Positions 1-64,000 of a DNA stretch of 64,000 nt are shown here, one piece after another; position 1 is the first letter of the stretch; every line of letters starts with the position of its first letter. Position numbers and translations under genes: made by a program. Source of the DNA: Prosthecobacter debontii. GTDB taxonomy: Bacteria; Verrucomicrobiota; Verrucomicrobiia; Verrucomicrobiales; Akkermansiaceae. The notes beneath the pieces are model-generated. The model had not been told where the DNA came from, did no database searches, and saw only the letters and a list, made by a program, of their open reading frames with translations. The stretch spans positions 28,755 through 92,754 of the forward strand of contig CAMAXN010000005.1 in NCBI GenBank assembly GCA_945862245.1. Reading direction: 5' to 3'.

Positions 1-120
1 TGGGTTTCATAAGATTCAATTTGATAGCGGTTTTGACAGAGAGTTTACAGCAAAACGCTCGATTTAATTGCATAATTTTGCAATATTTTTCATATGTAAT
101 CCGCGCCCGGATTTAACTCA

Positions 121-917
121 GTGTCTTGCCTCTCACTCATCATCAAAAAGGGACACGAATGCCAGACTAAGCATACTGCAATTGTGAGTCGCATTTATGA
201 TCGAAATCGCGATGCAACCATCGCCTTATCGCGTGGGTATGCCGAACAGCTCAATGCCTCGCTAATGGAGCGGACGAAGCCGGAAAAACTGCAAAAAGCC
301 CAAGCGTTCCAAGCAAGTCTAGATGAGTTACGCACAGTGGTGACGATCTACCGCCAGCTTGATAAAGCGGACGTTGAGATCACAGCATGGGTCAAGGAGA
401 TCCTCGAATATATGCCGGAAAGACAGCAACCCGCAGGTGGTGCTCTGCCTAAACTGGGCACGAAGGTAAAGGAGGCTGGTGAAGAAAGCAAAATAGAGCT
501 CTCCAAAGATGTAACCATTACCTTCTGCTGGTGCCCTGCGGGGAAATTCACGATGGGGAGCACACAATCCGAAGCCGATCGAAGCGGTGATGAGAATCAA
601 GTAAAGGTGACTTTAAGCGAAGGGTTCTGGATGGCAAAGACCGAGGTAACCCAAACGCAGTGGCAGGCAGTGATGGGGGAAAATCCAAGCCATTTCCAAG
701 GTGCCAATGACCCGTGGAAAAAGTCAGTTGGGACGATGCCCAAGAGTCCCTAACGACGCTTAACACCATCGTAGGGGACTCAGATGGAGGGAAGATGGTT
801 CTGCCGACGGAAGCGCAGTGCGAGTATGCGGCACGGGCTGGGGAAACAGGTACCTATGCAGGCGGCACGGTGGGTGAGGTGGCTTGGTATAAGCGGAGTT
901 CTAAATCCGTGGATTAG
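121..917 (+). pseudogene. Formylglycine-generating-enzyme/SUMF1-like protein, frameshifted and 3'-truncated
   Basis: ORF 121..753 has CPAGKFTMGSTQSEADR..GFWMAKTEVTQTQWQAVMGENPSHFQGANDP; homology continues in another frame (VEKVSWDDAQ..LPTEAQCEYAARAGETGTYAGGTVGEVAWY) and stops at 917. Restoring one G near 713 (CCG[G]TGG) gives NDPVEKVSWDDAQ. Confidence 0.8.
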
Positions 918-946
918 GATTCGTAACTCAATATAAAATGAATGGG

Positions 947-1300
947 TGGAGGCGAGGGGAGTCGAACCCCTGTCCGGAACGCCATCTACGCAGGCTTCTA
1001 CACGTTTAGCGGATCATCTGGTGTTTCGGAAGCGCTGGGCCGATCCGCCGCGTTGCTTTTCCTAGGATCCTGTTTGGTCTCGAAAGGGCGCCCGTTTCCC
1101 CGGCTCCCGATCCAGTCTGCTAAGTTTCGCCGCCTCCCCTAACAGACATTAGGGATTTGACGTGACCGTCAATTAAGCGGCCAATGCGAGCTCGTTGGAG
1201 TCTGCATTTATTTGTTTTGAACGGCTTTTAAGGAGGCCAGCCGATCAACCTCCACGTGCAGCCAGCGCTTCAGACATTCCGTCGAAACCAGAACGCCCCC
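947..1300 (-). ncRNA. ssrA: transfer-messenger RNA (tmRNA)
   Basis: Minus strand starts GGGGGCGTTCTGGTTTCGACGGAAT and ends GGACAGGGGTTCGACTCCCCTCGCCTCCA; the 7-bp acceptor stem GGGGGCG/CGCCTCC pairs. Internal tag ORF (1205..1173, minus) GCA GAC TCC AAC GAG CTC GCA TTG GCC GCT TAA = ADSNELALAA*. Confidence 0.95.
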
Positions 1301-1558
1301 ATTCGCTAAGCAAATTACTATAGCGAGGGGGAGCTTTTATTAAAGGGAAATTTTCGGGTAAGCGATAAATGCCGGCTACGGAGCGGGAGGTGCGGATTGG
1401 ATGGCGCGCAGGCGAAGAAATGCATGCGGGTTTTTAATTACGGATTTTTGGCGATGCCACCGTTATAAATGACAAATAATTACCTCCGCGCTTATCGATA
1501 TTTGGGGACTGGCGAATATAGATGGACACGATAGGGTAATTCTTTACAGGCTCCTTTC

Positions 1559-2170
1559 ATGAAAGCACTGCTGCCCGTCCTGTTCATATCCGCTTCATTT
1601 GCTATCGCCTCGGATGAGGGCTTCGTATCCCTAATGGACGGCAAGACCTTCAAGGGCTGGAAGATGGCCACTGAGAACACCGAAACATGGAAGATCGAAA
1701 AGGGCGCGTTCGTGGCGAAAGGCCAGCGCTGCCATCTCTTCTATGAAGGCGATGGCAAGCCTTTCAAGAACTTCCACCTCAAGGTCGAGGTCATGACAGA
1801 GCCGAATTCGAACGGCGGTATCTATTTCCACACCGCCTACCAAGAAAAGGATTGGCCGCGTATGGGCTTCGAGTGCCAGGTAAACGTGACCCAGGGGGAT
1901 CCGATCAAAACCGGCAGCCTCTATGCCCTAAAAAATCTAGATGTCACTCCTGCCAAGGACAAAAAGTGGTGGACGCAGGAGATCATCGTCGAGGGCAGCG
2001 AGGTGACGGTGAAAATCGACGGCGAGACCGTCCTTGAATATACCGAGCCGGAGGGCACCAAGCCGGGCAATCCTTTCACGCGCAAACTCGCAGAAGGCAC
2101 CTTCGGGCTGCAGGCACATGACCCCGGCAGCGTTGTCCGCTATAAGAATATACGCGTGAAGCGGCTGTGA
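1559..2170 (+). CDS. DUF1080 / 3-keto-disaccharide hydrolase domain protein, secreted
   Basis: Signal peptide, then GFVSLMDGKTFKGWK...NGGIYFHTAYQ...VRYKNIRVKRL, typical of DUF1080. Confidence 0.85.
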   Translation: MKALLPVLFISASFAIASDEGFVSLMDGKTFKGWKMATENTETWKIEKGAFVAKGQRCHLFYEGDGKPFKNFHLKVEVMTEPNSNGGIYFHTAYQEKDWPRMGFECQVNVTQGDPIKTGSLYALKNLDVTPAKDKKWWTQEIIVEGSEVTVKIDGETVLEYTEPEGTKPGNPFTRKLAEGTFGLQAHDPGSVVRYKNIRVKRL

Positions 2171-2229
2171 GAAAAATAAACGAATCAATGCGTTTCGATC
2201 TCGCTGTAAGACAGGTATTGGGAGTTTTT

Positions 2230-3126
2230 TTACTTTAAGGGCGGCGGGTATTGCTTGAGATACACGGCGGCCGCTTCGCGGAGTTTTCCCGCAATTTCAG
2301 GATGATCGGCGATGAGATTCTTTTCTTCGAGCGGGTCATCGATAAGATGGAAAAGTGATTCTTCGATCTGTGAGGCTTTTGTTTCCCCGCGTTCGCCATC
2401 TTGGCCGGGACTTACGACATCGCGGTATTCGTGCGGGTGGTGGAGTTTCCATTTCCCGTCGGATGTCAACGCGGCTTCGAGGGTGTTATCGGTCGAAATG
2501 AAGTAGTGATCATGCGGGTTTTCTGCGCCCTCATCGCCGCTCATAAGAGGCCAAAGGTTTTTGCCATCAGTGGAGTTTTCCTTGAGTGAAATGCCTGCCA
2601 AGGCGGCAAGAGTGGGCCAGAGATCGATCGAGCCAAAGGCGCGGTCGTTGACCGTGCCGGGCTTGAGTCGCGCGGGGTATTTCACGGTGAGCGCGGAACG
2701 GACGCCGCCCTCGAAGCTAGTGCCCTTGTGCTCGCGGAAGGGGGTTTTCCCGGCGTGGTTGCCGAACTCCTCCCATGGCCCGTTGTCGGTGGTAAAAAGG
2801 AAGATGGTATCGTTCTCGATGCCGGTCTCGCGGAGCGCGGCCATGATTTCACCCACCGACCAGTCGATCTCCATCATGACCAGCGCGTTTTTCAGGTAAG
2901 CACCGTTCGCGGCTATGGAATCCATCACGGGTGTTTCCGCGAATTGGTGGCCTAGAAAACTCATCGCGTCGAAGCGGTGGTCATCGGAGAGGATGTAGAC
3001 AACGTTGCGCGGCTTCACGCCGGAAATGGTATCGGGCACTACTTCCTTCGGCGCGGGACTGACGGCGGCTAGCGCGGGCAAGATTAGAACCATGTTAATG
3101 AGGGAGTGACTCGCTTTTCTATACAT
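2230..3126 (-). CDS. Sulfatase-family protein with apparent in-frame deletion of the catalytic core
   Basis: N-terminal PRNVVYILSDDHRFDAMSFLGHQFAETPVMDSIAANGAYLKNALV is joined directly to MEIDWSVGEIMAALRETGIENDTIFLFTTDNGPWEEFGNHAGK. No C/S-x-P-S-R segment. Start taken at MYRKASHS; track ORF extends to 3180. Confidence 0.8.
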   Translation of the reverse strand: MYRKASHSLINMVLILPALAAVSPAPKEVVPDTISGVKPRNVVYILSDDHRFDAMSFLGHQFAETPVMDSIAANGAYLKNALVMMEIDWSVGEIMAALRETGIENDTIFLFTTDNGPWEEFGNHAGKTPFREHKGTSFEGGVRSALTVKYPARLKPGTVNDRAFGSIDLWPTLAALAGISLKENSTDGKNLWPLMSGDEGAENPHDHYFISTDNTLEAALTSDGKWKLHHPHEYRDVVSPGQDGERGETKASQIEESLFHLIDDPLEEKNLIADHPEIAGKLREAAAVYLKQYPPPLK

Positions 3127-3282
3127 ATAATCTTTCGTAGTTTTAAAAATGAAAAGTAACGCTCGAATACAGTCGTTCATTCGAATATAGCATTCTATAT
3201 TTGCATAACATCACACGATGGGCTTACTTAAATAGAAAGAAATTATTTTGCCTCGTTTCACCTTGATTCATTGTCTCGGTCT

Positions 3283-5061
3283 ATGTCCCAGAATCTAACA
3301 TGGCCGCCCTCGCCGGCGGTAATGCAGTCTCTTCTTCCCGCGTTCGATTTCACCACCGTGGTCACTTCGAGCGATTTCGGTATAGTTTTTTTTGCCAACC
3401 AGAAATCCCTTGATCGGCAGGTTGCGCTGAAGGCTTTCTCCCCTGCACTCGCCGCCATTCCCAATTTCCGCAAGGACTTCGAAACATCCTCGAAGCTCGC
3501 CGCCAGGCTCCGCCACACGAATCTAATCGGCATTCTCGATTCCGGCGAGGTGGGCGGCATGCTCTACCTCGTGATGGAGTTCGTGCCGGGGAAATCCCTT
3601 GCCTGTTCTACGCAAGGGCAAATCATTGAGTTCGGGCAGTCACTGATGATTGTCGATGCGATTTGCGAGGGTCTCGCCCATGCCCACGACTCTGAACTCG
3701 TCCACGGCCACCTCGACAATCTCAGCATCCTGCTCAATCAGAACGGGGTTCCGAAGATCGGAAATTTCGGTTTGGGGCGTGCCGTGCACACCGATCCGCA
3801 AGTGGATGTGCCCTTGCATTTCACGGCGCCTGAGGTGTTGGAGAATCCCTCTGCATTTACCAAGGCATCCGATGTATATTCCGTCGCCACGCTGTTTTAC
3901 GAAATGGTTACCGGTAAGCTTTTCTCGCCCCATGCACCACCGCTATCTAGTGTTTGTGGTTGCAGTGCAGCGGTGGATTCCGTGCTGAAACGGGGAACCG
4001 ATCCCGATCCGCTCGAGCGTTATTCAGATGCCGGTGCCTTCCAGTTTGCCCTCAAGCAAGCGGTCGGTGCTAAAAAAGTACCTGTAGGCGCCTCCGCCAC
4101 TGCAAGACCGTCTCCTGTTTCGACTCTCGCCAGGCCACTGCCCAAAGCCGGCTTCGATTCGAAGCTGATAGTCAAGATCACCATCATTATCGTTCTACTC
4201 ATCGCGATTTTCATAACATGGGAAATTCGGGAAAAAGCCCTAACTAATTATGAAAGGGAGAAGCAGGAGATCCTTGCCAAGCAGAAGTTCGCGAAGGACC
4301 AAGCCGTCGCGCAAATGGAGGAGATGAAAGCTCTTGAGAAACCGCTGAGGCCCGTCCGTCCAGATCGCATACCTAAAGAAAGTGGGATAGAGGAGCGTCC
4401 AGCCGATTCCCTCGAACGCTTGCCCTCCGCCCCGGCGATGCCTAGGTCGGAGGGTGAAAAGGCACCCAAGCTCGACTCTACCTTACCTCACGGAAATACC
4501 AATGTCACAGGACTCGATAGCAATGTAGCAGGAGTCGATAGCAAGGTCGCGGAACTCGATAGTAATGTCGCGGAACTCGATAGCAAGGTCGCGGAACTCG
4601 ATAGCAAGGTCGCGGAACTCCTCCTTGCGGCTGCCGAAAAACGCGAAAATGAGCATAACGACAACATCAAGAGTCTGCATTGGGCTCTCGGTTCCTACAT
4701 CAGGAATCTCAGTAGTGGTGGCAAGGCGCAGTTCGAACCCAGCGTCAACGCCATTTTAAAACTTGTGGAAGACAATCGCCTGAAGATCGAAGAGATAAAG
4801 GATATGGGGAAGAAGGATGTTTTCAGCCTCTCGAATGAGATGCTGAAACTCGGCAATTACCACAGTGACAAACAGATCCAGATCGATACTCAGGCGGAGG
4901 CTCGCATCGGCAAAATCCGCGATGCCTACGTCGCCAAAGTCACGGTCATTAAGGACGAGGCTGCAGCCGCGGGACAGGTTAAAGTCGCCGCAGATATCCA
5001 GAAGCTCATCAAGGACGCCGAGGATCTCGATTCTTGGGCCGAGTCCTTCGGCGGGAAGTAG
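3283..5061 (+). CDS. Protein-kinase-like (predicted pseudokinase) membrane protein with heptad-repeat/coiled-coil C-terminus
   Basis: Kinase-like fold motifs: VALKAF, HTNLIGILDSGEVGGMLYLVMEFVPG, VHGHLDNLSILL, KIGNFGLG, FTAPEVL, ASDVYSVATLFYEMVTGKLF. TM helix VKITIIIVLLIAIFITW, then (LDSxVAx) repeats. ATG at 3283; track ORF begins at an upstream TTG. Confidence 0.8.
   Translation: MSQNLTWPPSPAVMQSLLPAFDFTTVVTSSDFGIVFFANQKSLDRQVALKAFSPALAAIPNFRKDFETSSKLAARLRHTNLIGILDSGEVGGMLYLVMEFVPGKSLACSTQGQIIEFGQSLMIVDAICEGLAHAHDSELVHGHLDNLSILLNQNGVPKIGNFGLGRAVHTDPQVDVPLHFTAPEVLENPSAFTKASDVYSVATLFYEMVTGKLFSPHAPPLSSVCGCSAAVDSVLKRGTDPDPLERYSDAGAFQFALKQAVGAKKVPVGASATARPSPVSTLARPLPKAGFDSKLIVKITIIIVLLIAIFITWEIREKALTNYEREKQEILAKQKFAKDQAVAQMEEMKALEKPLRPVRPDRIPKESGIEERPADSLERLPSAPAMPRSEGEKAPKLDSTLPHGNTNVTGLDSNVAGVDSKVAELDSNVAELDSKVAELDSKVAELLLAAAEKRENEHNDNIKSLHWALGSYIRNLSSGGKAQFEPSVNAILKLVEDNRLKIEEIKDMGKKDVFSLSNEMLKLGNYHSDKQIQIDTQAEARIGKIRDAYVAKVTVIKDEAAAAGQVKVAADIQKLIKDAEDLDSWAESFGGK
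4510..4620 (+). repeat. 21-bp tandem repeat (5 full units plus partial) encoding heptads (ELDSKVA)
   Basis: Units GGACTCGATAGCAATGTAGCA / GGAGTCGATAGCAAGGTCGCG / GAACTCGATAGTAATGTCGCG / GAACTCGATAGCAAGGTCGCG x2 / GAACTC. Confidence 0.95.
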
Positions 5062-5314
5062 GAGTGATGTCCTCCAAGCGCAGGGAGAGGCTGCCTTAGG
5101 CTACCTTGCAAATGCCGTTTCGATGGCAAGAACCTAAGCGCCATTATTGCGGTCATGGACATCGGCGGATTCCGATCCGCCACTTCATGCCTTTGCAGTT
5201 CCGTTTTGTTATTCGCGACAGTTCGTTTTGATGTTCAGTTGAATTTTCTAGGATGAGATTATTTTTTGCGTATTCCGTCTTTTTGCTTGCTCGCAATCTG
5301 TTTATAGAAAGAGC

Positions 5315-6442
5315 GTGAGTTTAGAGGAAACTGAAGCATGGAACACAGCGGATTACCCGCCGATGAGCCATCCTACGGCGGATCCTGCGGTGAACGCCGC
5401 GGTGGCGCGGGCGGCTGGGCTGGATGTCACCGAATCGGCAGGCGCGCGGATCCTTGAGATCGGCTGTGGGGAAGGGCACCACTTGCTCTCGCTGGCGAAC
5501 CGCTGGCCGGGCGCCGTGTGCATTGGGCTGGATGCTTTCCCTAAGGCGATCCACCGCGCTCGCAGCCGCGCGCAGCGGGCAGGTTTGAAAAATGTGAGGT
5601 TGTGCGAGGCGAGGCTCTCGGATTTCGAGCCGGACGCGCCCTTCGATTTCATCATCGCGCATGGATTTTTCTCCTGGGTGCCAGATGAGGTGAAGGTGGG
5701 GCTGATGGATTTCATTGCGAAACACCTCGCGCCGCACGGGGTGGCGGTGGTTAGCTTCAATGTGGCGGCGGGTTGGAAGGAGCGGATGATCGTCGTAGAG
5801 AAAGCGCGGGCAATTATGAACGCCGGTGCGGAAGATGTGATGCAGGCGCTGGCACTTTATCAAACGGCAGCGGAGGAGGGGAGGGAGCGGGAAATCATCG
5901 ATGACATGCTCGCGAAAGGCACGGCGGTGCTCGCCCACGATGACTTTGCGCCGGTTATGGACGCGTGGTCGCTCGGGGCTTTCGTGAAACTAGCGGAGTC
6001 GCACGGGTTGGCGTGGCTCGGGGATTCGGTCTCGGGCGTAAAGGGCAACGATGCGGCGGACAACATGGCGGGCAGGACGTTCCGCAGCGAGTTACTTTGC
6101 CGAGGGGGTGCGGTGTTAGGAGAGGCAAAGAAGCCGGTTGGAGAGGTGTCTCTCCATGAGAAGACGAGGGTAGATGAAGAAGCCGGCCAGAGACGTGGCT
6201 GTCGATTATTGGATTTCCCGAAACTCGATGAATGGCGCATGACCTGCGCACGCGAGGCTTTGCCCTTGCCGGATGCGGAGCTTAAGCCCTGCGTGTTCAC
6301 CTTTCCTCAACTCAAGGTGCTCATCGCGATGGACGGCACCCGCTCCGTCTATGAACTCTCACGCCACGCGAAGGAAGTGGCGCCGGAGTTGGATTTCGTA
6401 CCGTGGCTGAAGCACGTGGCCGGGCGCGGACTGCTGAGCTGA
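5315..6442 (+). CDS. Class I SAM-dependent methyltransferase with methyltransferase regulatory domain
   Basis: ARILEIGCGEGHHLLSLANRWPGAVCIGLDAF motif I; HGFFSWVP; C-terminal regulatory-like region ending FPQLKVLIAMDGTRSVYEL. Confidence 0.8.
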   Translation: MSLEETEAWNTADYPPMSHPTADPAVNAAVARAAGLDVTESAGARILEIGCGEGHHLLSLANRWPGAVCIGLDAFPKAIHRARSRAQRAGLKNVRLCEARLSDFEPDAPFDFIIAHGFFSWVPDEVKVGLMDFIAKHLAPHGVAVVSFNVAAGWKERMIVVEKARAIMNAGAEDVMQALALYQTAAEEGREREIIDDMLAKGTAVLAHDDFAPVMDAWSLGAFVKLAESHGLAWLGDSVSGVKGNDAADNMAGRTFRSELLCRGGAVLGEAKKPVGEVSLHEKTRVDEEAGQRRGCRLLDFPKLDEWRMTCAREALPLPDAELKPCVFTFPQLKVLIAMDGTRSVYELSRHAKEVAPELDFVPWLKHVAGRGLLS

Positions 6443-6595
6443 TATACCCAGCCAGTAGAGATCATGGACTAAAGTGAAAAACAGTTGTGCATTTGGCGCC
6501 GTCAGAAAAATTGGTTCATCTTTGCAAAGTTGAACCGAAAAGAGACACAAGCTCGAAGATATCATCCTGCTGCCGCGTGAATGCTACCGCTCTGA

Positions 6596-9091
6596 TCAGA
6601 AATCGAACAAGCTCATTTGGGGGGTCTCCGCGCGGGGTAGGGTGTCTTCGAGCTTGGTGGTCTTGGGTTTGGGGTGCAGGTCCTTGGCGGCGGGTTTGGT
6701 GGAGTTCATCTCTAGGTGGGAGAGGATGGCTTTGGCGCGGGCGAGGACGGGTTTGGGTAAACCTGCCAAGCGGGCGACCTGGATGCCGTAGGATTTATCG
6801 GCGGGGCCGGGGAGGATCTTGTGGAGGAAAATGATTTCCTCGTTCCATTCGCGGACGGCGACGTTGTGGTTGGTGACGGCTTCGCGGGTGTTGGCGAGGT
6901 CGGTGAGCTCGTGGTAGTGGGTGGCGAAGAGGGTGCGGCATTTCACCACGTCGTGGAGGTGCTCGGCTACTGCCCAGGCGATGGAGAGGCCATCGAAGGT
7001 GGCGGTGCCGCGGCCGATTTCATCGAGGATGACGAGTGATTTCTCGGTGGCGTGGTTGAGGATGAGGGCGGTTTCCGACATCTCGACCATGAAGGTGGAT
7101 TGGCCGCGTGAGAGGTCATCGGAGGCGCCGACGCGGCAGAAGATGCGATCTACTAGGCCTATCGTAGCTGCGTCTGCTGGAACGTATGCTCCGATCTGCG
7201 CCATCAAAGTGATAAGGGCGAGTTGGCGGATGTAGGTGGATTTTCCGGCCATGTTAGGACCGGTGAGAATCTGGAGGCGGGAGCTTTCTGGGAGGAGTTC
7301 GGTGTCGTTGGGGACAAATTTGGTTTCCGTGAGGGTTTGCTCGAGGACGGGGTGGCGTCCGTTGATGATAATGAGTTCGGTGCCCTGAGTGAGGGTAGGG
7401 CGGCAGTGGCGGTGAAGCTGAGCGTTATCGGCGAGGGAGCAAAGGACATCGATCTCGGCGATGGCGGCAGCGGTTTCCTGGAGGGGGCGGAGGTGGGTAA
7501 CTACCTGCTGGCGGAGGCCGAGGAAGAGTTCGTATTCGAGCTGTTTGGAGCGTTCCTCGGCACCTAGGACTTTGTTCTCCATTTCCTTGAGCGCGGGGGT
7601 GATGTAGCGCTCGGCGTTCGACATGGTTTGCTTGCGGGTGTAGTCATCGGGGACTTTGGCAAGCTGGCTGGTGGTGATCTCAATGAAGTAGCCGAAGACG
7701 TTGTTGAATTTAATCTTGAGAGAGTCGATGCCGGTGCGCTTGCGCTCGTCTTTCTGGAGGCGGGCGATCCAATCCTTACCACCGCGCGCTGCGGAGCGGA
7801 GTTCGTCAAGCTCGGGGGAGTGGCCGTCGCGGATGATGTTGCCGTCTTTGATGTTGGCGGGGGGCTCGTCGCTGAGAGCGGCTTCTAGGATTTCGGTGAG
7901 TTCGGGGAGGGGGTGGAGGTGGGAGAGGATTGATGATTGTTTATTAATGATTGTTGATTGGAAGAGGGAGGAGAGGTCGTCTTTTAGCGCTGGGATCTGT
8001 TTGAGGGAGATGCAGAGGGACTGGAGGTCGCGGGGGTTGCCGGAGTTTTGGGAGAGGCGGGAGGTGGTGCGCTCAATGTCGCGGATATTTTTTAGGGACT
8101 CTCTTGCTTTCGAGAGGAGGAAGGGTTCGGCTAGGAGGGCGGCGATGTTTTCCTGGCGGGCGGTGAGTGTTTCAATTTCGCGTAGTGGATGCAGCAACCA
8201 ACTGCGGAGGAGGCGCGCGCCCATGGGGGTATGGGTGCGGTCGAGGACGTGGAGAAGGGTGTGCTTGGGGCCGGAGCGGGAATCGATGAGGTCGAGGTTG
8301 CGCTGTGAGGCTTGGTCGATGAGAACATGACGACCGTTTTCTAACAGTCGTGGGGCATTCAGGTGCTCGCAGGGACGGCGGAGTTGGTGGATGAGGTAAT
8401 GGAGGGCGGCACCGGCGGCCGAGGCAGCGGCGGGGAGGTTTGCGCAGCCAAAGCCATCGAGCGAGTGGACGTTGAAATGCTTTTTCAACAGATCGACGGC
8501 ATGTTCGGGCAGGAAGGTATAGCCATCGTAGGGGAGGGCGTGGGGATGGTTTTCCGAGAAATCGGAGATCTGGTGATCGGGGATCAGTAGCTCGGAGGGG
8601 GATATGCGGGCGAGCTCGTCGAGGAGCTGGGCGGTGTCGGTAAACTCGGCGATGATGAACTCGCCGGTGGTGTGATCGATGGCGGCGAGGCCGAAGGAGG
8701 TTTTATTTTTCGAGAGGGCGGCGAGGTAGTTCGGGCGTTGGTCGTCGAGGAGGGTGAGGTCGTCGATGGAACCAGCGGTGAGGATGCGGGCGATCTCTCG
8801 ATCAACGAGTTTCCCAGGGATAGCCTCGGAAGTTTGCTCGGCAATGGCGACGCGTTTTCCCGCTTTCAGCAGGCGGGCGATGTAGTTTTGAGCGGCATGG
8901 TAGGGGACTCCGCACATGGGCGTGCCGCCGCGTTTCGTGAGGGCGACGTTGAGGATCGGCGCGGCGGTTTTCGCATCCTCGAAGAACATTTCGTAGAAAT
9001 CGCCCAGTCGGTAAAAAAGAATGATGTCAGCAGGCAGGCTTTTCCTCATGGCGAGGTATTGAGCCATCATGGGGGTGGTGGTGCCGGACAT
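6596..9091 (-). CDS. mutS: DNA mismatch repair protein MutS
   Basis: 831 aa; MMAQYLAMRKSLPADIILFYRLGDFYEMFFEDAKTAAPIL; Walker A TGPNMAGKSTYIRQ; VILDEIGRGTATFDGLSIAWAVAEHL; LFATHYHELTDL. Confidence 0.98.
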   Translation of the reverse strand: MSGTTTPMMAQYLAMRKSLPADIILFYRLGDFYEMFFEDAKTAAPILNVALTKRGGTPMCGVPYHAAQNYIARLLKAGKRVAIAEQTSEAIPGKLVDREIARILTAGSIDDLTLLDDQRPNYLAALSKNKTSFGLAAIDHTTGEFIIAEFTDTAQLLDELARISPSELLIPDHQISDFSENHPHALPYDGYTFLPEHAVDLLKKHFNVHSLDGFGCANLPAAASAAGAALHYLIHQLRRPCEHLNAPRLLENGRHVLIDQASQRNLDLIDSRSGPKHTLLHVLDRTHTPMGARLLRSWLLHPLREIETLTARQENIAALLAEPFLLSKARESLKNIRDIERTTSRLSQNSGNPRDLQSLCISLKQIPALKDDLSSLFQSTIINKQSSILSHLHPLPELTEILEAALSDEPPANIKDGNIIRDGHSPELDELRSAARGGKDWIARLQKDERKRTGIDSLKIKFNNVFGYFIEITTSQLAKVPDDYTRKQTMSNAERYITPALKEMENKVLGAEERSKQLEYELFLGLRQQVVTHLRPLQETAAAIAEIDVLCSLADNAQLHRHCRPTLTQGTELIIINGRHPVLEQTLTETKFVPNDTELLPESSRLQILTGPNMAGKSTYIRQLALITLMAQIGAYVPADAATIGLVDRIFCRVGASDDLSRGQSTFMVEMSETALILNHATEKSLVILDEIGRGTATFDGLSIAWAVAEHLHDVVKCRTLFATHYHELTDLANTREAVTNHNVAVREWNEEIIFLHKILPGPADKSYGIQVARLAGLPKPVLARAKAILSHLEMNSTKPAAKDLHPKPKTTKLEDTLPRAETPQMSLFDF

Positions 9092-9192
9092 GCGTGGATG
9101 CTGCGTGGCGAAACTTTAAACTTCAAATTTTAAACTCAAAGAAGAGGGGAATCAGGAGTTGTGATTTTCTCTGGGCTGTTGAGGATGGGGCT

Positions 9193-9816
9193 GTGAAGGA
9201 TTTGCGGAAAGTGCGGGATGTGGTGTTTGGGGGAATTGATTTCGAGGGTGCGGGGGCGCAGCGTGGCAAAGAAGACTGGCCGGTGCAGATCGGGATGGCG
9301 ACTTGGTCTTTGGAGGGCGGATATGGGGATTTGTTTGTGTCGTTCCTTGAATGCGAGGGCCAGGTGGATTGGTATGCGAAGAAGATTCATGGCATCGATG
9401 AGAGCAAGCTCGCAGGTGCGCCGAGTTTGCTTTCGCTGTGGCCGGAGGTGAATGGCCGCTTGGGTAACGGGGCCGTGCCGGTGGCTCATGCGAAGGGGAC
9501 GGAGAAGCGATTTTTGCGAAAATTCCCCGGAAATCCGTTTGATCCATGGGTGGACACTTTGCTGTTGGCGCGCGCGTCGTTGCCGGATTCCAAGAAGCAC
9601 TCGCTCGGTATTTTCTGCGAGGATGTGGGTGTAGCGGACAAGGTTAGGGAATTGGTGCCGGGGCGGGACTGGCATGACGCATTGTTCGACGCCGTAGCGA
9701 GCTTGGTTTTGCTAGAATGGATCATTAAGCGTTATGGCTTGGAGGATCTCCCGCTGTGGGCGCTGGTGGCTCCAAACACCGGCGCATGGTATCGTTTGCG
9801 CAAAGCGATGACATGA
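9193..9816 (+). CDS. DnaQ-like (DEDDh) 3'-5' exonuclease family protein
   Basis: GIDFEGAG (ExoI), PVQIGMATW, late HDALFDAVAS (HxxxxD). Proposed GTG start at 9193; track ORF starts 9094. Confidence 0.65.
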   Translation: MKDLRKVRDVVFGGIDFEGAGAQRGKEDWPVQIGMATWSLEGGYGDLFVSFLECEGQVDWYAKKIHGIDESKLAGAPSLLSLWPEVNGRLGNGAVPVAHAKGTEKRFLRKFPGNPFDPWVDTLLLARASLPDSKKHSLGIFCEDVGVADKVRELVPGRDWHDALFDAVASLVLLEWIIKRYGLEDLPLWALVAPNTGAWYRLRKAMT

Positions 9817-10148
9817 TGTTCAAAACCTCAAATTTCAAACTTTAAACCTTAAGGAAGATAATAAGGCGGGCATTCAAAGGGCTTTAAAAATAGATTTTTC
9901 AAACATATGTTCGATTTCCCGTTGGTCGTTGAGGCGGTCTCCGGAAAAAAGGTTTGCCGATGGTGGGCAGGAAATCGCGTGAGCGGGTGAACGCCGCGAT
10001 CAAGGCGGTGATGGATAAACTGCTAGTGGATAGGAGTGCAGAGGATTCACCGAACCGGGGCTTGCGGCGGATCAACGAAAAATCGATATTTTTACAAAGA
10101 GGCTTCCGTCCTTGAAAAGTGCGATTCCACCAGAAAGGATGGAGGCGG

Positions 10149-10598
10149 ATGACAAAACCCGTTTCAATGCGAACCAGCGGATCCATAGCGATGGACGATT
10201 ACCTCGAGCAGATCCTGCATCTCATCGAGGAGAAGGGCTATGCCCGCGCCGTGGACATCTCCACGAATCTTGGTATCTCTCAAGCCAGTGTAACAAGCAT
10301 GCTTCAGAAGCTCGACTCTGAGGGTTTGGTGAACCACGAGAAATACCGTGGCACCGTCCTAACCGAGAACGGCGGTCGCATCGCCCGTGCGATCGTGGAG
10401 CGCCACGAAACGCTCACCCGTTTCCTGCGGCTCTTTGGGCTGGATGAGGAAACTATCTACCGCGATGTGGAGGGCATGGAGCACCACGTTTCCCGCCCCA
10501 CGCTGGAGGTGATCCGTGCTGTGGCTGACGCGCTGGAGGGGGATGGGAAATTCTTGGATAAGGTAAAAGGGCGGATCTACCCAGAAAAAGCTGTCTGA
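10149..10598 (+). CDS. mntR: MntR/DtxR-family metal-dependent transcriptional regulator
   Basis: MDDYLEQILHLIEEKGYARAVDISTNLGISQASVTSMLQKLDSEGLVNHEKYRGTVLTENGGRIA...EGMEHHVS. Confidence 0.88.
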   Translation: MTKPVSMRTSGSIAMDDYLEQILHLIEEKGYARAVDISTNLGISQASVTSMLQKLDSEGLVNHEKYRGTVLTENGGRIARAIVERHETLTRFLRLFGLDEETIYRDVEGMEHHVSRPTLEVIRAVADALEGDGKFLDKVKGRIYPEKAV

Positions 10599-10753
10599 TT
10601 TCGGTGGCTTGGAGTTTTGTCTAAACTTCAGGAGAAAAATTATTCGTTTATGCACTTTCTCGATGGCTAATCGGGTGAGCATGGCTCATGCTGAAAGATG
10701 GTAAGAGCGTAGAGAGCTCTGTTCCGAATTCAAACCATACCCACCTTAGAACC

Positions 10754-11341
10754 ATGCAAACCGCAAACGTAAATTTGCCCGTCACCGTAACGGTGAGGCA
10801 CGAAAGTGTGACCGATTCCCTGCGCGACTACGCCCAGAAGAAAATCGAGAGTCTGCATCTTGATTACCCAAAAATCATCGAGGCAAAGGTGATCATGGAT
10901 GTGCAGAAAAACCGGCATATCGCGGAAATTATTCTTTTTTGCACGAACCACATTACTATCGAGGCGCTTACCGAGGAGAGAGATATGTATGTGGCGCTTG
11001 ACGAAACGATCGAAAAAATCGCGCGGCGCATGCGCAAGCATAAGACACGGCTTCTTAAGAAGAGCCGCCCGCACCGCAACCAGTCGATCCGCTACATTGA
11101 GGAGCGTTACTTCACCGAGGAAGCGATGGATCATCCAGAGGAATCCGTGCACGATCCAGAACCGTTCATCATTCACCCCGACAAGTATGCCGTGAAGACG
11201 ATGTTCAAGGAAGACGCGATCATGGAGTTGGAGCTGACGGATCGCCCGTTCGTTCTCTACAAGAGCGCACGCCGCGGCTGCCTAACCATTATCTATCGTC
11301 GAAAGGACCGCGAATACGCGGCTCTCGACGTAAATGCCTGA
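10754..11341 (+). CDS. hpf: Ribosome hibernation promoting factor, long form (HPF/RaiA)
   Basis: VTVRHESVTDSLRDYAQKKIESL...HIAEIILF; C-terminal EDAIMELELTDRPFVLYKSARRGCLTIIYRRKDREYALID-like domain. Confidence 0.92.
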   Translation: MQTANVNLPVTVTVRHESVTDSLRDYAQKKIESLHLDYPKIIEAKVIMDVQKNRHIAEIILFCTNHITIEALTEERDMYVALDETIEKIARRMRKHKTRLLKKSRPHRNQSIRYIEERYFTEEAMDHPEESVHDPEPFIIHPDKYAVKTMFKEDAIMELELTDRPFVLYKSARRGCLTIIYRRKDREYAALDVNA

Positions 11342-11493
11342 TCACTCAGCGCGAAAGATTACGAGGTGCGGCTTAATAACGACGAATCCACTCTATAAAG
11401 CCCCACACGCCTTGGCGTCCCAAAGCCAGAAATCTGCGCACCCAGCGGAAAGGTGTGCTTGCGTCAAAGGTCGTACACTGCTTGTTTTAACTC

Positions 11494-11940
11494 ATGTTTA
11501 AGCCCTACCCCACTATCATTCCCGGCCTCCGCAGCCCCTCAGAAATGGTAGGCGGCATCGTTTATTTCGGAAGAATGCTCGACAAGATACGCCTTTACGC
11601 CGAGGGCAAACTTCCGGAGGAATGGGCGACTATGCTCGGTGACAGCTACGCTGGCAGCTTCGATTCCCGAATCTGCCATTTTCTCGGCATCAATTACTCG
11701 GATATCAACGCCGAAACCCTTAAGGGAGGTAGCGATGACGAGTTGCTCGAGTGGGCTTTCGGAAATGGTCGCAGACCGGGCGCCGAGGAGATCGAGGTTT
11801 GGAATGGATTCATGATAAAACGCGGCTGGCGCGACTCCGCATCCCAGCGCGTCAAGGAACGTCTCAAGGAAATCGGCTTGGAGCCCGGTACGGTGGAAAC
11901 CTTGTTCGAGTTCATCGATCTAGATGAGGGGCGGCGCTGA
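11494..11940 (+). CDS. DUF5069 domain-containing protein
   Basis: GLRSPSEMVGGIVYFGRMLDKIRLYAEGKLPEE...FLGINY..WNGFMIKRGWRD. Confidence 0.75.
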   Translation: MFKPYPTIIPGLRSPSEMVGGIVYFGRMLDKIRLYAEGKLPEEWATMLGDSYAGSFDSRICHFLGINYSDINAETLKGGSDDELLEWAFGNGRRPGAEEIEVWNGFMIKRGWRDSASQRVKERLKEIGLEPGTVETLFEFIDLDEGRR

Positions 11941-12021
11941 GGCGGTCTATCCCGCTGCGGTGCATACCGTTAATCAGAAATGCCGCTTGCGGGGTGATTG
12001 CCGGCGTGTCTTAGTCATCCC

Positions 12022-12552
12022 ATGAAATACCTAATCGTTCTGATATCGATAGGTTTGGCAATTTCCGCTCGCGGGCAGAAAGAGGGCTTTGATGCGGTGG
12101 AAGGTCCAAACGTGCGCGTAATGCGGCATGAAGACGGCTCACGGTCGGTCTTTACCCGTAGCCCTGATGCCCGAACCCTCACCAAGAAAACCTATACAGG
12201 GCAAGGTGCCTTATTTCTCGTAACGATCTACCGCATGGAGGCACAGGGAAACCCGCTAAATTGCAAGATTTACGACGGCCAGAAGAATGAGATGTTCAAG
12301 TCTCGCTATGGCTATCGCAAAACGGATGGGCAGCTCCTTGAGGAGCAAATGTTCGATTCGCGGGTCAAGCGAATCGATCCCAATACCGGTGAGGAAATGC
12401 CTGTGAGGCGTTTCATCTATACCTACGATGCTCTCGGGAACCGCAGTGCGCCTATTTCGATCACGCTGACGCCCGGCAAGACCGCCGAGGAGGTTTACGG
12501 CAAACCGACGGCGCCCGATTCTGATCTATTCGATGTTCCTCAGGGAAGGTGA
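12022..12552 (+). CDS. Hypothetical secreted protein
   Basis: Complete ORF with signal peptide MKYLIVLISIGLAISARG; no family recognised. Confidence 0.6.
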   Translation: MKYLIVLISIGLAISARGQKEGFDAVEGPNVRVMRHEDGSRSVFTRSPDARTLTKKTYTGQGALFLVTIYRMEAQGNPLNCKIYDGQKNEMFKSRYGYRKTDGQLLEEQMFDSRVKRIDPNTGEEMPVRRFIYTYDALGNRSAPISITLTPGKTAEEVYGKPTAPDSDLFDVPQGR

Positions 12553-12563
12553 GGTTTTTTGGG

Positions 12564-13820
12564 ATGATTTCTGGAAAAGTATTGCTGCCTGTGCTGGTAG
12601 GAACTGCGATTGGCGCAGCGGGCTGGATGCAAGCTTCGCGTGGTGGCGGCTCGGAGCTTCTGCTAGAGGAACTCAGGATCGCGGAGCAAGAGATCGCGAT
12701 GATGGAGCGCGAGAACGCCTCGCTGCGCTCGCTCGCGCAGGGTGGTGGTGAGGTGGCGGTGCCTCAGGAAATGATTGCGAAAGTGGAGAAGGATTACGGC
12801 CTCACGTTCCTTGCCAGCCCTGTGTTTCATCGCATCGCAGGGGAGGAGTTGGGATACCGCATCGAGGCGGCGATTGAGAGCCGCTTCGGCCCGCAGGGCG
12901 TCGACGACCGCCAGGAGGCCTATCGCCTGATCGGCTGGCTGCGAGAGGGCGAAGGCTTGCTGGAACAGATCGTCGCGGTGAAATCGGTGGGGGCTTTAGG
13001 GTGGTTCGATGAAATGACCGGTGATGCATGGGTGACGGATCGTTTCGACCTGAAAAACGTACCCGATCAGGCGGCGATGGTGCGGCTGCTGGTTAGGATT
13101 TTGCTCAACCAACATTTCCCGCCGCCCGCTGTGTATCTAGGCGATGACGCTGCGCGGGCGAGGGAGGCGCTGCATGCCGGCGCAGCTTCTGGTGCGGAGG
13201 CAAGGTTATACGCCGCAAGCGCGCGGGGCATCGGTTTCATGCCGATGAACGACAATAGCGCCGCTGCTCGCCTGCTGCTTACGCTTTCGGAATTCGTTCA
13301 AGGAGTAAGTCTCTTCCCGGCTGTAGAGGGGAAAAGCCTCGCCGACACTCTCTACCTGAAAGGCGCGGCGGAGTTTGCGGATGGTATGAGGAAGTCTCCG
13401 CAGAACACTTTGGAGATTGTATTGCCGGGCGAGTCCGGGCGCGGCGGTGAAGTCACGCTTCCGGAGATTCCCGAAGAGGTGTATCTCAGGGAAAGTGCCG
13501 GTTACCTCGGCCTGCGCCTTTGGATTTCGTTGACCGATGACCTCGGAATGGCGGAGGAAGTTTCGCGCTCTTGGCTAAAGGATAGCTACGTGCTCTTTGC
13601 CGACGGCGAGATGTCGAGTGGGCTGGTGTGGGAGGTAACCTTCGAAAACAAGGCGGCGGCTGATACTTTCGCGAAGGTCTCGCATGACTTTACCCAAGCG
13701 ATGGCGGTAAAAGGTCGTTACTTAGGCACGGTTAGGGTCTCGGAAACGACCGTCAGGTTTTTTAACACCGCAACAAAAGAGAGCGCCGCGAAGCTGGAAG
13801 AGAATTCCAACCGCAAATGA
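12564..13820 (+). CDS. Hypothetical membrane-anchored protein with coiled-coil N-terminus
   Basis: MISGKVLLPVLVGTAIGAAGWMQ TM helix then LLLEELRIAEQEIAMMERENASLRSL; track ORF starts 12549. Confidence 0.6.
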   Translation: MISGKVLLPVLVGTAIGAAGWMQASRGGGSELLLEELRIAEQEIAMMERENASLRSLAQGGGEVAVPQEMIAKVEKDYGLTFLASPVFHRIAGEELGYRIEAAIESRFGPQGVDDRQEAYRLIGWLREGEGLLEQIVAVKSVGALGWFDEMTGDAWVTDRFDLKNVPDQAAMVRLLVRILLNQHFPPPAVYLGDDAARAREALHAGAASGAEARLYAASARGIGFMPMNDNSAAARLLLTLSEFVQGVSLFPAVEGKSLADTLYLKGAAEFADGMRKSPQNTLEIVLPGESGRGGEVTLPEIPEEVYLRESAGYLGLRLWISLTDDLGMAEEVSRSWLKDSYVLFADGEMSSGLVWEVTFENKAAADTFAKVSHDFTQAMAVKGRYLGTVRVSETTVRFFNTATKESAAKLEENSNRK

Positions 13821-13938
13821 ACGCAAATTTTTATTAGAACCTAAGAAGCTTTCATTGAATATAAATTCCATGTTCCCATGCTATTATTAGCGTCCATACG
13901 TAGTTAAAGTCATCAATGTTTATTCTGGCGAAATAGCC

Positions 13939-14336
13939 GTGCGCACGCGCGGGAAGGGGACTTACAAGATCACGGCGGCGATTGAGCGTCTTGTCCGTGA
14001 ATCCAGCGTGAGCGATGGACAGGTCACGATTTTCCGCCGCCACACCAGTGCCAGCCTAATCCTCATGGAAAACGCCGACCCTCTGCCCGCCGCGATTTGG
14101 AACGATGGTACGACCGCCTTGTTCGTGAGGACGACCCCGACTTCATCCACACTCATGATAGGACGGACGATATGCCTAGCCACATCCGCATGGCACTCAC
14201 CCGCTCCCTCGAAGTGATTCCAGTCCACGGCGGTCACATGACGCTAGGCTCTTGGCAGGGTATCTTCGTCTTCGAGCACCGCCGCGATCCTCACTCGCGC
14301 CGTATCGCGGTGACGGTGACGGTGACTGGTATATAA
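13939..14336 (+). pseudogene. yjbQ: YjbQ family (UPF0047) protein, single-base frameshift
   Basis: Frame 1: VRTRGKGTYKITAAIERLV...FRRHTSASLILMENADP; frame 2: RRDLERWYDRLVREDDPDFIHTHDRTDDMPSHIRMALTRSLEVIPVHGGHMTLGSWQGIFVFEHR. Adding one T at ~14081 (CCT[T]CTGCCCGCCGCGAT) restores NADPSARRDLERW. Confidence 0.85.
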
Positions 14337-14379
14337 TTTGATGAAAGTCTCTGCACGCTTCTAACGTTTTATTAAAACG

Positions 14380-15333
14380 ATGAAATTACATACCATTCTC
14401 GCAGCCTTTTTCATTTCCACCCTTTGCCATGCAGAGGAGCCCAAAAATATATTACTGCTTGCAGGCAGGCCTTCACATGGGCCTGGTGCCCATGAACACA
14501 ACGCGGGTGTACTGCTACTGAAGAAATGCCTCGACGAAAGCGGCCTCCCTATCGAGAGCACGGCTACCCAGAATGGTGAATGGCCGAGCAGGGACCAACT
14601 TGCTGCCGCTGATACCATATTGATTTACTGCGACGGTGGTGGCAACCACCTAATTCTTCAAGACGACCGAATGCAGCAACTCGCCAAGGAAATGAAACGC
14701 GGCTGCGGCCTAGTTTGCTTGCACTACGCAGTGGAAATCCCTAAGGATAGAGGCGGCCCGGAAATGCTCGGCTGGATGGGCGGCTACTTCGAAATGGACT
14801 GGAGCGTGAACCCGCATTGGACGGCGGACTTCAAAAGTTTTCCCACACATCCCATCAGCAGCGGACTCAAGCCCTACGCCTTACTCGATGAATGGTATTT
14901 TCACATGCGCTTCACGGATCAAGGTAAAATCACCCACGTCCTGTCCGCCACCGCGCCCGAGGAGACAATGAATCGTCCCGACGGCGGCCACTCAGGCAAC
15001 CCACACGTGCGCAAGGCGGTGGCCGCTGGCCTGCCGCAAACCGTGGCATGGGCCTTTGTAAATGTGGACGGCGGACGCGGATTTGGTTTCACCGGAGGCC
15101 ATTTCCACAAAAACTGGGGCGATGATAACCAGCGCAAGGTCGTTCTGAATGCCATCCTGTGGACGGCCAAGGCAGAGGTTCCCGCCGATGGTGTGCCGAG
15201 CAAAGTAACTGCGGAGGAATTGGTGGCGAATCTTGATCCGAAAGGCCAGCAATCAAAGCGTGAGGACAACCTGCTCCTCCCCGGCGCCTCAGCGGATCCT
15301 GCGTTCTGCGCTGCCTGCCAAGCGAGACATTGA
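14380..15333 (+). CDS. ThuA domain-containing protein, secreted
   Basis: ILLLAGRPSHGPGAHEHNAGVLLLKKCLDES...GLVCLHYAVE...MGGYFEMDWSVNPHW...DEWYFHMRF...GFGFTGGHFHKNWGDDNQRKVVLNAILW. Confidence 0.85.
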   Translation: MKLHTILAAFFISTLCHAEEPKNILLLAGRPSHGPGAHEHNAGVLLLKKCLDESGLPIESTATQNGEWPSRDQLAAADTILIYCDGGGNHLILQDDRMQQLAKEMKRGCGLVCLHYAVEIPKDRGGPEMLGWMGGYFEMDWSVNPHWTADFKSFPTHPISSGLKPYALLDEWYFHMRFTDQGKITHVLSATAPEETMNRPDGGHSGNPHVRKAVAAGLPQTVAWAFVNVDGGRGFGFTGGHFHKNWGDDNQRKVVLNAILWTAKAEVPADGVPSKVTAEELVANLDPKGQQSKREDNLLLPGASADPAFCAACQARH

Positions 15334-15412
15334 CGGTTGAAATCTAGCGCTTAATACCGCCCACAAAGAAGCTCACTGCTTTGAAGATCTGTCCGCCTCC
15401 CACTTGATCATT

Positions 15413-17959
15413 TTATGATGGCCAAGGATGCCTAGGGTATCTTCCTGCGAGTTCCTTTTTCATCTGCGGGTAGCCGTTTGCCCAGAAATTAGGGATGTCC
15501 TTAGTCATCTGCCAGGGGCGCTGGTTCGGCGCGAGGATGTGGACCAGTAGGGGAATCCTTCCGCCTGCGATGGTCGGGGTGGTGTTCGTGCCGACGAGTT
15601 GCGGGAGTTTCGCGGAGAAGAACGGATCGAGTTCCGCATCGTAAGTGACTTTCGGTGTGTGGCCGGAGATGAGGCGGATGCGCTCCGGGCAATGGGTATC
15701 TAACAGATGTCGCTGTTGGTAGGAAAGCCAGTCGTTTAGCGTCGGCCAGACGGGGGCTTCCTTGATCTCCTTGTAGCTCACGGCCCCGTGGCAGATCTGG
15801 GAAACGGCGGCGATGCGGTCATCCTCCGTCCATGTTGGTAAGCCCAGCTCCGGCATCCATTTCGAGATGCACGCCAAGCGGTGGGTGAACTGCTCGACCT
15901 GCGCGTCCCAGTTTTTAAGCACGAGTTCTCCGGAAAGGACGCGCTTAGCGAGTATCTCTGCTGCGGCGTCGGGCGGGACGTTCTGGTCGGTTTCCTTAGA
16001 GTCTAGGACTAGGTCGCGGAATTTCCGTTGTTGTAGCCGGACGACTCTTCTACGTGATTCATCGTAGTTCGCGCTGTCGGTGGTTTCGATTTCGCCGGGG
16101 AAAACCTCTTCGAGCCATGGCAGCTCGATGGCGGTGGCGAGGCGGAGGTGGGTGATGGTTTCCCGTGCCTCGACTTCGGTGATCTCGCAGGCGACGAATG
16201 AATCGGCTTTTCTCACGCAGGATTGTTCGTCGAGTTTGCCCCGGCGGTTACCGACGATGCGGCAGGCGAGGTTGCCTTGACTGAGGCGGATGGCGAGTTG
16301 GTCGGAGAATGCGGCGAGGATGGATTTTGCGACGGCCTCGCGGTGGGTATGGAAGTCGATCTTTCGCTCGCACACGCGAGGGAAAAGTTTCAGTAGGCGG
16401 GAAAGGATTTGTGCAGCGTCCTTGACTCCACGGTTGTTGATGCCGGTGCTTTGCGGCCGCCTGGAAGGTCGGCTTTCTATAGCGGATTCGAAGGCTCGGT
16501 ATTCGCCGGCAAAGTCCGAGGGGTCGTCGGGAAAAATGAAATCTTTACGAGAGTTTCCGGCGTTACCTTTGGGGAAAATGCCTTCGCTCTGGACGACGGC
16601 GGCGATGAAGGCGGTTTCCGGTAGGCAGCCGTTGTGGACTCCGGCGATGAGCAGGCGGGAGAAACGCGGCTCCAGCGGAAGCGCGGCCATTTCACGACCT
16701 GTATCTGTTAGATTTCCGGCGGCGTTGAGTGCGTGGAGATCGCGGAGGAGATGCTCGGCTTTTTCCAAGGAGGCAGCAGTGGGGGCGTCGAGCCAGCGGA
16801 AATGACGTGGGTCTGATACGCCTGCGGCTTTGAGGAGGAGGATGGCCTCGGAGAGATCGATGCGGTGCACCTCCGGCGTCTCGAATTCCTCGCGGCGGGC
16901 GTGATCTGCCTGGCTCCAGAGGCGCAGACATCGACCCGGTGCGGTGCGTCCGGCCCGGCCCGCGCGCTGGTCGGCGGCGGCGCGGGAAATTTTGCGAATC
17001 AGCAGGGTGTTTATGCCACGGCGGGGATCAAAGGCGGACGCGCGGGCGAGGCCGGTGTCGATCACCGTGCGGATGCCGGGGATGGTGAGCGAGGTTTCCG
17101 CGACGTTGGTGGAGACGATGATCCTGGGTTTATCCGAAGGGTTAATCGCGCGTTCCTGATCGGCGGGGGGGAGGGCGGAGTAGAGCGGAAAAATGTCGTG
17201 GCCACGGCAGGCGGCGGAGTTTTCTAACAGCTCGATGGTGCGGCGGATCTCGTGAGTGCCGGGGAGGAAGACTAGGATGTTGCCGCAATCTGGCATCGCA
17301 AGTGCCTCGCGTGTGAGAGCGGCGGCTTGTTCCCAGATGGTTGCTTCGCGTTGCGGGCCGGCCTGGCGATGGTTCGTTGCGGCCTTGTGAGGGCGGTGCA
17401 GGATTTCCACGGGATAAGTGCGGCCTCCGGCGCTGAGTTGCGTGACCGGAGTCATGTAGTCTGCGAGGGGGCCTGTCTCCAAGGTGGCGGACATCACGAT
17501 CACGCGCAGGTCGGGTCGTTTTGCTTCCTGAAGATTGAGGCAACGTGCGAGTGAGATATCCACCGCGAGACGGCGCTCATGGAACTCATCGAAAATCACT
17601 GCCGAAACCCCGGCGAGTCCGGGATCATCGTGCAACATGCGTTGGAATACGCCATCGGTGACGTAGAAAATTTTCGTCTGCGCGGATTGCTTGGAATCGA
17701 AACGCACTGCGTAACCGACCTCTTGCCCGAGCGCTGTCCGCCGATTTTTTGCCACGAAACCTGCGAGTAATCGCGCCGCCATACGCCGCGGCTCGATCAC
17801 CACCACACGCCCGGAGATTTCCGGTAAATCCGCCAATATCCCGGGAACTTCCGTGGATTTACCCGAACCTGTCGGTGCAGTCAGCAGCACGCGCGAACGT
17901 TCCGACAGTAAGGCGGCGGCGCGGATTTCGGCGGTGATTTCGTGAATGGGCAACAGCAC
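15413..17959 (-). CDS. hrpB: ATP-dependent helicase HrpB
   Basis: LLTAPTGSGKSTEVPGIL, VVIEPRRMAARLLA, VIFDEFHERRLAVD, VIVMSATLE, STNVAETSLTIPGIRTVIDTG, RAGRAGRTAPGRCLRLW; HrpB-type C-terminus. Proposed GTG start at 17959; track ORF to 18184 reads into a repeat. Confidence 0.93.
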   Translation of the reverse strand: MLLPIHEITAEIRAAALLSERSRVLLTAPTGSGKSTEVPGILADLPEISGRVVVIEPRRMAARLLAGFVAKNRRTALGQEVGYAVRFDSKQSAQTKIFYVTDGVFQRMLHDDPGLAGVSAVIFDEFHERRLAVDISLARCLNLQEAKRPDLRVIVMSATLETGPLADYMTPVTQLSAGGRTYPVEILHRPHKAATNHRQAGPQREATIWEQAAALTREALAMPDCGNILVFLPGTHEIRRTIELLENSAACRGHDIFPLYSALPPADQERAINPSDKPRIIVSTNVAETSLTIPGIRTVIDTGLARASAFDPRRGINTLLIRKISRAAADQRAGRAGRTAPGRCLRLWSQADHARREEFETPEVHRIDLSEAILLLKAAGVSDPRHFRWLDAPTAASLEKAEHLLRDLHALNAAGNLTDTGREMAALPLEPRFSRLLIAGVHNGCLPETAFIAAVVQSEGIFPKGNAGNSRKDFIFPDDPSDFAGEYRAFESAIESRPSRRPQSTGINNRGVKDAAQILSRLLKLFPRVCERKIDFHTHREAVAKSILAAFSDQLAIRLSQGNLACRIVGNRRGKLDEQSCVRKADSFVACEITEVEARETITHLRLATAIELPWLEEVFPGEIETTDSANYDESRRRVVRLQQRKFRDLVLDSKETDQNVPPDAAAEILAKRVLSGELVLKNWDAQVEQFTHRLACISKWMPELGLPTWTEDDRIAAVSQICHGAVSYKEIKEAPVWPTLNDWLSYQQRHLLDTHCPERIRLISGHTPKVTYDAELDPFFSAKLPQLVGTNTTPTIAGGRIPLLVHILAPNQRPWQMTKDIPNFWANGYPQMKKELAGRYPRHPWPS

Positions 17960-18032
17960 ACGGCGAAGTTGGGGGAAAGGCGGGGAAGATGCAATCGTGA
18001 GGGAGAGGGGCGGCTGGGAAGAATTGGGTAGG

Positions 18033-18187
18033 CCTTGGACTGCTACAGCCTGCTGTAGCTTTCCGTGAGACAGCCTGCTGTCAGCGGCAGAGGATCGGAA
18101 GTTATCGCGTTGCATGATGCCAATGCCGTCCGGTTCGCAGCAGGGCTGCATGACCGAAAGCGGCAGCAGGCTGCCGAAGTCCAAGGC
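18033..18187. repeat. ~155-bp palindromic interspersed element, copy 1
   Basis: CCTTGGACTGCTACAGCCTGCTGTAGCTTTCCGTGAGACAGCCTGCTGTC...GGCAGCAGGCTGCCGAAGTCCAAGG; terminal IR CCTTGGACT/AGTCCAAGG with nested short palindromes; homologous to 27057..27210. Confidence 0.9.
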
Positions 18188-18201
18188 CTACGGAGGCTTA
18201 A

Positions 18202-19444
18202 CCCGAAATCCGAAGTTGAATTAATTTTAGGCTAGGCTGCGCAGTGGTTTTCACTAGTTTTGCCGCCTGATTGTTCATCTCCGGGTGGCTCTGGTGGCAA
18301 CTTCGGCGAAGTTGCTCCTGGCCATCGTAAAATGTTTTCTAGCAATGGCTTATGCTTATCGAGCCCACCCCAACTTTCGGCAATATATAGCACAGGCGTA
18401 CGACTTCGAGTTCCCAACACCGCGCCACCGATGAAAACCTCCGCTCGTAGCGTGACGGGTCGTTTGAACCCTGTTTTGCGCTGCTCTGGTGAGCTGGCGT
18501 GTTGATAGAGACTGAGAAGATTGTAGGTGAAGCACACGTTCAGAAAAATAGCTGTCCAGCTCGCGAGTTCGGCGGCCTTACGTTTTACGTTCTGAGTCAA
18601 GCGGGCGACAACGATGTAGGGAATGCCGAGTGCTTCGAGAAAAGTGAGCAGAGGGTTCTCGAAAAATCCTGAATCGGCGCGCACGGTGCGTAGCTTCCAA
18701 TGAGCAGGCATGAGGGCGAATGCTTCTGTTAGAAAGGCCACTGCGCCACGGGCGCTACCGGTATTTCCACTACGTAATCATGCGTGCAAGACAAGCGGAG
18801 CTTCGGCAAGAAAGGCGATGAGCGGGTGATGACTGTGACGTCCGGGACGCGAGGGGTTATAACCACGCTTGGCTCCCTCTTGATGTCCACTGCGCTGGAA
18901 AACGGTGCTGTCCAAATCGAGACTGAAGCCCTTAGGTGGCTGAGGCCATGAAAGGGCGAGTAACCATTTCCAAAGCGGCCGACAAAACTCTTCGATGTGG
19001 CCTTGACGGAAACGCATGAAAAGATTGCGCACAGTGTCAGTTCCAGGAAAACGTTCGATGCCGAGCAACGCGTGAAGCGCTTTGTCAGCACGGAGCCAAT
19101 CCGTGTGAGCGAGGCGGCGTGCGCCAGCCACCACTGAGATCATGAAAGCCACCAGAGTTTTAGCCGGTGGAATAGCATTAGGGCTAGTGTAGGCGAATGG
19201 CATCAGCTCACTGATCCGACCGGCCAACCCAATCTTCTCGAAGAAAACGATGAGACTCACGAGGCCGCCAAAGGGCGTGATGGGCTTCTCTGTGGAAGCG
19301 AGGCGGACTTGCCGAGCGGGAAAAATAGGGTTACAAATCGTTTGCATCGTTTGGTGAAGGAAGTTGGTGTGTGGTTATTTGACACAACTCTTCTACCATA
19401 TGACCTCTAGCCAAACGATGCTTTACTCAACTTCGGATTTCGGG
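18202..19444 (-). mobile_element. IS1380-family-like insertion sequence (1243 bp) with TTAA target duplication
   Basis: Perfect 18-bp TIR CCCGAAATCCGAAGTTGA at both ends; TTAA at 18198-18201 and 19445-19448; transposase has SLDLDSTVFQRSG..GYNPSRPGRHSHHPLIAFLAEA, IS1380-like. Confidence 0.92.
18232..19347 (-). pseudogene. IS1380-like transposase interrupted by an in-frame TGA
   Basis: ORFs 18778..19347 and 18232..18741 share a frame; read-through gives LVLHA[TGA]LRSGNTGSARGAVAFLTEAFALMP. The TGA (complement of 18778-18780) sits where TGG (W) is expected. Confidence 0.88.
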
Positions 19445-19448
19445 TTAA

Positions 19449-20537
19449 TCAGAGGACGGAATCCAGGACTTCGAGCACCCTTTGGTTTTCGCGAGCTGTG
19501 CCGATGGAAATGCGCACCCAGCTGGGGAGCTTGTAGCCAGACATCGCTCGGACGATTACGCCCTGCTTGAGCATATCCCGGAAGACGCGGTCTCCTTCGC
19601 CAACCTCGACAAGGATGAAGTTTGCAAAGGACGGAACGTAGTTCAGGCTGCGCTCCGCAAAGGCGGCTTCATAGAAGGCGAGGCCATCGCGGTTCACAGC
19701 GCGGGTTTTCTCGATATGATCCTCGTCATCAAGAGCGGCAAGCGCAGCGGCCTGCGCCATGGCGTTGGTATTAAATGGTTGGCGCGCTTTCTGGAGAAGG
19801 TCGGCGATGGGTTTTGGCGCGATACCATATCCGATACGCAGAGCGGCGAGGCCATGTATCTTCGAGCAGGTGCGCAGCACGACGACATTTTTACCGGCGC
19901 GTACGTGCTTCAGGACGTCGGGTGGGGTGTCGAGAAACTCGAAGTAGGCCTCGTCGAACACGGCGATCATATGCGGTGGCAGGCGGTCGACCAATCGGTC
20001 GATGGCATCCTGTGTGACCTGAGTACCGGTTGGGTTGTTCGGGTTTGCAACAAAGACGAGGCGGGTGTTGTCTGTGATGGCGTCGGCCATGGCGTCGAGA
20101 TCGTGAATGAAACCTGGATCGTCCACCTCGATGTATTTCGCGCCGAAGAGTGTGGCCATGAGTTTATAGACGACGAAGGCGTGCTTGGCGGCGATGAGTT
20201 CGGAGTCGCGGTTGAGGAAAGTGTGGCAGAGAAGCTCAATAATCTCGTTGGAGCCGTTGCCGAGGACTATATTGGAGATGTCGAAGCCGAGTTTACCCGC
20301 GATGGCGGTGCGGAGCTTGTAGCCGCCTCCGTCTGGGTAGATGTGCGCTTGTTCAATGGCCTCGGCCATGGCTTTTTTTGCGAGCGGGGACGGGCCGAGA
20401 GGGTTTTCGTTGGATGCGACCTTGATGATAGATGCGGGGTCGAGCCCGAGTTCGCGCGCGGTTTCCTCGATGGGTTTCCCCGTTTCGTAAGCGACGAGGT
20501 CACAAACGAAGGTGTTGGCGTAATCGGAGATGGGCAT
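19449..20537 (-). CDS. hisC: Histidinol-phosphate aminotransferase
   Basis: KVASNENPLGPSPLAKKAM, YPDGGGYKLRTAIAGKLG, LGNGSNEIIELLCHTFL, VANPNNPTGTQV, VLRTCSKIHGLAALRIGYGIA. Confidence 0.93.
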   Translation of the reverse strand: MPISDYANTFVCDLVAYETGKPIEETARELGLDPASIIKVASNENPLGPSPLAKKAMAEAIEQAHIYPDGGGYKLRTAIAGKLGFDISNIVLGNGSNEIIELLCHTFLNRDSELIAAKHAFVVYKLMATLFGAKYIEVDDPGFIHDLDAMADAITDNTRLVFVANPNNPTGTQVTQDAIDRLVDRLPPHMIAVFDEAYFEFLDTPPDVLKHVRAGKNVVVLRTCSKIHGLAALRIGYGIAPKPIADLLQKARQPFNTNAMAQAAALAALDDEDHIEKTRAVNRDGLAFYEAAFAERSLNYVPSFANFILVEVGEGDRVFRDMLKQGVIVRAMSGYKLPSWVRISIGTARENQRVLEVLDSVL

Positions 20538-20587
20538 GGCGCGCGGAAGGTGGTTCGGGGGATGGAATTTGTCCAGAGGAAGAACGG

Positions 20588-20625
20588 GGGTCAGGGGTCA
20601 GGGGTCAGGGGTCAGGGGTCAGGGA
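20588..20625. repeat. Heptanucleotide tandem repeat (GGGGTCA)x~5
   Basis: GGGGTCAGGGGTCAGGGGTCAGGGGTCAGGGGTCAGGG. Confidence 0.95.
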
Positions 20626-20964
20626 GTAGGACCATTTCAGTGGATCGAAACCCGCCATTGCGAAATCGGCGGAGACAAGAAAGGGGCGTTTGATGAGGTT
20701 GCCGTTGGTGGCGAGAAGGGCGAGAGCTTCGGCCTCGGGCATCGTGGGGAGGGAATCCTTTAGGGTGTGGGCGCGGTAAACGTGACCGGAGGTGTTGGAG
20801 AGCTTGCGGATGTCGCCATTGGCATTTTTCAGCGCGAGGCGGAGTTCGGGCAGGGTGGGGGGTTGCTCGCGGATGGGTATTTCCTGAAAGGCGATGCCGT
20901 TTTTGCGGAGCCATTTCACGGCCTTGCGGCAGGAGTCGCAGGTTTTCAGGGTGTAAATGGTCAT
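20605..20964 (-). CDS. ArsC/Spx-MgsR family protein
   Basis: MTIYTLKTCDSCRKAVKWLRKNGIAFQEIPIREQPPT...IKRPFLVSADFAMAGFDPLKW; its stop lies within the GGGGTCA repeat. Confidence 0.85.
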   Translation of the reverse strand: MTIYTLKTCDSCRKAVKWLRKNGIAFQEIPIREQPPTLPELRLALKNANGDIRKLSNTSGHVYRAHTLKDSLPTMPEAEALALLATNGNLIKRPFLVSADFAMAGFDPLKWSYSLTPDP

Positions 20965-21051
20965 AAACGAAAAGTTCTAAACTTTAAACCTCAATGAAGA
21001 GCCCGCCCGACTTTGCTCTTTAGTTGAATTTTAAAGTTTAAGGTTTGAAAT

Positions 21052-21708
21052 TTAAAGACCTTTAAAGCCGGCGTATTCGTTGTAGGTGCCGGTCGGGACG
21101 GCCACGCCGCGCCACTCGCGTTTTAGGCGGCGGTACTTGGTGATGAATTGTGTGGGATCCGCCCAATTCGTCAGGTCGGCCGGGACGCCTTTGCGAGCCA
21201 TGCCGATGGTGATGTTGTGGCGCATCTCAAAGTGAAGGTGCGCGGGATACATACCGCGGTTCGTGCCGATCTTTCCCACTTGCTGGCCGCGCTTCACTCC
21301 CTGGCCGGTTTTCACCATCATCTTGTCGAGGTGGCCGTAGAGCGAGTCGATGAATTTCACCTGCCCGCTGGTGGGGTCGCGGTAGGCATGGCGAATGAGA
21401 ACGACATTACCCCAGCCTTGGCGCACGTCATGGGCGAAGGTGACCACGCCGTCGGCGCAAGAATAGACGGGGGCGCCGAAGTCACTATTACCGCCTCCGC
21501 GTCCATTCCAATCTTCTCCGAAGTGTTGCGGCGAGCGCAAGCGCAAGCCGCGCGATTTGTAGTATCCCGCTGCGTCTGGCTTGCCAACGGGGAAATCGAA
21601 GCCATCGGCGAGGTCGACTTTCACCGCGCCTTCCGCAGGAAAGGCAAAGAACACGGCACAAAGCGCCAAAAGAACAATCTTCAGCGCGTTAGGAGCCATA
21701 TTTCCCAA
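21052..21708 (-). CDS. M23 family metallopeptidase (LytM-like)
   Basis: QHFGEDWNGRGGGNSDFGAPVYSCADGVVTFAHDVRQGWGNVVLIRH...HLHFEMRHN. Confidence 0.88.
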   Translation of the reverse strand: MGNMAPNALKIVLLALCAVFFAFPAEGAVKVDLADGFDFPVGKPDAAGYYKSRGLRLRSPQHFGEDWNGRGGGNSDFGAPVYSCADGVVTFAHDVRQGWGNVVLIRHAYRDPTSGQVKFIDSLYGHLDKMMVKTGQGVKRGQQVGKIGTNRGMYPAHLHFEMRHNITIGMARKGVPADLTNWADPTQFITKYRRLKREWRGVAVPTGTYNEYAGFKGL

Positions 21709-21765
21709 TTTTTTTCATCTGCCTTGATTCCAGTCCCGTAGACCATCATGGGGCAAGAGAAAAGA

Positions 21766-21800
21766 AAAACGGCGCACCGTTTGAGGGTGCGCCGTTTTGT
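21766..21800 (-). terminator. Rho-independent terminator downstream of the MFS gene
   Basis: Minus strand AAACGGCGCACC-ctcaaac-GGTGCGCCGTTTTTCTTTTC: GC-rich hairpin followed by T-run. Confidence 0.88.
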
Positions 21801-21821
21801 GGGAGGTTTAGAAGATTATTG

Positions 21822-23474
21822 CTACTCGTCCACCTTGAGCGGACGGTAGCCGCCGATGGATTTGAAGTAGAAGATCAGGAAGAGGAAGATGCCTGCCATG
21901 GCGAGCGGGATAAAGGAATCGACCTTGAGGGTCTTCCTGTTTCCGACGATGTCGGCGTCCACCACGGTTTGCTGTGCCGGAGTGAGGTCGGCGGCTTTTT
22001 CAGCGACATCTGCGGGTACTTCCTTGCCCGCTTCGGTAAGCGTGGCGGCGAGTTTTTGTGCACCAGCGGCTCCTTTGGCAGCTTCAAGTTTCACTGGATC
22101 GATGCTTTTAACTTCATTGAAAGCCAAGAATTTACTGGTGTTCTCGCCGGCCGTCCACTCCGCGTGGATGGCGGTATCTTTTTTGGCGAGTTCTTCGGCG
22201 GCGAAGCGATCCTTGAAATATCCGAGTCCAGGGCCGCCGATGAGTCCGGCGGACATCATCCCAACACCGCCCATGAGCGAGATCGCGATGCCACCGGTTC
22301 GCGGGAAGCGGTCAGAAACCACGGCGAGCATTGTGGGCCAGAAGAAGGTTTTGCCGAAGGCATAGACAAGGAGGGCGCCGAGGGCGGGGCCGAAGGCGGA
22401 AACGGCGCTGACGAGGTTCAATCCGAGCACCGCGAGGAGCGAGCAGACGAAGAGCAGGCCGACGGGTTTCAGCCCGCACTTGGTCTCGATGAAGTGGGCG
22501 CAGAAGCGGAGCCCGAACATCATGAGCGAGGTGAAGACGAAGAGGATCTTGCCTTGGGTCGGGTTGAGGATCGCGCCGGTTATGTTCTGGATCCAGCCGT
22601 CGGTTCCGAGTTCGACTGCACCGACGAGGGCGTGTGCGATGAAAAGCAGAGCCAGCATCCAGTGGCCGATGGCGAAGCCGGTGAGAGTAGCTATGGAACC
22701 GAGAACTGCGATTGCTATGAGCGAGGCGAGGACTGTGCCGATGACAGGCATTTCAAAGAATGGAGTGAGCAGTCCCTTGAAGAAGATGTAGAGCATGAAG
22801 CTGACCACCGCTCCGCCGAGAAGGCCGACGTCTTTGAGCATTTCGCCGAACTTGAGGCCTTTTTCGGTGGCTTCGGATCTGGGATATTTCTGACCGAAGA
22901 ACATCGCTCCATAGATGACGGTGGGGATGAGGTAGAGGGAGAGCTGGGCTTTCCAGCTCCAGTTGAAGGTATCGCCGAGCACCCAACCGATGACGCCGCC
23001 GAAGACCATGCCGAGAGGCCAGGAGGCGTGGAGGATGTTTAGGTAGTGGTTGCGGTTGCTGGGGAAAAGAGTGGCGACGAGAGGGTTGGAAACGGCTTCA
23101 AGCACACCGTTAGCGGCACCGAAGGCGAACATGCCCCAAAACAGGAACTGGTAGGCGACGTTCTGTTCTTGCCCGGAGGTGGCTCCGAAAGTGACAAAAG
23201 CGGAAATGACGTGTAGGGCAAATGCTGCAAACACAAGCTTGCCATAACCGAATTTGTCCACGAGTACGCCGCCGATCATGATGCCGAAGCAGAAGCTAGT
23301 AAAACCAGCTCCACCGATCATTCCGAGCTGTGCACCGGTGAAGCCGAATTCGGCGGCCCAGGTTCCGAAGATGCCTCCCCGGACTCCGAATCCTATTCCG
23401 GCTGCGAGGATGGCGGTGAATCCGGCCCATAGGAGCCGCTTAGCGTTTGGTGCGATTGCGTCTGTGTTGTTCAT
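21822..23474 (-). CDS. MFS transporter
   Basis: About 12 hydrophobic segments; AGFTAILAAGIGFGVRGGIFGTWAAEFGFTGAQLGMIGGAGFTSFCFGIMIGGVLVDKFGYGKLV. Confidence 0.85.
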   Translation of the reverse strand: MNNTDAIAPNAKRLLWAGFTAILAAGIGFGVRGGIFGTWAAEFGFTGAQLGMIGGAGFTSFCFGIMIGGVLVDKFGYGKLVFAAFALHVISAFVTFGATSGQEQNVAYQFLFWGMFAFGAANGVLEAVSNPLVATLFPSNRNHYLNILHASWPLGMVFGGVIGWVLGDTFNWSWKAQLSLYLIPTVIYGAMFFGQKYPRSEATEKGLKFGEMLKDVGLLGGAVVSFMLYIFFKGLLTPFFEMPVIGTVLASLIAIAVLGSIATLTGFAIGHWMLALLFIAHALVGAVELGTDGWIQNITGAILNPTQGKILFVFTSLMMFGLRFCAHFIETKCGLKPVGLLFVCSLLAVLGLNLVSAVSAFGPALGALLVYAFGKTFFWPTMLAVVSDRFPRTGGIAISLMGGVGMMSAGLIGGPGLGYFKDRFAAEELAKKDTAIHAEWTAGENTSKFLAFNEVKSIDPVKLEAAKGAAGAQKLAATLTEAGKEVPADVAEKAADLTPAQQTVVDADIVGNRKTLKVDSFIPLAMAGIFLFLIFYFKSIGGYRPLKVDE

Positions 23475-23706
23475 TGGGTTATTTAAATGATTTAAAGTTA
23501 TTAATGGGCTTGGATGAACTTGGCAAGCATTCGTATAGGAAAAGTTTAGTATCTATGCAGACGGTGAGATCCATATTTCCGCAGATTTACTAAATTTGTG
23601 AAAAAAAGCGTCTGCTTAGTGGATGTAAATACCGATAACTATGAGAAAGCAGCTCCGGCATGGTTTGCGTGTTTACTGTGAATCAAGCGGCGAGAGAAGA
23701 TTGCTA

Positions 23707-24450
23707 CTACAGCGCGCCGAACCTGCGGTGGCGGTTATTATAATCCTCGACGGCTGCGAATAGGTCGCCTTGGCGGAAGTCAGGCCACATTTTCTTCACG
23801 ATTACGATTTCCGAGTAGGAGATCTGCCAGAGTAGGAAATTGGAGATACGCATCTCGCCAGAGGTGCGGATGAGGAGGTCGGGGTCGGGAATGTCGGCGG
23901 TGTAGAGGTGGCGGGCGAAAAGGTCGGTGGTGATTTCATCCGGTGAAATCGTTCCTGCGATGGCGGCCTCGGCGATGCGGCGGGCTGCGTTAGTGATTTC
24001 CTCGCGGGATCCATAGGAAAGGGCGAGCACGAGGGTCATGGAGTCGTTGTCCTTTGTATGCTCCTGGATGCGGGCGAGACGCTCGCGGGTGGATGCGGGA
24101 AGGCGTTCGATCTGGCCGATGGCCTGAAGGCGGACGTTCTGCTTGTCGAGTTCCTCTGCTTTTTCGTCGAGGAAGTGGTCGAGCAAGGTCATCAGTGCGT
24201 CGATCTCGGCTTCGGGGCGGTTCCAGTTTTCCGAGGAAAAGGCATAGAGGGTTAGGTATTTGACACCGAGTTCCTTGCATGCGTTCATGACCTCGCGGAC
24301 GGATTCTGCGCCTGCGCGGTGGCCTTCGGCGCGGGGTAGGCCGCGTTGTTTCGCCCAACGACCGTTGCCGTCCATAATGATTGCAATGTGGTTCAAAGTT
24401 TCCGTGTGTTGAAAAAATGTAGATTGGACGCACCGCCGCCTGGGAGTCAA
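23707..24450 (-). CDS. uppS: Isoprenyl transferase (di-trans,poly-cis-undecaprenyl-diphosphate synthase family)
   Basis: HIAIIMDGNGRWAKQRGLPRAEGHRAG, YAFSSENWNRP, DLLIRTSGEMRISNFLLWQISYSE. Confidence 0.95.
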   Translation of the reverse strand: MTPRRRCVQSTFFQHTETLNHIAIIMDGNGRWAKQRGLPRAEGHRAGAESVREVMNACKELGVKYLTLYAFSSENWNRPEAEIDALMTLLDHFLDEKAEELDKQNVRLQAIGQIERLPASTRERLARIQEHTKDNDSMTLVLALSYGSREEITNAARRIAEAAIAGTISPDEITTDLFARHLYTADIPDPDLLIRTSGEMRISNFLLWQISYSEIVIVKKMWPDFRQGDLFAAVEDYNNRHRRFGAL

Positions 24451-24523
24451 TGCCGAGAGCGGGGGATTTGGATTCCAAACACTGCTTGCAATGATTCGGC
24501 TGGGCGATCAATATCTCAGCATT

Positions 24524-25135
24524 ATGGATACAGGAATTGGCGGTAGCATGGTTTTGTTTGTGGTCTTGATAGGCCTAGTGGTTCTGTTCGGCTTCTATGC
24601 GATAGGCGTTTACAACGGCCTCGTGAAGCTGCGGAACATGTTCAAGAACGCGTTCTCGCAGATCGATGTGCAGCTGAAGCGCCGCCATGACCTAATCCCA
24701 AATTTGGTGGAAACAGCAAAAGCCTATATGGCACATGAAAGTGGTACGCTGGAAGCAGTAATCGCGGCTCGAAACGGGGCCGAGAGCGCAAGGCAGGCGG
24801 CGGCGGCTAATCCAGGCGATGCGGCGGCCCTGCAGAAGCTGGGCGTTGCGGAGGCAGGCTTAGGCGGTATGCTCGGCAGGCTTTTCGCGGTATCCGAGGC
24901 TTATCCGGATCTGAAGGCAAACCAGAACATGATGCAACTCACCGAGGAACTTACCACGACCGAGAACAAGGTCGCTTTTTCCCGGCAGGCTTACAATGAC
25001 TCGGTGCTTGCCTACAACAACAAGCGCGAGGTTTTCCCCAACAATATTTTCGCGGGCATCTTTGGATTCGCGGAGGGGGCACTTTTCGAGATCGAGTCAC
25101 CCGCCGAGCGTGAAGCTCCCAAGGTGCAGTTCTGA
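24524..25135 (+). CDS. lemA: LemA family protein
   Basis: IGVYNGLVKLRNMFKNAFSQIDVQLKRRHDLIPNLVETAKAYMAHE; YNDSVLAYNNKREVFPNNIFAGIFGF. Confidence 0.92.
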   Translation: MDTGIGGSMVLFVVLIGLVVLFGFYAIGVYNGLVKLRNMFKNAFSQIDVQLKRRHDLIPNLVETAKAYMAHESGTLEAVIAARNGAESARQAAAANPGDAAALQKLGVAEAGLGGMLGRLFAVSEAYPDLKANQNMMQLTEELTTTENKVAFSRQAYNDSVLAYNNKREVFPNNIFAGIFGFAEGALFEIESPAEREAPKVQF

Positions 25136-25154
25136 TCTACCACGTTTCCCGTAG

Positions 25155-27056
25155 ATGAACTTTTTCGAGGCACAGGAACGGGCTAGGAAATCCAGCCGCG
25201 CTCTGGTGTGGTGGTTCATCCTGTCCGTGGTCGGGGTCATCGTGGTGATGTATGTGTTGGGGGTAAGCCTTTGGCAGTACAGTTCAACGAACCCGCAGGG
25301 CATCAACCACGCCACCGACACCGCCGAGCTCGTTTGGTGGGATCCGACAATATTCACATGGGTGAGCGTCCTCGTTGGCGGGGTGATCATGACAGGAAGC
25401 TGGGTGAAGCTGGCGCAGCTTTCCGGTGGCGGAAAAGTGGTCGCGCAGAGTCTCGGCGGCAGAGCGGTGGAGCCGACCACGACGGATCTGCCCGAGCGGC
25501 GATTGCTCAATGTGGTGGAGGAAATAGCTATTGCATCCGGCGTGCCGGTGCCGGAGGTATGGATCATGGACGAGGAGCAGGGCATCAATGCCTTTGCGGC
25601 CGGAACGGATCCGAGCAATGCGGTGATCGGTATAACTCGCGGGACGCTAGAGCGGCTGACCCGCACTGAACTGCAGGGCGTGGTGGCACATGAGTTTAGT
25701 CACATCCTCAACGGCGACATGAAGCTCAACATGCGGCTGATGGGCTGGATCTTCGGGCTGGTGATGCTTTCCATGCTCGGGCGCATCATGATCGAATCGT
25801 TACGTTTCATGCGCGGCTCGCGTGACTCAAAGGCGGGGGGGATCATTCTTGCGCTGGTGGTGGCGGGGTTGGCGGTTTGGCTGGTGGGATCGATCGGCGT
25901 GCTTTTCGCGAGGATGCTGCAGGCGGCGATTTCCAGGCAGCGTGAGTATCTGGCTGATGCCTCGGCGGTCCAGTTCACTAGGCAAGTGGAAGGTATTGCG
26001 GGGGCTTTGAAAAAGATTGGGGGCTATTCGGAACATGGCACGATTCGCTCTCCGAAAGCGATGGAGGCACGGCATATGTTTTTTGCTGGTAGCGGGTTTA
26101 GCTCGTTGATGGCGACGCATCCGCCTTTGGATAAGCGGATCAAGGCCATCGATCCGCACTGGAACGGTGACATGCTGCAAGGTATGGCCGATCCGGTGCG
26201 TGCGGAGGAGTTTAGCGGAGCGATGGGTTTTTCCGGTTCGCTGGAGCGGACGGCTGCGCGGGGCAGTGTGGATTCTCTGGGTGAAAATGTTAGGCTCGAC
26301 AGCCATGTCGGTGCTGCGATCCGCGAGGATTTGAGGGCGGGGAAGGCGATCGCCTTTTCGAAACAGGAGGCGAAAACGCTTTTGCTCGGGCTGCTGGTTG
26401 CGGCGGATCACGACTGGCGTGAGACGGCGAAGCGTATTCTGGAAGAACATGGTTTGGACGCGGAGATGATCGCGCAGGTCATTGCTTGGAGTGTGGATCT
26501 GGAGGGATATGATTCCTCCAAGAAATTGGCGCTCGTTGATCTCTCGCTTTCATGGCTGCGCAAGATGAGCCAATCAGAGGCGCGGGATTTCGTAACGGCC
26601 AGCCAAGCGCTGATCGAAGCGGACGGTGAGGTGAACTTGTTTGAGTTCATGCTGCAGAAAGTCATCGAGCGGCATGTCCTGATCGGACTCGGATTAAAGC
26701 CGGTGCCTGGCATGCGTTATCGGAAAATCCAAGACCTGGAGCGCGAGTTGGCGGATCTGTTAAGCGTGTTCGCCACTCTGGCGGGAGGCGGGACGGCGAT
26801 CGAGTTGGCCGTGGTGCAATACCGGGAGCATACCGGAAGAGAGTTGCCACGTTCCACGGCTGGTTTGAGCGAGGTGTCGAGAGCGCTTGAGGAAATGGAT
26901 GCCGCCACGCCGCTGGTGAAACAACAGATTCTGCGTTTATGCGGCTTGGTTGTCACGGATGACGGGCATGTGGCCTATCAGGAAATGGAACTCCTGCGTG
27001 CGACGGCTGAGGCGATCGGCGCACCGATCCCGCCGCTTGTTAGGAAAGCGATTTGA
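25155..27056 (+). CDS. M48 family metallopeptidase, HtpX-like membrane protease with C-terminal extension
   Basis: VVAHEFSHILNGDMKLNMRLMGWIFG (HExxH), ISRQREYLADASAVQFTR; adjacent to lemA. Confidence 0.92.
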   Translation: MNFFEAQERARKSSRALVWWFILSVVGVIVVMYVLGVSLWQYSSTNPQGINHATDTAELVWWDPTIFTWVSVLVGGVIMTGSWVKLAQLSGGGKVVAQSLGGRAVEPTTTDLPERRLLNVVEEIAIASGVPVPEVWIMDEEQGINAFAAGTDPSNAVIGITRGTLERLTRTELQGVVAHEFSHILNGDMKLNMRLMGWIFGLVMLSMLGRIMIESLRFMRGSRDSKAGGIILALVVAGLAVWLVGSIGVLFARMLQAAISRQREYLADASAVQFTRQVEGIAGALKKIGGYSEHGTIRSPKAMEARHMFFAGSGFSSLMATHPPLDKRIKAIDPHWNGDMLQGMADPVRAEEFSGAMGFSGSLERTAARGSVDSLGENVRLDSHVGAAIREDLRAGKAIAFSKQEAKTLLLGLLVAADHDWRETAKRILEEHGLDAEMIAQVIAWSVDLEGYDSSKKLALVDLSLSWLRKMSQSEARDFVTASQALIEADGEVNLFEFMLQKVIERHVLIGLGLKPVPGMRYRKIQDLERELADLLSVFATLAGGGTAIELAVVQYREHTGRELPRSTAGLSEVSRALEEMDAATPLVKQQILRLCGLVVTDDGHVAYQEMELLRATAEAIGAPIPPLVRKAI

Positions 27057-27210
27057 ACTTGGACTGCTACAGCCTGCTGTAGCTTTCCGTGAGACAGCCT
27101 GCTGTCAACGGCGGAGGACTGGGAGTGAACAAGCCTCGCCGTGCCAATGCCGCCCGGCTCGCAGCGGGCTGCATGGCCAAAAAGCTACAGCAGGCTGTAG
27201 CAGTCCAAGG
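27057..27210. repeat. ~155-bp palindromic interspersed element, copy 2
   Basis: ACTTGGACTGCTACAGCCTGCTGTAGCTTTCCGTGAGACAGCCTGCTGTCAACGGC...AAAGCTACAGCAGGCTGTAGCAGTCCAAGG; near-identical left half to copy 1. Confidence 0.92.
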
Positions 27211-27255
27211 CAGTCGGCGCTTGCGTTTGGGGTATTGTGCGGGAAGGATTCCGGC

Positions 27256-28083
27256 GTGGAAAAGCAGCGCAGGCCATGGTGGCTTTATCTGAATTTGTTG
27301 GGCATTGATGCGCCGCTGATCGCGGTGATCTGGCTTTTCCTTTTCGCGCGGACCTGGCGTATCGATTATCATCCTTGGCAGGCCTATGTGGTGCTTGGTT
27401 TTGCGGCATGGACGATACGGATTGTGATGAAACTGCTACAAGGATCGATGGCTTCTGATGATACTTCTTTTACGATGGTACACAGGAAACAGCTGAAGGT
27501 GACGGCGTTGATTTCAGGTTTATTAGCCATTATAATCACAGTGCTAACTTTTCCGCTTTCAGTATATATGTATTTACTGGTGGGTGTCTTGTTCGTAGCC
27601 GGATATTTCGCTCTGACGCTATTTTCTCAGCAGGAAGGGAATGATATCGGTTATGCGCGACACGCGATTGGTGGGATCGCATTCGCTTACGGAACCGCTC
27701 TGGCGGCACAGGTTTATCTTCCTGGTTTCGGCTTTCAGGATCTCATTTTTTCAAGGGAGTTTATTTGTTTTGCTGTGCTATGCCTTCTGGCTTCATCCGC
27801 GATGGAGTTATGGGAGCGATCCCTAAAGTCTGCCGCTGACGGCGAAGTCAGTTCGATGGATGAAATCGCCATTTCGCTGCCGCTGACGCTTTTAGGGGCT
27901 GCGGCTTTGGTGTTCGCAGTACAGGATGACCTTATGATCGCTCGCCCCTTTTATTATGCTATCCTAACTGGTGCTGCGCTGCTTCAGGTGCTCAATCGGA
28001 CACGAGGACGATTTAGTTTGGCCACGCTGAAAGTTCTCACCACCCTTTGCTTGCTGCTGCCCGGCATCGTTTTCATAAGTTAA
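27256..28083 (+). CDS. Polytopic membrane protein, hypothetical
   Basis: VEKQRRPWWLYLNLLGIDAPLIAVIWLFLFARTW..., ~9 hydrophobic segments. GTG at 27256 is in frame with track ORF 26950..28083, whose 5' part overlaps the M48 gene and the repeat. Confidence 0.65.
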   Translation: MEKQRRPWWLYLNLLGIDAPLIAVIWLFLFARTWRIDYHPWQAYVVLGFAAWTIRIVMKLLQGSMASDDTSFTMVHRKQLKVTALISGLLAIIITVLTFPLSVYMYLLVGVLFVAGYFALTLFSQQEGNDIGYARHAIGGIAFAYGTALAAQVYLPGFGFQDLIFSREFICFAVLCLLASSAMELWERSLKSAADGEVSSMDEIAISLPLTLLGAAALVFAVQDDLMIARPFYYAILTGAALLQVLNRTRGRFSLATLKVLTTLCLLLPGIVFIS

Positions 28084-28230
28084 ACTGCTAGGAGTTTACG
28101 ATGAGGACGTTCGAAATGATAGAGATACTGGAGTTGGGATATTTGATATTGGGGGAAGAGTATTGATAGACTGTTCTCATGACTGACTGGGACTACAAGT
28201 TCCAGCCAATATCCAACTTACTCGGGAGGC

Positions 28231-30672
28231 TTAACGGCGGTGAATGGGAAGTAGATTCCGACGCTCTGCGGGTTGCTCGGCGACTGGAATGGCCGCAGGC
28301 TGGGTGCTGCGCTTCGCGGAGGACCCTTTTTGATCGACTTCTTCAAGCTGAGGCAGGACTGACCCGTCGGAGAACTTGCGAGCTGGATCAGAAACTTCGT
28401 AGCGAGAGTCCATATCTGTTTGCACATTGCTTAGTGAGTTATCACTGCTCACGATGGAGGGCTGGATGAAAATCATCAATTCATCGCGATCTACACCTTT
28501 GGTTTTCGTTGAGAAAAAGCGACCCAGACCAGGTATGTCACTGAGGAGCGGGATGCCGGAGACAGTTTCCGTGTCGTTGGTGGTGATGAGTCCGCCGAGG
28601 ATGATAGTTTGATTGTTGGGTACTGTTACGGTGGTAAGTAGTTCGCGGGTGCCGATGATGGGGACACTGCCAACGCCTTCGATATTTTCCGACTGTCCGA
28701 TCACGTCATCGCTGACAAGGGCGATCTGGAGGGTGATCTCGTTTTTGGAATTCACGAGGGGGATAACTTCGAGTTTCAGAACCACATCGCGGTATTCGAT
28801 GTTTGTGCTGAAGCTGCTATTGAATTGGTTGCTACTGGTGGGGATCGCGATCCTGCGTCCCGATGAGATTGTGCCGATTTGATTGTTTTTGACAAAAATT
28901 GAAGGACGCGAGAGGACGATGAAGTCGCTCGAAGTGGCGAGTAAGTTTGCGAAAATACCCAGTTCCTCACCAATTCTACCGTAAAGAGATAGGCCTACTT
29001 TACTTGGAAAGGAGCCTGCCGCTGTGCCGGTTATTGGATTAATAATGCTGCTGGGATCGACACTGTTTGCAGCGCCGCCATTTAAGATGGAACCTGCTAA
29101 ACCACCTTTGTTGTTGCTATCATATGCGCGTAACCAATCAATGCCAGTCGAAATGGAGTTGCCAAGCGAGAGTTGGCCGAAGACTGTGGAAATCATGACC
29201 TGATCCGCTTTTACATCAACCTGATCCAGCAGGTTTTCAACAATCTCCACGGCGGTTGGCGGCCCTTGGACCACAATGGAGTTGGTGATGTTGTCAGCGA
29301 CAAGGAGAGTGCGGCCGATCAGTAGGGACTGGGGTGCGGTGTTGACATTGGGAGCGGAAAGTGAACTTCCTCGCGAGCCTGAGGAGCCGCCGGAATTGTT
29401 ACCGCCGAACGAGTTGCCCCCCTGCGAGCCGCTGCCATTGAACAGGCTATTGTTGTTTTGTTGCGTGCGGTTATTCTGCGTGTTTTGCGTGTTCTGACCG
29501 CCTGTGAGTTGTGTCTGGGCTCGGCCACCACCTTCGGCACCGGCGGTTCCGGTGCCAGTGAATGCGCGGGTGAGAGCATCACCTGCGATAGGGATAAAAT
29601 CGGCGACAGAGAGGAATTCGAGTTTGCGGCGGAGGAAATTTCGCTGGTCAGTTTTGATATCGAATTGACGGACAAGCCCCTCTAGGAAGACGATATCTAC
29701 CGGGCGACCAATGGCAAAAATACGGTTCGTACGGGCGTCCGGTATAATTTGTATGGGGGTAGTTGAGTTGGAGGCGGGGCCTGCGTTCTTGGCGATTGCC
29801 GAGTTGATTGAGTTTTGTTGGGCCGCCGATACTTCGGGCAGTTCTTGGCGCTGTACACTCGCTGTGTTGTTGGATTCGCTCTGCTGTTGACCAAGGAGTT
29901 CGGTGAGGGTGGCGGCGAGTTCGGTGACATCAGCGAATTGAACATCGATGAAGCGGGTTGCGACCTCGGTGGAGGGCTTATCGATTTCCTTTCTAAGATC
30001 GATCAGCTTACGTATTAGAGAAGTGTTTTCCGTGATGATGACAGAGGAGCCACTGGCGGTGATAGAACCGAAGGCTCCGAACTGGCCGACGACCTGCTGG
30101 AACACGCGAACGGCTTCGTCGGGTTTCAGGTAGGAGAACGTCATGATATAGGAAATGACGGCGTCGCCCTCGGGGAGCGCGTCGGTTTCCGTGTAAACTT
30201 TCACGCCGCGCCCAGTGGGCTTGAGGCCCGCCGTGGCAAGAGTTAGTATATCGAGGTTGGTATCAACGGCATCAGGGACAAAGACAAAGTTCTCAATGGT
30301 GGCTGCTTTCTTCAAGAGTTCGGAAGCTTCGCGGTAGGTGAGAGGATCTTGCGGGGAGGCGGGTTGTACGAAACGGAATTCAGCAGCGGCGGCGGCGGAA
30401 GCGACGATCACGCGGCGCCCTGTATATTTGCGGTATAGGTCGGCGAGGTCGTCACCAGAAAGTTTTAGCTGCTCGATGCTTTCCTCGATGAGGGTGTCAC
30501 CAAGGTTCGCGGCGGGCGGGGCGGCGGGCGGTTTTGGGGCAACGGGCGGTTTTGGGGCAACGGGCGGTTGTGGGGCAGCGGGCGGTTGTGGGGCAACGGG
30601 GATGGCAGGAATTTCCTCGTTTTGGGCAGAAAGCCGAAGAACGAAGAAGGAGACGAGTACAAGGAGGCGCAT
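28231..30672 (-). CDS. gspD: Type II secretion system secretin GspD
   Basis: Secretin N-domains, LLVADNITNSIVVQGPPTAVEIVENLLDQVDVKADQVMI, GGLITTNDTETVSGIPLLSDIPGLGRFFSTKTK; Pro-rich N-terminal repeat. Confidence 0.93.
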   Translation of the reverse strand: MRLLVLVSFFVLRLSAQNEEIPAIPVAPQPPAAPQPPVAPKPPVAPKPPAAPPAANLGDTLIEESIEQLKLSGDDLADLYRKYTGRRVIVASAAAAAEFRFVQPASPQDPLTYREASELLKKAATIENFVFVPDAVDTNLDILTLATAGLKPTGRGVKVYTETDALPEGDAVISYIMTFSYLKPDEAVRVFQQVVGQFGAFGSITASGSSVIITENTSLIRKLIDLRKEIDKPSTEVATRFIDVQFADVTELAATLTELLGQQQSESNNTASVQRQELPEVSAAQQNSINSAIAKNAGPASNSTTPIQIIPDARTNRIFAIGRPVDIVFLEGLVRQFDIKTDQRNFLRRKLEFLSVADFIPIAGDALTRAFTGTGTAGAEGGGRAQTQLTGGQNTQNTQNNRTQQNNNSLFNGSGSQGGNSFGGNNSGGSSGSRGSSLSAPNVNTAPQSLLIGRTLLVADNITNSIVVQGPPTAVEIVENLLDQVDVKADQVMISTVFGQLSLGNSISTGIDWLRAYDSNNKGGLAGSILNGGAANSVDPSSIINPITGTAAGSFPSKVGLSLYGRIGEELGIFANLLATSSDFIVLSRPSIFVKNNQIGTISSGRRIAIPTSSNQFNSSFSTNIEYRDVVLKLEVIPLVNSKNEITLQIALVSDDVIGQSENIEGVGSVPIIGTRELLTTVTVPNNQTIILGGLITTNDTETVSGIPLLSDIPGLGRFFSTKTKGVDRDELMIFIQPSIVSSDNSLSNVQTDMDSRYEVSDPARKFSDGSVLPQLEEVDQKGSSAKRSTQPAAIPVAEQPAERRNLLPIHRR
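30524..30600 (-). repeat. 18-bp tandem repeat in gspD encoding (VAPK/QPP)n
   Basis: (+) strand GGGCGGTTTTGGGGCAAC-type units, ~4 copies; protein PPVAPKPPVAPKPPAAPP. Confidence 0.85.
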
Positions 30673-30715
30673 AGCGATATTGGGATATGTGTGTTATTCG
30701 GAAAACTTCTCGGAC

Positions 30716-31345
30716 TTAACGGTTAGGTGGTCTGCGGCGGTCACCGGCACTCCGGCCTGGTTGTTGCTGCGTATTAGCGGCAGGTGATGGGGGCGCCAGT
30801 ACGCGCGGGCGTGGTCCGCTCGGGGCGGCTTGCCCGCCGGGGTTCTGTTTTGGAGTCGGCGTGATATTAACCCCGGGCGGTAGATTTTGATTTCCCTGCG
30901 AGGCTACGGGGGCTGCGGGGGCTACGGGGGCAGCCTTGAGGGTAACGAGTTCCGGTTCGAAAGTGACCGTGCCCCGGATGGAACCGGAGGAGAGGACGAC
31001 AGTGGTTCCGAGGGCTTTCTCAGGGTTGCGGTCCACCGAGACTACCTTGAATTCATCACTGCCTCCCGGTTCGATTAGTTTTTTAATCTCCGGATTCTTT
31101 TTGCTGTGGATGGTGATACGATATCCGCCAGGGACGGGCGCAATGCCGGTGAGAGTAAAATCCTCAAAGGGGTTTACGGCGGGTGCTGATGTCTCAACAA
31201 TCGGCTTGGAGGTGAAAGGGCTGTTAGTCCATAGCCCTGTGTATTTAACCAGCGGTTGCTTTTTCGGCGTGCTTGCATGGGCCGATAAAGAAGTGAAGGC
31301 GGCGATGGTGGCGATGGTGGCGAGCAGCAAGGGGAGTGATTTCAT
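30716..31345 (-). CDS. Secreted hypothetical protein of the T2SS cluster (possible GspC-like role)
   Basis: Signal peptide MKSLPLLLATIATIAAFTSLSAHA, Pro-rich C-terminus; 4-bp ATGA overlap with the upstream gene. Confidence 0.6.
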   Translation of the reverse strand: MKSLPLLLATIATIAAFTSLSAHASTPKKQPLVKYTGLWTNSPFTSKPIVETSAPAVNPFEDFTLTGIAPVPGGYRITIHSKKNPEIKKLIEPGGSDEFKVVSVDRNPEKALGTTVVLSSGSIRGTVTFEPELVTLKAAPVAPAAPVASQGNQNLPPGVNITPTPKQNPGGQAAPSGPRPRVLAPPSPAANTQQQPGRSAGDRRRPPNR

Positions 31346-31866
31346 AGCAAGGGTGGGAACCATTGGGAGAGCGTGGCGGAGCAGTCGATGAGGGTGTCGT
31401 CCTTGCTATTCGGGGTCATGCGGATTTGTAAGGCTGTGCGGAAGATGTCGGGGTCATTAATCGCATCGAACCATCGGTAGAGTGCCTGCTCTTGGCCCGT
31501 GAGGTTTATTTTCACTTGGGCGCGGTGGTAGTGAACTCCACTATCATCGGTGGGCAGCGGTTCCTGGCTTTTTACCGTAAGTCCACAGTTCTTAGCCTGC
31601 GTTTCCGCGAAGAGTTGGAGCGCGTTTTGGGTATCTTGATAGGTGGCAGGTTTGGGCTCTTTCTCCGCTAGCCAAGCCATCTGCTCGGCGAACTCGCTGG
31701 AGCTTTCGCGAAACAGGATCGTTTGCTCGAGTTGTGATTTGGCGGAAGTTAAATCGCTGTCGTAAAGGTTTTTTTTATTCTTGTAGAACGTGTAAAGGAA
31801 AACATTCAGGATCAAGAACCCGGCGATCAGGAACAGTGTCAGGAGTTTCTTTTCGCGGTCGGACAT
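31342..31866 (-). CDS. GspM/PilO-like T2SS assembly protein
   Basis: Short cytoplasmic N-terminus, single TM (LLTLFLIAGFLILNVFLYTFY), coiled-coil; position after the GspL-like gene. Confidence 0.6.
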   Translation of the reverse strand: MSDREKKLLTLFLIAGFLILNVFLYTFYKNKKNLYDSDLTSAKSQLEQTILFRESSSEFAEQMAWLAEKEPKPATYQDTQNALQLFAETQAKNCGLTVKSQEPLPTDDSGVHYHRAQVKINLTGQEQALYRWFDAINDPDIFRTALQIRMTPNSKDDTLIDCSATLSQWFPPLL

Positions 31867-31959
31867 GGATGGGCTACGAGTAGGGAATGCCGGTGAATGA
31901 TGGATTTGTCGGAAATACAGGAAAGTGTAATAGCAAAGCCTACTCGGCGAAAATAGATT

Positions 31960-33189
31960 TCAGGGATTACTTGCGCCGGAGAAGACGAACTCCCAGCTGC
32001 GGCTGGTTTGGCGGGGTGCTGGGGTTTGCCACTCGAACGCGGCTAGGTCGTTGTTATTTCCGAGGTTCAGCGAAAACTGATTGACTGACTGCAACTGGGC
32101 CGCCTCGCCCCTGAGGTTAATTTGGGTAGCGGAAATGTCGGCAGTGGTGAGACGTAGGCCGGAATTGGCCGGAATGGAGCGGGCGATTCGGTTGAGTATA
32201 TCGACAGTGTTGTGGTTGAGGTCTATACCGTGTTCAAGTTCGTCCCATTTCGCAATGTGGAGTGTGTAGGCCTCGCCTTCGGGGGCTACAGCGCTAATTT
32301 GGGCGAGGAGCTTGGAAGTTGTGGATTGGGTTTTCCAAAGCTCGAAGCCAAGGTAGCCGACGGTGCCGAGGTAAATGACAGTAAGTGCGGCGATAGCGAG
32401 GATGGTGTTCTGACGCTTGCGGGCGTTGCGGCGCGCGGCGCGGACATCTGCGGGTAAGAGCTTGCTAAGCGGTTCCGGAAGGATTGGTGTGGGCCGGGGG
32501 GAGAGCTCGACTTGCAGGGAAAGGGAATGGGAAAGGTGGCTCGTTTCCATGTCAGGGTCGGATGACCAGACGATAGCTCTGGACGGTTCAGTGCGGATTC
32601 CCTGCATGGAAAGCTGGGCGATGGCGATGCGGACTTCACGGATAAGACCTGCATCGGGCGAAGGAGCGGTTACGGACGTTGCTTGGCAATAAAGCAGCTT
32701 CCCATCCTGATAGATTGCGAATACCCATTGGCCTAGCTCGCGCCAGAGGGCGAGGGCATTATCATTGATGGGAAGGGTGCGAGGCGTGATATCGAACGCT
32801 TTAGGGGAAACGGGCGGAAGATCCGCTGCTTGCGGGGATCGAAGGATCACCGATAAAAAAACTGATTCGTCGGAACCTGTAACCAGCGGGAAAATATCTG
32901 TGAGCTGGCCGGCGAAGGGATCAGTGCGGAACCCGAGGCGCTCGGCGTGCGTGGCGGCGAGATCATCGAAGAGCGAGGCGTCGCCGGTCGGCACATGGAG
33001 TGGGAGTGCGGTAAAGGATTTCACCGGGAAAAGGAAAATCAGATCGCCCTGCGGCGGCTTCCCGATCTCCGAAGGCTGCACCACCGGATGGCTGGAATGC
33101 AAGGTAGCTTCGCCGTTTGGCACGACTGTCCAGATTTCCCAACCGCTTTCGCCAGGGAGAAGGAGATGGGTGTGATTTGTTTTGCTCAT
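31960..33189 (-). CDS. GspL/PilM-PilN-like T2SS assembly protein
   Basis: N-terminal actin-like region, TM NTILAIAALTVIYLGTVGYLGFELW, periplasmic LRLTTADISATQINLRGEAAQLQSVNQFSLNL (PilN-like); between gspK- and gspM-like genes. Confidence 0.65.
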   Translation of the reverse strand: MSKTNHTHLLLPGESGWEIWTVVPNGEATLHSSHPVVQPSEIGKPPQGDLIFLFPVKSFTALPLHVPTGDASLFDDLAATHAERLGFRTDPFAGQLTDIFPLVTGSDESVFLSVILRSPQAADLPPVSPKAFDITPRTLPINDNALALWRELGQWVFAIYQDGKLLYCQATSVTAPSPDAGLIREVRIAIAQLSMQGIRTEPSRAIVWSSDPDMETSHLSHSLSLQVELSPRPTPILPEPLSKLLPADVRAARRNARKRQNTILAIAALTVIYLGTVGYLGFELWKTQSTTSKLLAQISAVAPEGEAYTLHIAKWDELEHGIDLNHNTVDILNRIARSIPANSGLRLTTADISATQINLRGEAAQLQSVNQFSLNLGNNNDLAAFEWQTPAPRQTSRSWEFVFSGASNP

Positions 33190-33292
33190 AAATGATGGGA
33201 AACTTTAAATTCTAAATTCTAAATTTTAAATCCTAAGGAAGAGAAGTATGAGCAGAAACTTAATTGAAGTATAAAGTTTAAGGTTTGGAGTT

Positions 33293-34231
33293 TTAAGGTA
33301 CAATTTCGGTGGTGCGGTCGAGGAGGGCAGGGCGGCCGGTGCGATTGCGGACGATGGCGGTGATGCGGCGAGTGGAATCGCCGGAGCGGGCGGTTGAGGT
33401 GATACGGGTAGTGGTGTCTGCCACGGTAAAGCGTTGTGCAATGATTTGCCCTGTTTCCCCGCCGATGCCAAGCAGCGAAAGCGCGGTGCCGATATTCTCA
33501 AAGGGCACATCGTCCTCGGTGTCGCGGATGTTATCTGTGCCGCGGACGGTTTCTGGGATAATGGAGGTTGCTTCGGGAGTAACTTCGGCTGCTACGGAGA
33601 TGAGCTCTGCATCGGCCTCGTTGATGTCCAATGTGCCACTCGACCAGATGGTAAACCAGTTTCGCCAATCTGGGCGTAGAAACTCGACTTGGTCCATGCC
33701 AAGGACGAGAGCCATTTCCTCGATATCGTAAAAAGCCCGGTTGAAGGGCTGGTTGAGGCGCCCGAGTTTTTCATAATCCTCGATTTCCGCGCCGTTGAGC
33801 GCCACTTCGTCATCAGCATCGATCCAATCAGTTAAGGCATCGGTGAGAGCTTGTGCGCCATCGAGATCGAGACCAAAATGGATTAAAATGGAGCGGAGCA
33901 GGGTCTTGTCCTCGGCGACGACAAGGCTGTTGATATTGAAGCGGGCACCCTCTGAGGTAATGGAGACATGGACTTCTTCGTTGTTCACTTCGTCGATACG
34001 GTGGAGCAAGGGATCATTGCGCTCTACGGCCGGATTCGAGCCGATGGCGATGCCCATCTCGGCGAGTTGGAAGGCACGGGAGCCGTGGACTTTCGCGGAG
34101 GCGACTTCCATATCGAAGGAGATCACGCGCAGCGTAGTGATGGCAGCAAGGGAAAGGATGGCGATGAGCCAAAGCACGGCGACCAGAGTGAAGCCGCCTT
34201 GACCATTGCTGATATGAGTTCCGTTTATCAT
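33293..34231 (-). CDS. gspK: Type II secretion minor pseudopilin GspK
   Basis: GGFTLVAVLWLIAILSLAAITTLRVISFDMEVA; LTDALTDWIDADDEVALNGAEIEDYEKLGRLNQPFNRAFYDIEEMALVLGM. Confidence 0.88.
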   Translation of the reverse strand: MINGTHISNGQGGFTLVAVLWLIAILSLAAITTLRVISFDMEVASAKVHGSRAFQLAEMGIAIGSNPAVERNDPLLHRIDEVNNEEVHVSITSEGARFNINSLVVAEDKTLLRSILIHFGLDLDGAQALTDALTDWIDADDEVALNGAEIEDYEKLGRLNQPFNRAFYDIEEMALVLGMDQVEFLRPDWRNWFTIWSSGTLDINEADAELISVAAEVTPEATSIIPETVRGTDNIRDTEDDVPFENIGTALSLLGIGGETGQIIAQRFTVADTTTRITSTARSGDSTRRITAIVRNRTGRPALLDRTTEIVP

Positions 34232-35109
34232 TCGATGCCTGGGATGCTAGGGGTGTTTGGCGGCACGGTGGGAATGGCGGGAATAACTGGAATTTCTCCT
34301 TCTGGGCCGGGTGTTACGGGTATCGCAGCTCTCGTATCTTGACCACCGCCTTGCTGCAATTGTCGCATGAAAACCTCTGGGTTCTGGCGCGGTGGGATCC
34401 AGAATACATTCCTGATTTCCCGGTCATCCGAGCCGAACGCACAGACCAGCTCCATTTGTAGCGGCAAGCGTCCGGGCAGGTCCCAGTCGTATTGGTATTC
34501 CATGGTGCGCCCGTCGAGTAGGCGCCATTCGAAATAGGCTACATCGGTGAGCAGAACAATTTCCGCGAACGGCTCTAGGTCTTCGGTCGGTATGCTGTTG
34601 CTGTTATCGAGGCCACTTTCATCCGAGATAATCTCATTTTCGTAGTAGCTCAGTACGATATCAAGGTAGCCGGATCGCCGCTTGAAGGTGGAGAACCGGA
34701 TCGCCTTAGCGGTGCGTTCCTGGCCGCCCCAAGTGAATGAAAGTGGGACGTTCTGTAGTGTTAGATCGGTCAGGTAATGGGAGCCCGTGTCCGTCGTTGC
34801 TAATTCCAATCGGGTGTTTCCGGGTAAGGCCGAGAGGCTGTTATCCATGAAGTCGAAAAACGCCTGGTTCAGCATCTCCTCGTTCTGTGTTTTCACGACG
34901 TTGTTGCCTAGTGCTAGCGTCGAGTATGACGTGGTGAAAATCATGCCCGCGAGAAGTGCGACAAGTAGGAGTGCGATGACGAGTTCCATCAGGGTGAAAC
35001 CGCGATCCGAGCAGAGGGGGGGATGGGGTGAGTGGGTGAGGGGGTGAAATGAGAGCGCGCCCCCCATCTTACTCTCACCCTCTCTCCCGCTCCTTTTCAA
35101 ACCTTTCAC
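34228..35109 (-). CDS. gspJ: T2SS minor pseudopilin GspJ-like, prepilin-type N-terminus
   Basis: SDRGFTLMELVIALLLVALLAGMIFTTSYSTL; position between gspI and gspK. Confidence 0.78.
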   Translation of the reverse strand: MKGLKRSGREGESKMGGALSFHPLTHSPHPPLCSDRGFTLMELVIALLLVALLAGMIFTTSYSTLALGNNVVKTQNEEMLNQAFFDFMDNSLSALPGNTRLELATTDTGSHYLTDLTLQNVPLSFTWGGQERTAKAIRFSTFKRRSGYLDIVLSYYENEIISDESGLDNSNSIPTEDLEPFAEIVLLTDVAYFEWRLLDGRTMEYQYDWDLPGRLPLQMELVCAFGSDDREIRNVFWIPPRQNPEVFMRQLQQGGGQDTRAAIPVTPGPEGEIPVIPAIPTVPPNTPSIPGIE

Positions 35110-35522
35110 GGCTGATACATGGGGTTATAGCGCCAGGTTTCGGCGGAGCGTTCTTGCCATGCTCCGTTCTGATACCAGTTCGCAATGATCTGAATATGGA
35201 ACATCTGCTGAAGCAGTTCGCCGTCTTGGTTCTCGATGTCCTCAATAGGTTCGATCACCACATCAAGCTCGATGTCCGTGCCCTCCACCGGGATTTGTGT
35301 AACGCCTTCCTCCAGCATCGGCATGCTGAGCTGCTCTGTGAGTGCGGAATTTAGAATGCGAGTAATGCGGAGTTCGCTTTGTGCAAGACTCGCTGCATCG
35401 GCCATGCGGTGGAAGGCCATGGCGAGCCCCGTGCAAGCGATTGCGAAAACGGCAATCGCGAGAACTACTTCCAGCAAGAGGAAGCCCTTGTTTTTTTTGC
35501 GGCTGGAAAATTCAACTTTCAA
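35106..35522 (-). CDS. gspI: T2SS minor pseudopilin GspI-like
   Basis: KNKGFLLLEVVLAIAVFAIACTGLAMAFHRM; 4-bp overlap with gspJ. Confidence 0.75.
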   Translation of the reverse strand: MKVEFSSRKKNKGFLLLEVVLAIAVFAIACTGLAMAFHRMADAASLAQSELRITRILNSALTEQLSMPMLEEGVTQIPVEGTDIELDVVIEPIEDIENQDGELLQQMFHIQIIANWYQNGAWQERSAETWRYNPMYQP

Positions 35523-35604
35523 AATTCAAAATTCAATGAAGATGCTGACAGTGGCCTTGCGAGTTACCCAATCTCTAATTTCCAATTTCCAATTTCTTTT
35601 AAGC

Positions 35605-36195
35605 TCACTTCACCTCCAATTCGGAATTGGCGATGGTAGCGGTGAGCGGATGGTAGGTGTCTTGTGCGTAGCTATCGCTGATGGTCATGCGGACAGTGAT
35701 GGGTTCGGAAAGACCGTTGGGATCGAAGCGCCATATAGGAATGAGGTTTTTCTTGGGGGTTATGAAATTCTCCGTGTTCCATCGGCGAACGCTGAGGGAG
35801 ATGTCTGAGTCGATGGCTACATCCTGACGCAGGGTCGCGCCGGTTTCGCTTTTCACCTCCGAACCGCCGATCTCGTTACCAAGCGCGGTAGTTCGCTCAG
35901 TTCCATCCGATGCTTCCGCAAAGGGTAGTAGCCGCAGCGAGTTTTCCCGGAATTCGATAGCGTAGGGCTTCTGGTGGAGGATGGCGGTGGTGCGCGCCTT
36001 TTTCGCGAGGAGTTCGATCTCGCCAGAGGCATTGACAAGGGCGCGTTCGGATGAAGAGAGGACAACGGTGGTGACGGCTCCGCCTACAAGCAGCGCAAAT
36101 ACCATTAGAACGATAACGATTTCGAGGAGTGTGAAACCGGCGCTAGTGTATCTAGTCTTGTGAGGAAATGTCATCATCCGTTCCGTCTTGGCCAT
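35605..36195 (-). CDS. gspH: T2SS pseudopilin GspH-like
   Basis: TSAGFTLLEIVIVLMVFALLVGGAVTTVVLSSSERALV. Confidence 0.78.
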   Translation of the reverse strand: MAKTERMMTFPHKTRYTSAGFTLLEIVIVLMVFALLVGGAVTTVVLSSSERALVNASGEIELLAKKARTTAILHQKPYAIEFRENSLRLLPFAEASDGTERTTALGNEIGGSEVKSETGATLRQDVAIDSDISLSVRRWNTENFITPKKNLIPIWRFDPNGLSEPITVRMTISDSYAQDTYHPLTATIANSELEVK

Positions 36196-36607
36196 CTGGT
36201 CCCTTGCAGTAAATCTCGAAGCTTGAAGGGTCTTTTTTGCCGGGGTTACGGTATTGGTATGGGTTTTGCCAAGGGTCTAATGGGACTTCCTTTTTTGTGT
36301 CCACGGGAGTCCAGCGCTTGGGGACGGGAGGTGAGCTTGGCTTAATATAGAGTGCGATTAGACCCTGCTGTGTGGTTGGTGCGCCTCCTGCGTTTATGGC
36401 ATACATTTTGATCGCTGAGGAAATCGTATTGAAGTCTGAGGTTACGCGCTGGATTTTGGCACCGTCGCCAAGTTTCCCGACCACGGCAATGGATCCTCCA
36501 AGGATCACGGCGATGATCCCGAGAACGATTACAATTTCAAGGAGAGTGAAGCCTTGGGATAGGATATGGCGGTTGGGATGTTGGTTCTTCGATATTCCGT
36601 TTTTCAT
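36152..36607 (-). CDS. gspG: T2SS major pseudopilin GspG
   Basis: SQGFTLLEIVIVLGIIAVILGGSIAVVGKLGDGAKIQRVTSDFNTISSAIKMYAINAGGAPTTQQGLIALYIKP...DPWQNPYQYRNPGKKDPSSFEIYCKGPDGQDGTDDDI. Confidence 0.95.
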   Translation of the reverse strand: MKNGISKNQHPNRHILSQGFTLLEIVIVLGIIAVILGGSIAVVGKLGDGAKIQRVTSDFNTISSAIKMYAINAGGAPTTQQGLIALYIKPSSPPVPKRWTPVDTKKEVPLDPWQNPYQYRNPGKKDPSSFEIYCKGPDGQDGTDDDISSQD

Positions 36608-36663
36608 GGTTATAGGGAGTTGAATGCCGTTGATGTATCTTCTTGTCTGAAAAGGTTAGAGAG

Positions 36664-39018
36664 TCAATCTACTGGTAAGGCGCGGAGAGGCGGTTCCTCA
36701 ACTGGTCGGGCGCGGAGAGGCGGTTCCTCAACTGGTCGGGCTTGGAGAGGCGGTTCCTCGCTCACTGGGGTGGCTCGCGGTGGCGGGGCGCCTTCTTCGA
36801 AAACGGGTATCGCTCGGGCGGGATGGATGGGACAGAAATCACCTACGGAGGGTGCGATGTCAGCGGGAACTTGTTCAGTGTAGGAAGTTCCTGCAGCGAG
36901 GCAACCGGCGGTGGCTCGTTTCCCGGAGAGTCGGCATAGCTCGATGTCGGCGAGGTCGATCCTCGAGTGTAGCTTGCCGGCCTTGTAGCCGAGGCGATCG
37001 GCCGTCTTCATTACATCCACCCAAACTGGCAAGGCGAGGGTGGAGCCAAAGCCGCCTTGGATGGTTTTCTTGGGCTGGTCAAAGCCGACCCAGACGGCGC
37101 AGGTGAGGCTAGAGGAATACCCGGCGAACCAAGCGTCCTTGAATTCGTTGGTGGTTCCAGTTTTTCCTGCGGCAGGCTTATTATAACCAAGACGTTTCAT
37201 GGAATTGGCTGTGCCGGAGCTCGCGACTTGCTGGAGGATGCTTGAAACGGACCACGCCGAGCCCTTGTTGGCTGCCTGATAGGGCAGGGGCGGGGTGCGA
37301 TAGAGAATATTTCCTCGACGATCTTTGATTTCCGTCACGAGAAACGGGCGATAGCGGGCTCCTTCGTTGGGAAAAATCGTGTATGCGGTAGCAACTTCCC
37401 AAGGGCTGGCCTCCCAAGAGCCGAGGAATGAGGACGGCGTTTCCGGCATCGCTACGCCGAAGCCCGCCTTGCGTGAGACTTCTTTTACGTTGGAAACCCC
37501 CGCGTAATTTCCTACGCGGACGGACATTGTGTTACGGGAACGTATAAGCCCATAAGAAACGGGATGGATTCCGCCAAATTTTTTGTCTGAGTTGTTAGGT
37601 TGCCATGTCGGTGCGCCTTTGATCTCGCCCCTTTGTATCGGTCCGTCGGATATTTGGTTGGATGGCTGCATGCCTTTGTCGAAGGCGGCTAGATAGACGA
37701 AAGGCTTAAATATTGAGCCGATTTGGCGCCGGGCTTGGATTGCGCGGTTAAATTTGGATTCTTTTGCATCGCGCCCGCCGACAAGGGCGAGCACGGATCC
37801 CGTGCGGTTCTCGATCAATACTGCTGCTCCTTGGATGTATTTCGGTTCCTTGCGATTGTCTTCCGGAAGATTCTGCCATGCCGCGCGTGTCTGATGTGGA
37901 TATCCGGAAAGGCGCTCAGTCTCACGCAGTTTCTTGTCGAGCGCTTCCTCCGCGATGGTCTGTAGGCGTTGGTCGATGGTGGTTACGATGGTCAAGCCCC
38001 CGAGTTCGATGTTTTCTTTTTCTAGGATAATCTCAAGGTCGCGGCGTATCGCGTCCATCGCATAGGATTCATGGGCTTCGCGCCGCAAAACAGGGCGGAC
38101 AGTAATAGGCTCTTTTTTCGCGGTGTCGGCCTGTACCTGGGAAATTTTTTCCGCAGTGACCATGCGGGCGAGGGTGGTGTTGCGCTCGCGCTCGGCGGCT
38201 TCCATGGAGCGGAATGGGTTGTAGGCGTCGGGGCCGCGGACGATTCCCGCCAGTAGTGCGGATTCAGAGAGAGTCAACTCGAACGGATGTTTTTCGAAAT
38301 AGATGCGCGATGCTTCGCCAACACCCTTGATCTGTCGTCCCCAGTTGATCTGGTTTATGTATGCCTCAAGGATGCGGTCTTTAGTAAGGGTCGATTCGAG
38401 GCGGAACGCGATGGCGACCTCAAGGCATTTGCGGTCGAGTTGCATTAGCAGGAGCTTTGAACGGTCTTTCCGGTTTTCTTCGACCATTTCACGTGCCTTC
38501 AGAGCGAACACATCAGAAGCGAGTTGCTGAGTTATTGTTGAAGCACCTTCCTTTTTACCTGTCAGGTTTTTTAGGGAAGCTCGCATGATGCCGATGATGT
38601 CGATGGCGCCGTGCGAATAAAAGCGCTCGTCCTCACGGGCGAGGATGGCCTTACGGAAATCCTCAGAAACGTCCTTGAGCGGGACGATTGAGCGCTTTTC
38701 ACCGTGGATACGTCCGATTTCTGTGCCTTGCCGATCGAGGATAATTGTGCGTGTTGGCATTTTGTTGATGCGGGAGAGATCGTAGTGGGATGACCGGAAG
38801 CCGTAGGCCATAGCCAAAGCGATCAGTAAGAGTAGTGCTAAGACAGTGGGTACCCCGATCAGGCGGATGAAAAACCGCTTTATCGCGCTTGTGCCGCGGG
38901 ATAGCCAAAACAGCAGATGGAAAGGCCAAAGCAGTAGTAATAAGAACGGGTTGGGCGATCCGCTGGGGACGGGCTTCTCGCCGCGGTGCTTGCTGCTCTG
39001 TTGTTTGCGTTTAGCCAT
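36664..39018 (-). CDS. Class A penicillin-binding protein (PBP1-type transglycosylase/transpeptidase)
   Basis: REDERFYSHGAIDIIGIMRA, GASTITQQLASDVF, ALVGGRDAKESKFNRAIQARRQIGSIFKPFVYLAAFDKGMQPSNQISDGP, SRNTMSVRVG, AAGKTGTTNEFKDAWFAGYS. Confidence 0.95.
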   Translation of the reverse strand: MAKRKQQSSKHRGEKPVPSGSPNPFLLLLLWPFHLLFWLSRGTSAIKRFFIRLIGVPTVLALLLLIALAMAYGFRSSHYDLSRINKMPTRTIILDRQGTEIGRIHGEKRSIVPLKDVSEDFRKAILAREDERFYSHGAIDIIGIMRASLKNLTGKKEGASTITQQLASDVFALKAREMVEENRKDRSKLLLMQLDRKCLEVAIAFRLESTLTKDRILEAYINQINWGRQIKGVGEASRIYFEKHPFELTLSESALLAGIVRGPDAYNPFRSMEAAERERNTTLARMVTAEKISQVQADTAKKEPITVRPVLRREAHESYAMDAIRRDLEIILEKENIELGGLTIVTTIDQRLQTIAEEALDKKLRETERLSGYPHQTRAAWQNLPEDNRKEPKYIQGAAVLIENRTGSVLALVGGRDAKESKFNRAIQARRQIGSIFKPFVYLAAFDKGMQPSNQISDGPIQRGEIKGAPTWQPNNSDKKFGGIHPVSYGLIRSRNTMSVRVGNYAGVSNVKEVSRKAGFGVAMPETPSSFLGSWEASPWEVATAYTIFPNEGARYRPFLVTEIKDRRGNILYRTPPLPYQAANKGSAWSVSSILQQVASSGTANSMKRLGYNKPAAGKTGTTNEFKDAWFAGYSSSLTCAVWVGFDQPKKTIQGGFGSTLALPVWVDVMKTADRLGYKAGKLHSRIDLADIELCRLSGKRATAGCLAAGTSYTEQVPADIAPSVGDFCPIHPARAIPVFEEGAPPPRATPVSEEPPLQARPVEEPPLRARPVEEPPLRALPVD
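36671..36760 (-). repeat. 30-bp tandem repeat (3 copies) encoding PVEEPPLRAR at the PBP C-terminus
   Basis: ACTGGT(A/C)(A/G)GGC(GC/TT)GGAGAGGCGGTTCCTC(A/G) x3 on the + strand. Confidence 0.92.
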
Positions 39019-39135
39019 GATCGCTACACACAAATAATAAGGTAAAATTAAAAACTTAAAACTGTAAACTTTACGCGTCCTAGCTTTTATAAATCGCTAG
39101 ACGAAAGGCTGGAATAGTGTCGATTGTGGGTAGCA

Positions 39136-40119
39136 ATGAAAATTATACCAATCGTGTGGTTCATGTTCTCGGTGGCGAGTAGTGCCCTCGCCTACGAAGC
39201 TGTCTCCACTCTCACCGACCTTATGAATCTCGAAAAGAAGGTTGCGGAGGTTTCCAAGAAATCGCTGCCGGCTACGGTCGCGCTCGTTTCCGAGACAACA
39301 GGTTCCTCGGGCTCCGGCGTTATTGTGTCCAAAGACGGCGTTATCCTGACCGCCGCGCACGTGGTGCAAGGCATGAAGGAGGTGGATATCTATTTCTCCG
39401 ATGGCAAGAAATGGCTCGGCAAGGTGCTTGGCGCGAATTTTTCCAAAGACATCGGTATAGTGAAAATGTCCGAGCCTGGTCCGTGGCCTTTTGTGAATAT
39501 GGGCGAGTCTAAACCGCTTGAGGCCGGCGATTGGGTTGTCGCTCTCGGACACTCGGCCGGCTTTGATCCGGCAAGGACTCCTCCTATCCGCTTCGGTAGG
39601 GTCATGTCGGACGGCCCAGGAAACTATTTTACCACCGACTGCACACTGATCGGTGGGGATTCGGGCGGACCGCTCTTTGACCTTGCTGGAAAAGTTGTCG
39701 GGATCAATTCCTCGATCGGTGAGTCTTGGAAGAATAACAACCATGCAGGAGTTGATGGTTTCAGTGAAGATTGGGATCGGTTGATCGCAGGTGAGACATG
39801 GGGCACTCTCCAGATGAATCCCATGGCAAATCCCGAGACCCCGGTGCTCGGTATCGGTATGGGAATGAATAATGGGAAAGACGGAGTGCCCATTTATAGG
39901 GTTGAGCCGAATTCACCTGCGGCTGCTGCAGGACTAAGGGTGGGCGATGTAATTCGCTTTGTGGACGGCGACCGCGTCCTCGAAGGTACGGAACTCCAGC
40001 AGGTACTGGTGAAACGTGAGGTTGGGGATAAGGTGAAACTCGGCATCGTTCGAGATGAGGTGGAGATCGAGATCGAGGTAGTGTTGGTGAAACGTGAAGA
40101 GCTTTTCAAGACAAGATGA
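39136..40119 (+). CDS. S1C (HtrA/Deg-like) trypsin-like serine protease with PDZ domain, secreted
   Basis: GSGVIVSKDGVILTAAHVVQ (His), SKDIGIVKM (Asp), CTLIGGDSGGPLFDLAGKVVGINS (Ser); PDZ NSPAAAAGLRVGDVIRFVDGDRV. Confidence 0.92.
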   Translation: MKIIPIVWFMFSVASSALAYEAVSTLTDLMNLEKKVAEVSKKSLPATVALVSETTGSSGSGVIVSKDGVILTAAHVVQGMKEVDIYFSDGKKWLGKVLGANFSKDIGIVKMSEPGPWPFVNMGESKPLEAGDWVVALGHSAGFDPARTPPIRFGRVMSDGPGNYFTTDCTLIGGDSGGPLFDLAGKVVGINSSIGESWKNNNHAGVDGFSEDWDRLIAGETWGTLQMNPMANPETPVLGIGMGMNNGKDGVPIYRVEPNSPAAAAGLRVGDVIRFVDGDRVLEGTELQQVLVKREVGDKVKLGIVRDEVEIEIEVVLVKREELFKTR

Positions 40120-41363
40120 AAACATACCAATTTCTCGTTATTACCTTCATTCTGCTTTGTGCAAGTCTGACCGCTCCCGCGCAGCGCTCCGAGGAGGAGG
40201 TGCCGCTTATGCGGCCCGATGAGTGGAAGATTGTTGATGCGCAATCGCTGGAGTTCAACAAGGTGCTTGAGCCCATAGTTGCCGACGCCGCAAAATCTAC
40301 CGTGACGATCTGGGGGCGCGAAAGCAGGCAGCCCCGCAAGCTGGCCTACGGTACGGTCATCGCCGACGGAACGAGCATTCTGACGAAATGGAGCGAGATC
40401 GAGCCTTTCGCTGATGATCTATTTGTGAATGGGGCATACGGCGAAGGCGTGCAAGCCGAGGTTACGGGTGTTTTCACCGACGAGGATCTCGCATTGCTCT
40501 CGATACCGAAGGAAGCCATCCAATCGGAAAATATCAATCCGGTCAAATTCCACCCGAGCGATCTCTCGCTCGGGCGTTTCTTGGTAGCCGCAAGACCTGA
40601 TGGCAAACCGGCTGGGTTCGGGGTGGTCGGCGTCCTTGAAAGAAATCTCCGCGAGACAGACAAGGCGCACCTCGGGATCATGGTGGATTTCCAACACCGA
40701 GGCGAAGGGGTTAGGATCGCGACCGTACAGCCCGAATATGGCGCTGCGGAAGCGGGTCTTTGCGCCGGCGATTTGATCCTGAATGTGAACGACCGCGACA
40801 TTTCTGGCCTGCAGGAACTCAAGAACGCGCTCAATGGCAAGAGACCCGGCGATAAGGTGAACTTGCGTATAGAGACCGCAGGCAAGGAGCGCGATGTTGA
40901 GGTGCTGCTTTCCAACCGCCCTCTGCTCGGGCAGTTCGCCGGCGGCCGGCTCAACCAGATGGAACGCATGGGCGGTGAGCCGAACGGCATCCGCGATGGA
41001 TTCTCCCTCGTAGTGCAGACGGATATGAAAATCCAGGCCAACCAGATCGGCGGGCCGGTCGTCGATCTCGAGGGCCGAGTGGTCGGCATCACTATGGCAC
41101 GCGCTGACCGGACGCGAACTTATTTCATGGGTAGCCAAGCGGTGATGGATCTTTTAAAAACGGAAACCGACAGTATCGTCGAGGCGCGTAAGAAGACCGA
41201 ACAGTTGAAGATGGAACTCGCTGAGCAGAGCCGCATGATGATTCTACCCCGGCGCAGTGAGATCAAACCGCGGGATATCGAGCGCACGCGCCGCCACCTC
41301 AAGGATATTGAACGCCTGCTCGGTAGGGCAAACCGTGAACTCGACGATCTTGGCGAGAGATAA
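40116..41363 (+). CDS. Inactive HtrA/Deg-like paralogue (predicted pseudoprotease) with PDZ and C-terminal coiled coil
   Basis: YGTVIADGTSILTKWSEI (no AAHV), DEDLALLSI, VQTDMKIQANQIGGPVVDLEGRVVGI (no GDSGGP), PDZ EYGAAEAGLCAGDLILNVNDRDI; 4-bp ATGA overlap with the preceding protease. Confidence 0.85.
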   Translation: MKTYQFLVITFILLCASLTAPAQRSEEEVPLMRPDEWKIVDAQSLEFNKVLEPIVADAAKSTVTIWGRESRQPRKLAYGTVIADGTSILTKWSEIEPFADDLFVNGAYGEGVQAEVTGVFTDEDLALLSIPKEAIQSENINPVKFHPSDLSLGRFLVAARPDGKPAGFGVVGVLERNLRETDKAHLGIMVDFQHRGEGVRIATVQPEYGAAEAGLCAGDLILNVNDRDISGLQELKNALNGKRPGDKVNLRIETAGKERDVEVLLSNRPLLGQFAGGRLNQMERMGGEPNGIRDGFSLVVQTDMKIQANQIGGPVVDLEGRVVGITMARADRTRTYFMGSQAVMDLLKTETDSIVEARKKTEQLKMELAEQSRMMILPRRSEIKPRDIERTRRHLKDIERLLGRANRELDDLGER

Positions 41364-41414
41364 ATCGAAATCAGGGCTTCAAACCCAGCGCAAGACCGCT
41401 AGCTTATCACCGCG

Positions 41415-43046
41415 ATGAGCGAGAAGGAATTTTACTACCAAGATCCTTACCCCTTGGGTGCGGATGAGACGGAATACGAGTGTATCCGCGAGGGCGGAGT
41501 CGAGATTTTGCAGGTAGGCGGCAAGGAAATACTTAAAGTCGATTCTGAATCGCTAGTTTTTCTCGCAGCCGAGGCTATGAGGGCGATCAATTTCACCCTT
41601 CGCTCCAGTCACCTTGCTCAGGTCGCTGCCATCCTCGATGATTCCGAGGCCTCCCAGAACGACCGGATGGTCGCGTTGATGCTACTCAAGAACGCCGAGA
41701 TCGCCGCACACGGGATTCTGCCAGGTTGTCAAGATACTGGCACTGCCACGGTTATTGGAAAAAAAGGCCAGCATGTTTGGACGGAAGGCGACGACGCAGA
41801 ATCCATTTCTAAAGGCATCCATCAGACTTATACGAAAGAAAATCTCCGTTATTCGCAGACTGCACCCCTAACGATGTATGACGAGGTCAATACGAAGACA
41901 AACCTCCCTGCTCAGATCGACCTCTACGCAGCGCAAGGCGACGAATACAAATTCCTCTTTGTCAGTAAGGGTGGTGGCTCGGCGAATAAAACTTTTCTCT
42001 ATCAGGAAACCAAAGCGCTGCTCAACCCACAGCGGCTAAAAGAATTCTGCGTCGAGAAAATGAAGTCGCTCGGCACCGCCGCCTGCCCGCCCTATCACCT
42101 TGCGTTCGTGATTGGTGGTACCTCTGCGGAAAGTAACCTTAAAACCGTGAAGATGGCGACGACGCGTTATTTCGATTCTCTGCCGACTTCCGGTAATGAG
42201 CACGGACAAGCTTTCCGCGACTTGGTGCTTGAGAAAGAGTTGTTAGTGCTGGCGCAGGAGATTGGGATTGGCGCGCAGTTCGGCGGTAAATATTTTGCGC
42301 TCGATGTGCGCGTGGTCCGCTTGCCGCGCCACGGTGCATCGTGTCCCGTCGGTATCGGCGTATCCTGCTCTGCGGACCGACAGGCGATGGCAAAGATCAC
42401 ACGGAATGGGATATTTCTCGAGAAGCTTGAGAAGAATCCCGGCCGCTTCATACCCGAGGCATACCGCGATTGGAAATTTAAGGGCGTGGCGATCGACCTC
42501 GACCAAGGCATGGGGAAAACGCTCGAAACACTTTCCAAGTATCCCGTTACCACCGCTCTCTCTCTCTCTGGGACAATCATCGTTGCCCGCGATTCTGCCC
42601 ATGCAAAGCTCAAGGAAATACTCGATAAAACCGGCGACCTGCCGGACTACTTCAAGGAGTATCCTGTCTACTACGCTGGCCCAGCGAAAACCCCAGAGGG
42701 TATGCCTTCTGGTTCCTTCGGCCCCACCACTGCTGGTCGCATGGACGGATACGTCGACCTTTTCCAATCCCACGGTGCATCTATGGTCATGCTCGCCAAA
42801 GGTAATCGTTCCCAGCAGGTGACCGATGCCTGCAAGAAAAACGGTGGCTTTTACCTAGGCTCTGCTGGCGGCCCTGCGGCTCTGCTAGCACAGGAACACA
42901 TACGCTCCCAAGAAGTTGTCGATTTTCCCGAATTGGGCATGGAGGCGGTCTGGAAAATTACTGTTGAGAATTTCCCTGCTTTCATTCTCGTTGACAACAA
43001 GGGTAACGATTTCTTTCGGACGATGAATCAGTGCCCGGTGTGCTGA
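41415..43046 (+). CDS. Class I fumarate hydratase (fumA/fumB type)
   Basis: [108 protein letters not shown]. Confidence 0.95.
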
Positions 43047-43060
43047 TGTCATTCAGCGGC

Positions 43061-44512
43061 TTACTCGCCACCAGTTCCGGGTAAGAAGCGGTAGTAAACC
43101 TCTAGCATCAGGGTAGCGAGGCAGGTGGACATATGGACATTGACCGGGCCGTGATGGATACCGCCTTGGTTCCACGAACCATCAGGATTTTGTGCTTTGA
43201 CCAGTTTGTCACGAAAGAGGTTATTATAATCATTCCATTCATTGCCGCCTTGATTGATCATTGCCTGGGCATGATAGTAATGATAATATAAATTAGAATT
43301 ATCTTGGCCCCAGTCGAATTTCGCGTTTTCGGCAATCCATTTTACGCCTTTTCTAGTCGCGCCGGTGCTGCCTTTGTCCCACATCTGGAAGGCGAGGACA
43401 CCGCCACCGGTGAGGCCGGGGCTAGTCTCAGGATTGTTGCGGTAGCCGATGGCTCCATCGTTACCTTGAACCTTCTCCAGCCAGTTGAGGGCCTCACGGA
43501 TCGTGCTGTTGAACTTTTTGTTGGGCCAAAGGGCGGTGTGTTTGCAGGCTTTGAGGGCTTGAATCTGCCAGAAACCAATCGAATTGTCGCCCTCGTCGGC
43601 GGAGGCGAACTTGTAAACCCAGCCACCCGAATTGTTCTGGCCCTGCATGATCATGTCACCGGCTTGTTTGGTGACGGTATCTAGGTTTGGAATGTCGATC
43701 TTGAGCTGAATGCAAAATGTATAGGCCTCAGCGAGGGCGTAGGTGGCAATGCCGTGGTCGTAAACCCATTGGATATTGGTGGCGTCTTTGTTGGAGAGTC
43801 TGCCGTCGTTTTTCATGCCCACGCCGGTTAGGTAGGTGATAGCTTTTAGCACCGTCTCGCCGTATTCGGGGGATTGCGGGGTTTCGCAGTGACCAAGATA
43901 AACAAGAAGCGCAAGGCCGGTCATCGCAACAGGGTGATCACCTGTCCAGCTGCCGTCGGTATTCTGCGTATCTTTTAGCCAATTCAGGCATTTCACCACG
44001 GCGTCCTCACACTCAGGTGTGCCCCCCTCAGCAAGCAAGCGAGCCATACGGTCAGCCTGGGAGCAGCGCGCTTTCATGGTAGCGGGGATGCCAGCGAAGC
44101 CGCCACCGCCGCCCGAGCCGTCTCCATCACCCCAGCCTGCTCCGAAGTCTTCTCCGTCACCGAAATCCAAGGATGGGTTATTGGTTAGCTGATCGGGAAT
44201 AGGAACAGCGGTCGGGGATTGGGTATTCGCAACGATGACCTTGGCCATCGAGGAAGTAGGCGAGGAGGGCTTACGCATCACTTTTGTGGTGACTTTTTTT
44301 TTCTGCACTTCCGCTTCCTCATCAATGTTTGATACGTATGTGACGATCTGCGCGTTATCCTTCATGATATTGGGTAGAAGAAAAATACCCAAGATTAGTG
44401 CGATGAGAACTACTACGAGAATGGAGATTATGATTGATGATATCGTTGCATTCTTTCGCTGCTGCTGGAGACGTGAGAGGGCTTCAGGGCTTAGTTGTGC
44501 GTGAATACTCAT
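43061..44512 (-). CDS. Membrane-anchored prenyltransferase/squalene-cyclase-repeat protein
   Basis: N-terminal TM SSIIISILVVVLIALILGIFLLP; repeats CLNWLKDTQNTDGSWTGDHPVAMTGLALLVYLG, ALNWLEKVQGNDGAIGY, NPDGSWNQGGIHHGPVNVHMSTCLATLMLEVYYRFLP. Confidence 0.82.
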   Translation of the reverse strand: MSIHAQLSPEALSRLQQQRKNATISSIIISILVVVLIALILGIFLLPNIMKDNAQIVTYVSNIDEEAEVQKKKVTTKVMRKPSSPTSSMAKVIVANTQSPTAVPIPDQLTNNPSLDFGDGEDFGAGWGDGDGSGGGGGFAGIPATMKARCSQADRMARLLAEGGTPECEDAVVKCLNWLKDTQNTDGSWTGDHPVAMTGLALLVYLGHCETPQSPEYGETVLKAITYLTGVGMKNDGRLSNKDATNIQWVYDHGIATYALAEAYTFCIQLKIDIPNLDTVTKQAGDMIMQGQNNSGGWVYKFASADEGDNSIGFWQIQALKACKHTALWPNKKFNSTIREALNWLEKVQGNDGAIGYRNNPETSPGLTGGGVLAFQMWDKGSTGATRKGVKWIAENAKFDWGQDNSNLYYHYYHAQAMINQGGNEWNDYNNLFRDKLVKAQNPDGSWNQGGIHHGPVNVHMSTCLATLMLEVYYRFLPGTGGE

Positions 44513-44675
44513 TTAAATAAATATACTTCAATCTACCCAACCGACCGCCGGATACTAGAAAAAAATTAAAACTCAGGGAACGCGGTTCAGTTGAATACTG
44601 CGATCAATCCTCCGCGGTTGGGTATTTGTTGCGCGAAGGCTGCCGGAAGGGGGAGCAGTATTTATCGTAGTAATC

Positions 44676-45266
44676 CTACGCTATCACGCCATGCATGCGG
44701 ATGTCGTGGTCTTCCATGACCACCTCGTCCACCAGTTGGTATCCGAAGCAGACGCCTAGCTTTATAGAGTCTGGGCTGGATTTCGCCAGTGCAGCGTCGT
44801 AAAACCCCTTGCCGCGCCCGATTCTCCCACCGTTCTTGTCGAATCCCAGGCCGGGGCAGAGAAAAAGGTCGATCTTATCAGGCAAGATCTGGGGTAAGCG
44901 CTTTTTGGGCTCAAATATTCCAAATGCCCCAACCCGCAGATCGTTATTCACACTCTTCACCTGCTGGAAAATGAGGCCATCGCTGTTCACCTTGGGAAAC
45001 ACCCAGATCTTCTCTGTCATTTCGATTAGTGAGAGCAGATTAACCTCGCCGGGCATCGGTGCGAAAATTGCGACCACCTGTAGTTGCGGACGCTCGGTCA
45101 AGTATTCGACAATTTGCTGAACGACACGTGTCGAATCCCCGGTATTTTTTGTGATCACCTGACGTAGTTCGTCACGCATCACCTTCTTACGGAAACGCTT
45201 GGTCACGTCCCCTGCGAGGTAGTTGGCTTGAATATTTTTAGGATTTGTCTCTTGCCAGTCCGCCAT
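44676..45266 (-). CDS. 5-formyltetrahydrofolate cyclo-ligase
   Basis: LRQVITKNTGDS..VVAIFAPMPGEVNLLSLIE, DLFLCPGLGFDKNGGRIGRGKGFYDAAL, LGVCFGYQLVDEVVMEDHDIRM. Track ORF starts 45305. Confidence 0.9.
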   Translation of the reverse strand: MADWQETNPKNIQANYLAGDVTKRFRKKVMRDELRQVITKNTGDSTRVVQQIVEYLTERPQLQVVAIFAPMPGEVNLLSLIEMTEKIWVFPKVNSDGLIFQQVKSVNNDLRVGAFGIFEPKKRLPQILPDKIDLFLCPGLGFDKNGGRIGRGKGFYDAALAKSSPDSIKLGVCFGYQLVDEVVMEDHDIRMHGVIA

Positions 45267-45287
45267 GTTTTCCCATCTTCTACTGCT

Positions 45288-45860
45288 ATGCTGAAACCTT
45301 GGCAATTACCGATGCTCGCGATGTTCTCGCTCGCCCTACTGTGTGCGGCGGAAGAGCCTACATTTGCGTGGGAACCCCTTGAGATCAAGGACAGCGCATT
45401 CAGCCGTGACATAGTAATGCTGGACGCCGAGCGCGATGAGTATGCCACAAATCTCGCTAATCACGCCGCCAATACGATCGCTACGAACGGCGCGTCGATA
45501 GACTCGTTGAAACAGGGGCGTCGCATCCTTGCGCTTGCGCTTCACCTTTCACTCCGCAACAAGAAGGCAATTGTCACTCAGTTCCAGTTAGCGACAGGTA
45601 TCGTCCCTGAAAAATCGGATGGCGATTACAGCCCAGAAGTTTTCGCTCGGCTGTTGCTCACGCGCGGGCAACTCCTGCTCCAGCAGGAGGAAGGAGAAAA
45701 CCGCATGCTTGCACGTTATCTCATCCAGCTTGCCGCTGAGATCGAACCGCGCAACGAGGACGCCGTTTACGCTAGCGAAATGATCCGTCTTGATCATGGG
45801 GCTCCCAATTGGACGCTAATAACCGATCCTAGGAATAAGAAAAAAGACGAGCTGCCTTAG
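45288..45860 (+). CDS. Hypothetical secreted protein
   Basis: MLKPWQLPMLAMFSLALLCAAEEPTFAWEPLEIKDSAF: signal peptide, complete ORF; no family recognised. Confidence 0.55.
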   Translation: MLKPWQLPMLAMFSLALLCAAEEPTFAWEPLEIKDSAFSRDIVMLDAERDEYATNLANHAANTIATNGASIDSLKQGRRILALALHLSLRNKKAIVTQFQLATGIVPEKSDGDYSPEVFARLLLTRGQLLLQQEEGENRMLARYLIQLAAEIEPRNEDAVYASEMIRLDHGAPNWTLITDPRNKKKDELP

Positions 45861-46570
45861 TTCCTCGGCTCGCCCCAGATTTCGACAAGCAGATCATGGA
45901 GAGTGGGGTCGTGCAGTTTCAATTCAGCACGGACGAAGGGATAGAAGTCGTTGCGGTTGAAATACGCCTCGGTGCCTTCGGCGAAGTATTCCTTATGGTC
46001 TGTCAACGCGTAGTGGCTGACAGTCTCGCCGTTGAATAACATAACTTTTTCATAGGTTCTGGATGCTTTGGCTTTATTGTAGGCGGCGATGATGTGCTGT
46101 TCGTCGAAGCCGAGAACCTGGTCATGGTAGGAGTGCGCCAGTTCGTGCAGCACCACCATCGGGTGCTTGGCGAGCTGCGATGAGGAAATGAGGTTCCTCG
46201 CTACCGGTACGTGGTATTTTTTCGCCAGCCTTGGGTCGTGACCGTTGTCGCGCAGCCATTGCTCATTTGGATGGTATTGCATGGACTTTAGCGTGGGATG
46301 ATCGCGTTCCACCCAGATCTCCAAATTCTTGAGCTTCTCTAAGCGGTCGGCGGGAACCATGGCAGTGAGTATACGAAGATGCGCTTCTAGCATGGCCAGC
46401 GAGCGGGCATCTTCAGAACCTGGCGCAGACTCCAACATCGAAGGCTCTACATATACAGTCCAGCCCTCGATTTTTTTCTCCACGGGATCGAAGCGGGGTT
46501 TAGTGCTCTCCGCAGCAAATGCGGCAACGACGAGAGCAGCGAGTATGGCGGTGGTTTTCGGTATATTCAT
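45857..46570 (-). CDS. Secreted putative zinc metallopeptidase (HExxH)
   Basis: Signal peptide; MVVLHELAHSYHDQVLGFDEQHI and downstream KEYFAEGTEAYFNRNDFYPF (possible third ligand Glu). Confidence 0.65.
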   Translation of the reverse strand: MNIPKTTAILAALVVAAFAAESTKPRFDPVEKKIEGWTVYVEPSMLESAPGSEDARSLAMLEAHLRILTAMVPADRLEKLKNLEIWVERDHPTLKSMQYHPNEQWLRDNGHDPRLAKKYHVPVARNLISSSQLAKHPMVVLHELAHSYHDQVLGFDEQHIIAAYNKAKASRTYEKVMLFNGETVSHYALTDHKEYFAEGTEAYFNRNDFYPFVRAELKLHDPTLHDLLVEIWGEPRN

Positions 46571-46637
46571 GAAGTGAGATTATTGAAAAAGTAGCACCCT
46601 CACCATCGTTCTTTGCGAAATTTCATCGCCACGGAGT

Positions 46638-47492
46638 GTGGAGTTCAGGATAGTATTAGGAATGGAAAGCAAGGGTCGAAAAGGAGGTTTTTTCCCAAAA
46701 AAAAAGGCATCGCGTAGCACATCGGGAAAGGTAGATGAGAAAGGCTGGGACGGCGTTGCGGGTTGGTATGATAAGCTCGTCGGCGCTGATGGCTCGGATT
46801 ATCACCGCAACGTCATACTCCCCGCCGCGATGAATCTCCTTGCTGTGAGCGAGGGCGAGGCCGTGCTCGACCTCTGCTGCGGGCAAGGCGTGCTAGTACG
46901 GCACCTGCTCGCCGCCGGTGCGGGGCGCGTGCTCGGCGTCGATGCTAGTGGGAAACTCATCGGCGCGGCGCGGCAGCGGTATGGTGGTGAGAAAAAGTCC
47001 ACTTTCCTGCGTGCCGATGCATGCGCCCCAGACAAGTGGGCGGACGGCTCCTTCGACGCCGCCGCCTGCGTGATGGCTGTGCACGATGTGCCAGACGCAG
47101 ACGGATTGATGCGCAACATCGCCGCCGCACTCAAGCCCGGCGGGCGTGCAGTGATCGTGATGATGCACCCCTGTTTTCGCATCCCTAGGGAAAGTCATTG
47201 GGGTTGGGATGCGGATCACAAAGTCCAATACCGGCGTCTCGACCGCTACGGCAAGGTCCTTGAGATTGGCATTCAGACTAGGCCGGGGTTGGGCACTGAT
47301 GAGGGCACCATTTTCTATCACAGGCCACTCGCGGAACTCATCACTGCCATGGGCGAGGCCGGTCTCGGTGTCACGAAATGCACAGAACTTTTTTCGCACC
47401 GCCGGTCACAGATCGGCCCTTTCAGCAAAGCGGAGCACCGCGCAGCGGAGGAGTTTCCGCTGTTCCTAGGACTCGCTGCGGTGCATATGTGA
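46638..47492 (+). CDS. Class I SAM-dependent methyltransferase
   Basis: AVLDLCCGQGVLVRHLLAAGAGRVLGVDASGKLI, ADGSFDAAACVMAVHDVPDADGLMRNIAAALKPGGRAVIVMMHPCFR. Confidence 0.85.
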   Translation: MEFRIVLGMESKGRKGGFFPKKKASRSTSGKVDEKGWDGVAGWYDKLVGADGSDYHRNVILPAAMNLLAVSEGEAVLDLCCGQGVLVRHLLAAGAGRVLGVDASGKLIGAARQRYGGEKKSTFLRADACAPDKWADGSFDAAACVMAVHDVPDADGLMRNIAAALKPGGRAVIVMMHPCFRIPRESHWGWDADHKVQYRRLDRYGKVLEIGIQTRPGLGTDEGTIFYHRPLAELITAMGEAGLGVTKCTELFSHRRSQIGPFSKAEHRAAEEFPLFLGLAAVHM

Positions 47493-47601
47493 GCGGAATG
47501 TCCGCAGGTTTGCCATGACCCAGCGGCTCGGTTAGGTCCGCTTTGGGGTTGCAGTGCGGGCGTGAGATGTGGAAAGTTCGCGAGGACTTTCAATACGACT
47601 T

Positions 47602-48762
47602 ATGAACAGAAAACTCAGGATGGGTATGGTAGGTGGCGGACGCGGAGCATTCATTGGCTCTGTGCACCGGATGGCGGCGAATCTCGACGGCAAGATTGAG
47701 CTGGTGGCGGGTTGTTTCTCCTCGGACCCGGAAAAATCCCGGCTCTCCGGCGAGGATTTCTTCCTTTCCCCGGATCGCGTTTACGCATCCTTCGACGAGA
47801 TGGCGGAAAAAGAATCTGCGCTGCCGTCCGGCGAGCGCATCGACTTCGTTTCCATCGTTGCACGTAACGACCTGCACTACAAGGTGGCGAAGAAATTCCT
47901 AGAAAGCGGTATCCACGTGATCTGCGAAAAGCCGTTGGCTTTCTCGAAGGCGCAGGGCGAGGAGCTTGCCGCCATTGTCGAGATGAGCGGCTTGGTTTTC
48001 GCGCTCACCCACAACTACACCGGCTACCCAATGGTCAAGGAGGCCAAGGCCATCGTTGCCCAAGAAAAGCTCGGCAAGATCCTGAAAATCGTCGCCGAGT
48101 ACCCGCAGGGTTATGCCATCGGGGCCTACGACGAGGCTACCTCTTCCGGTGGCGCGATCTCGAACTGGCGCATGGATCCCTCGATTTCGGGCGTTTCCAA
48201 TTGCATCGGTGACATCGGCTCCCATGCGGAAAATTTGGCCACCTACATCACCGGCCTGAAGCTGGAGGAAATCGCCGCCGACCTCAACACCTTCATCCCG
48301 GGCCGCAAGCTCGACGACGATGGCTCCATGCTCTGCCGCTATGAGGGCGGCGCGCGCGGCGTACTCTACGCCTCGCAGATTTCGACCGGCGACGAGAACA
48401 ACCTCAACATCCGCATTTACGGCACCAAGGCCTCGCTCGAGTGGCATCAAGAGCATCCCAATGAGCTCATCGTGAAATTCGCCGATAAGCCGCGCGAGAC
48501 CTGGCGCCGCGGCAACAGCTACAATGGTGCGGAGGCATCGAAATACACCCGTCTTCCCTTCGGCCACCCCGAAGCCTTCATCGAGGCCTTCGCGAACATC
48601 TACCTCGCCGCCGCCGAGGCTATCTCCGACTCCATCGAAGGGAAATTCAAGGGTAACGAAGCCTATGATTATCCCAATGTGAAGGACGGCGTGGACGGCA
48701 TGGCTTTCATCGAAGCCGCCGTAAAATCCTCTGCTAACAACGCGGCTTGGACGAAGGTCTGA
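47602..48762 (+). CDS. Gfo/Idh/MocA family oxidoreductase
   Basis: RMGMVGGGRGAFIGSVHRMAANLDGKIELVAGCFSSDPEKS, GIHVICEKPLAFSKAQGEELA. Start at MNRKLRM. Confidence 0.9.
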   Translation: MNRKLRMGMVGGGRGAFIGSVHRMAANLDGKIELVAGCFSSDPEKSRLSGEDFFLSPDRVYASFDEMAEKESALPSGERIDFVSIVARNDLHYKVAKKFLESGIHVICEKPLAFSKAQGEELAAIVEMSGLVFALTHNYTGYPMVKEAKAIVAQEKLGKILKIVAEYPQGYAIGAYDEATSSGGAISNWRMDPSISGVSNCIGDIGSHAENLATYITGLKLEEIAADLNTFIPGRKLDDDGSMLCRYEGGARGVLYASQISTGDENNLNIRIYGTKASLEWHQEHPNELIVKFADKPRETWRRGNSYNGAEASKYTRLPFGHPEAFIEAFANIYLAAAEAISDSIEGKFKGNEAYDYPNVKDGVDGMAFIEAAVKSSANNAAWTKV

Positions 48763-48767
48763 GACCC

Positions 48768-48849
48768 ATGGAGTGGCTGCCTTCGGCTGCCAGATAAGAA
48801 TGGAGTAAACGAACTTGGGTTGCCGGGCAGCCGAAGGCAGCCCCTCCAT
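48768..48849. repeat. Long inverted repeat between convergent genes (possible bidirectional terminator or REP-like element)
   Basis: ATGGAGTGGCTGCCTTCGGCTGCC ... GGCAGCCGAAGGCAGCCCCTCCAT: 24-bp arms with one mismatch, ~34-bp spacer. Confidence 0.88.
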
Positions 48850-48850
48850 G

Positions 48851-50179
48851 TCATTGGAATTCGCTTAGGATCGCCGCATGGACGTCCTCGGCTTTCTGGA
48901 CTTTGTGCGTTGATCCGATCAGCACCGGCTTTTCGAAATCCGGCACTTTGTCGCGGCCGTGTGAGCCTTTGACAAGGGTTGGATCGAGGGGGATGACCTC
49001 GAGAAGGCCGCGTATCCCGAGTTTCTTTTTCAGTAGGAATTTCGCAATCTTCACTTTCGGGAAGGGGATGGCGGGGTCGATGAAGAGCTCGCAGGGGTCG
49101 TAGCCGGGTTTGCGGTGGATGTCGATAGTGCGTGCAAAGTCTGGCGATTTCGCGTCGTCAGTCCAGTAATAGTAGGTGAACCACGCGTTAGGTTTCGCGA
49201 TGGCGATCAGCTCGCCGGACCGCGGATGGTTCTGCGGGCGGATTTCATCAATGCCATCTACAGTTTCTAACAGGGCGCGGACCTCGATTCCTATTGAGGG
49301 ATCATTGATGTAGATGTGGGCGATCTGGTGATCCGCTACGGCAAAGGCTTTTGATCCGCCGTAATCGAGCGTTTCGCGGCCGAGCTCGTCTTTGATGGAT
49401 AGCCAGCCTTTATCGCGGAACAGGCGGTTGAGGTGTACGGGCGTATTGACCGGAGAGATGCCGTATTCGGAAAGGAGCATCACGCGGATACTACGGGATT
49501 CGTAGTAGGCGATGAGGTCCGTCACCACGCGGTCAATGGCGCGGACTTCGGCGGGGATATTTAGGGCGGCGGGGCCGTCTTTCTGGAGGCAGTAATCGAG
49601 GTGGGGGAGATAGACGAGTGAGAGGGTGGGGGAATGCTTTTTCTCCACCCATTTCGCAGAGCCTGCGATCCATTCCGTCGAGGCGATCCCCGCCGCCGGC
49701 CCCCAGAAGGCGGGGAAGGGGAAGGGGCCGAGATCCGCCTTGAGCTCATCGCGCATAGCCATGGGCTGGGTGTGGACATCGAAATGCTTCGATCCATCGG
49801 CCGGGTAGAGCGGCCGCGGGGTGATGGTGAAGTCCGCGCTGGAGTGCATGTTGTACCACCAGAAGAGCTTCGCACAGGTGAAGCCGGGCACGGTTCTCCG
49901 TAATGTGTCCCAGATTTTTTCTCCGTAGACGATATGGTTGGATTGTTTCCAAAAACGAACTTCGGCGGACTCGCGGTCGTACCAGCCGTTGGCGACGATG
50001 CCGTGCTTTTCCGGTGGGGTGCCGGTGAGGATGGAGGATTGGGCGGTGGTGGTCAGCGCCGGGAAGGCCGGGGCGTAGGTCTGCAGCCCGTGCTTTTCCG
50101 CAAAGGCGGTGATGCCCGGCGCGTTCTCTCCGAGCAAAGACTTGGAAAGACCTACGATGTTGAGGACGGCGAGGCGCAT
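48851..50179 (-). CDS. Alkaline phosphatase superfamily / type I phosphodiesterase-nucleotide pyrophosphatase
   Basis: YAPAFPALTTTAQSSILTGTPPEKHGIVANGWYDRE, SLVYLPHLDYCLQKDGP, VMLLSEYGISPVNTPVHLNRLFRD. Confidence 0.85.
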   Translation of the reverse strand: MRLAVLNIVGLSKSLLGENAPGITAFAEKHGLQTYAPAFPALTTTAQSSILTGTPPEKHGIVANGWYDRESAEVRFWKQSNHIVYGEKIWDTLRRTVPGFTCAKLFWWYNMHSSADFTITPRPLYPADGSKHFDVHTQPMAMRDELKADLGPFPFPAFWGPAAGIASTEWIAGSAKWVEKKHSPTLSLVYLPHLDYCLQKDGPAALNIPAEVRAIDRVVTDLIAYYESRSIRVMLLSEYGISPVNTPVHLNRLFRDKGWLSIKDELGRETLDYGGSKAFAVADHQIAHIYINDPSIGIEVRALLETVDGIDEIRPQNHPRSGELIAIAKPNAWFTYYYWTDDAKSPDFARTIDIHRKPGYDPCELFIDPAIPFPKVKIAKFLLKKKLGIRGLLEVIPLDPTLVKGSHGRDKVPDFEKPVLIGSTHKVQKAEDVHAAILSEFQ

Positions 50180-50185
50180 GACGGG

Positions 50186-51676
50186 TCAATCGGTGATTTT
50201 TAGGAAAACGGCGTAGGCCTTGTCCCATTTTTCCTGATCCTTTGGCGTGTAGGTGACGAATTCGAAGGACTCGCGGATGAGCTGGCGACCTGCAAGGAAA
50301 TCGGGGACTTCGCTGGTTGCGATCATCTGGGTGATGATGTTTCCGCAGGAGGTGGCCTCCACTGGCCCGGCGAGCACCTCGATGCCGAGTGCGTTGGCGG
50401 TGGCTTGGCAGAGCATGTGATTCTGGATGCCGCCGCCGCCCGCGTGGAGGCGGGAGTAGGTCCGACCTGTTAGTTGGCATATATTTTCGTAAACGTAGCG
50501 GTATTTTAGGGCGAGGGATTCGGTGGCGACGCGGAGTATCTGACCTAAGGATTCCGGGACTGCTTGGTCGGTCGTTTCACAGTAATCTCGGATTTTTTCG
50601 GGCATATTACCGGGTCTGGCGAAGACCGCATCATCGGGGTTGATGAAGGCGGTGAACGGCTCCGCCGCCTCAGCCATTTCGGCGAGAGCCGCAAATGAAT
50701 GACTGTGCCCCTCTTTATCCCACTGGCGCTTGCACTCTTGGATCAGCCAGAGGCCGGCGATGTTCTTTAGGAAACGAACGGTGTTGTTCACGCCGAGTTC
50801 GTTGCAGAAACCAGCGGCGAGCGCCTCATAGCTGCGGATGGGATGTTTCCGCTCCACTCCCATGATCGACCATGTGCCGGATGAGAGCCAAAGCGGCTCT
50901 TCCTCGGTGAGCGGGATACCGGCCACAGCAGCAGCGGTGTCGTGGCAGGGTGCGACGACGAAAGGGATGTCGCAGCGCCCGAGCGTATCCTTGAGCTCCG
51001 CGCGCAGCGGCCCCAGCACGGTGCCGGGTGAGACGATGTTTCCGAAAATCCGGTCCGGCAGGTCGAGCGCAGAGATAACCTCGTGCGACCATTGCCCCGT
51101 CTCCGCGTCGAGGAGTTGAGAAGTCGAGGCGTTCGTCCGTTCCACCGCTTTCACGCCGGTGAGCCAGTAGGCGAGGATGTCAGGAATGAAGAGGATATTG
51201 CTCGCTTGTGAGAGGGATTTGCTGTCGTGAAGCTTGAGCGAGAGCAGGTGGAGGGAGCTGTTGTAGAAGTTCGTCTTGATGCCGGTGTGGCTGAAAATGT
51301 CGTCCTCAGACATCAGGTCGTGCATCTTTTCCGCCATACCCTCGAAGCGCGGATCGCGGTATTGGTGCGGCGGGCCGATGAGTTCGCCGGAGTGGTCAAA
51401 AAGCCCGAAATCGCAGCCCCAAGTATCGATACCTATGGAGGCGATATTTTCGCCGTGGGTTTCGATGGCCTTTTGCAGCCCTGTGAGTATCTCATGGTAA
51501 AGGTCGAGAATGTTCCAATAGAGGCCGGTTGGTAGCTCAATGGTGGGGTTCTCGAAGCGGTGGATTTCGGTCAGCATGAGTATTCCACTGGAAGGTATGG
51601 CGGCCATCACACGACCGCTATTCGCCCCGAGATCGACGGCGATACGGACGTTAACTTGATTTTCCAGATTGAACAC
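50186..51676 (-). CDS. rhaB: Rhamnulokinase-like FGGY carbohydrate kinase
   Basis: VRIAVDLGANSGRVMAA, LYWNILDLYHEILTGL, SIGIDTWGCDFGLFDHSGELIGPPHQYRDPR, WLSSGTWSIMGVE, RLHAGGGGIQNHMLCQATANALGIEVLAGPVEATSCGNIITQ. Confidence 0.92.
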   Translation of the reverse strand: MFNLENQVNVRIAVDLGANSGRVMAAIPSSGILMLTEIHRFENPTIELPTGLYWNILDLYHEILTGLQKAIETHGENIASIGIDTWGCDFGLFDHSGELIGPPHQYRDPRFEGMAEKMHDLMSEDDIFSHTGIKTNFYNSSLHLLSLKLHDSKSLSQASNILFIPDILAYWLTGVKAVERTNASTSQLLDAETGQWSHEVISALDLPDRIFGNIVSPGTVLGPLRAELKDTLGRCDIPFVVAPCHDTAAAVAGIPLTEEEPLWLSSGTWSIMGVERKHPIRSYEALAAGFCNELGVNNTVRFLKNIAGLWLIQECKRQWDKEGHSHSFAALAEMAEAAEPFTAFINPDDAVFARPGNMPEKIRDYCETTDQAVPESLGQILRVATESLALKYRYVYENICQLTGRTYSRLHAGGGGIQNHMLCQATANALGIEVLAGPVEATSCGNIITQMIATSEVPDFLAGRQLIRESFEFVTYTPKDQEKWDKAYAVFLKITD

Positions 51677-51719
51677 GCCGCAGTGTTGTCCCTGCCCTAG
51701 CGGCCATGCAAATCAGAAA

Positions 51720-52125
51720 CGTCAGGAAAACCATTCTGTGGGTGGAGCGATGACCCGCAGCCCCTCGATAACGCGGACATGTCATCGGATGTCAGAACTG
51801 CCGCCGAACTCAGCATTGCACAAGCGGCGATGATCATATCCGCGCAGGGCAGAGCTTTACCCTGCCGGTATAGCTCCCAGGCCAGATCTGGCATCCGACA
51901 ACGAAGCGGAGTCGGTGTGGATATCGATCATAATGTCCATGAAGCGGCTGATCCGTTGGCGCACCTTTGGGATTTTCAGTCCGCGAAGGACTTCCAGTCG
52001 AACTATCCCGCAGGTCACCAATTCGGAAGCACCAACCCACACTCGCCCAAAGTGCATAAGGGATCACGTCCGCGTTTCATCAGATCGACATAGACATTGC
52101 TGTCCACAAGTATCTCATTGGCCAT
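51720..52125 (-). pseudogene. VapC-like PIN-domain toxin, multiply frameshifted
   Basis: Minus strand in three frames: MANEILVDSNVYVDLMKRGRDPL / GASELVTCGIVRLEVLRGLKIPKVRQRISRFMDIM / ELYRQGKALPCADMIIAACAMLSSAAVLTSDD / RVIEGLRVIAPPTEWFS*. Confidence 0.78.
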
Positions 52126-52194
52126 ATTATTTAGGAATCTCGGCGAGCTTGCTGGGGGCAAATTCTCGTCAGTGTAGAGGGTGATCTTCAAGTT

Positions 52195-52394
52195 CTATGG
52201 ATCGTATCCGGAGATTACGGCGTCCATCAATTCTTGGCTGGTCAAGCCCAAGTCGTTCTTGATGAATTCGTGGAAGCGGACTTGCAATCCATTTCACGCA
52301 AAGCCATTTTCACGGCCTCGGTCTTACTCTCGCAGCCGTAGGCATGGACCACGCTTTTCAGTAGGGCTTTATCTATATGCATGGACATTTTCAT
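52195..52394 (-). pseudogene. VapB-like antitoxin, single frameshift
   Basis: Minus strand MKMSMHIDKALLKSVVHAYGCESKTEAVKMALREMDCK then, after a 1-base slip, RFHEFIKNDLGLTSQELMDAVISGYDP*; directly upstream of the PIN gene. Confidence 0.72.
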
Positions 52395-52448
52395 GCCATG
52401 CCGAGAATGGTTATAGACACTCTACGCAATGAAAAAAATCTGAGAGTC

Positions 52449-53060
52449 TCAATTATCTATATCCAGCCGTGAGCTGGTTGGATTACGAAGAGGGGTCAGA
52501 ATGCCTTGGTCGAGGCGGTAAATCCAGGAGTGTATAGCGAGTTCCTGCCCGCGTTCCCAGGCATCCTCCACGATGGTGGTGCGGGCCACGTGCCTTGCCT
52601 GCGAAAGCACGTTGAGTTCGCAAAGTCGGTCCAGCTTTGAGTCATTCTCCAGCTCGGAGAGTTCATCCTTGTGAATACGTGTGAGCGATCGGATCGGGGC
52701 GAGCCAATTGTCGATGATGCCGTGGCGGAAATTTTCGAGAGCCGCCTTGACGCCACCGCAGCCGTAGTGGCCGCAAACGATCACGTCGGTTACTTTGAGA
52801 ACATCTACGGCGTATTGAAGGACAGCGAGGACGTTAAAATCTGTTTCCTGTACTACGTTCGCCACGTTGCGATGGACGAATACCTCGCCCGGAGGTAGGC
52901 CAGTAATTTCATTTGCAGGGACACGCGAGTCAGAACAGCCGATCCATAGGTACTTGGGACTTTGTTGTTGGGCGAGGCGGGTGAAAAAATCGGGATCGCT
53001 CTGACGCATGCGATCCGCCCAGATGGCATTGTTTTTGATTAGTTTATCGATGCTTTTCAT
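52449..53060 (-). CDS. Beta-carbonic anhydrase
   Basis: YLWIGCSDSRVPANEITGLPPGEVFVHRNVANVV; VIVCGHYGCGGVKAAL. Confidence 0.95.
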   Translation of the reverse strand: MKSIDKLIKNNAIWADRMRQSDPDFFTRLAQQQSPKYLWIGCSDSRVPANEITGLPPGEVFVHRNVANVVQETDFNVLAVLQYAVDVLKVTDVIVCGHYGCGGVKAALENFRHGIIDNWLAPIRSLTRIHKDELSELENDSKLDRLCELNVLSQARHVARTTIVEDAWERGQELAIHSWIYRLDQGILTPLRNPTSSRLDIDN

Positions 53061-53105
53061 TTAGGATGATAGTCTCCGATCAGGCGATGCGCATCCAGCA
53101 CGAAA

Positions 53106-54620
53106 TCACGTGGACGCAGCCGCCTTCGCGTCAAATTCCGCTTTGGCCGCTTTGCGGCACTCTGCGACGAAGTGGTTACACGCCTCGCGGCATACCAGTG
53201 GGATCGCCTCAATTTCCGATGCAGTGCCTGGGATGCCGTTGAAACGGGATGCTTCGCTGTCATCTAGAGGCGTGTTTATATCCAATTTCCATAGGATTCT
53301 CTTCGCGCAGTTGTGTGCCGGGCCGCAGACTTTGCGAACGAGTTTCTGTGCACCGGCATCGCTTATTGAGCGGGCGAAGCGATACATGCCCGATTGGCGT
53401 CCCAGTTTTTCCCGCAGATGCTCGATAGGCAGGGAGCCATTTTGATGGTGTATGAAAAGAGCGGTGCAGGCCGGGTAGAAATGGTCAAGGGCACGGAGTA
53501 ATTCGATCTCATCACTGAGGGTCATAATCCAGCCGCGCTTGAGGTTTATCTTCCCTTTCGTAAAACGGTATTCGCCGTCCTCTGCGTATGTCGAAATGTC
53601 CCGCGCCATTTCTGGGCCGTGAAACTGGTCGAGGCCTCCAAAGGCTGGTTGGGTGGCTAGATCCTCGTCATCGATGTGATGGAGAGCGAAGGCAAACTCG
53701 CAGAGATCTCGCTGGATTTGGATTTCCCCGATCTGGCGGACGCCGGCGTGAATCAGCTTTTTCAGATGTGCGGGGAGCGTCTCCATGTTCTCCGGTACGG
53801 GTGGGGTAGGCTTGTGCTTGATATCGAAATCTGCGATCTGATCGAGTATCACATCGGCTATCAGCGGTTCGGTACCGATCGCGGAAGAGTAGTAAAGGTT
53901 TTTGCCACGCAGTTGGTTCGGGTTTTGACGGAATATATCCGTCTGGCTTGCCGCCGGCCCGACTTCGCTTTCCAAACCCAAAAGAACTGGAATATCTTGG
54001 TAGGAGTGCAGTCCGTCTGAGATGAAAAATGGTACAACTACGACGTTTTTCGTGTCCGCGATCTTGTCCCACTCCGCGATGAATGGCTGCTCTTCCATAT
54101 AGGCATCGGTCACAAGTGCGTAGCCCGCGCCTGAGGCAGCGATGAGATCAGCCTGATCTTTGATGGCTTTGGTGGAGTTCTGGTTGAGTCCAGTGCCGTG
54201 GCCGGTGATGATCAATGTGGTATCCGCTGGATCGGCGTCTGGCGCTACCTCTTTAGCGCGTTTCAGGATCAGGCCGGTCATCGAAGAATGGACTCCGACA
54301 GGTAGTGTGTAGTGTAGGGTTTTCCCGCTACGCTGCGTTGTCGGACCGTCTAGTCCGAGTTCGCGCGGGATCACGTCCTGGGTGAAATAGCCTTCGCTGA
54401 TAAAATCCGGCACAACGTAAACCTCCGGGGCATCGATCATGAACAGTGCTTCGCGCATGGATGGCTCCTCTTTCCAGAAACAGACATGCACCTCGGCAAA
54501 GAGGTTGCGCTTTCTGATCTCGGCAGCGTGATCAAAATAGGGTGTAGATGAATCGGGATTTTCCGTCGATCCGTGGCCCACTATGAGAAGGGCAGTGTTT
54601 GGCTTTGGTGCGAAAGGCAT
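53106..54620 (-). CDS. CbiX/SirB-family chelatase (tandem) with C-terminal DR2241-like domain
   Basis: TALLIVGHGSTENPDSSTPYFDHAAEIRKR..EVHVCFWKEEPSMREAL, TTLIITGHGTGLNQNSTKAI, VVVPFFISDGLHSYQDIPVLL. Confidence 0.75.
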   Translation of the reverse strand: MPFAPKPNTALLIVGHGSTENPDSSTPYFDHAAEIRKRNLFAEVHVCFWKEEPSMREALFMIDAPEVYVVPDFISEGYFTQDVIPRELGLDGPTTQRSGKTLHYTLPVGVHSSMTGLILKRAKEVAPDADPADTTLIITGHGTGLNQNSTKAIKDQADLIAASGAGYALVTDAYMEEQPFIAEWDKIADTKNVVVVPFFISDGLHSYQDIPVLLGLESEVGPAASQTDIFRQNPNQLRGKNLYYSSAIGTEPLIADVILDQIADFDIKHKPTPPVPENMETLPAHLKKLIHAGVRQIGEIQIQRDLCEFAFALHHIDDEDLATQPAFGGLDQFHGPEMARDISTYAEDGEYRFTKGKINLKRGWIMTLSDEIELLRALDHFYPACTALFIHHQNGSLPIEHLREKLGRQSGMYRFARSISDAGAQKLVRKVCGPAHNCAKRILWKLDINTPLDDSEASRFNGIPGTASEIEAIPLVCREACNHFVAECRKAAKAEFDAKAAAST

Positions 54621-54706
54621 ACTGGGAAAATGGAGTGAGATTTCCGGATTGCAAGCGGACGAATCGTCTTGCTGCCATGGCAGAGAATTTATTTATATTT
54701 GAAATC

Positions 54707-55666
54707 ATGAAAGCGCATATCGTATTGGTAGTCTTCGTAGCAAGTATGGCTCTCGCGGCAGGCGAAATGTCCATTGAGAGGCTAGATCCTGCGTTGGATA
54801 AACTGATCTCCGCCGATGCTAAGATCGAACTGCTGGCCACAGGGTTCAAATGGTCGGAAGGTCCTGTCTGGGACGAGAAGTCTGGCGAAATTCTTTTTTC
54901 CGATGTGCCAAACAATGTGATTCATGCCTGGAAGGACGGAAAAGTCCGCGATTTCATGCGCCCCTCCGGCTATTCGGGCGACGTTCCTGCCTGGCGCTCG
55001 TCCGGATCAAACGGCCTGACCTTCGACGCTATGCGACGCCTCCTAATCGCGGAGCATGGCGACCGCAGGATTTCCATGGTGATGGACGACGGAGTAAAAA
55101 AGACCGTGGCCGACCGCTTTGAAGGAAAACGTTTCAATAGCCCCAATGACATCGCCGTGCATTCCTCAGGAGCGATTTACTTTACCGATCCGATCTACGG
55201 ACTCCCAAAAGGCGAGGATGATCCTGCCCGCGAGATCGATTTTTGCGGAGTTTTCCGGGTTGGCACAGACGGTATGGTAGGCCTGGTCACGAATGAACTT
55301 GAGCGCCCGAACGGACTTGCGTTTTCTCCGAAAGAGAAAACTCTCTATGTAGCGAATTCACATGGTCCGCGCGCGATTATTTTGGCTGTCTCGATCGGCG
55401 AGGACGGGATGGCAGCCGGCACGAAAGTGTTTTTCGATACCAAAGGAATCGCAGGCAAAGGCTCACCGGACGGAATGAAGGTCGATGAAGCCGGTAATCT
55501 TTGGGCGACCGGGCCTGGCGGGTTGCTGGTTATCTCGCCCGAGGGGAAACTGTTAGGTCGCGTGCTCACGGGCAAGGCAACCGCGAACGTGGCTTTCGGC
55601 GGAAAAGATGGCAAAATCGTTTTTTTGACGGCCCATGACAGCTTGGTTAGGTTTAATAGGTTATAA
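54707..55666 (+). CDS. SMP-30/gluconolactonase/LRE family protein
   Basis: GFKWSEGPVWDEKSGEILFSDVPNNVIHAWKDG, FNSPNDIAVHSSGAIYFTDPIYG, RPNGLAFSPKEKTLYVANS, PDGMKVDEAGNLWATGPGG. Start at MKAHIV. Confidence 0.92.
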   Translation: MKAHIVLVVFVASMALAAGEMSIERLDPALDKLISADAKIELLATGFKWSEGPVWDEKSGEILFSDVPNNVIHAWKDGKVRDFMRPSGYSGDVPAWRSSGSNGLTFDAMRRLLIAEHGDRRISMVMDDGVKKTVADRFEGKRFNSPNDIAVHSSGAIYFTDPIYGLPKGEDDPAREIDFCGVFRVGTDGMVGLVTNELERPNGLAFSPKEKTLYVANSHGPRAIILAVSIGEDGMAAGTKVFFDTKGIAGKGSPDGMKVDEAGNLWATGPGGLLVISPEGKLLGRVLTGKATANVAFGGKDGKIVFLTAHDSLVRFNRL

Positions 55667-55751
55667 AAGAAATTCACTGAGTAAGATTTGACAAAGCGTG
55701 TTGCCAAGCAATGGGTGAGAGGTCTAGGATACATTTTCCAAGGATATATAT

Positions 55752-56156
55752 ATGGCGATTGAAGGTGAAGAATTAGCGAAAGCGTGCGTGAAAGCGGCGG
55801 AGGAAATCCAAGCGGAGAATATACGGGTGTCGGATATGCGGGGGATATCAAACCTTACGGATTACATGATCGTTTGTTCTGGCTCCTCGATGCCACACCT
55901 TCGCGCAATCATTCGTGATGTAGCGGGAATCGTGGAGAAGGAGACCGGCGCGAAGCCGGCTAACTCAGAGGGTAAAGTGGATTCGCGCTGGGTAGTGCTG
56001 GATTACATCGATGTGATGGTCCACGTAATGGATGAGGAGATGAGGGAATTTTACGGCCTAGAAGAACTCTGGGCAGATGCCAAAGAGTTAGAATGGAGCC
56101 CGGTGAACAGTAGCAAGGGCAATGGCGGCGTGCGTAAATCCAATTTCATTCATTGA
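55752..56156 (+). CDS. rsfS: Ribosome silencing factor RsfS
   Basis: IRVSDMRGISNLTDYMIVCSGSSMPHLRAI; DSRWVVLDYIDVMVHVMDEEMREFYGLEELWADA. Confidence 0.93.
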   Translation: MAIEGEELAKACVKAAEEIQAENIRVSDMRGISNLTDYMIVCSGSSMPHLRAIIRDVAGIVEKETGAKPANSEGKVDSRWVVLDYIDVMVHVMDEEMREFYGLEELWADAKELEWSPVNSSKGNGGVRKSNFIH

Positions 56157-56277
56157 GGATGAGGTAGCGCAGGGGCGAATTCGATCCCTTGAACACGTCG
56201 TAGAGAGGAAAAGTGGAGAGAAACATGCTCTGGCTGATGGCTTTCCGGGGCAGATATTTAGTTCGTCTCTATGCTTT

Positions 56278-58200
56278 TTACAGCAAGTCGTACGACCGGC
56301 CGCCGATACCCTCGAACCAGAGTATATAGGCTTGGTTCACCATCGCGTAGCCGCCTGGAGTAGGGTAGTCGCCGGTGAAATACCAGTCGCCGCACTCGCC
56401 CTTGATGGAGGCACGGAGGTTCTCGATGGTTTGATAAATGACCTCTACTTTACCGCTCCATTCGATGTCTTCCGGATAAACCATACGTGAGATTTCAGCG
56501 GAGATTTCCTCGGCGGTAAATGCTTCATAAACGCCCTGCACGCGGTTGCGGCGCTCTACCAAAGGCTTCTTGAGTTCCTCTCGGCAATCGTTGTAGATCC
56601 GATCGAGCAGATACTGCCGCCCGGTGCGGCGATGAAGCGCAACGGCAGCGTTGAAAGCGATGAATTTGCCCAGTTCCGACATGTCGATGCCGTAGCAGTC
56701 AGGGTAGCGGATCTGCGGGGCTGTGGAGCAGATGACGATCTTCGACGGCTTAGTGCGAGCGAGGATTTTCAGGATCGATTTCTTCAACGTCGTGCCGCGC
56801 ACAATTGAGTCGTCGAGCACGACGAGGTTGTCACCGGGTTTAACTGCACCGTAAGTAATGTCATAGACGTGGGAGACGAGTTGATCGCGGCCTTTTTCTT
56901 GGGATATGAATGTCCGCATCTTGATGTCTTTGTGGGCGATTTTTTCGCCACGAGGCCAGTTGCGGAGGATTAGTTCATCGACCTTTTCGGTTGTCAGTGT
57001 TCCGTTGGCAACGCCTTCGAGGATAGCTACACGCACCTGCTGGCGGCGATAAAGGCGTAGTCCATCCATCATGCCATGGTAGGCTGTCTCGGCGGTATTC
57101 GGAATGAAGGAGAAAACGGTTTTGTCGAAACTCTCACCGATAGAGACCAAGACCTGCTCAACGAGCGCGGAGCCCATCGCCTTGCGCTCGCGGTAAATTT
57201 GCGGGTCATTGCCGCGTGAAAAATAAATTTTCTCGAAGGAGCAGGGCGTGAATTTCTGCGGGGTGTGAAATTGCTTATCGGTAAGGCTGCCATCCGCCTT
57301 GATTGTGATGACTGAGCCGGGATCGACCGACTTGATCTGATCCGCCTCAACCTCGAAGACGGTCATCAGCGGCACGCGTTCCGAAGCAAAGGCGATCACG
57401 TCCTCGGTGATGAGCATGTGGCAGGGGCGGATGCCGCGCGGGTCGCGCATGACGAACATGTCGCCGTTGCCGACGGCTCCGCAGATGGCGTAACCGCCGT
57501 CCCAAGGCTCGGCGGATTGCGCGATGATGTCCGGAATGTCGAGGGCGGCTGAAATGTGCTCCGGAATTTCTGCTCCTGGGATGCCTTGATCACGAAGCTT
57601 ATGGTAGAGATTCGTGTGCGCCTCGTCGAGGTGGTAGCCGATTTCCTCAAGCACCGTCTGCGTGTCTGTGCCGAACACTGGATGCTGGCCGCGCTGGATG
57701 AGCGTTTGGTTCAGTTCGGCGGCGTTCGTCATGTTGAAATTCCCCATGACCATCAGCGTCCGAGTCGGCCAGTTGCTGCGGCGCAGATAAGGGTGGCAGG
57801 AGCCTTCGTCGAACTCGCCGCTCGTCCCGTAGCGGAGGTGTCCCATAAGGATTTCGCCGCCAAAATCGAAATGATCCTTAACGCTGTCGGGATTATCTTT
57901 ATCGAGGAGGCCCTTGCGATCCATCTTGAAGAACGATTTCATTTCCTTGCGGAAAATCTGCGCGAGGGCGTCGGACTCGATGCCGCGGCGGCGGTGGACG
58001 TAGGGTTTGCCGATGGGCATGTTCAGTTTCACGCAGCCGATGCCGGTGCCGTCCTGTCCACGATTGTGCTGCTTTTCCATCAGCAGGAACAGCTTATTTA
58101 TACCCCATAGGCAGGTGCCATAGCGGTCGTAATAATAAGCGAGGGGCTTACGCAGGCGCACGGCCGCTATGCCGCATTCGTGGTTTAGGTGGTCGCTCAA
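56278..58200 (-). CDS. purF: Amidophosphoribosyltransferase (640-aa PurF-like)
   Basis: CGIAAVRLRKPL Ntn-type start after a short propeptide, HNRGQDGTGIG, GHLRYGTSG, GDNLVVLDDSIVRGTTLKKSI PRPP-binding motif. Confidence 0.9.
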   Translation of the reverse strand: MSDHLNHECGIAAVRLRKPLAYYYDRYGTCLWGINKLFLLMEKQHNRGQDGTGIGCVKLNMPIGKPYVHRRRGIESDALAQIFRKEMKSFFKMDRKGLLDKDNPDSVKDHFDFGGEILMGHLRYGTSGEFDEGSCHPYLRRSNWPTRTLMVMGNFNMTNAAELNQTLIQRGQHPVFGTDTQTVLEEIGYHLDEAHTNLYHKLRDQGIPGAEIPEHISAALDIPDIIAQSAEPWDGGYAICGAVGNGDMFVMRDPRGIRPCHMLITEDVIAFASERVPLMTVFEVEADQIKSVDPGSVITIKADGSLTDKQFHTPQKFTPCSFEKIYFSRGNDPQIYRERKAMGSALVEQVLVSIGESFDKTVFSFIPNTAETAYHGMMDGLRLYRRQQVRVAILEGVANGTLTTEKVDELILRNWPRGEKIAHKDIKMRTFISQEKGRDQLVSHVYDITYGAVKPGDNLVVLDDSIVRGTTLKKSILKILARTKPSKIVICSTAPQIRYPDCYGIDMSELGKFIAFNAAVALHRRTGRQYLLDRIYNDCREELKKPLVERRNRVQGVYEAFTAEEISAEISRMVYPEDIEWSGKVEVIYQTIENLRASIKGECGDWYFTGDYPTPGGYAMVNQAYILWFEGIGGRSYDLL

Positions 58201-58248
58201 AATCTTTTAAAATTCAAAATTCAAATTTCAACTTTCAAAAAAGAGGGA

Positions 58249-59244
58249 TCATTCGGCCACTTTTACTTTCACGCCGTCGCCGTTGCGCATTTGGCCGAGG
58301 ATGTGGCCGCCGGGGCCGGCCTTGAGGGTGGTTTCGACGTGGGCTGCGTCCACAATGACGACCCAGCCGATACCCATGTTGAAGGTGTGGAAACGATCCT
58401 CGGCATCGACGTGCTCAAGGAGTTTTTCAATGCCGGGCAGTTTCCATTCGGGTATTTCCAGATCCGCGCCCATGCCGACGAAGAGGCGTTCTAGATTCTC
58501 GGGAAGCCCTCCGCCGGTGATGTGAGCCATTGCCTTGGGTTTTACGCCAAATTTTTTCAGGTCGTTCACGACGTCGTCGTAGAGGCGGGTTGGCTCCAGC
58601 CATGCGGTAAGCTCTTCTGTGGTCACTACGCCTGGCCCGATCTCTTTGAGGGCGCGGCGGACGAGCGACCAGCCGTTGGCGTGGATGCTGTTGGACGGGT
58701 AGCCGATGAGGATATCACCGATGGCGATCGTAGTGGGGTCGATGAGATCCTTTTTCTCCGCGCAGCCGATGCAGAAGCCGGAAAGCTCAAGCACATCGGC
58801 GGGGACGATGCCGGGCATCTCGGCTGTTTCACCGCCGGCGAGGATGCAGTTGCAGGCTTCGAGGTAATCCGCCATGCCGCCAATCACGCGGGTGATCTTG
58901 TCTTCGTCGAGCGCGGCGATGCCGATGTAGTCGAGGAACAGCAGGGGATCGCCGCCGGTGGTGAGGATGTCATTCACCGACATCGCAACGAGGTCTTTGC
59001 CAGCGGTCTCCAGCATGTCGTTCTCCAACAGCAGCTCAAGCTTTGTGCCGACACCGTCGCAGCCGGTGACGATAACTGGTTGCTCGTATTCGGAAAGGTC
59101 ATAGCAGGCGGCAAAAAGCCCGAAGGCTCCCAGTAGTTTGCGATTCTTTTGGGTGCGTCTGACGTGCTCCTTGATGTCCCCAACAAGTGACGCAGCTCTC
59201 CGCGTGTCCACCCCTGCCTGCTGATACGTGAGCTTGCCTGCCAT
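58249..59244 (-). CDS. purM: Phosphoribosylformylglycinamidine cyclo-ligase
   Basis: LTYQQAGVDTRRAASLVGDIK, VIVTGCDGVGTKLELLLE, DLVAMSVNDILTTGGDPLLFLDYIGI, ILAGGETAEMPGIVPADVLELSGFCIG, AHITGGGLPENLERLF. Confidence 0.95.
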   Translation of the reverse strand: MAGKLTYQQAGVDTRRAASLVGDIKEHVRRTQKNRKLLGAFGLFAACYDLSEYEQPVIVTGCDGVGTKLELLLENDMLETAGKDLVAMSVNDILTTGGDPLLFLDYIGIAALDEDKITRVIGGMADYLEACNCILAGGETAEMPGIVPADVLELSGFCIGCAEKKDLIDPTTIAIGDILIGYPSNSIHANGWSLVRRALKEIGPGVVTTEELTAWLEPTRLYDDVVNDLKKFGVKPKAMAHITGGGLPENLERLFVGMGADLEIPEWKLPGIEKLLEHVDAEDRFHTFNMGIGWVVIVDAAHVETTLKAGPGGHILGQMRNGDGVKVKVAE

Positions 59245-59419
59245 TGCTGTGCAAGGGTTCTATGCGGGAGGTTTGAGTGGGTCACGAATAAAAACACAAA
59301 CCTCTCCACATCAGTCGTATTTGCTGATTTGCTGAGTGGAAAGGTGTTCGCTGGGGAGGATGGCGCGCGCGAAATGGGGTAGGGAGAGGCGGGGATTCCG
59401 GACTAGGGACGAGAAGAAT

Positions 59420-59575
59420 TCGAACCACGGATGGAAACAGATGGACACGGATAAGAAGATGGGAATGAGCATCTTGGCTGTAGACTGGCTTTTCCAAGGT
59501 CTCTCAAAATGTCAAGAAACGGATCTGCCCAACCGTCTTATCCGTGTTTATCCCCGTTCATCCGTGGTTCTCTTA
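59420..59575. repeat. CACGGAT-type interspersed repeat, inverted pair, locus 1
   Basis: GAATTCGAACCACGGATGGAAACAGATGGACACGGATAAGA ... CTTATCCGTGTTTATCCCCGTTCATCCGTGGTTCTC. Confidence 0.88.
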
Positions 59576-59674
59576 TTCATTTGGATAAGTTTTCTCCCTA
59601 TTGGAGAAACCCTGCCTATGGTTCCTTCTCAAAGGGGTTGCAAACCCCTTCTCCATAGTCGAAGAACAGGGAGG

Positions 59675-61270
59675 ATGTTCGCGAAGGCAACATGGAGGGT
59701 GAGCGCGGCGGTGATGCTGAGTCGTGTGCTTGGGTTGGTGCGGGAGATGATGTTTGCGGCGTTGTTTGGCGGAAGCCGGTGGATGGATTGCTTCTACCTA
59801 GCCTACAAGGTGCCGAATTTGCTGCGCGATCTCTTCGCGGAAGGGGCGCTCTCGCAGGCTTTCGTGACAACGTTTTCCAAGAAGGTGAAGACCGACGGTC
59901 CGGAGCAGGCGTGGGTTTTAGCGAACCGGATGATGACGCTGGCGGCGGTTTTTATGGGGTTAGTTGCGTTGATCGGGATAGGTATCGCGCCTTGGATTGT
60001 GGAGCTGCTGACCTCGCTTTCTAAAAGTGGGAAAGCCGGGCGCGGCCACAATCCAGCGGAGATTTCGCTGATGGTGGAGATGGTACGGGTGATGTATCCA
60101 TTCATCGCGCTGGTGTCGCTCTCGGCGCTGGTGATGGGGATGCTCAATGCGCGGGATGTGTTCGGGATGCCGGCGCTGGCGTCGTGCTTTTTCAACATCG
60201 GCTCGATGGCAGGCGGGGCGGCGATCGGTTACTGGATGGATCCGACATGGGGGCCACGGAGCTTGGTGGGGTTTTCATGGGGCGTGGTGATCGGTGGGGT
60301 GGCGCAGCTTGTTTGCCAGTTTCCCGCGCTGCGGGCGGTAGGTTATCGCTTTGTGGCAGATTTTCGATGGAACGATTCCGGCGTCCGACAGATACTGAAA
60401 CTGATGGTGCCGGCGGTGATCGCGGCGTCGGTGACGCAGGTGAACGTATTAGTGAATGCGATGTTCGCCTACGGTGTGGGCGAGGGTGCGGTGAGCTGGC
60501 TAAACTATGCTTTTAGGCTCATGCAACTTCCCATCGGCGTGTTCGGCGTTGCGGTGGCAACGGTTACACTGCCCGCGCTGTCCCGCGCGGCAATCCAAGG
60601 GGTGGGTGAAGATTTCGCACCGACTTTGGCAAAGGGCTTGAAGCTGGTGATGTTCCTGGTGTTTCCCGCGACGGTGGGCTTGGTGGTGCTGGCGGAGCCG
60701 ATCATCGGCTTGCTTTATGAAAGGGGGCAGTTCGATGCGGCGGACAGGTTGGCGACGGCGGGCGCGCTGCGGGCTTACGGATACGGACTGCTTTTTTACG
60801 CGGGTCTGAAAGTGTTGCAACCAGCCTTCTATGCGATCGAGAAACGCTGGCTACCGATGATTGCGAGCCTAATCGCCCTGTTCGTGAACATCGGCTGCAA
60901 CTACGTGTTCGTATTCGTTTTCAAATGGGGCCACGAGTCGCTGGCTCTTACTACAAGTATCGTAGCGAGCCTAAACTTCGTGTTCCTCTACTTCGCGATG
61001 ACGCGCTACGCCGGTGATATCGGGTCAAAGGGGCTGGTGCTCGCATTCCTGAAAATCGGCGTCGCTACCGCGGCGATGGGCGGTCTTTGCTTCGCGGCGG
61101 AGAGGTTTCTTTTCACCGAGCTGAGCGGGATGGCCATCTGGGAAAAAGGGCTTTGGCTCGGTGGGGTAATCGCTGTAGCTGGTAGCTTGTATCTCGTAGT
61201 GTCCAAATTGCTGCGCGTCGAGGAGATGAGTGATTTTCTCGCGTTGGTGAAACGCAAGGCGGGGAGGTAG
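59675..61270 (+). CDS. murJ: Lipid II flippase MurJ (MviN)
   Basis: MFAKATWRVSAAVMLSRVLGLVREMMFAALFGGSRWMDCFYLAYKVPNLLRDLFAEGALSQAFV. ATG at 59675; track ORF starts upstream at 59336 within the repeat-containing leader. Confidence 0.93.
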   Translation: MFAKATWRVSAAVMLSRVLGLVREMMFAALFGGSRWMDCFYLAYKVPNLLRDLFAEGALSQAFVTTFSKKVKTDGPEQAWVLANRMMTLAAVFMGLVALIGIGIAPWIVELLTSLSKSGKAGRGHNPAEISLMVEMVRVMYPFIALVSLSALVMGMLNARDVFGMPALASCFFNIGSMAGGAAIGYWMDPTWGPRSLVGFSWGVVIGGVAQLVCQFPALRAVGYRFVADFRWNDSGVRQILKLMVPAVIAASVTQVNVLVNAMFAYGVGEGAVSWLNYAFRLMQLPIGVFGVAVATVTLPALSRAAIQGVGEDFAPTLAKGLKLVMFLVFPATVGLVVLAEPIIGLLYERGQFDAADRLATAGALRAYGYGLLFYAGLKVLQPAFYAIEKRWLPMIASLIALFVNIGCNYVFVFVFKWGHESLALTTSIVASLNFVFLYFAMTRYAGDIGSKGLVLAFLKIGVATAAMGGLCFAAERFLFTELSGMAIWEKGLWLGGVIAVAGSLYLVVSKLLRVEEMSDFLALVKRKAGR

Positions 61271-61312
61271 GGAAGGCTTGCGTTTCATGGCGGCTGGTCT
61301 TGAGGTGGGGGT

Positions 61313-62227
61313 GTGAACAAGGAAGGTAAGCTTTACGCACTACTGGCGACCGCGCGGATCGCGAACGTGCCGAGTGTGGTGAGTAACCTCGGCGTCGGGG
61401 TGTTGCTGGGGAGCTTGGGAACGGGCGGGGATTTCTCGTGGCCATGGGGGCTGATGATCGCGGCGTTGCTGTTCTACGTTTCGGGAAATTTCCTCAACGA
61501 CTGGGCGGATCGGGAGTGGGATGTCCAGCATAGGCCGGAGCGGGCGTTACCGAGAGGATTGTTCGGGTCGCAATTTTATCTGGGTTACGCCTGTGCGGGT
61601 ATCGCGGTGGGAATGATTCTCGCGGCGTTGCATGGCTGGCGGGCGGGGGTCGTTTCGGCGGTATTGGTGGGTTTCATCTGGCTCTACACGAAGGTTCACA
61701 AGCAAGCGACTTGGGCGGTGATCCCGATGGGGCTGTGCCGCGCTTGCCTGCCGGTGCTGGGCTATGTGGGTGTGCGTGGTGGGATAAGCGGCTCGATGCT
61801 TTTTCCGGCGGCGGCGCTGTTGCTCTATATCATCGCCCTTTCTCTGAGCGCGCGGTGGGAATCGAAGGCGGAGGTGCCTGAGGAAAAAAAGTTCCTATCG
61901 CGCATGTTGTTGATGGCGGCTGGTCTCGTTGCTGCACTTTTGCCGATGATGGCGATGCCTCTGGTCGGCTGGATCGGGATGACGGCGTTTTTTATGTGGA
62001 TGGTGCTGTGCGTCACGAAATACCGGTCGCCGGTGCCTGCGCATGTCTCGGCCTTGCTGGCGGGGATTCCTCTGGTGGATTGGGTGACGCTCCTGCCGAT
62101 GGCGCTGATCTGGATGCACTTTGGAAGGGTGGATCCTTTCGATCCGATGTTTTCCATCGCCGTTTTCCTGCCGCCCGTTGCCTTTGTCCTTGGCCGGGTG
62201 CTGCAGCGCGTCGCTCCGGCGACTTGA
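61313..62227 (+). CDS. UbiA-family prenyltransferase (EboC-like)
   Basis: ALLFYVSGNFLNDWADREWDVQHRPERALPRGLFG (NDxxD-type motif), multiple TM segments. Confidence 0.78.
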   Translation: MNKEGKLYALLATARIANVPSVVSNLGVGVLLGSLGTGGDFSWPWGLMIAALLFYVSGNFLNDWADREWDVQHRPERALPRGLFGSQFYLGYACAGIAVGMILAALHGWRAGVVSAVLVGFIWLYTKVHKQATWAVIPMGLCRACLPVLGYVGVRGGISGSMLFPAAALLLYIIALSLSARWESKAEVPEEKKFLSRMLLMAAGLVAALLPMMAMPLVGWIGMTAFFMWMVLCVTKYRSPVPAHVSALLAGIPLVDWVTLLPMALIWMHFGRVDPFDPMFSIAVFLPPVAFVLGRVLQRVAPAT

Positions 62228-62237
62228 TTGATGAAAT

Positions 62238-62335
62238 TCGAACCACGGATGGCACGGATGAACACGGATAAGAGAAGAGTTTAAAATGAGCGAAGCACCA
62301 TCCGTGAAAATCCGTGTCATCCGTGGTTCTAAATC
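62238..62335. repeat. CACGGAT-type interspersed repeat, inverted pair, locus 2
   Basis: GAACCACGGATGGCACGGATGAACACGGATAAGAGAAGAG ... CCATCCGTGAAAATCCGTGTCATCCGTGGTTCTAAAT. Confidence 0.9.
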
Positions 62336-62403
62336 TTCCACACCTGCCGAGGTGAACTGTTCGGGGCTTGATGTTTCCGTTTTCCCGCGCTCCATTCTGA
62401 CCG

Positions 62404-62816
62404 TGAGCGGAATTCATGAAAAACAAGAGCGGTTGTTGGAGGAGTTAGATCTTTTCCAAGACTGGACGGAGCGGTATGAGTATGTGATCGGCCTTGGGAA
62501 AAGGCTCGAGCCACTGCCCGAGGGATCGCGCGATGAAAGTCATCTCATCAAGGGCTGTCAGTCTCAGGTGTGGCTGGATGCGGGAAAAAAAGACGGACTT
62601 GTCCATTTCTACGCCGACTCCGATTCGCTGATCACCAAGGGCATGATCGCGCTTTTTATCAATGTCCTTAACGGCGAGACCCCGGACGCGATCCTGACAG
62701 CGGATATGGGTTTCATTGATAAGACTGGACTCAAAGAGCACCTCGCGCCGACCCGTGCGAATGCACTCAACCTGATGGCCAACCAGATGAAGCAGCGGGC
62801 GCTGGCTTTCGCATAG
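62404..62816 (+). CDS. sufE: SufE family protein
   Basis: VSGIHEKQERLLEELDLFQDWTERYEYVIGLGKRLEPLP...ESHLIKGCQSQVWLDA...SDSLITKGMIALFINVLNG. Start approximate; the track start at 62286 lies in the repeat. Confidence 0.88.
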
Positions 62817-62867
62817 CGGTGCGCATTGCCGTTGACGTTTGTGCTTTGCGGGAAGAACACTGCCGCC

Positions 62868-63920
62868 ATGTTCATCGATCATATTAGGATTCTGGCGAAA
62901 GCGGGCGACGGCGGCGATGGCGCAGTCTCATTTCGTCGTGAGAAATTTGTCCCGCGCGGTGGCCCCGATGGTGGAGATGGCGGTAATGGCGGGAAAGTGA
63001 TCCTAGTGGTGGACAACTCCACCGATACGCTGCGGCAATACCACTTCGACCCCAAGCTCATCGCCGAGGACGGCAAGCCCGGCGGAAAGCACAAGAAAAC
63101 CGGAAAGACCGGCAAAAACAAGATCGGCAAGGTGCCGCCGGGGACGGTGATTTATAAAACGGATGCGGCGACGGTGAACGAGGCGGTCGAGTTCGAGCGC
63201 AGCGATGACGGTATTGACCTGGAGCCGATCGCGGATCTCATCGAGGAAGGGCAGACCTTCGTGCTCTGTGAAAACGGCGTGGGCGGGGAGGGGAATTTCA
63301 AGTTCCGCACCGCCACGAACCAGACGCCGACCGAACACACGCTCGGCACGCCGGGCCAGCAGGCAGTGTATTACCTGGAGCTTCGCCGCATCGCGGACGC
63401 GGGGCTGGTCGGTTTTCCGAATGCGGGGAAATCCACGTTGCTTGGCGCAATCTCAAACGCGCAGCCCAAGGTCGGCTCCTATCCTTTCACGACGCTGCAG
63501 CCGATGATCGGCGTGGTAGAGTTCGGCGGGTTCCGGCGCTGCACGGTCGCGGATATTCCTGGCCTGATCGAAGGGGCGCACGAGAACCGCGGCCTCGGCC
63601 ACGAGTTCCTACGCCACATCACGCGCTGCCGGGTGCTGTTGTTTGTGTTAGATATGGCAGGCAGCGAGGGACGCGATCCGATCAGCGATCTGGAAATCCT
63701 GCGGAAAGAGATCAAGGAATACGACGAGGATCTCGCGAAGTTTCCGTGGAAGGTGATCGCCAACAAGATGGATCTCGAAGGCTCGGCAGAAAACCTAGAG
63801 ATGTTTAAAAGCCGTTTCCCGAAAGTGGAGGTCATCGCGATCTCCGCCAATACGGGCGCGGGTCTCGATGACCTCAAAGTGATGCTCGACAGCGAGGTTT
63901 CCCACAAGGCGAAGAAATGA
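62868..63920 (+). CDS. obg: GTPase Obg/CgtA
   Basis: MFIDHIRILAKAGDGGDGAVSFRREKFVPRGGPDGGDGGNGG, VGFPNAGKSTLLGAISNAQPKVGSYPFTTLQPMIGVV, DIPGLIEGAHENRGLGHEFLRHI, NKMDLEG. Confidence 0.97.
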   Translation: MFIDHIRILAKAGDGGDGAVSFRREKFVPRGGPDGGDGGNGGKVILVVDNSTDTLRQYHFDPKLIAEDGKPGGKHKKTGKTGKNKIGKVPPGTVIYKTDAATVNEAVEFERSDDGIDLEPIADLIEEGQTFVLCENGVGGEGNFKFRTATNQTPTEHTLGTPGQQAVYYLELRRIADAGLVGFPNAGKSTLLGAISNAQPKVGSYPFTTLQPMIGVVEFGGFRRCTVADIPGLIEGAHENRGLGHEFLRHITRCRVLLFVLDMAGSEGRDPISDLEILRKEIKEYDEDLAKFPWKVIANKMDLEGSAENLEMFKSRFPKVEVIAISANTGAGLDDLKVMLDSEVSHKAKK

Positions 63921-64000
63921 ACGCGGAGCCGGTCTTTGTTTAACGAAACCCAGGGCACGCCCCAAAACGTGACCGTACGTAGGCAATTCTACCGGTTCCG

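Follow-up and report, generated by a model that had tools for sequence, protein, structure and literature searches.

Organization of the locus and domain structure of the encoded protein

The window, a stretch of 64,000 nucleotides of Prosthecobacter debontii DNA, carries an intact open reading frame at 3283-5058 (+), which encodes a protein of 592 amino acids and is followed by a stop codon at 5059-5061. The ATG at 3283 is backed as the start by the alignment of orthologs. The features of the gene, all on the plus strand, are as follows.

3283..5061, +: receptor pseudokinase gene, 592 aa, stop included (intact ORF; Pkinase E = 1.4e-24; member of a clade of 17)
3340..4068, +: kinase-fold domain, residues ~20-262 (AlphaFold2, mostly pLDDT about 90; Foldseek to PknI/PknA/PknB)
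3409..3411, +: Leu43, column of PknB Leu33 on the N-lobe dimer surface (Leu in 17/17 pseudokinases)
3430..3432, +: Lys50, the VAIK lysine (kept in 17/17)
3487..3489, +: Ser69, replacing the alphaC Glu (Glu in 0/17)
3538..3540, +: Asp86, column of PknB Asp76 on the N-lobe dimer surface (Asp in 16/17)
3703..3726, +: HGHLDNLS, replacing HRDxKPxN (motif reading, ortholog comparison)
3763..3771, +: NFG, replacing DFG (motif reading, ortholog comparison)
3826..3834, +: APE motif (kept in 17/17)
4165..4221, +: single transmembrane (TM) helix, residues ~295-313 (hydropathy; helix 293-351 in the model)
4420..4511, +: position of two C-type-lectin-like domains (~270 aa) of the orthologs, absent in the window copy (alignment)
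4512..4620, +: 21-bp tandem repeat, 5.2 copies, heptads (L/V)DS(K/N)VAE (TRF)
4618..5058, +: conserved C-terminal helical domain (alignments; model)

The original prediction described a kinase-like scaffold devoid of the HRD and DFG Asp, the catalytic-loop Lys and Asn and an intact Gly loop, followed by one TM helix, heptads and a helical domain, and every one of these elements was recovered. VALKAF lies at 3421-3438, HGH at 3703-3711, NFG at 3763-3771 and TAPEVL at 3823-3840; the catalytic-loop Lys and Asn are replaced by Asp145 and Ser148, and the Gly loop is degenerate. The loss of the alphaC Glu (Ser69), the loss of the GTP of the P+1 region and the absence of two ancestral lectin-like domains had been overlooked. 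Pkinase (PF00069) was matched with 87.4 bits against a cut-off of 31.7 (E = 1.4e-24), and the membership in the kinase fold was borne out by the AlphaFold2 model (overall mean pLDDT 79, confident kinase fold at ~20-262, long helices at 293-351 and 417-562) and by Foldseek, which returned PknI, PknA and PknB (target TM-scores of about 0.8). Among proteins of solved structure, bacterial Ser/Thr kinases came closest in sequence, with alignments that span residues ~26-263. The hydropathy profile has its peak at residues 295-313 (mean Kyte-Doolittle value 2.85) and contains one TM segment only. The column numbering refers to a sequence that we take to be that of PknB, and its Lys40, Glu59, HRD and DFG land at the expected places.

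The HRD Asp, the catalytic Lys and the DFG Asp of an active Hanks-type Ser/Thr kinase are missing, their places being taken in HGH, Asp145 and NFG. A PASTA receptor kinase (NF033483) was rejected, the match being limited to the kinase region and reaching 126.5 bits against a cut-off of 450. The PADLOC matches to anti-phage defense systems (PD-T4-6, mad6) cover the kinase region only and score higher on an active paralog; because they are restricted to this domain and also match that paralog, they are uninformative.

Relatives and the loss of catalysis

Pkinase was matched four times in the window genome (2.57 Mb): by the window gene, by two kinases in which HRD and DFG are present (L001 and L002) and by a fourth that combines HRD with DIG (L004). 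Each of the 59 genomes in the search for relatives had kinase homologs, and a close homolog at E<=1e-60 was found in 27 of the 73 genomes of the genus. A search of genome contigs for related loci gave only remote kinases of other groups. According to the motif reading of the genus homologs, 17 genes in 16 species are without the canonical catalytic residues, whereas the homologs in the other eleven species retain the HRD and DFG Asp (as HSD in G087 and G019). HGH and NFG are common to the seven nearest genes (those of the window, G005, G008, G060, G069, G092 and G093); the other members have HGN, HGY, HGH, HGA or HGD, with NFG, NFA or GFS, and HGD is retained in two of them, G020 and G088.

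A tree of 89 kinase domains plus an outgroup unites the 17 genes in a single clade (support 100/100, recovered in 100% of the 200 bootstrap trees), which persisted after 35 family-level kinases had been added. Its sister group (93/90) includes the active lectin-type kinases. The tree thus indicates that catalysis was lost once, as a single change, long ago. The lectin-type kinases sampled outside the genus are almost all HRD/DFG and often in tandem, the exceptions being G283, where a kinase with HGR/NFG neighbors an active one, and G285, with HQA/DFG plus HRD/NFG. The G283 kinase is placed elsewhere in the free tree, but since the AU test does not reject its joining the clade (p=0.378), a second origin is only possible. 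Degenerate receptor kinases in related genomes were seen at L198:8152-10056 (HGR/NFG), L195:4895-7474 (HQA/DFG), L195:888-3953 (HRD/NFG) and L111:14646-15491 (HGD with SFG). Catalysis has possibly been lost repeatedly in the tandem receptor-kinase arrays of related genomes.

Selection on the kinase domain

The pairwise NG86 dN/dS of the kinase domain was 0.11-0.26 among the seven closest orthologs (253 codons) and 0.15-0.21 in the pairs that include the window gene, the latter values being rough because dS is 0.9-1.4; both ranges point to purifying selection. Of the 85 columns conserved among 86 active kinases, the dead kinases retain 36 at a frequency of 90% or more and 30 at a frequency below one half. 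The lost columns center on the active site, including most of the Gly-loop glycines and the GTP of the P+1 region. In the pseudokinase clade the alphaC Glu, the catalytic Lys and the DFG Asp are found in 0/17, the HRD Asp in 2/17 and the catalytic Asn in 7/17, and the HRD-Arg column is Gly in 17/17 and the DFG-Asp column Asn in 16/17. The kept columns include the VAIK Lys, APE, the alphaF Asp and those of PknB Leu33 and Asp76.

The canonical catalytic residues are therefore lost and the loss is conserved across orthologs, as expected of a pseudokinase. Homologs with intact HRD and DFG do exist in the sister clade, yet the loss extends to all of the sixteen nearest genes, and strain-specific decay as the whole account is ruled out by these orthologs together with dN/dS. 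The substitutions are beyond chance, being common to relatives in 16 species. The catalytically dead, receptor-like scaffold that had been proposed is well supported by the monophyletic clade of 17, the purifying selection and the confident kinase fold, and the protein would be inactive in vitro.

Lectin-like domains and heptads

Judging from the orthologs, the ancestral form is a lectin-type receptor kinase composed of a kinase domain, a TM helix, two C-type-lectin-like domains and a helical domain. In the orthologs, Lectin_C matches lie between the TM helix and the helical domain, usually with only the second domain scoring, and the model of the G092 protein contains two alpha/beta modules at 394-501 and 533-649. 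According to the alignment, both domains are present in six orthologs and missing from the window copy only, and they were not found elsewhere in the window genome. Without two such domains after the TM helix, the window copy is a lectin-type receptor kinase by descent only.

The 21-bp array of five heptads occurs in the window copy only, at the site of the lectin domains of the six orthologs, and seems to have arisen by recent tandem expansion of KVAELDAKV, the start of the conserved helical domain. The heptads were rejected as a conserved signaling device on the ground that the array was found in this copy alone. Since lectin loss and heptad expansion are both confined to it, heptad oligomerization would be strain specific, and signaling by coiled-coil oligomerization, as first envisaged, is weak as a general mechanism. 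The absence of the lectin domains or the repeat number may also be an assembly error.

Genomic context

Lectin-type kinases, dead or live, have in common an Rce1-like protease and a neighbor that, from our own reading of its sequence, is presumably ThiL-like (clusters cl1 and cl2). In seven genomes the gene of the Rce1-like (CPBP) intramembrane protease sits next to the kinase gene, whether this is dead or live (cl1 loci, among them L121:5120-7539). None of the 73 genus genomes contains dead and live lectin-type kinases together (E<=1e-60), and the tree of an active partner kinase splits the same two species groups. These three observations (shared neighbors, no genome with both forms and the partner tree) suggest that the dead and live forms represent one locus, at which catalysis was lost in place in one sub-clade.

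The context has changed around the subclade of the window gene itself, where a methyltransferase gene (window 5315-6442, +) adjoins the pseudokinase gene in the window genome (G000), G092 and G069. On the other side, at 2230-3180 (-), there is a sulfatase-like ORF of 316 aa whose match is split into two stretches and which apparently lacks the middle part; a possible ortholog (L109:15680-17272) has 530 aa, and the window ORF looks internally deleted. An FGE/SUMF1-like ORF at 121-753 (+) is matched at profile positions 7-57 of 255 only, after a helical stretch, and appears truncated. Elsewhere, a bacterial-globin gene lies on the opposite strand between two tandem receptor kinases (L121:10347-10754; L123:4088-4465).

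The candidate partner is an active kinase-TM-helical gene with HRD and DFG. It directly follows the dead gene, in the same orientation, in G086, G020, G091, G088 and G082, and the live lectin-type gene in G021, G018 and G026. Partner homologs occur in 72 of the 73 genus genomes and in 13/13 genomes checked directly. The copy of the window genome (L001) is on contig 17, unlinked to the pseudokinase gene, and the two genes are also unlinked in several other genomes, including those of the six closest orthologs. The dead gene is missing from most of the genomes that carry the partner, so that the pseudokinase would act as a modulator and not as an obligate subunit.

Discussion

Bacterial receptor kinases are allosterically activated by N-lobe dimerization (PMC3601408), and the MviN pseudokinase, which keeps the same Leu/Asp pair, forms a back-to-back dimer (PMC12599244). 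An active site that is lost and a dimer face that is kept beside a live paralog fit a dead modulator of a live kinase, and we give about even chances to the reading that the gene product is a non-catalytic allosteric partner of a related active receptor kinase. Such a role is probable because 16 species share the loss of catalysis and yet conserve the remainder of the domain. The ancestor would have been a kinase-TM-lectin receptor kinase in tandem with a second, active kinase-TM-helical receptor kinase. In the descendant, the cytoplasmic kinase-fold domain would no longer transfer phosphate and would most likely form a heteromer with its counterpart in the active paralog through the conserved PknB-type N-lobe surface, so that the partner activity may be raised, lowered or localized according to the ligand of the extracytoplasmic part. 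In the window strain, where the lectin sensor is gone, the TM and helical/coiled-coil contacts would be left, and the partner role could fall to the unlinked active kinase of contig 17. Against this model, most genomes have the partner but no pseudokinase, the two genes lie apart in the window genome and in several others, and the VAIK Lys, kept in 17/17, makes nucleotide binding possible. The Leu33 and Asp76 columns are conserved in active kinases too, and their conservation could serve folding or homodimers instead.

The dead domain might also homodimerize and recruit a non-kinase protein, with no active-kinase partner. Precedents for such a stand-alone scaffold are EssB/YukC and MviN (PMC12599244), the dimer-surface columns are kept, and the window gene and its six closest orthologs are unlinked from an active kinase. 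We nevertheless consider this unlikely, given the receptor kinase of the same superfamily directly downstream in five genomes and the descent of the dead gene from one half of such a tandem pair. Nucleotide binding is possible, considering the VAIK Lys in 17/17, and an altered enzyme with residual or different chemistry, such as the AMPylation of SelO or the glutamylation of SidJ, could be read from the fixed new states, without scatter, of the HRD-Arg and DFG-Asp columns and from the HGD of two members. However, the alphaC Glu and the DFG Asp are entirely lost, the Gly-loop glycines are mostly gone and the catalytic Asn is kept in fewer than half; moreover, the catalytic position varies among His, Asn, Ala, Asp and Tyr, unlike a conserved new active site, and we regard this explanation as very improbable.

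It is also improbable that the window copy is a decaying relic of a functional family, an allele on its way out. Its private deletion of the lectin pair, the truncated look of the neighboring FGE-like and sulfatase-like genes and the lack of a pseudokinase copy in most genus genomes at E<=1e-60 agree with decay, whereas the reading frame is intact, dN/dS against the orthologs is low, and the 13 private changes of its kinase domain fall inside the 9-18 of relatives of similar depth. An allosteric partner of an active kinase is the most likely role.

Bacterial pseudokinases are largely unexplored experimentally (PMC12599244). Here, two sister groups within a genus seem to carry the dead and the live form at a common locus, next to the same candidate partner, and the role of a pseudokinase can therefore be asked with natural dead and live alleles. 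The single loss on the tree also comes with a residue-by-residue record of what selection retained after catalysis ended.

The families covered in a 2025 review of bacterial pseudokinases are ActPs1-3, GLW, CP1, DYD and DLHK, plus EssB/YukC, SidJ and SelO; neither "Verrucomicrobi" nor "lectin" occurs in its text (PMC12599244). We found no described bacterial pseudokinase family to match, and no published description in Verrucomicrobia or Akkermansiaceae in the open-licence literature. Published motifs and architecture set four of the families apart: ActPs3 (MviN) needs VALT and a deleted or replaced DFG (PMC12599244, table 1), and the window protein has VALK and NFG; GLW needs the beta3 Lys to be replaced in an LLLL/W motif, and Lys50 is kept; CP1 (fused COG3899) and DLHK (fused helicase-type domains) have by definition no TM helix, and the window protein has one at 295-313 and no such domain. 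ActPs1, ActPs2 and DYD are characterized by their motif logos and indels, and of these features the activation-loop extension of ~250 aa of ActPs2 is absent from the window protein.

MviN is likewise a membrane protein with a dead kinase domain and the same Leu/Asp dimer pair (PMC12599244), but it has VALT for VAIK and no DFG, is fused to a multi-span peptidoglycan-synthesis protein and is actinobacterial. EssB/YukC is also a single-TM pseudokinase with an extracytoplasmic helical part; it differs in its LDMR, YTFVLAPD and TRG motifs (PMC12599244, table 1), its function in type VIIb secretion and the lack of a tandem active-kinase origin. The receptor Ser/Thr kinases of the PknB/PknA/PknI type are alike in fold, membrane topology and the N-lobe Leu/Asp columns, and differ in their intact catalytic residues and in their sensors, which are of the PASTA or another type and take the place of the lectin-like and helical domains.

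With HER3 and the JAK-type pseudokinases, which are eukaryotic and unrelated, there is a likeness of proposed working only, a dead domain acting on a live paralogous kinase. We tentatively suggest, as somewhat less than an even prospect, a bacterial analog of the HER3 type, in which a lectin-domain receptor pseudokinase would allosterically control the neighboring active kinase, one member of a tandem pair having lost its catalysis in place. The nearest counterparts are the active lectin-type receptor kinases of the sister clade (G021, G018, G026, G036 and G075), which have the same architecture and the same neighbors but intact HRD, catalytic Lys, alphaC Glu and DFG; the window copy differs from them also by being without the lectin-like domains.
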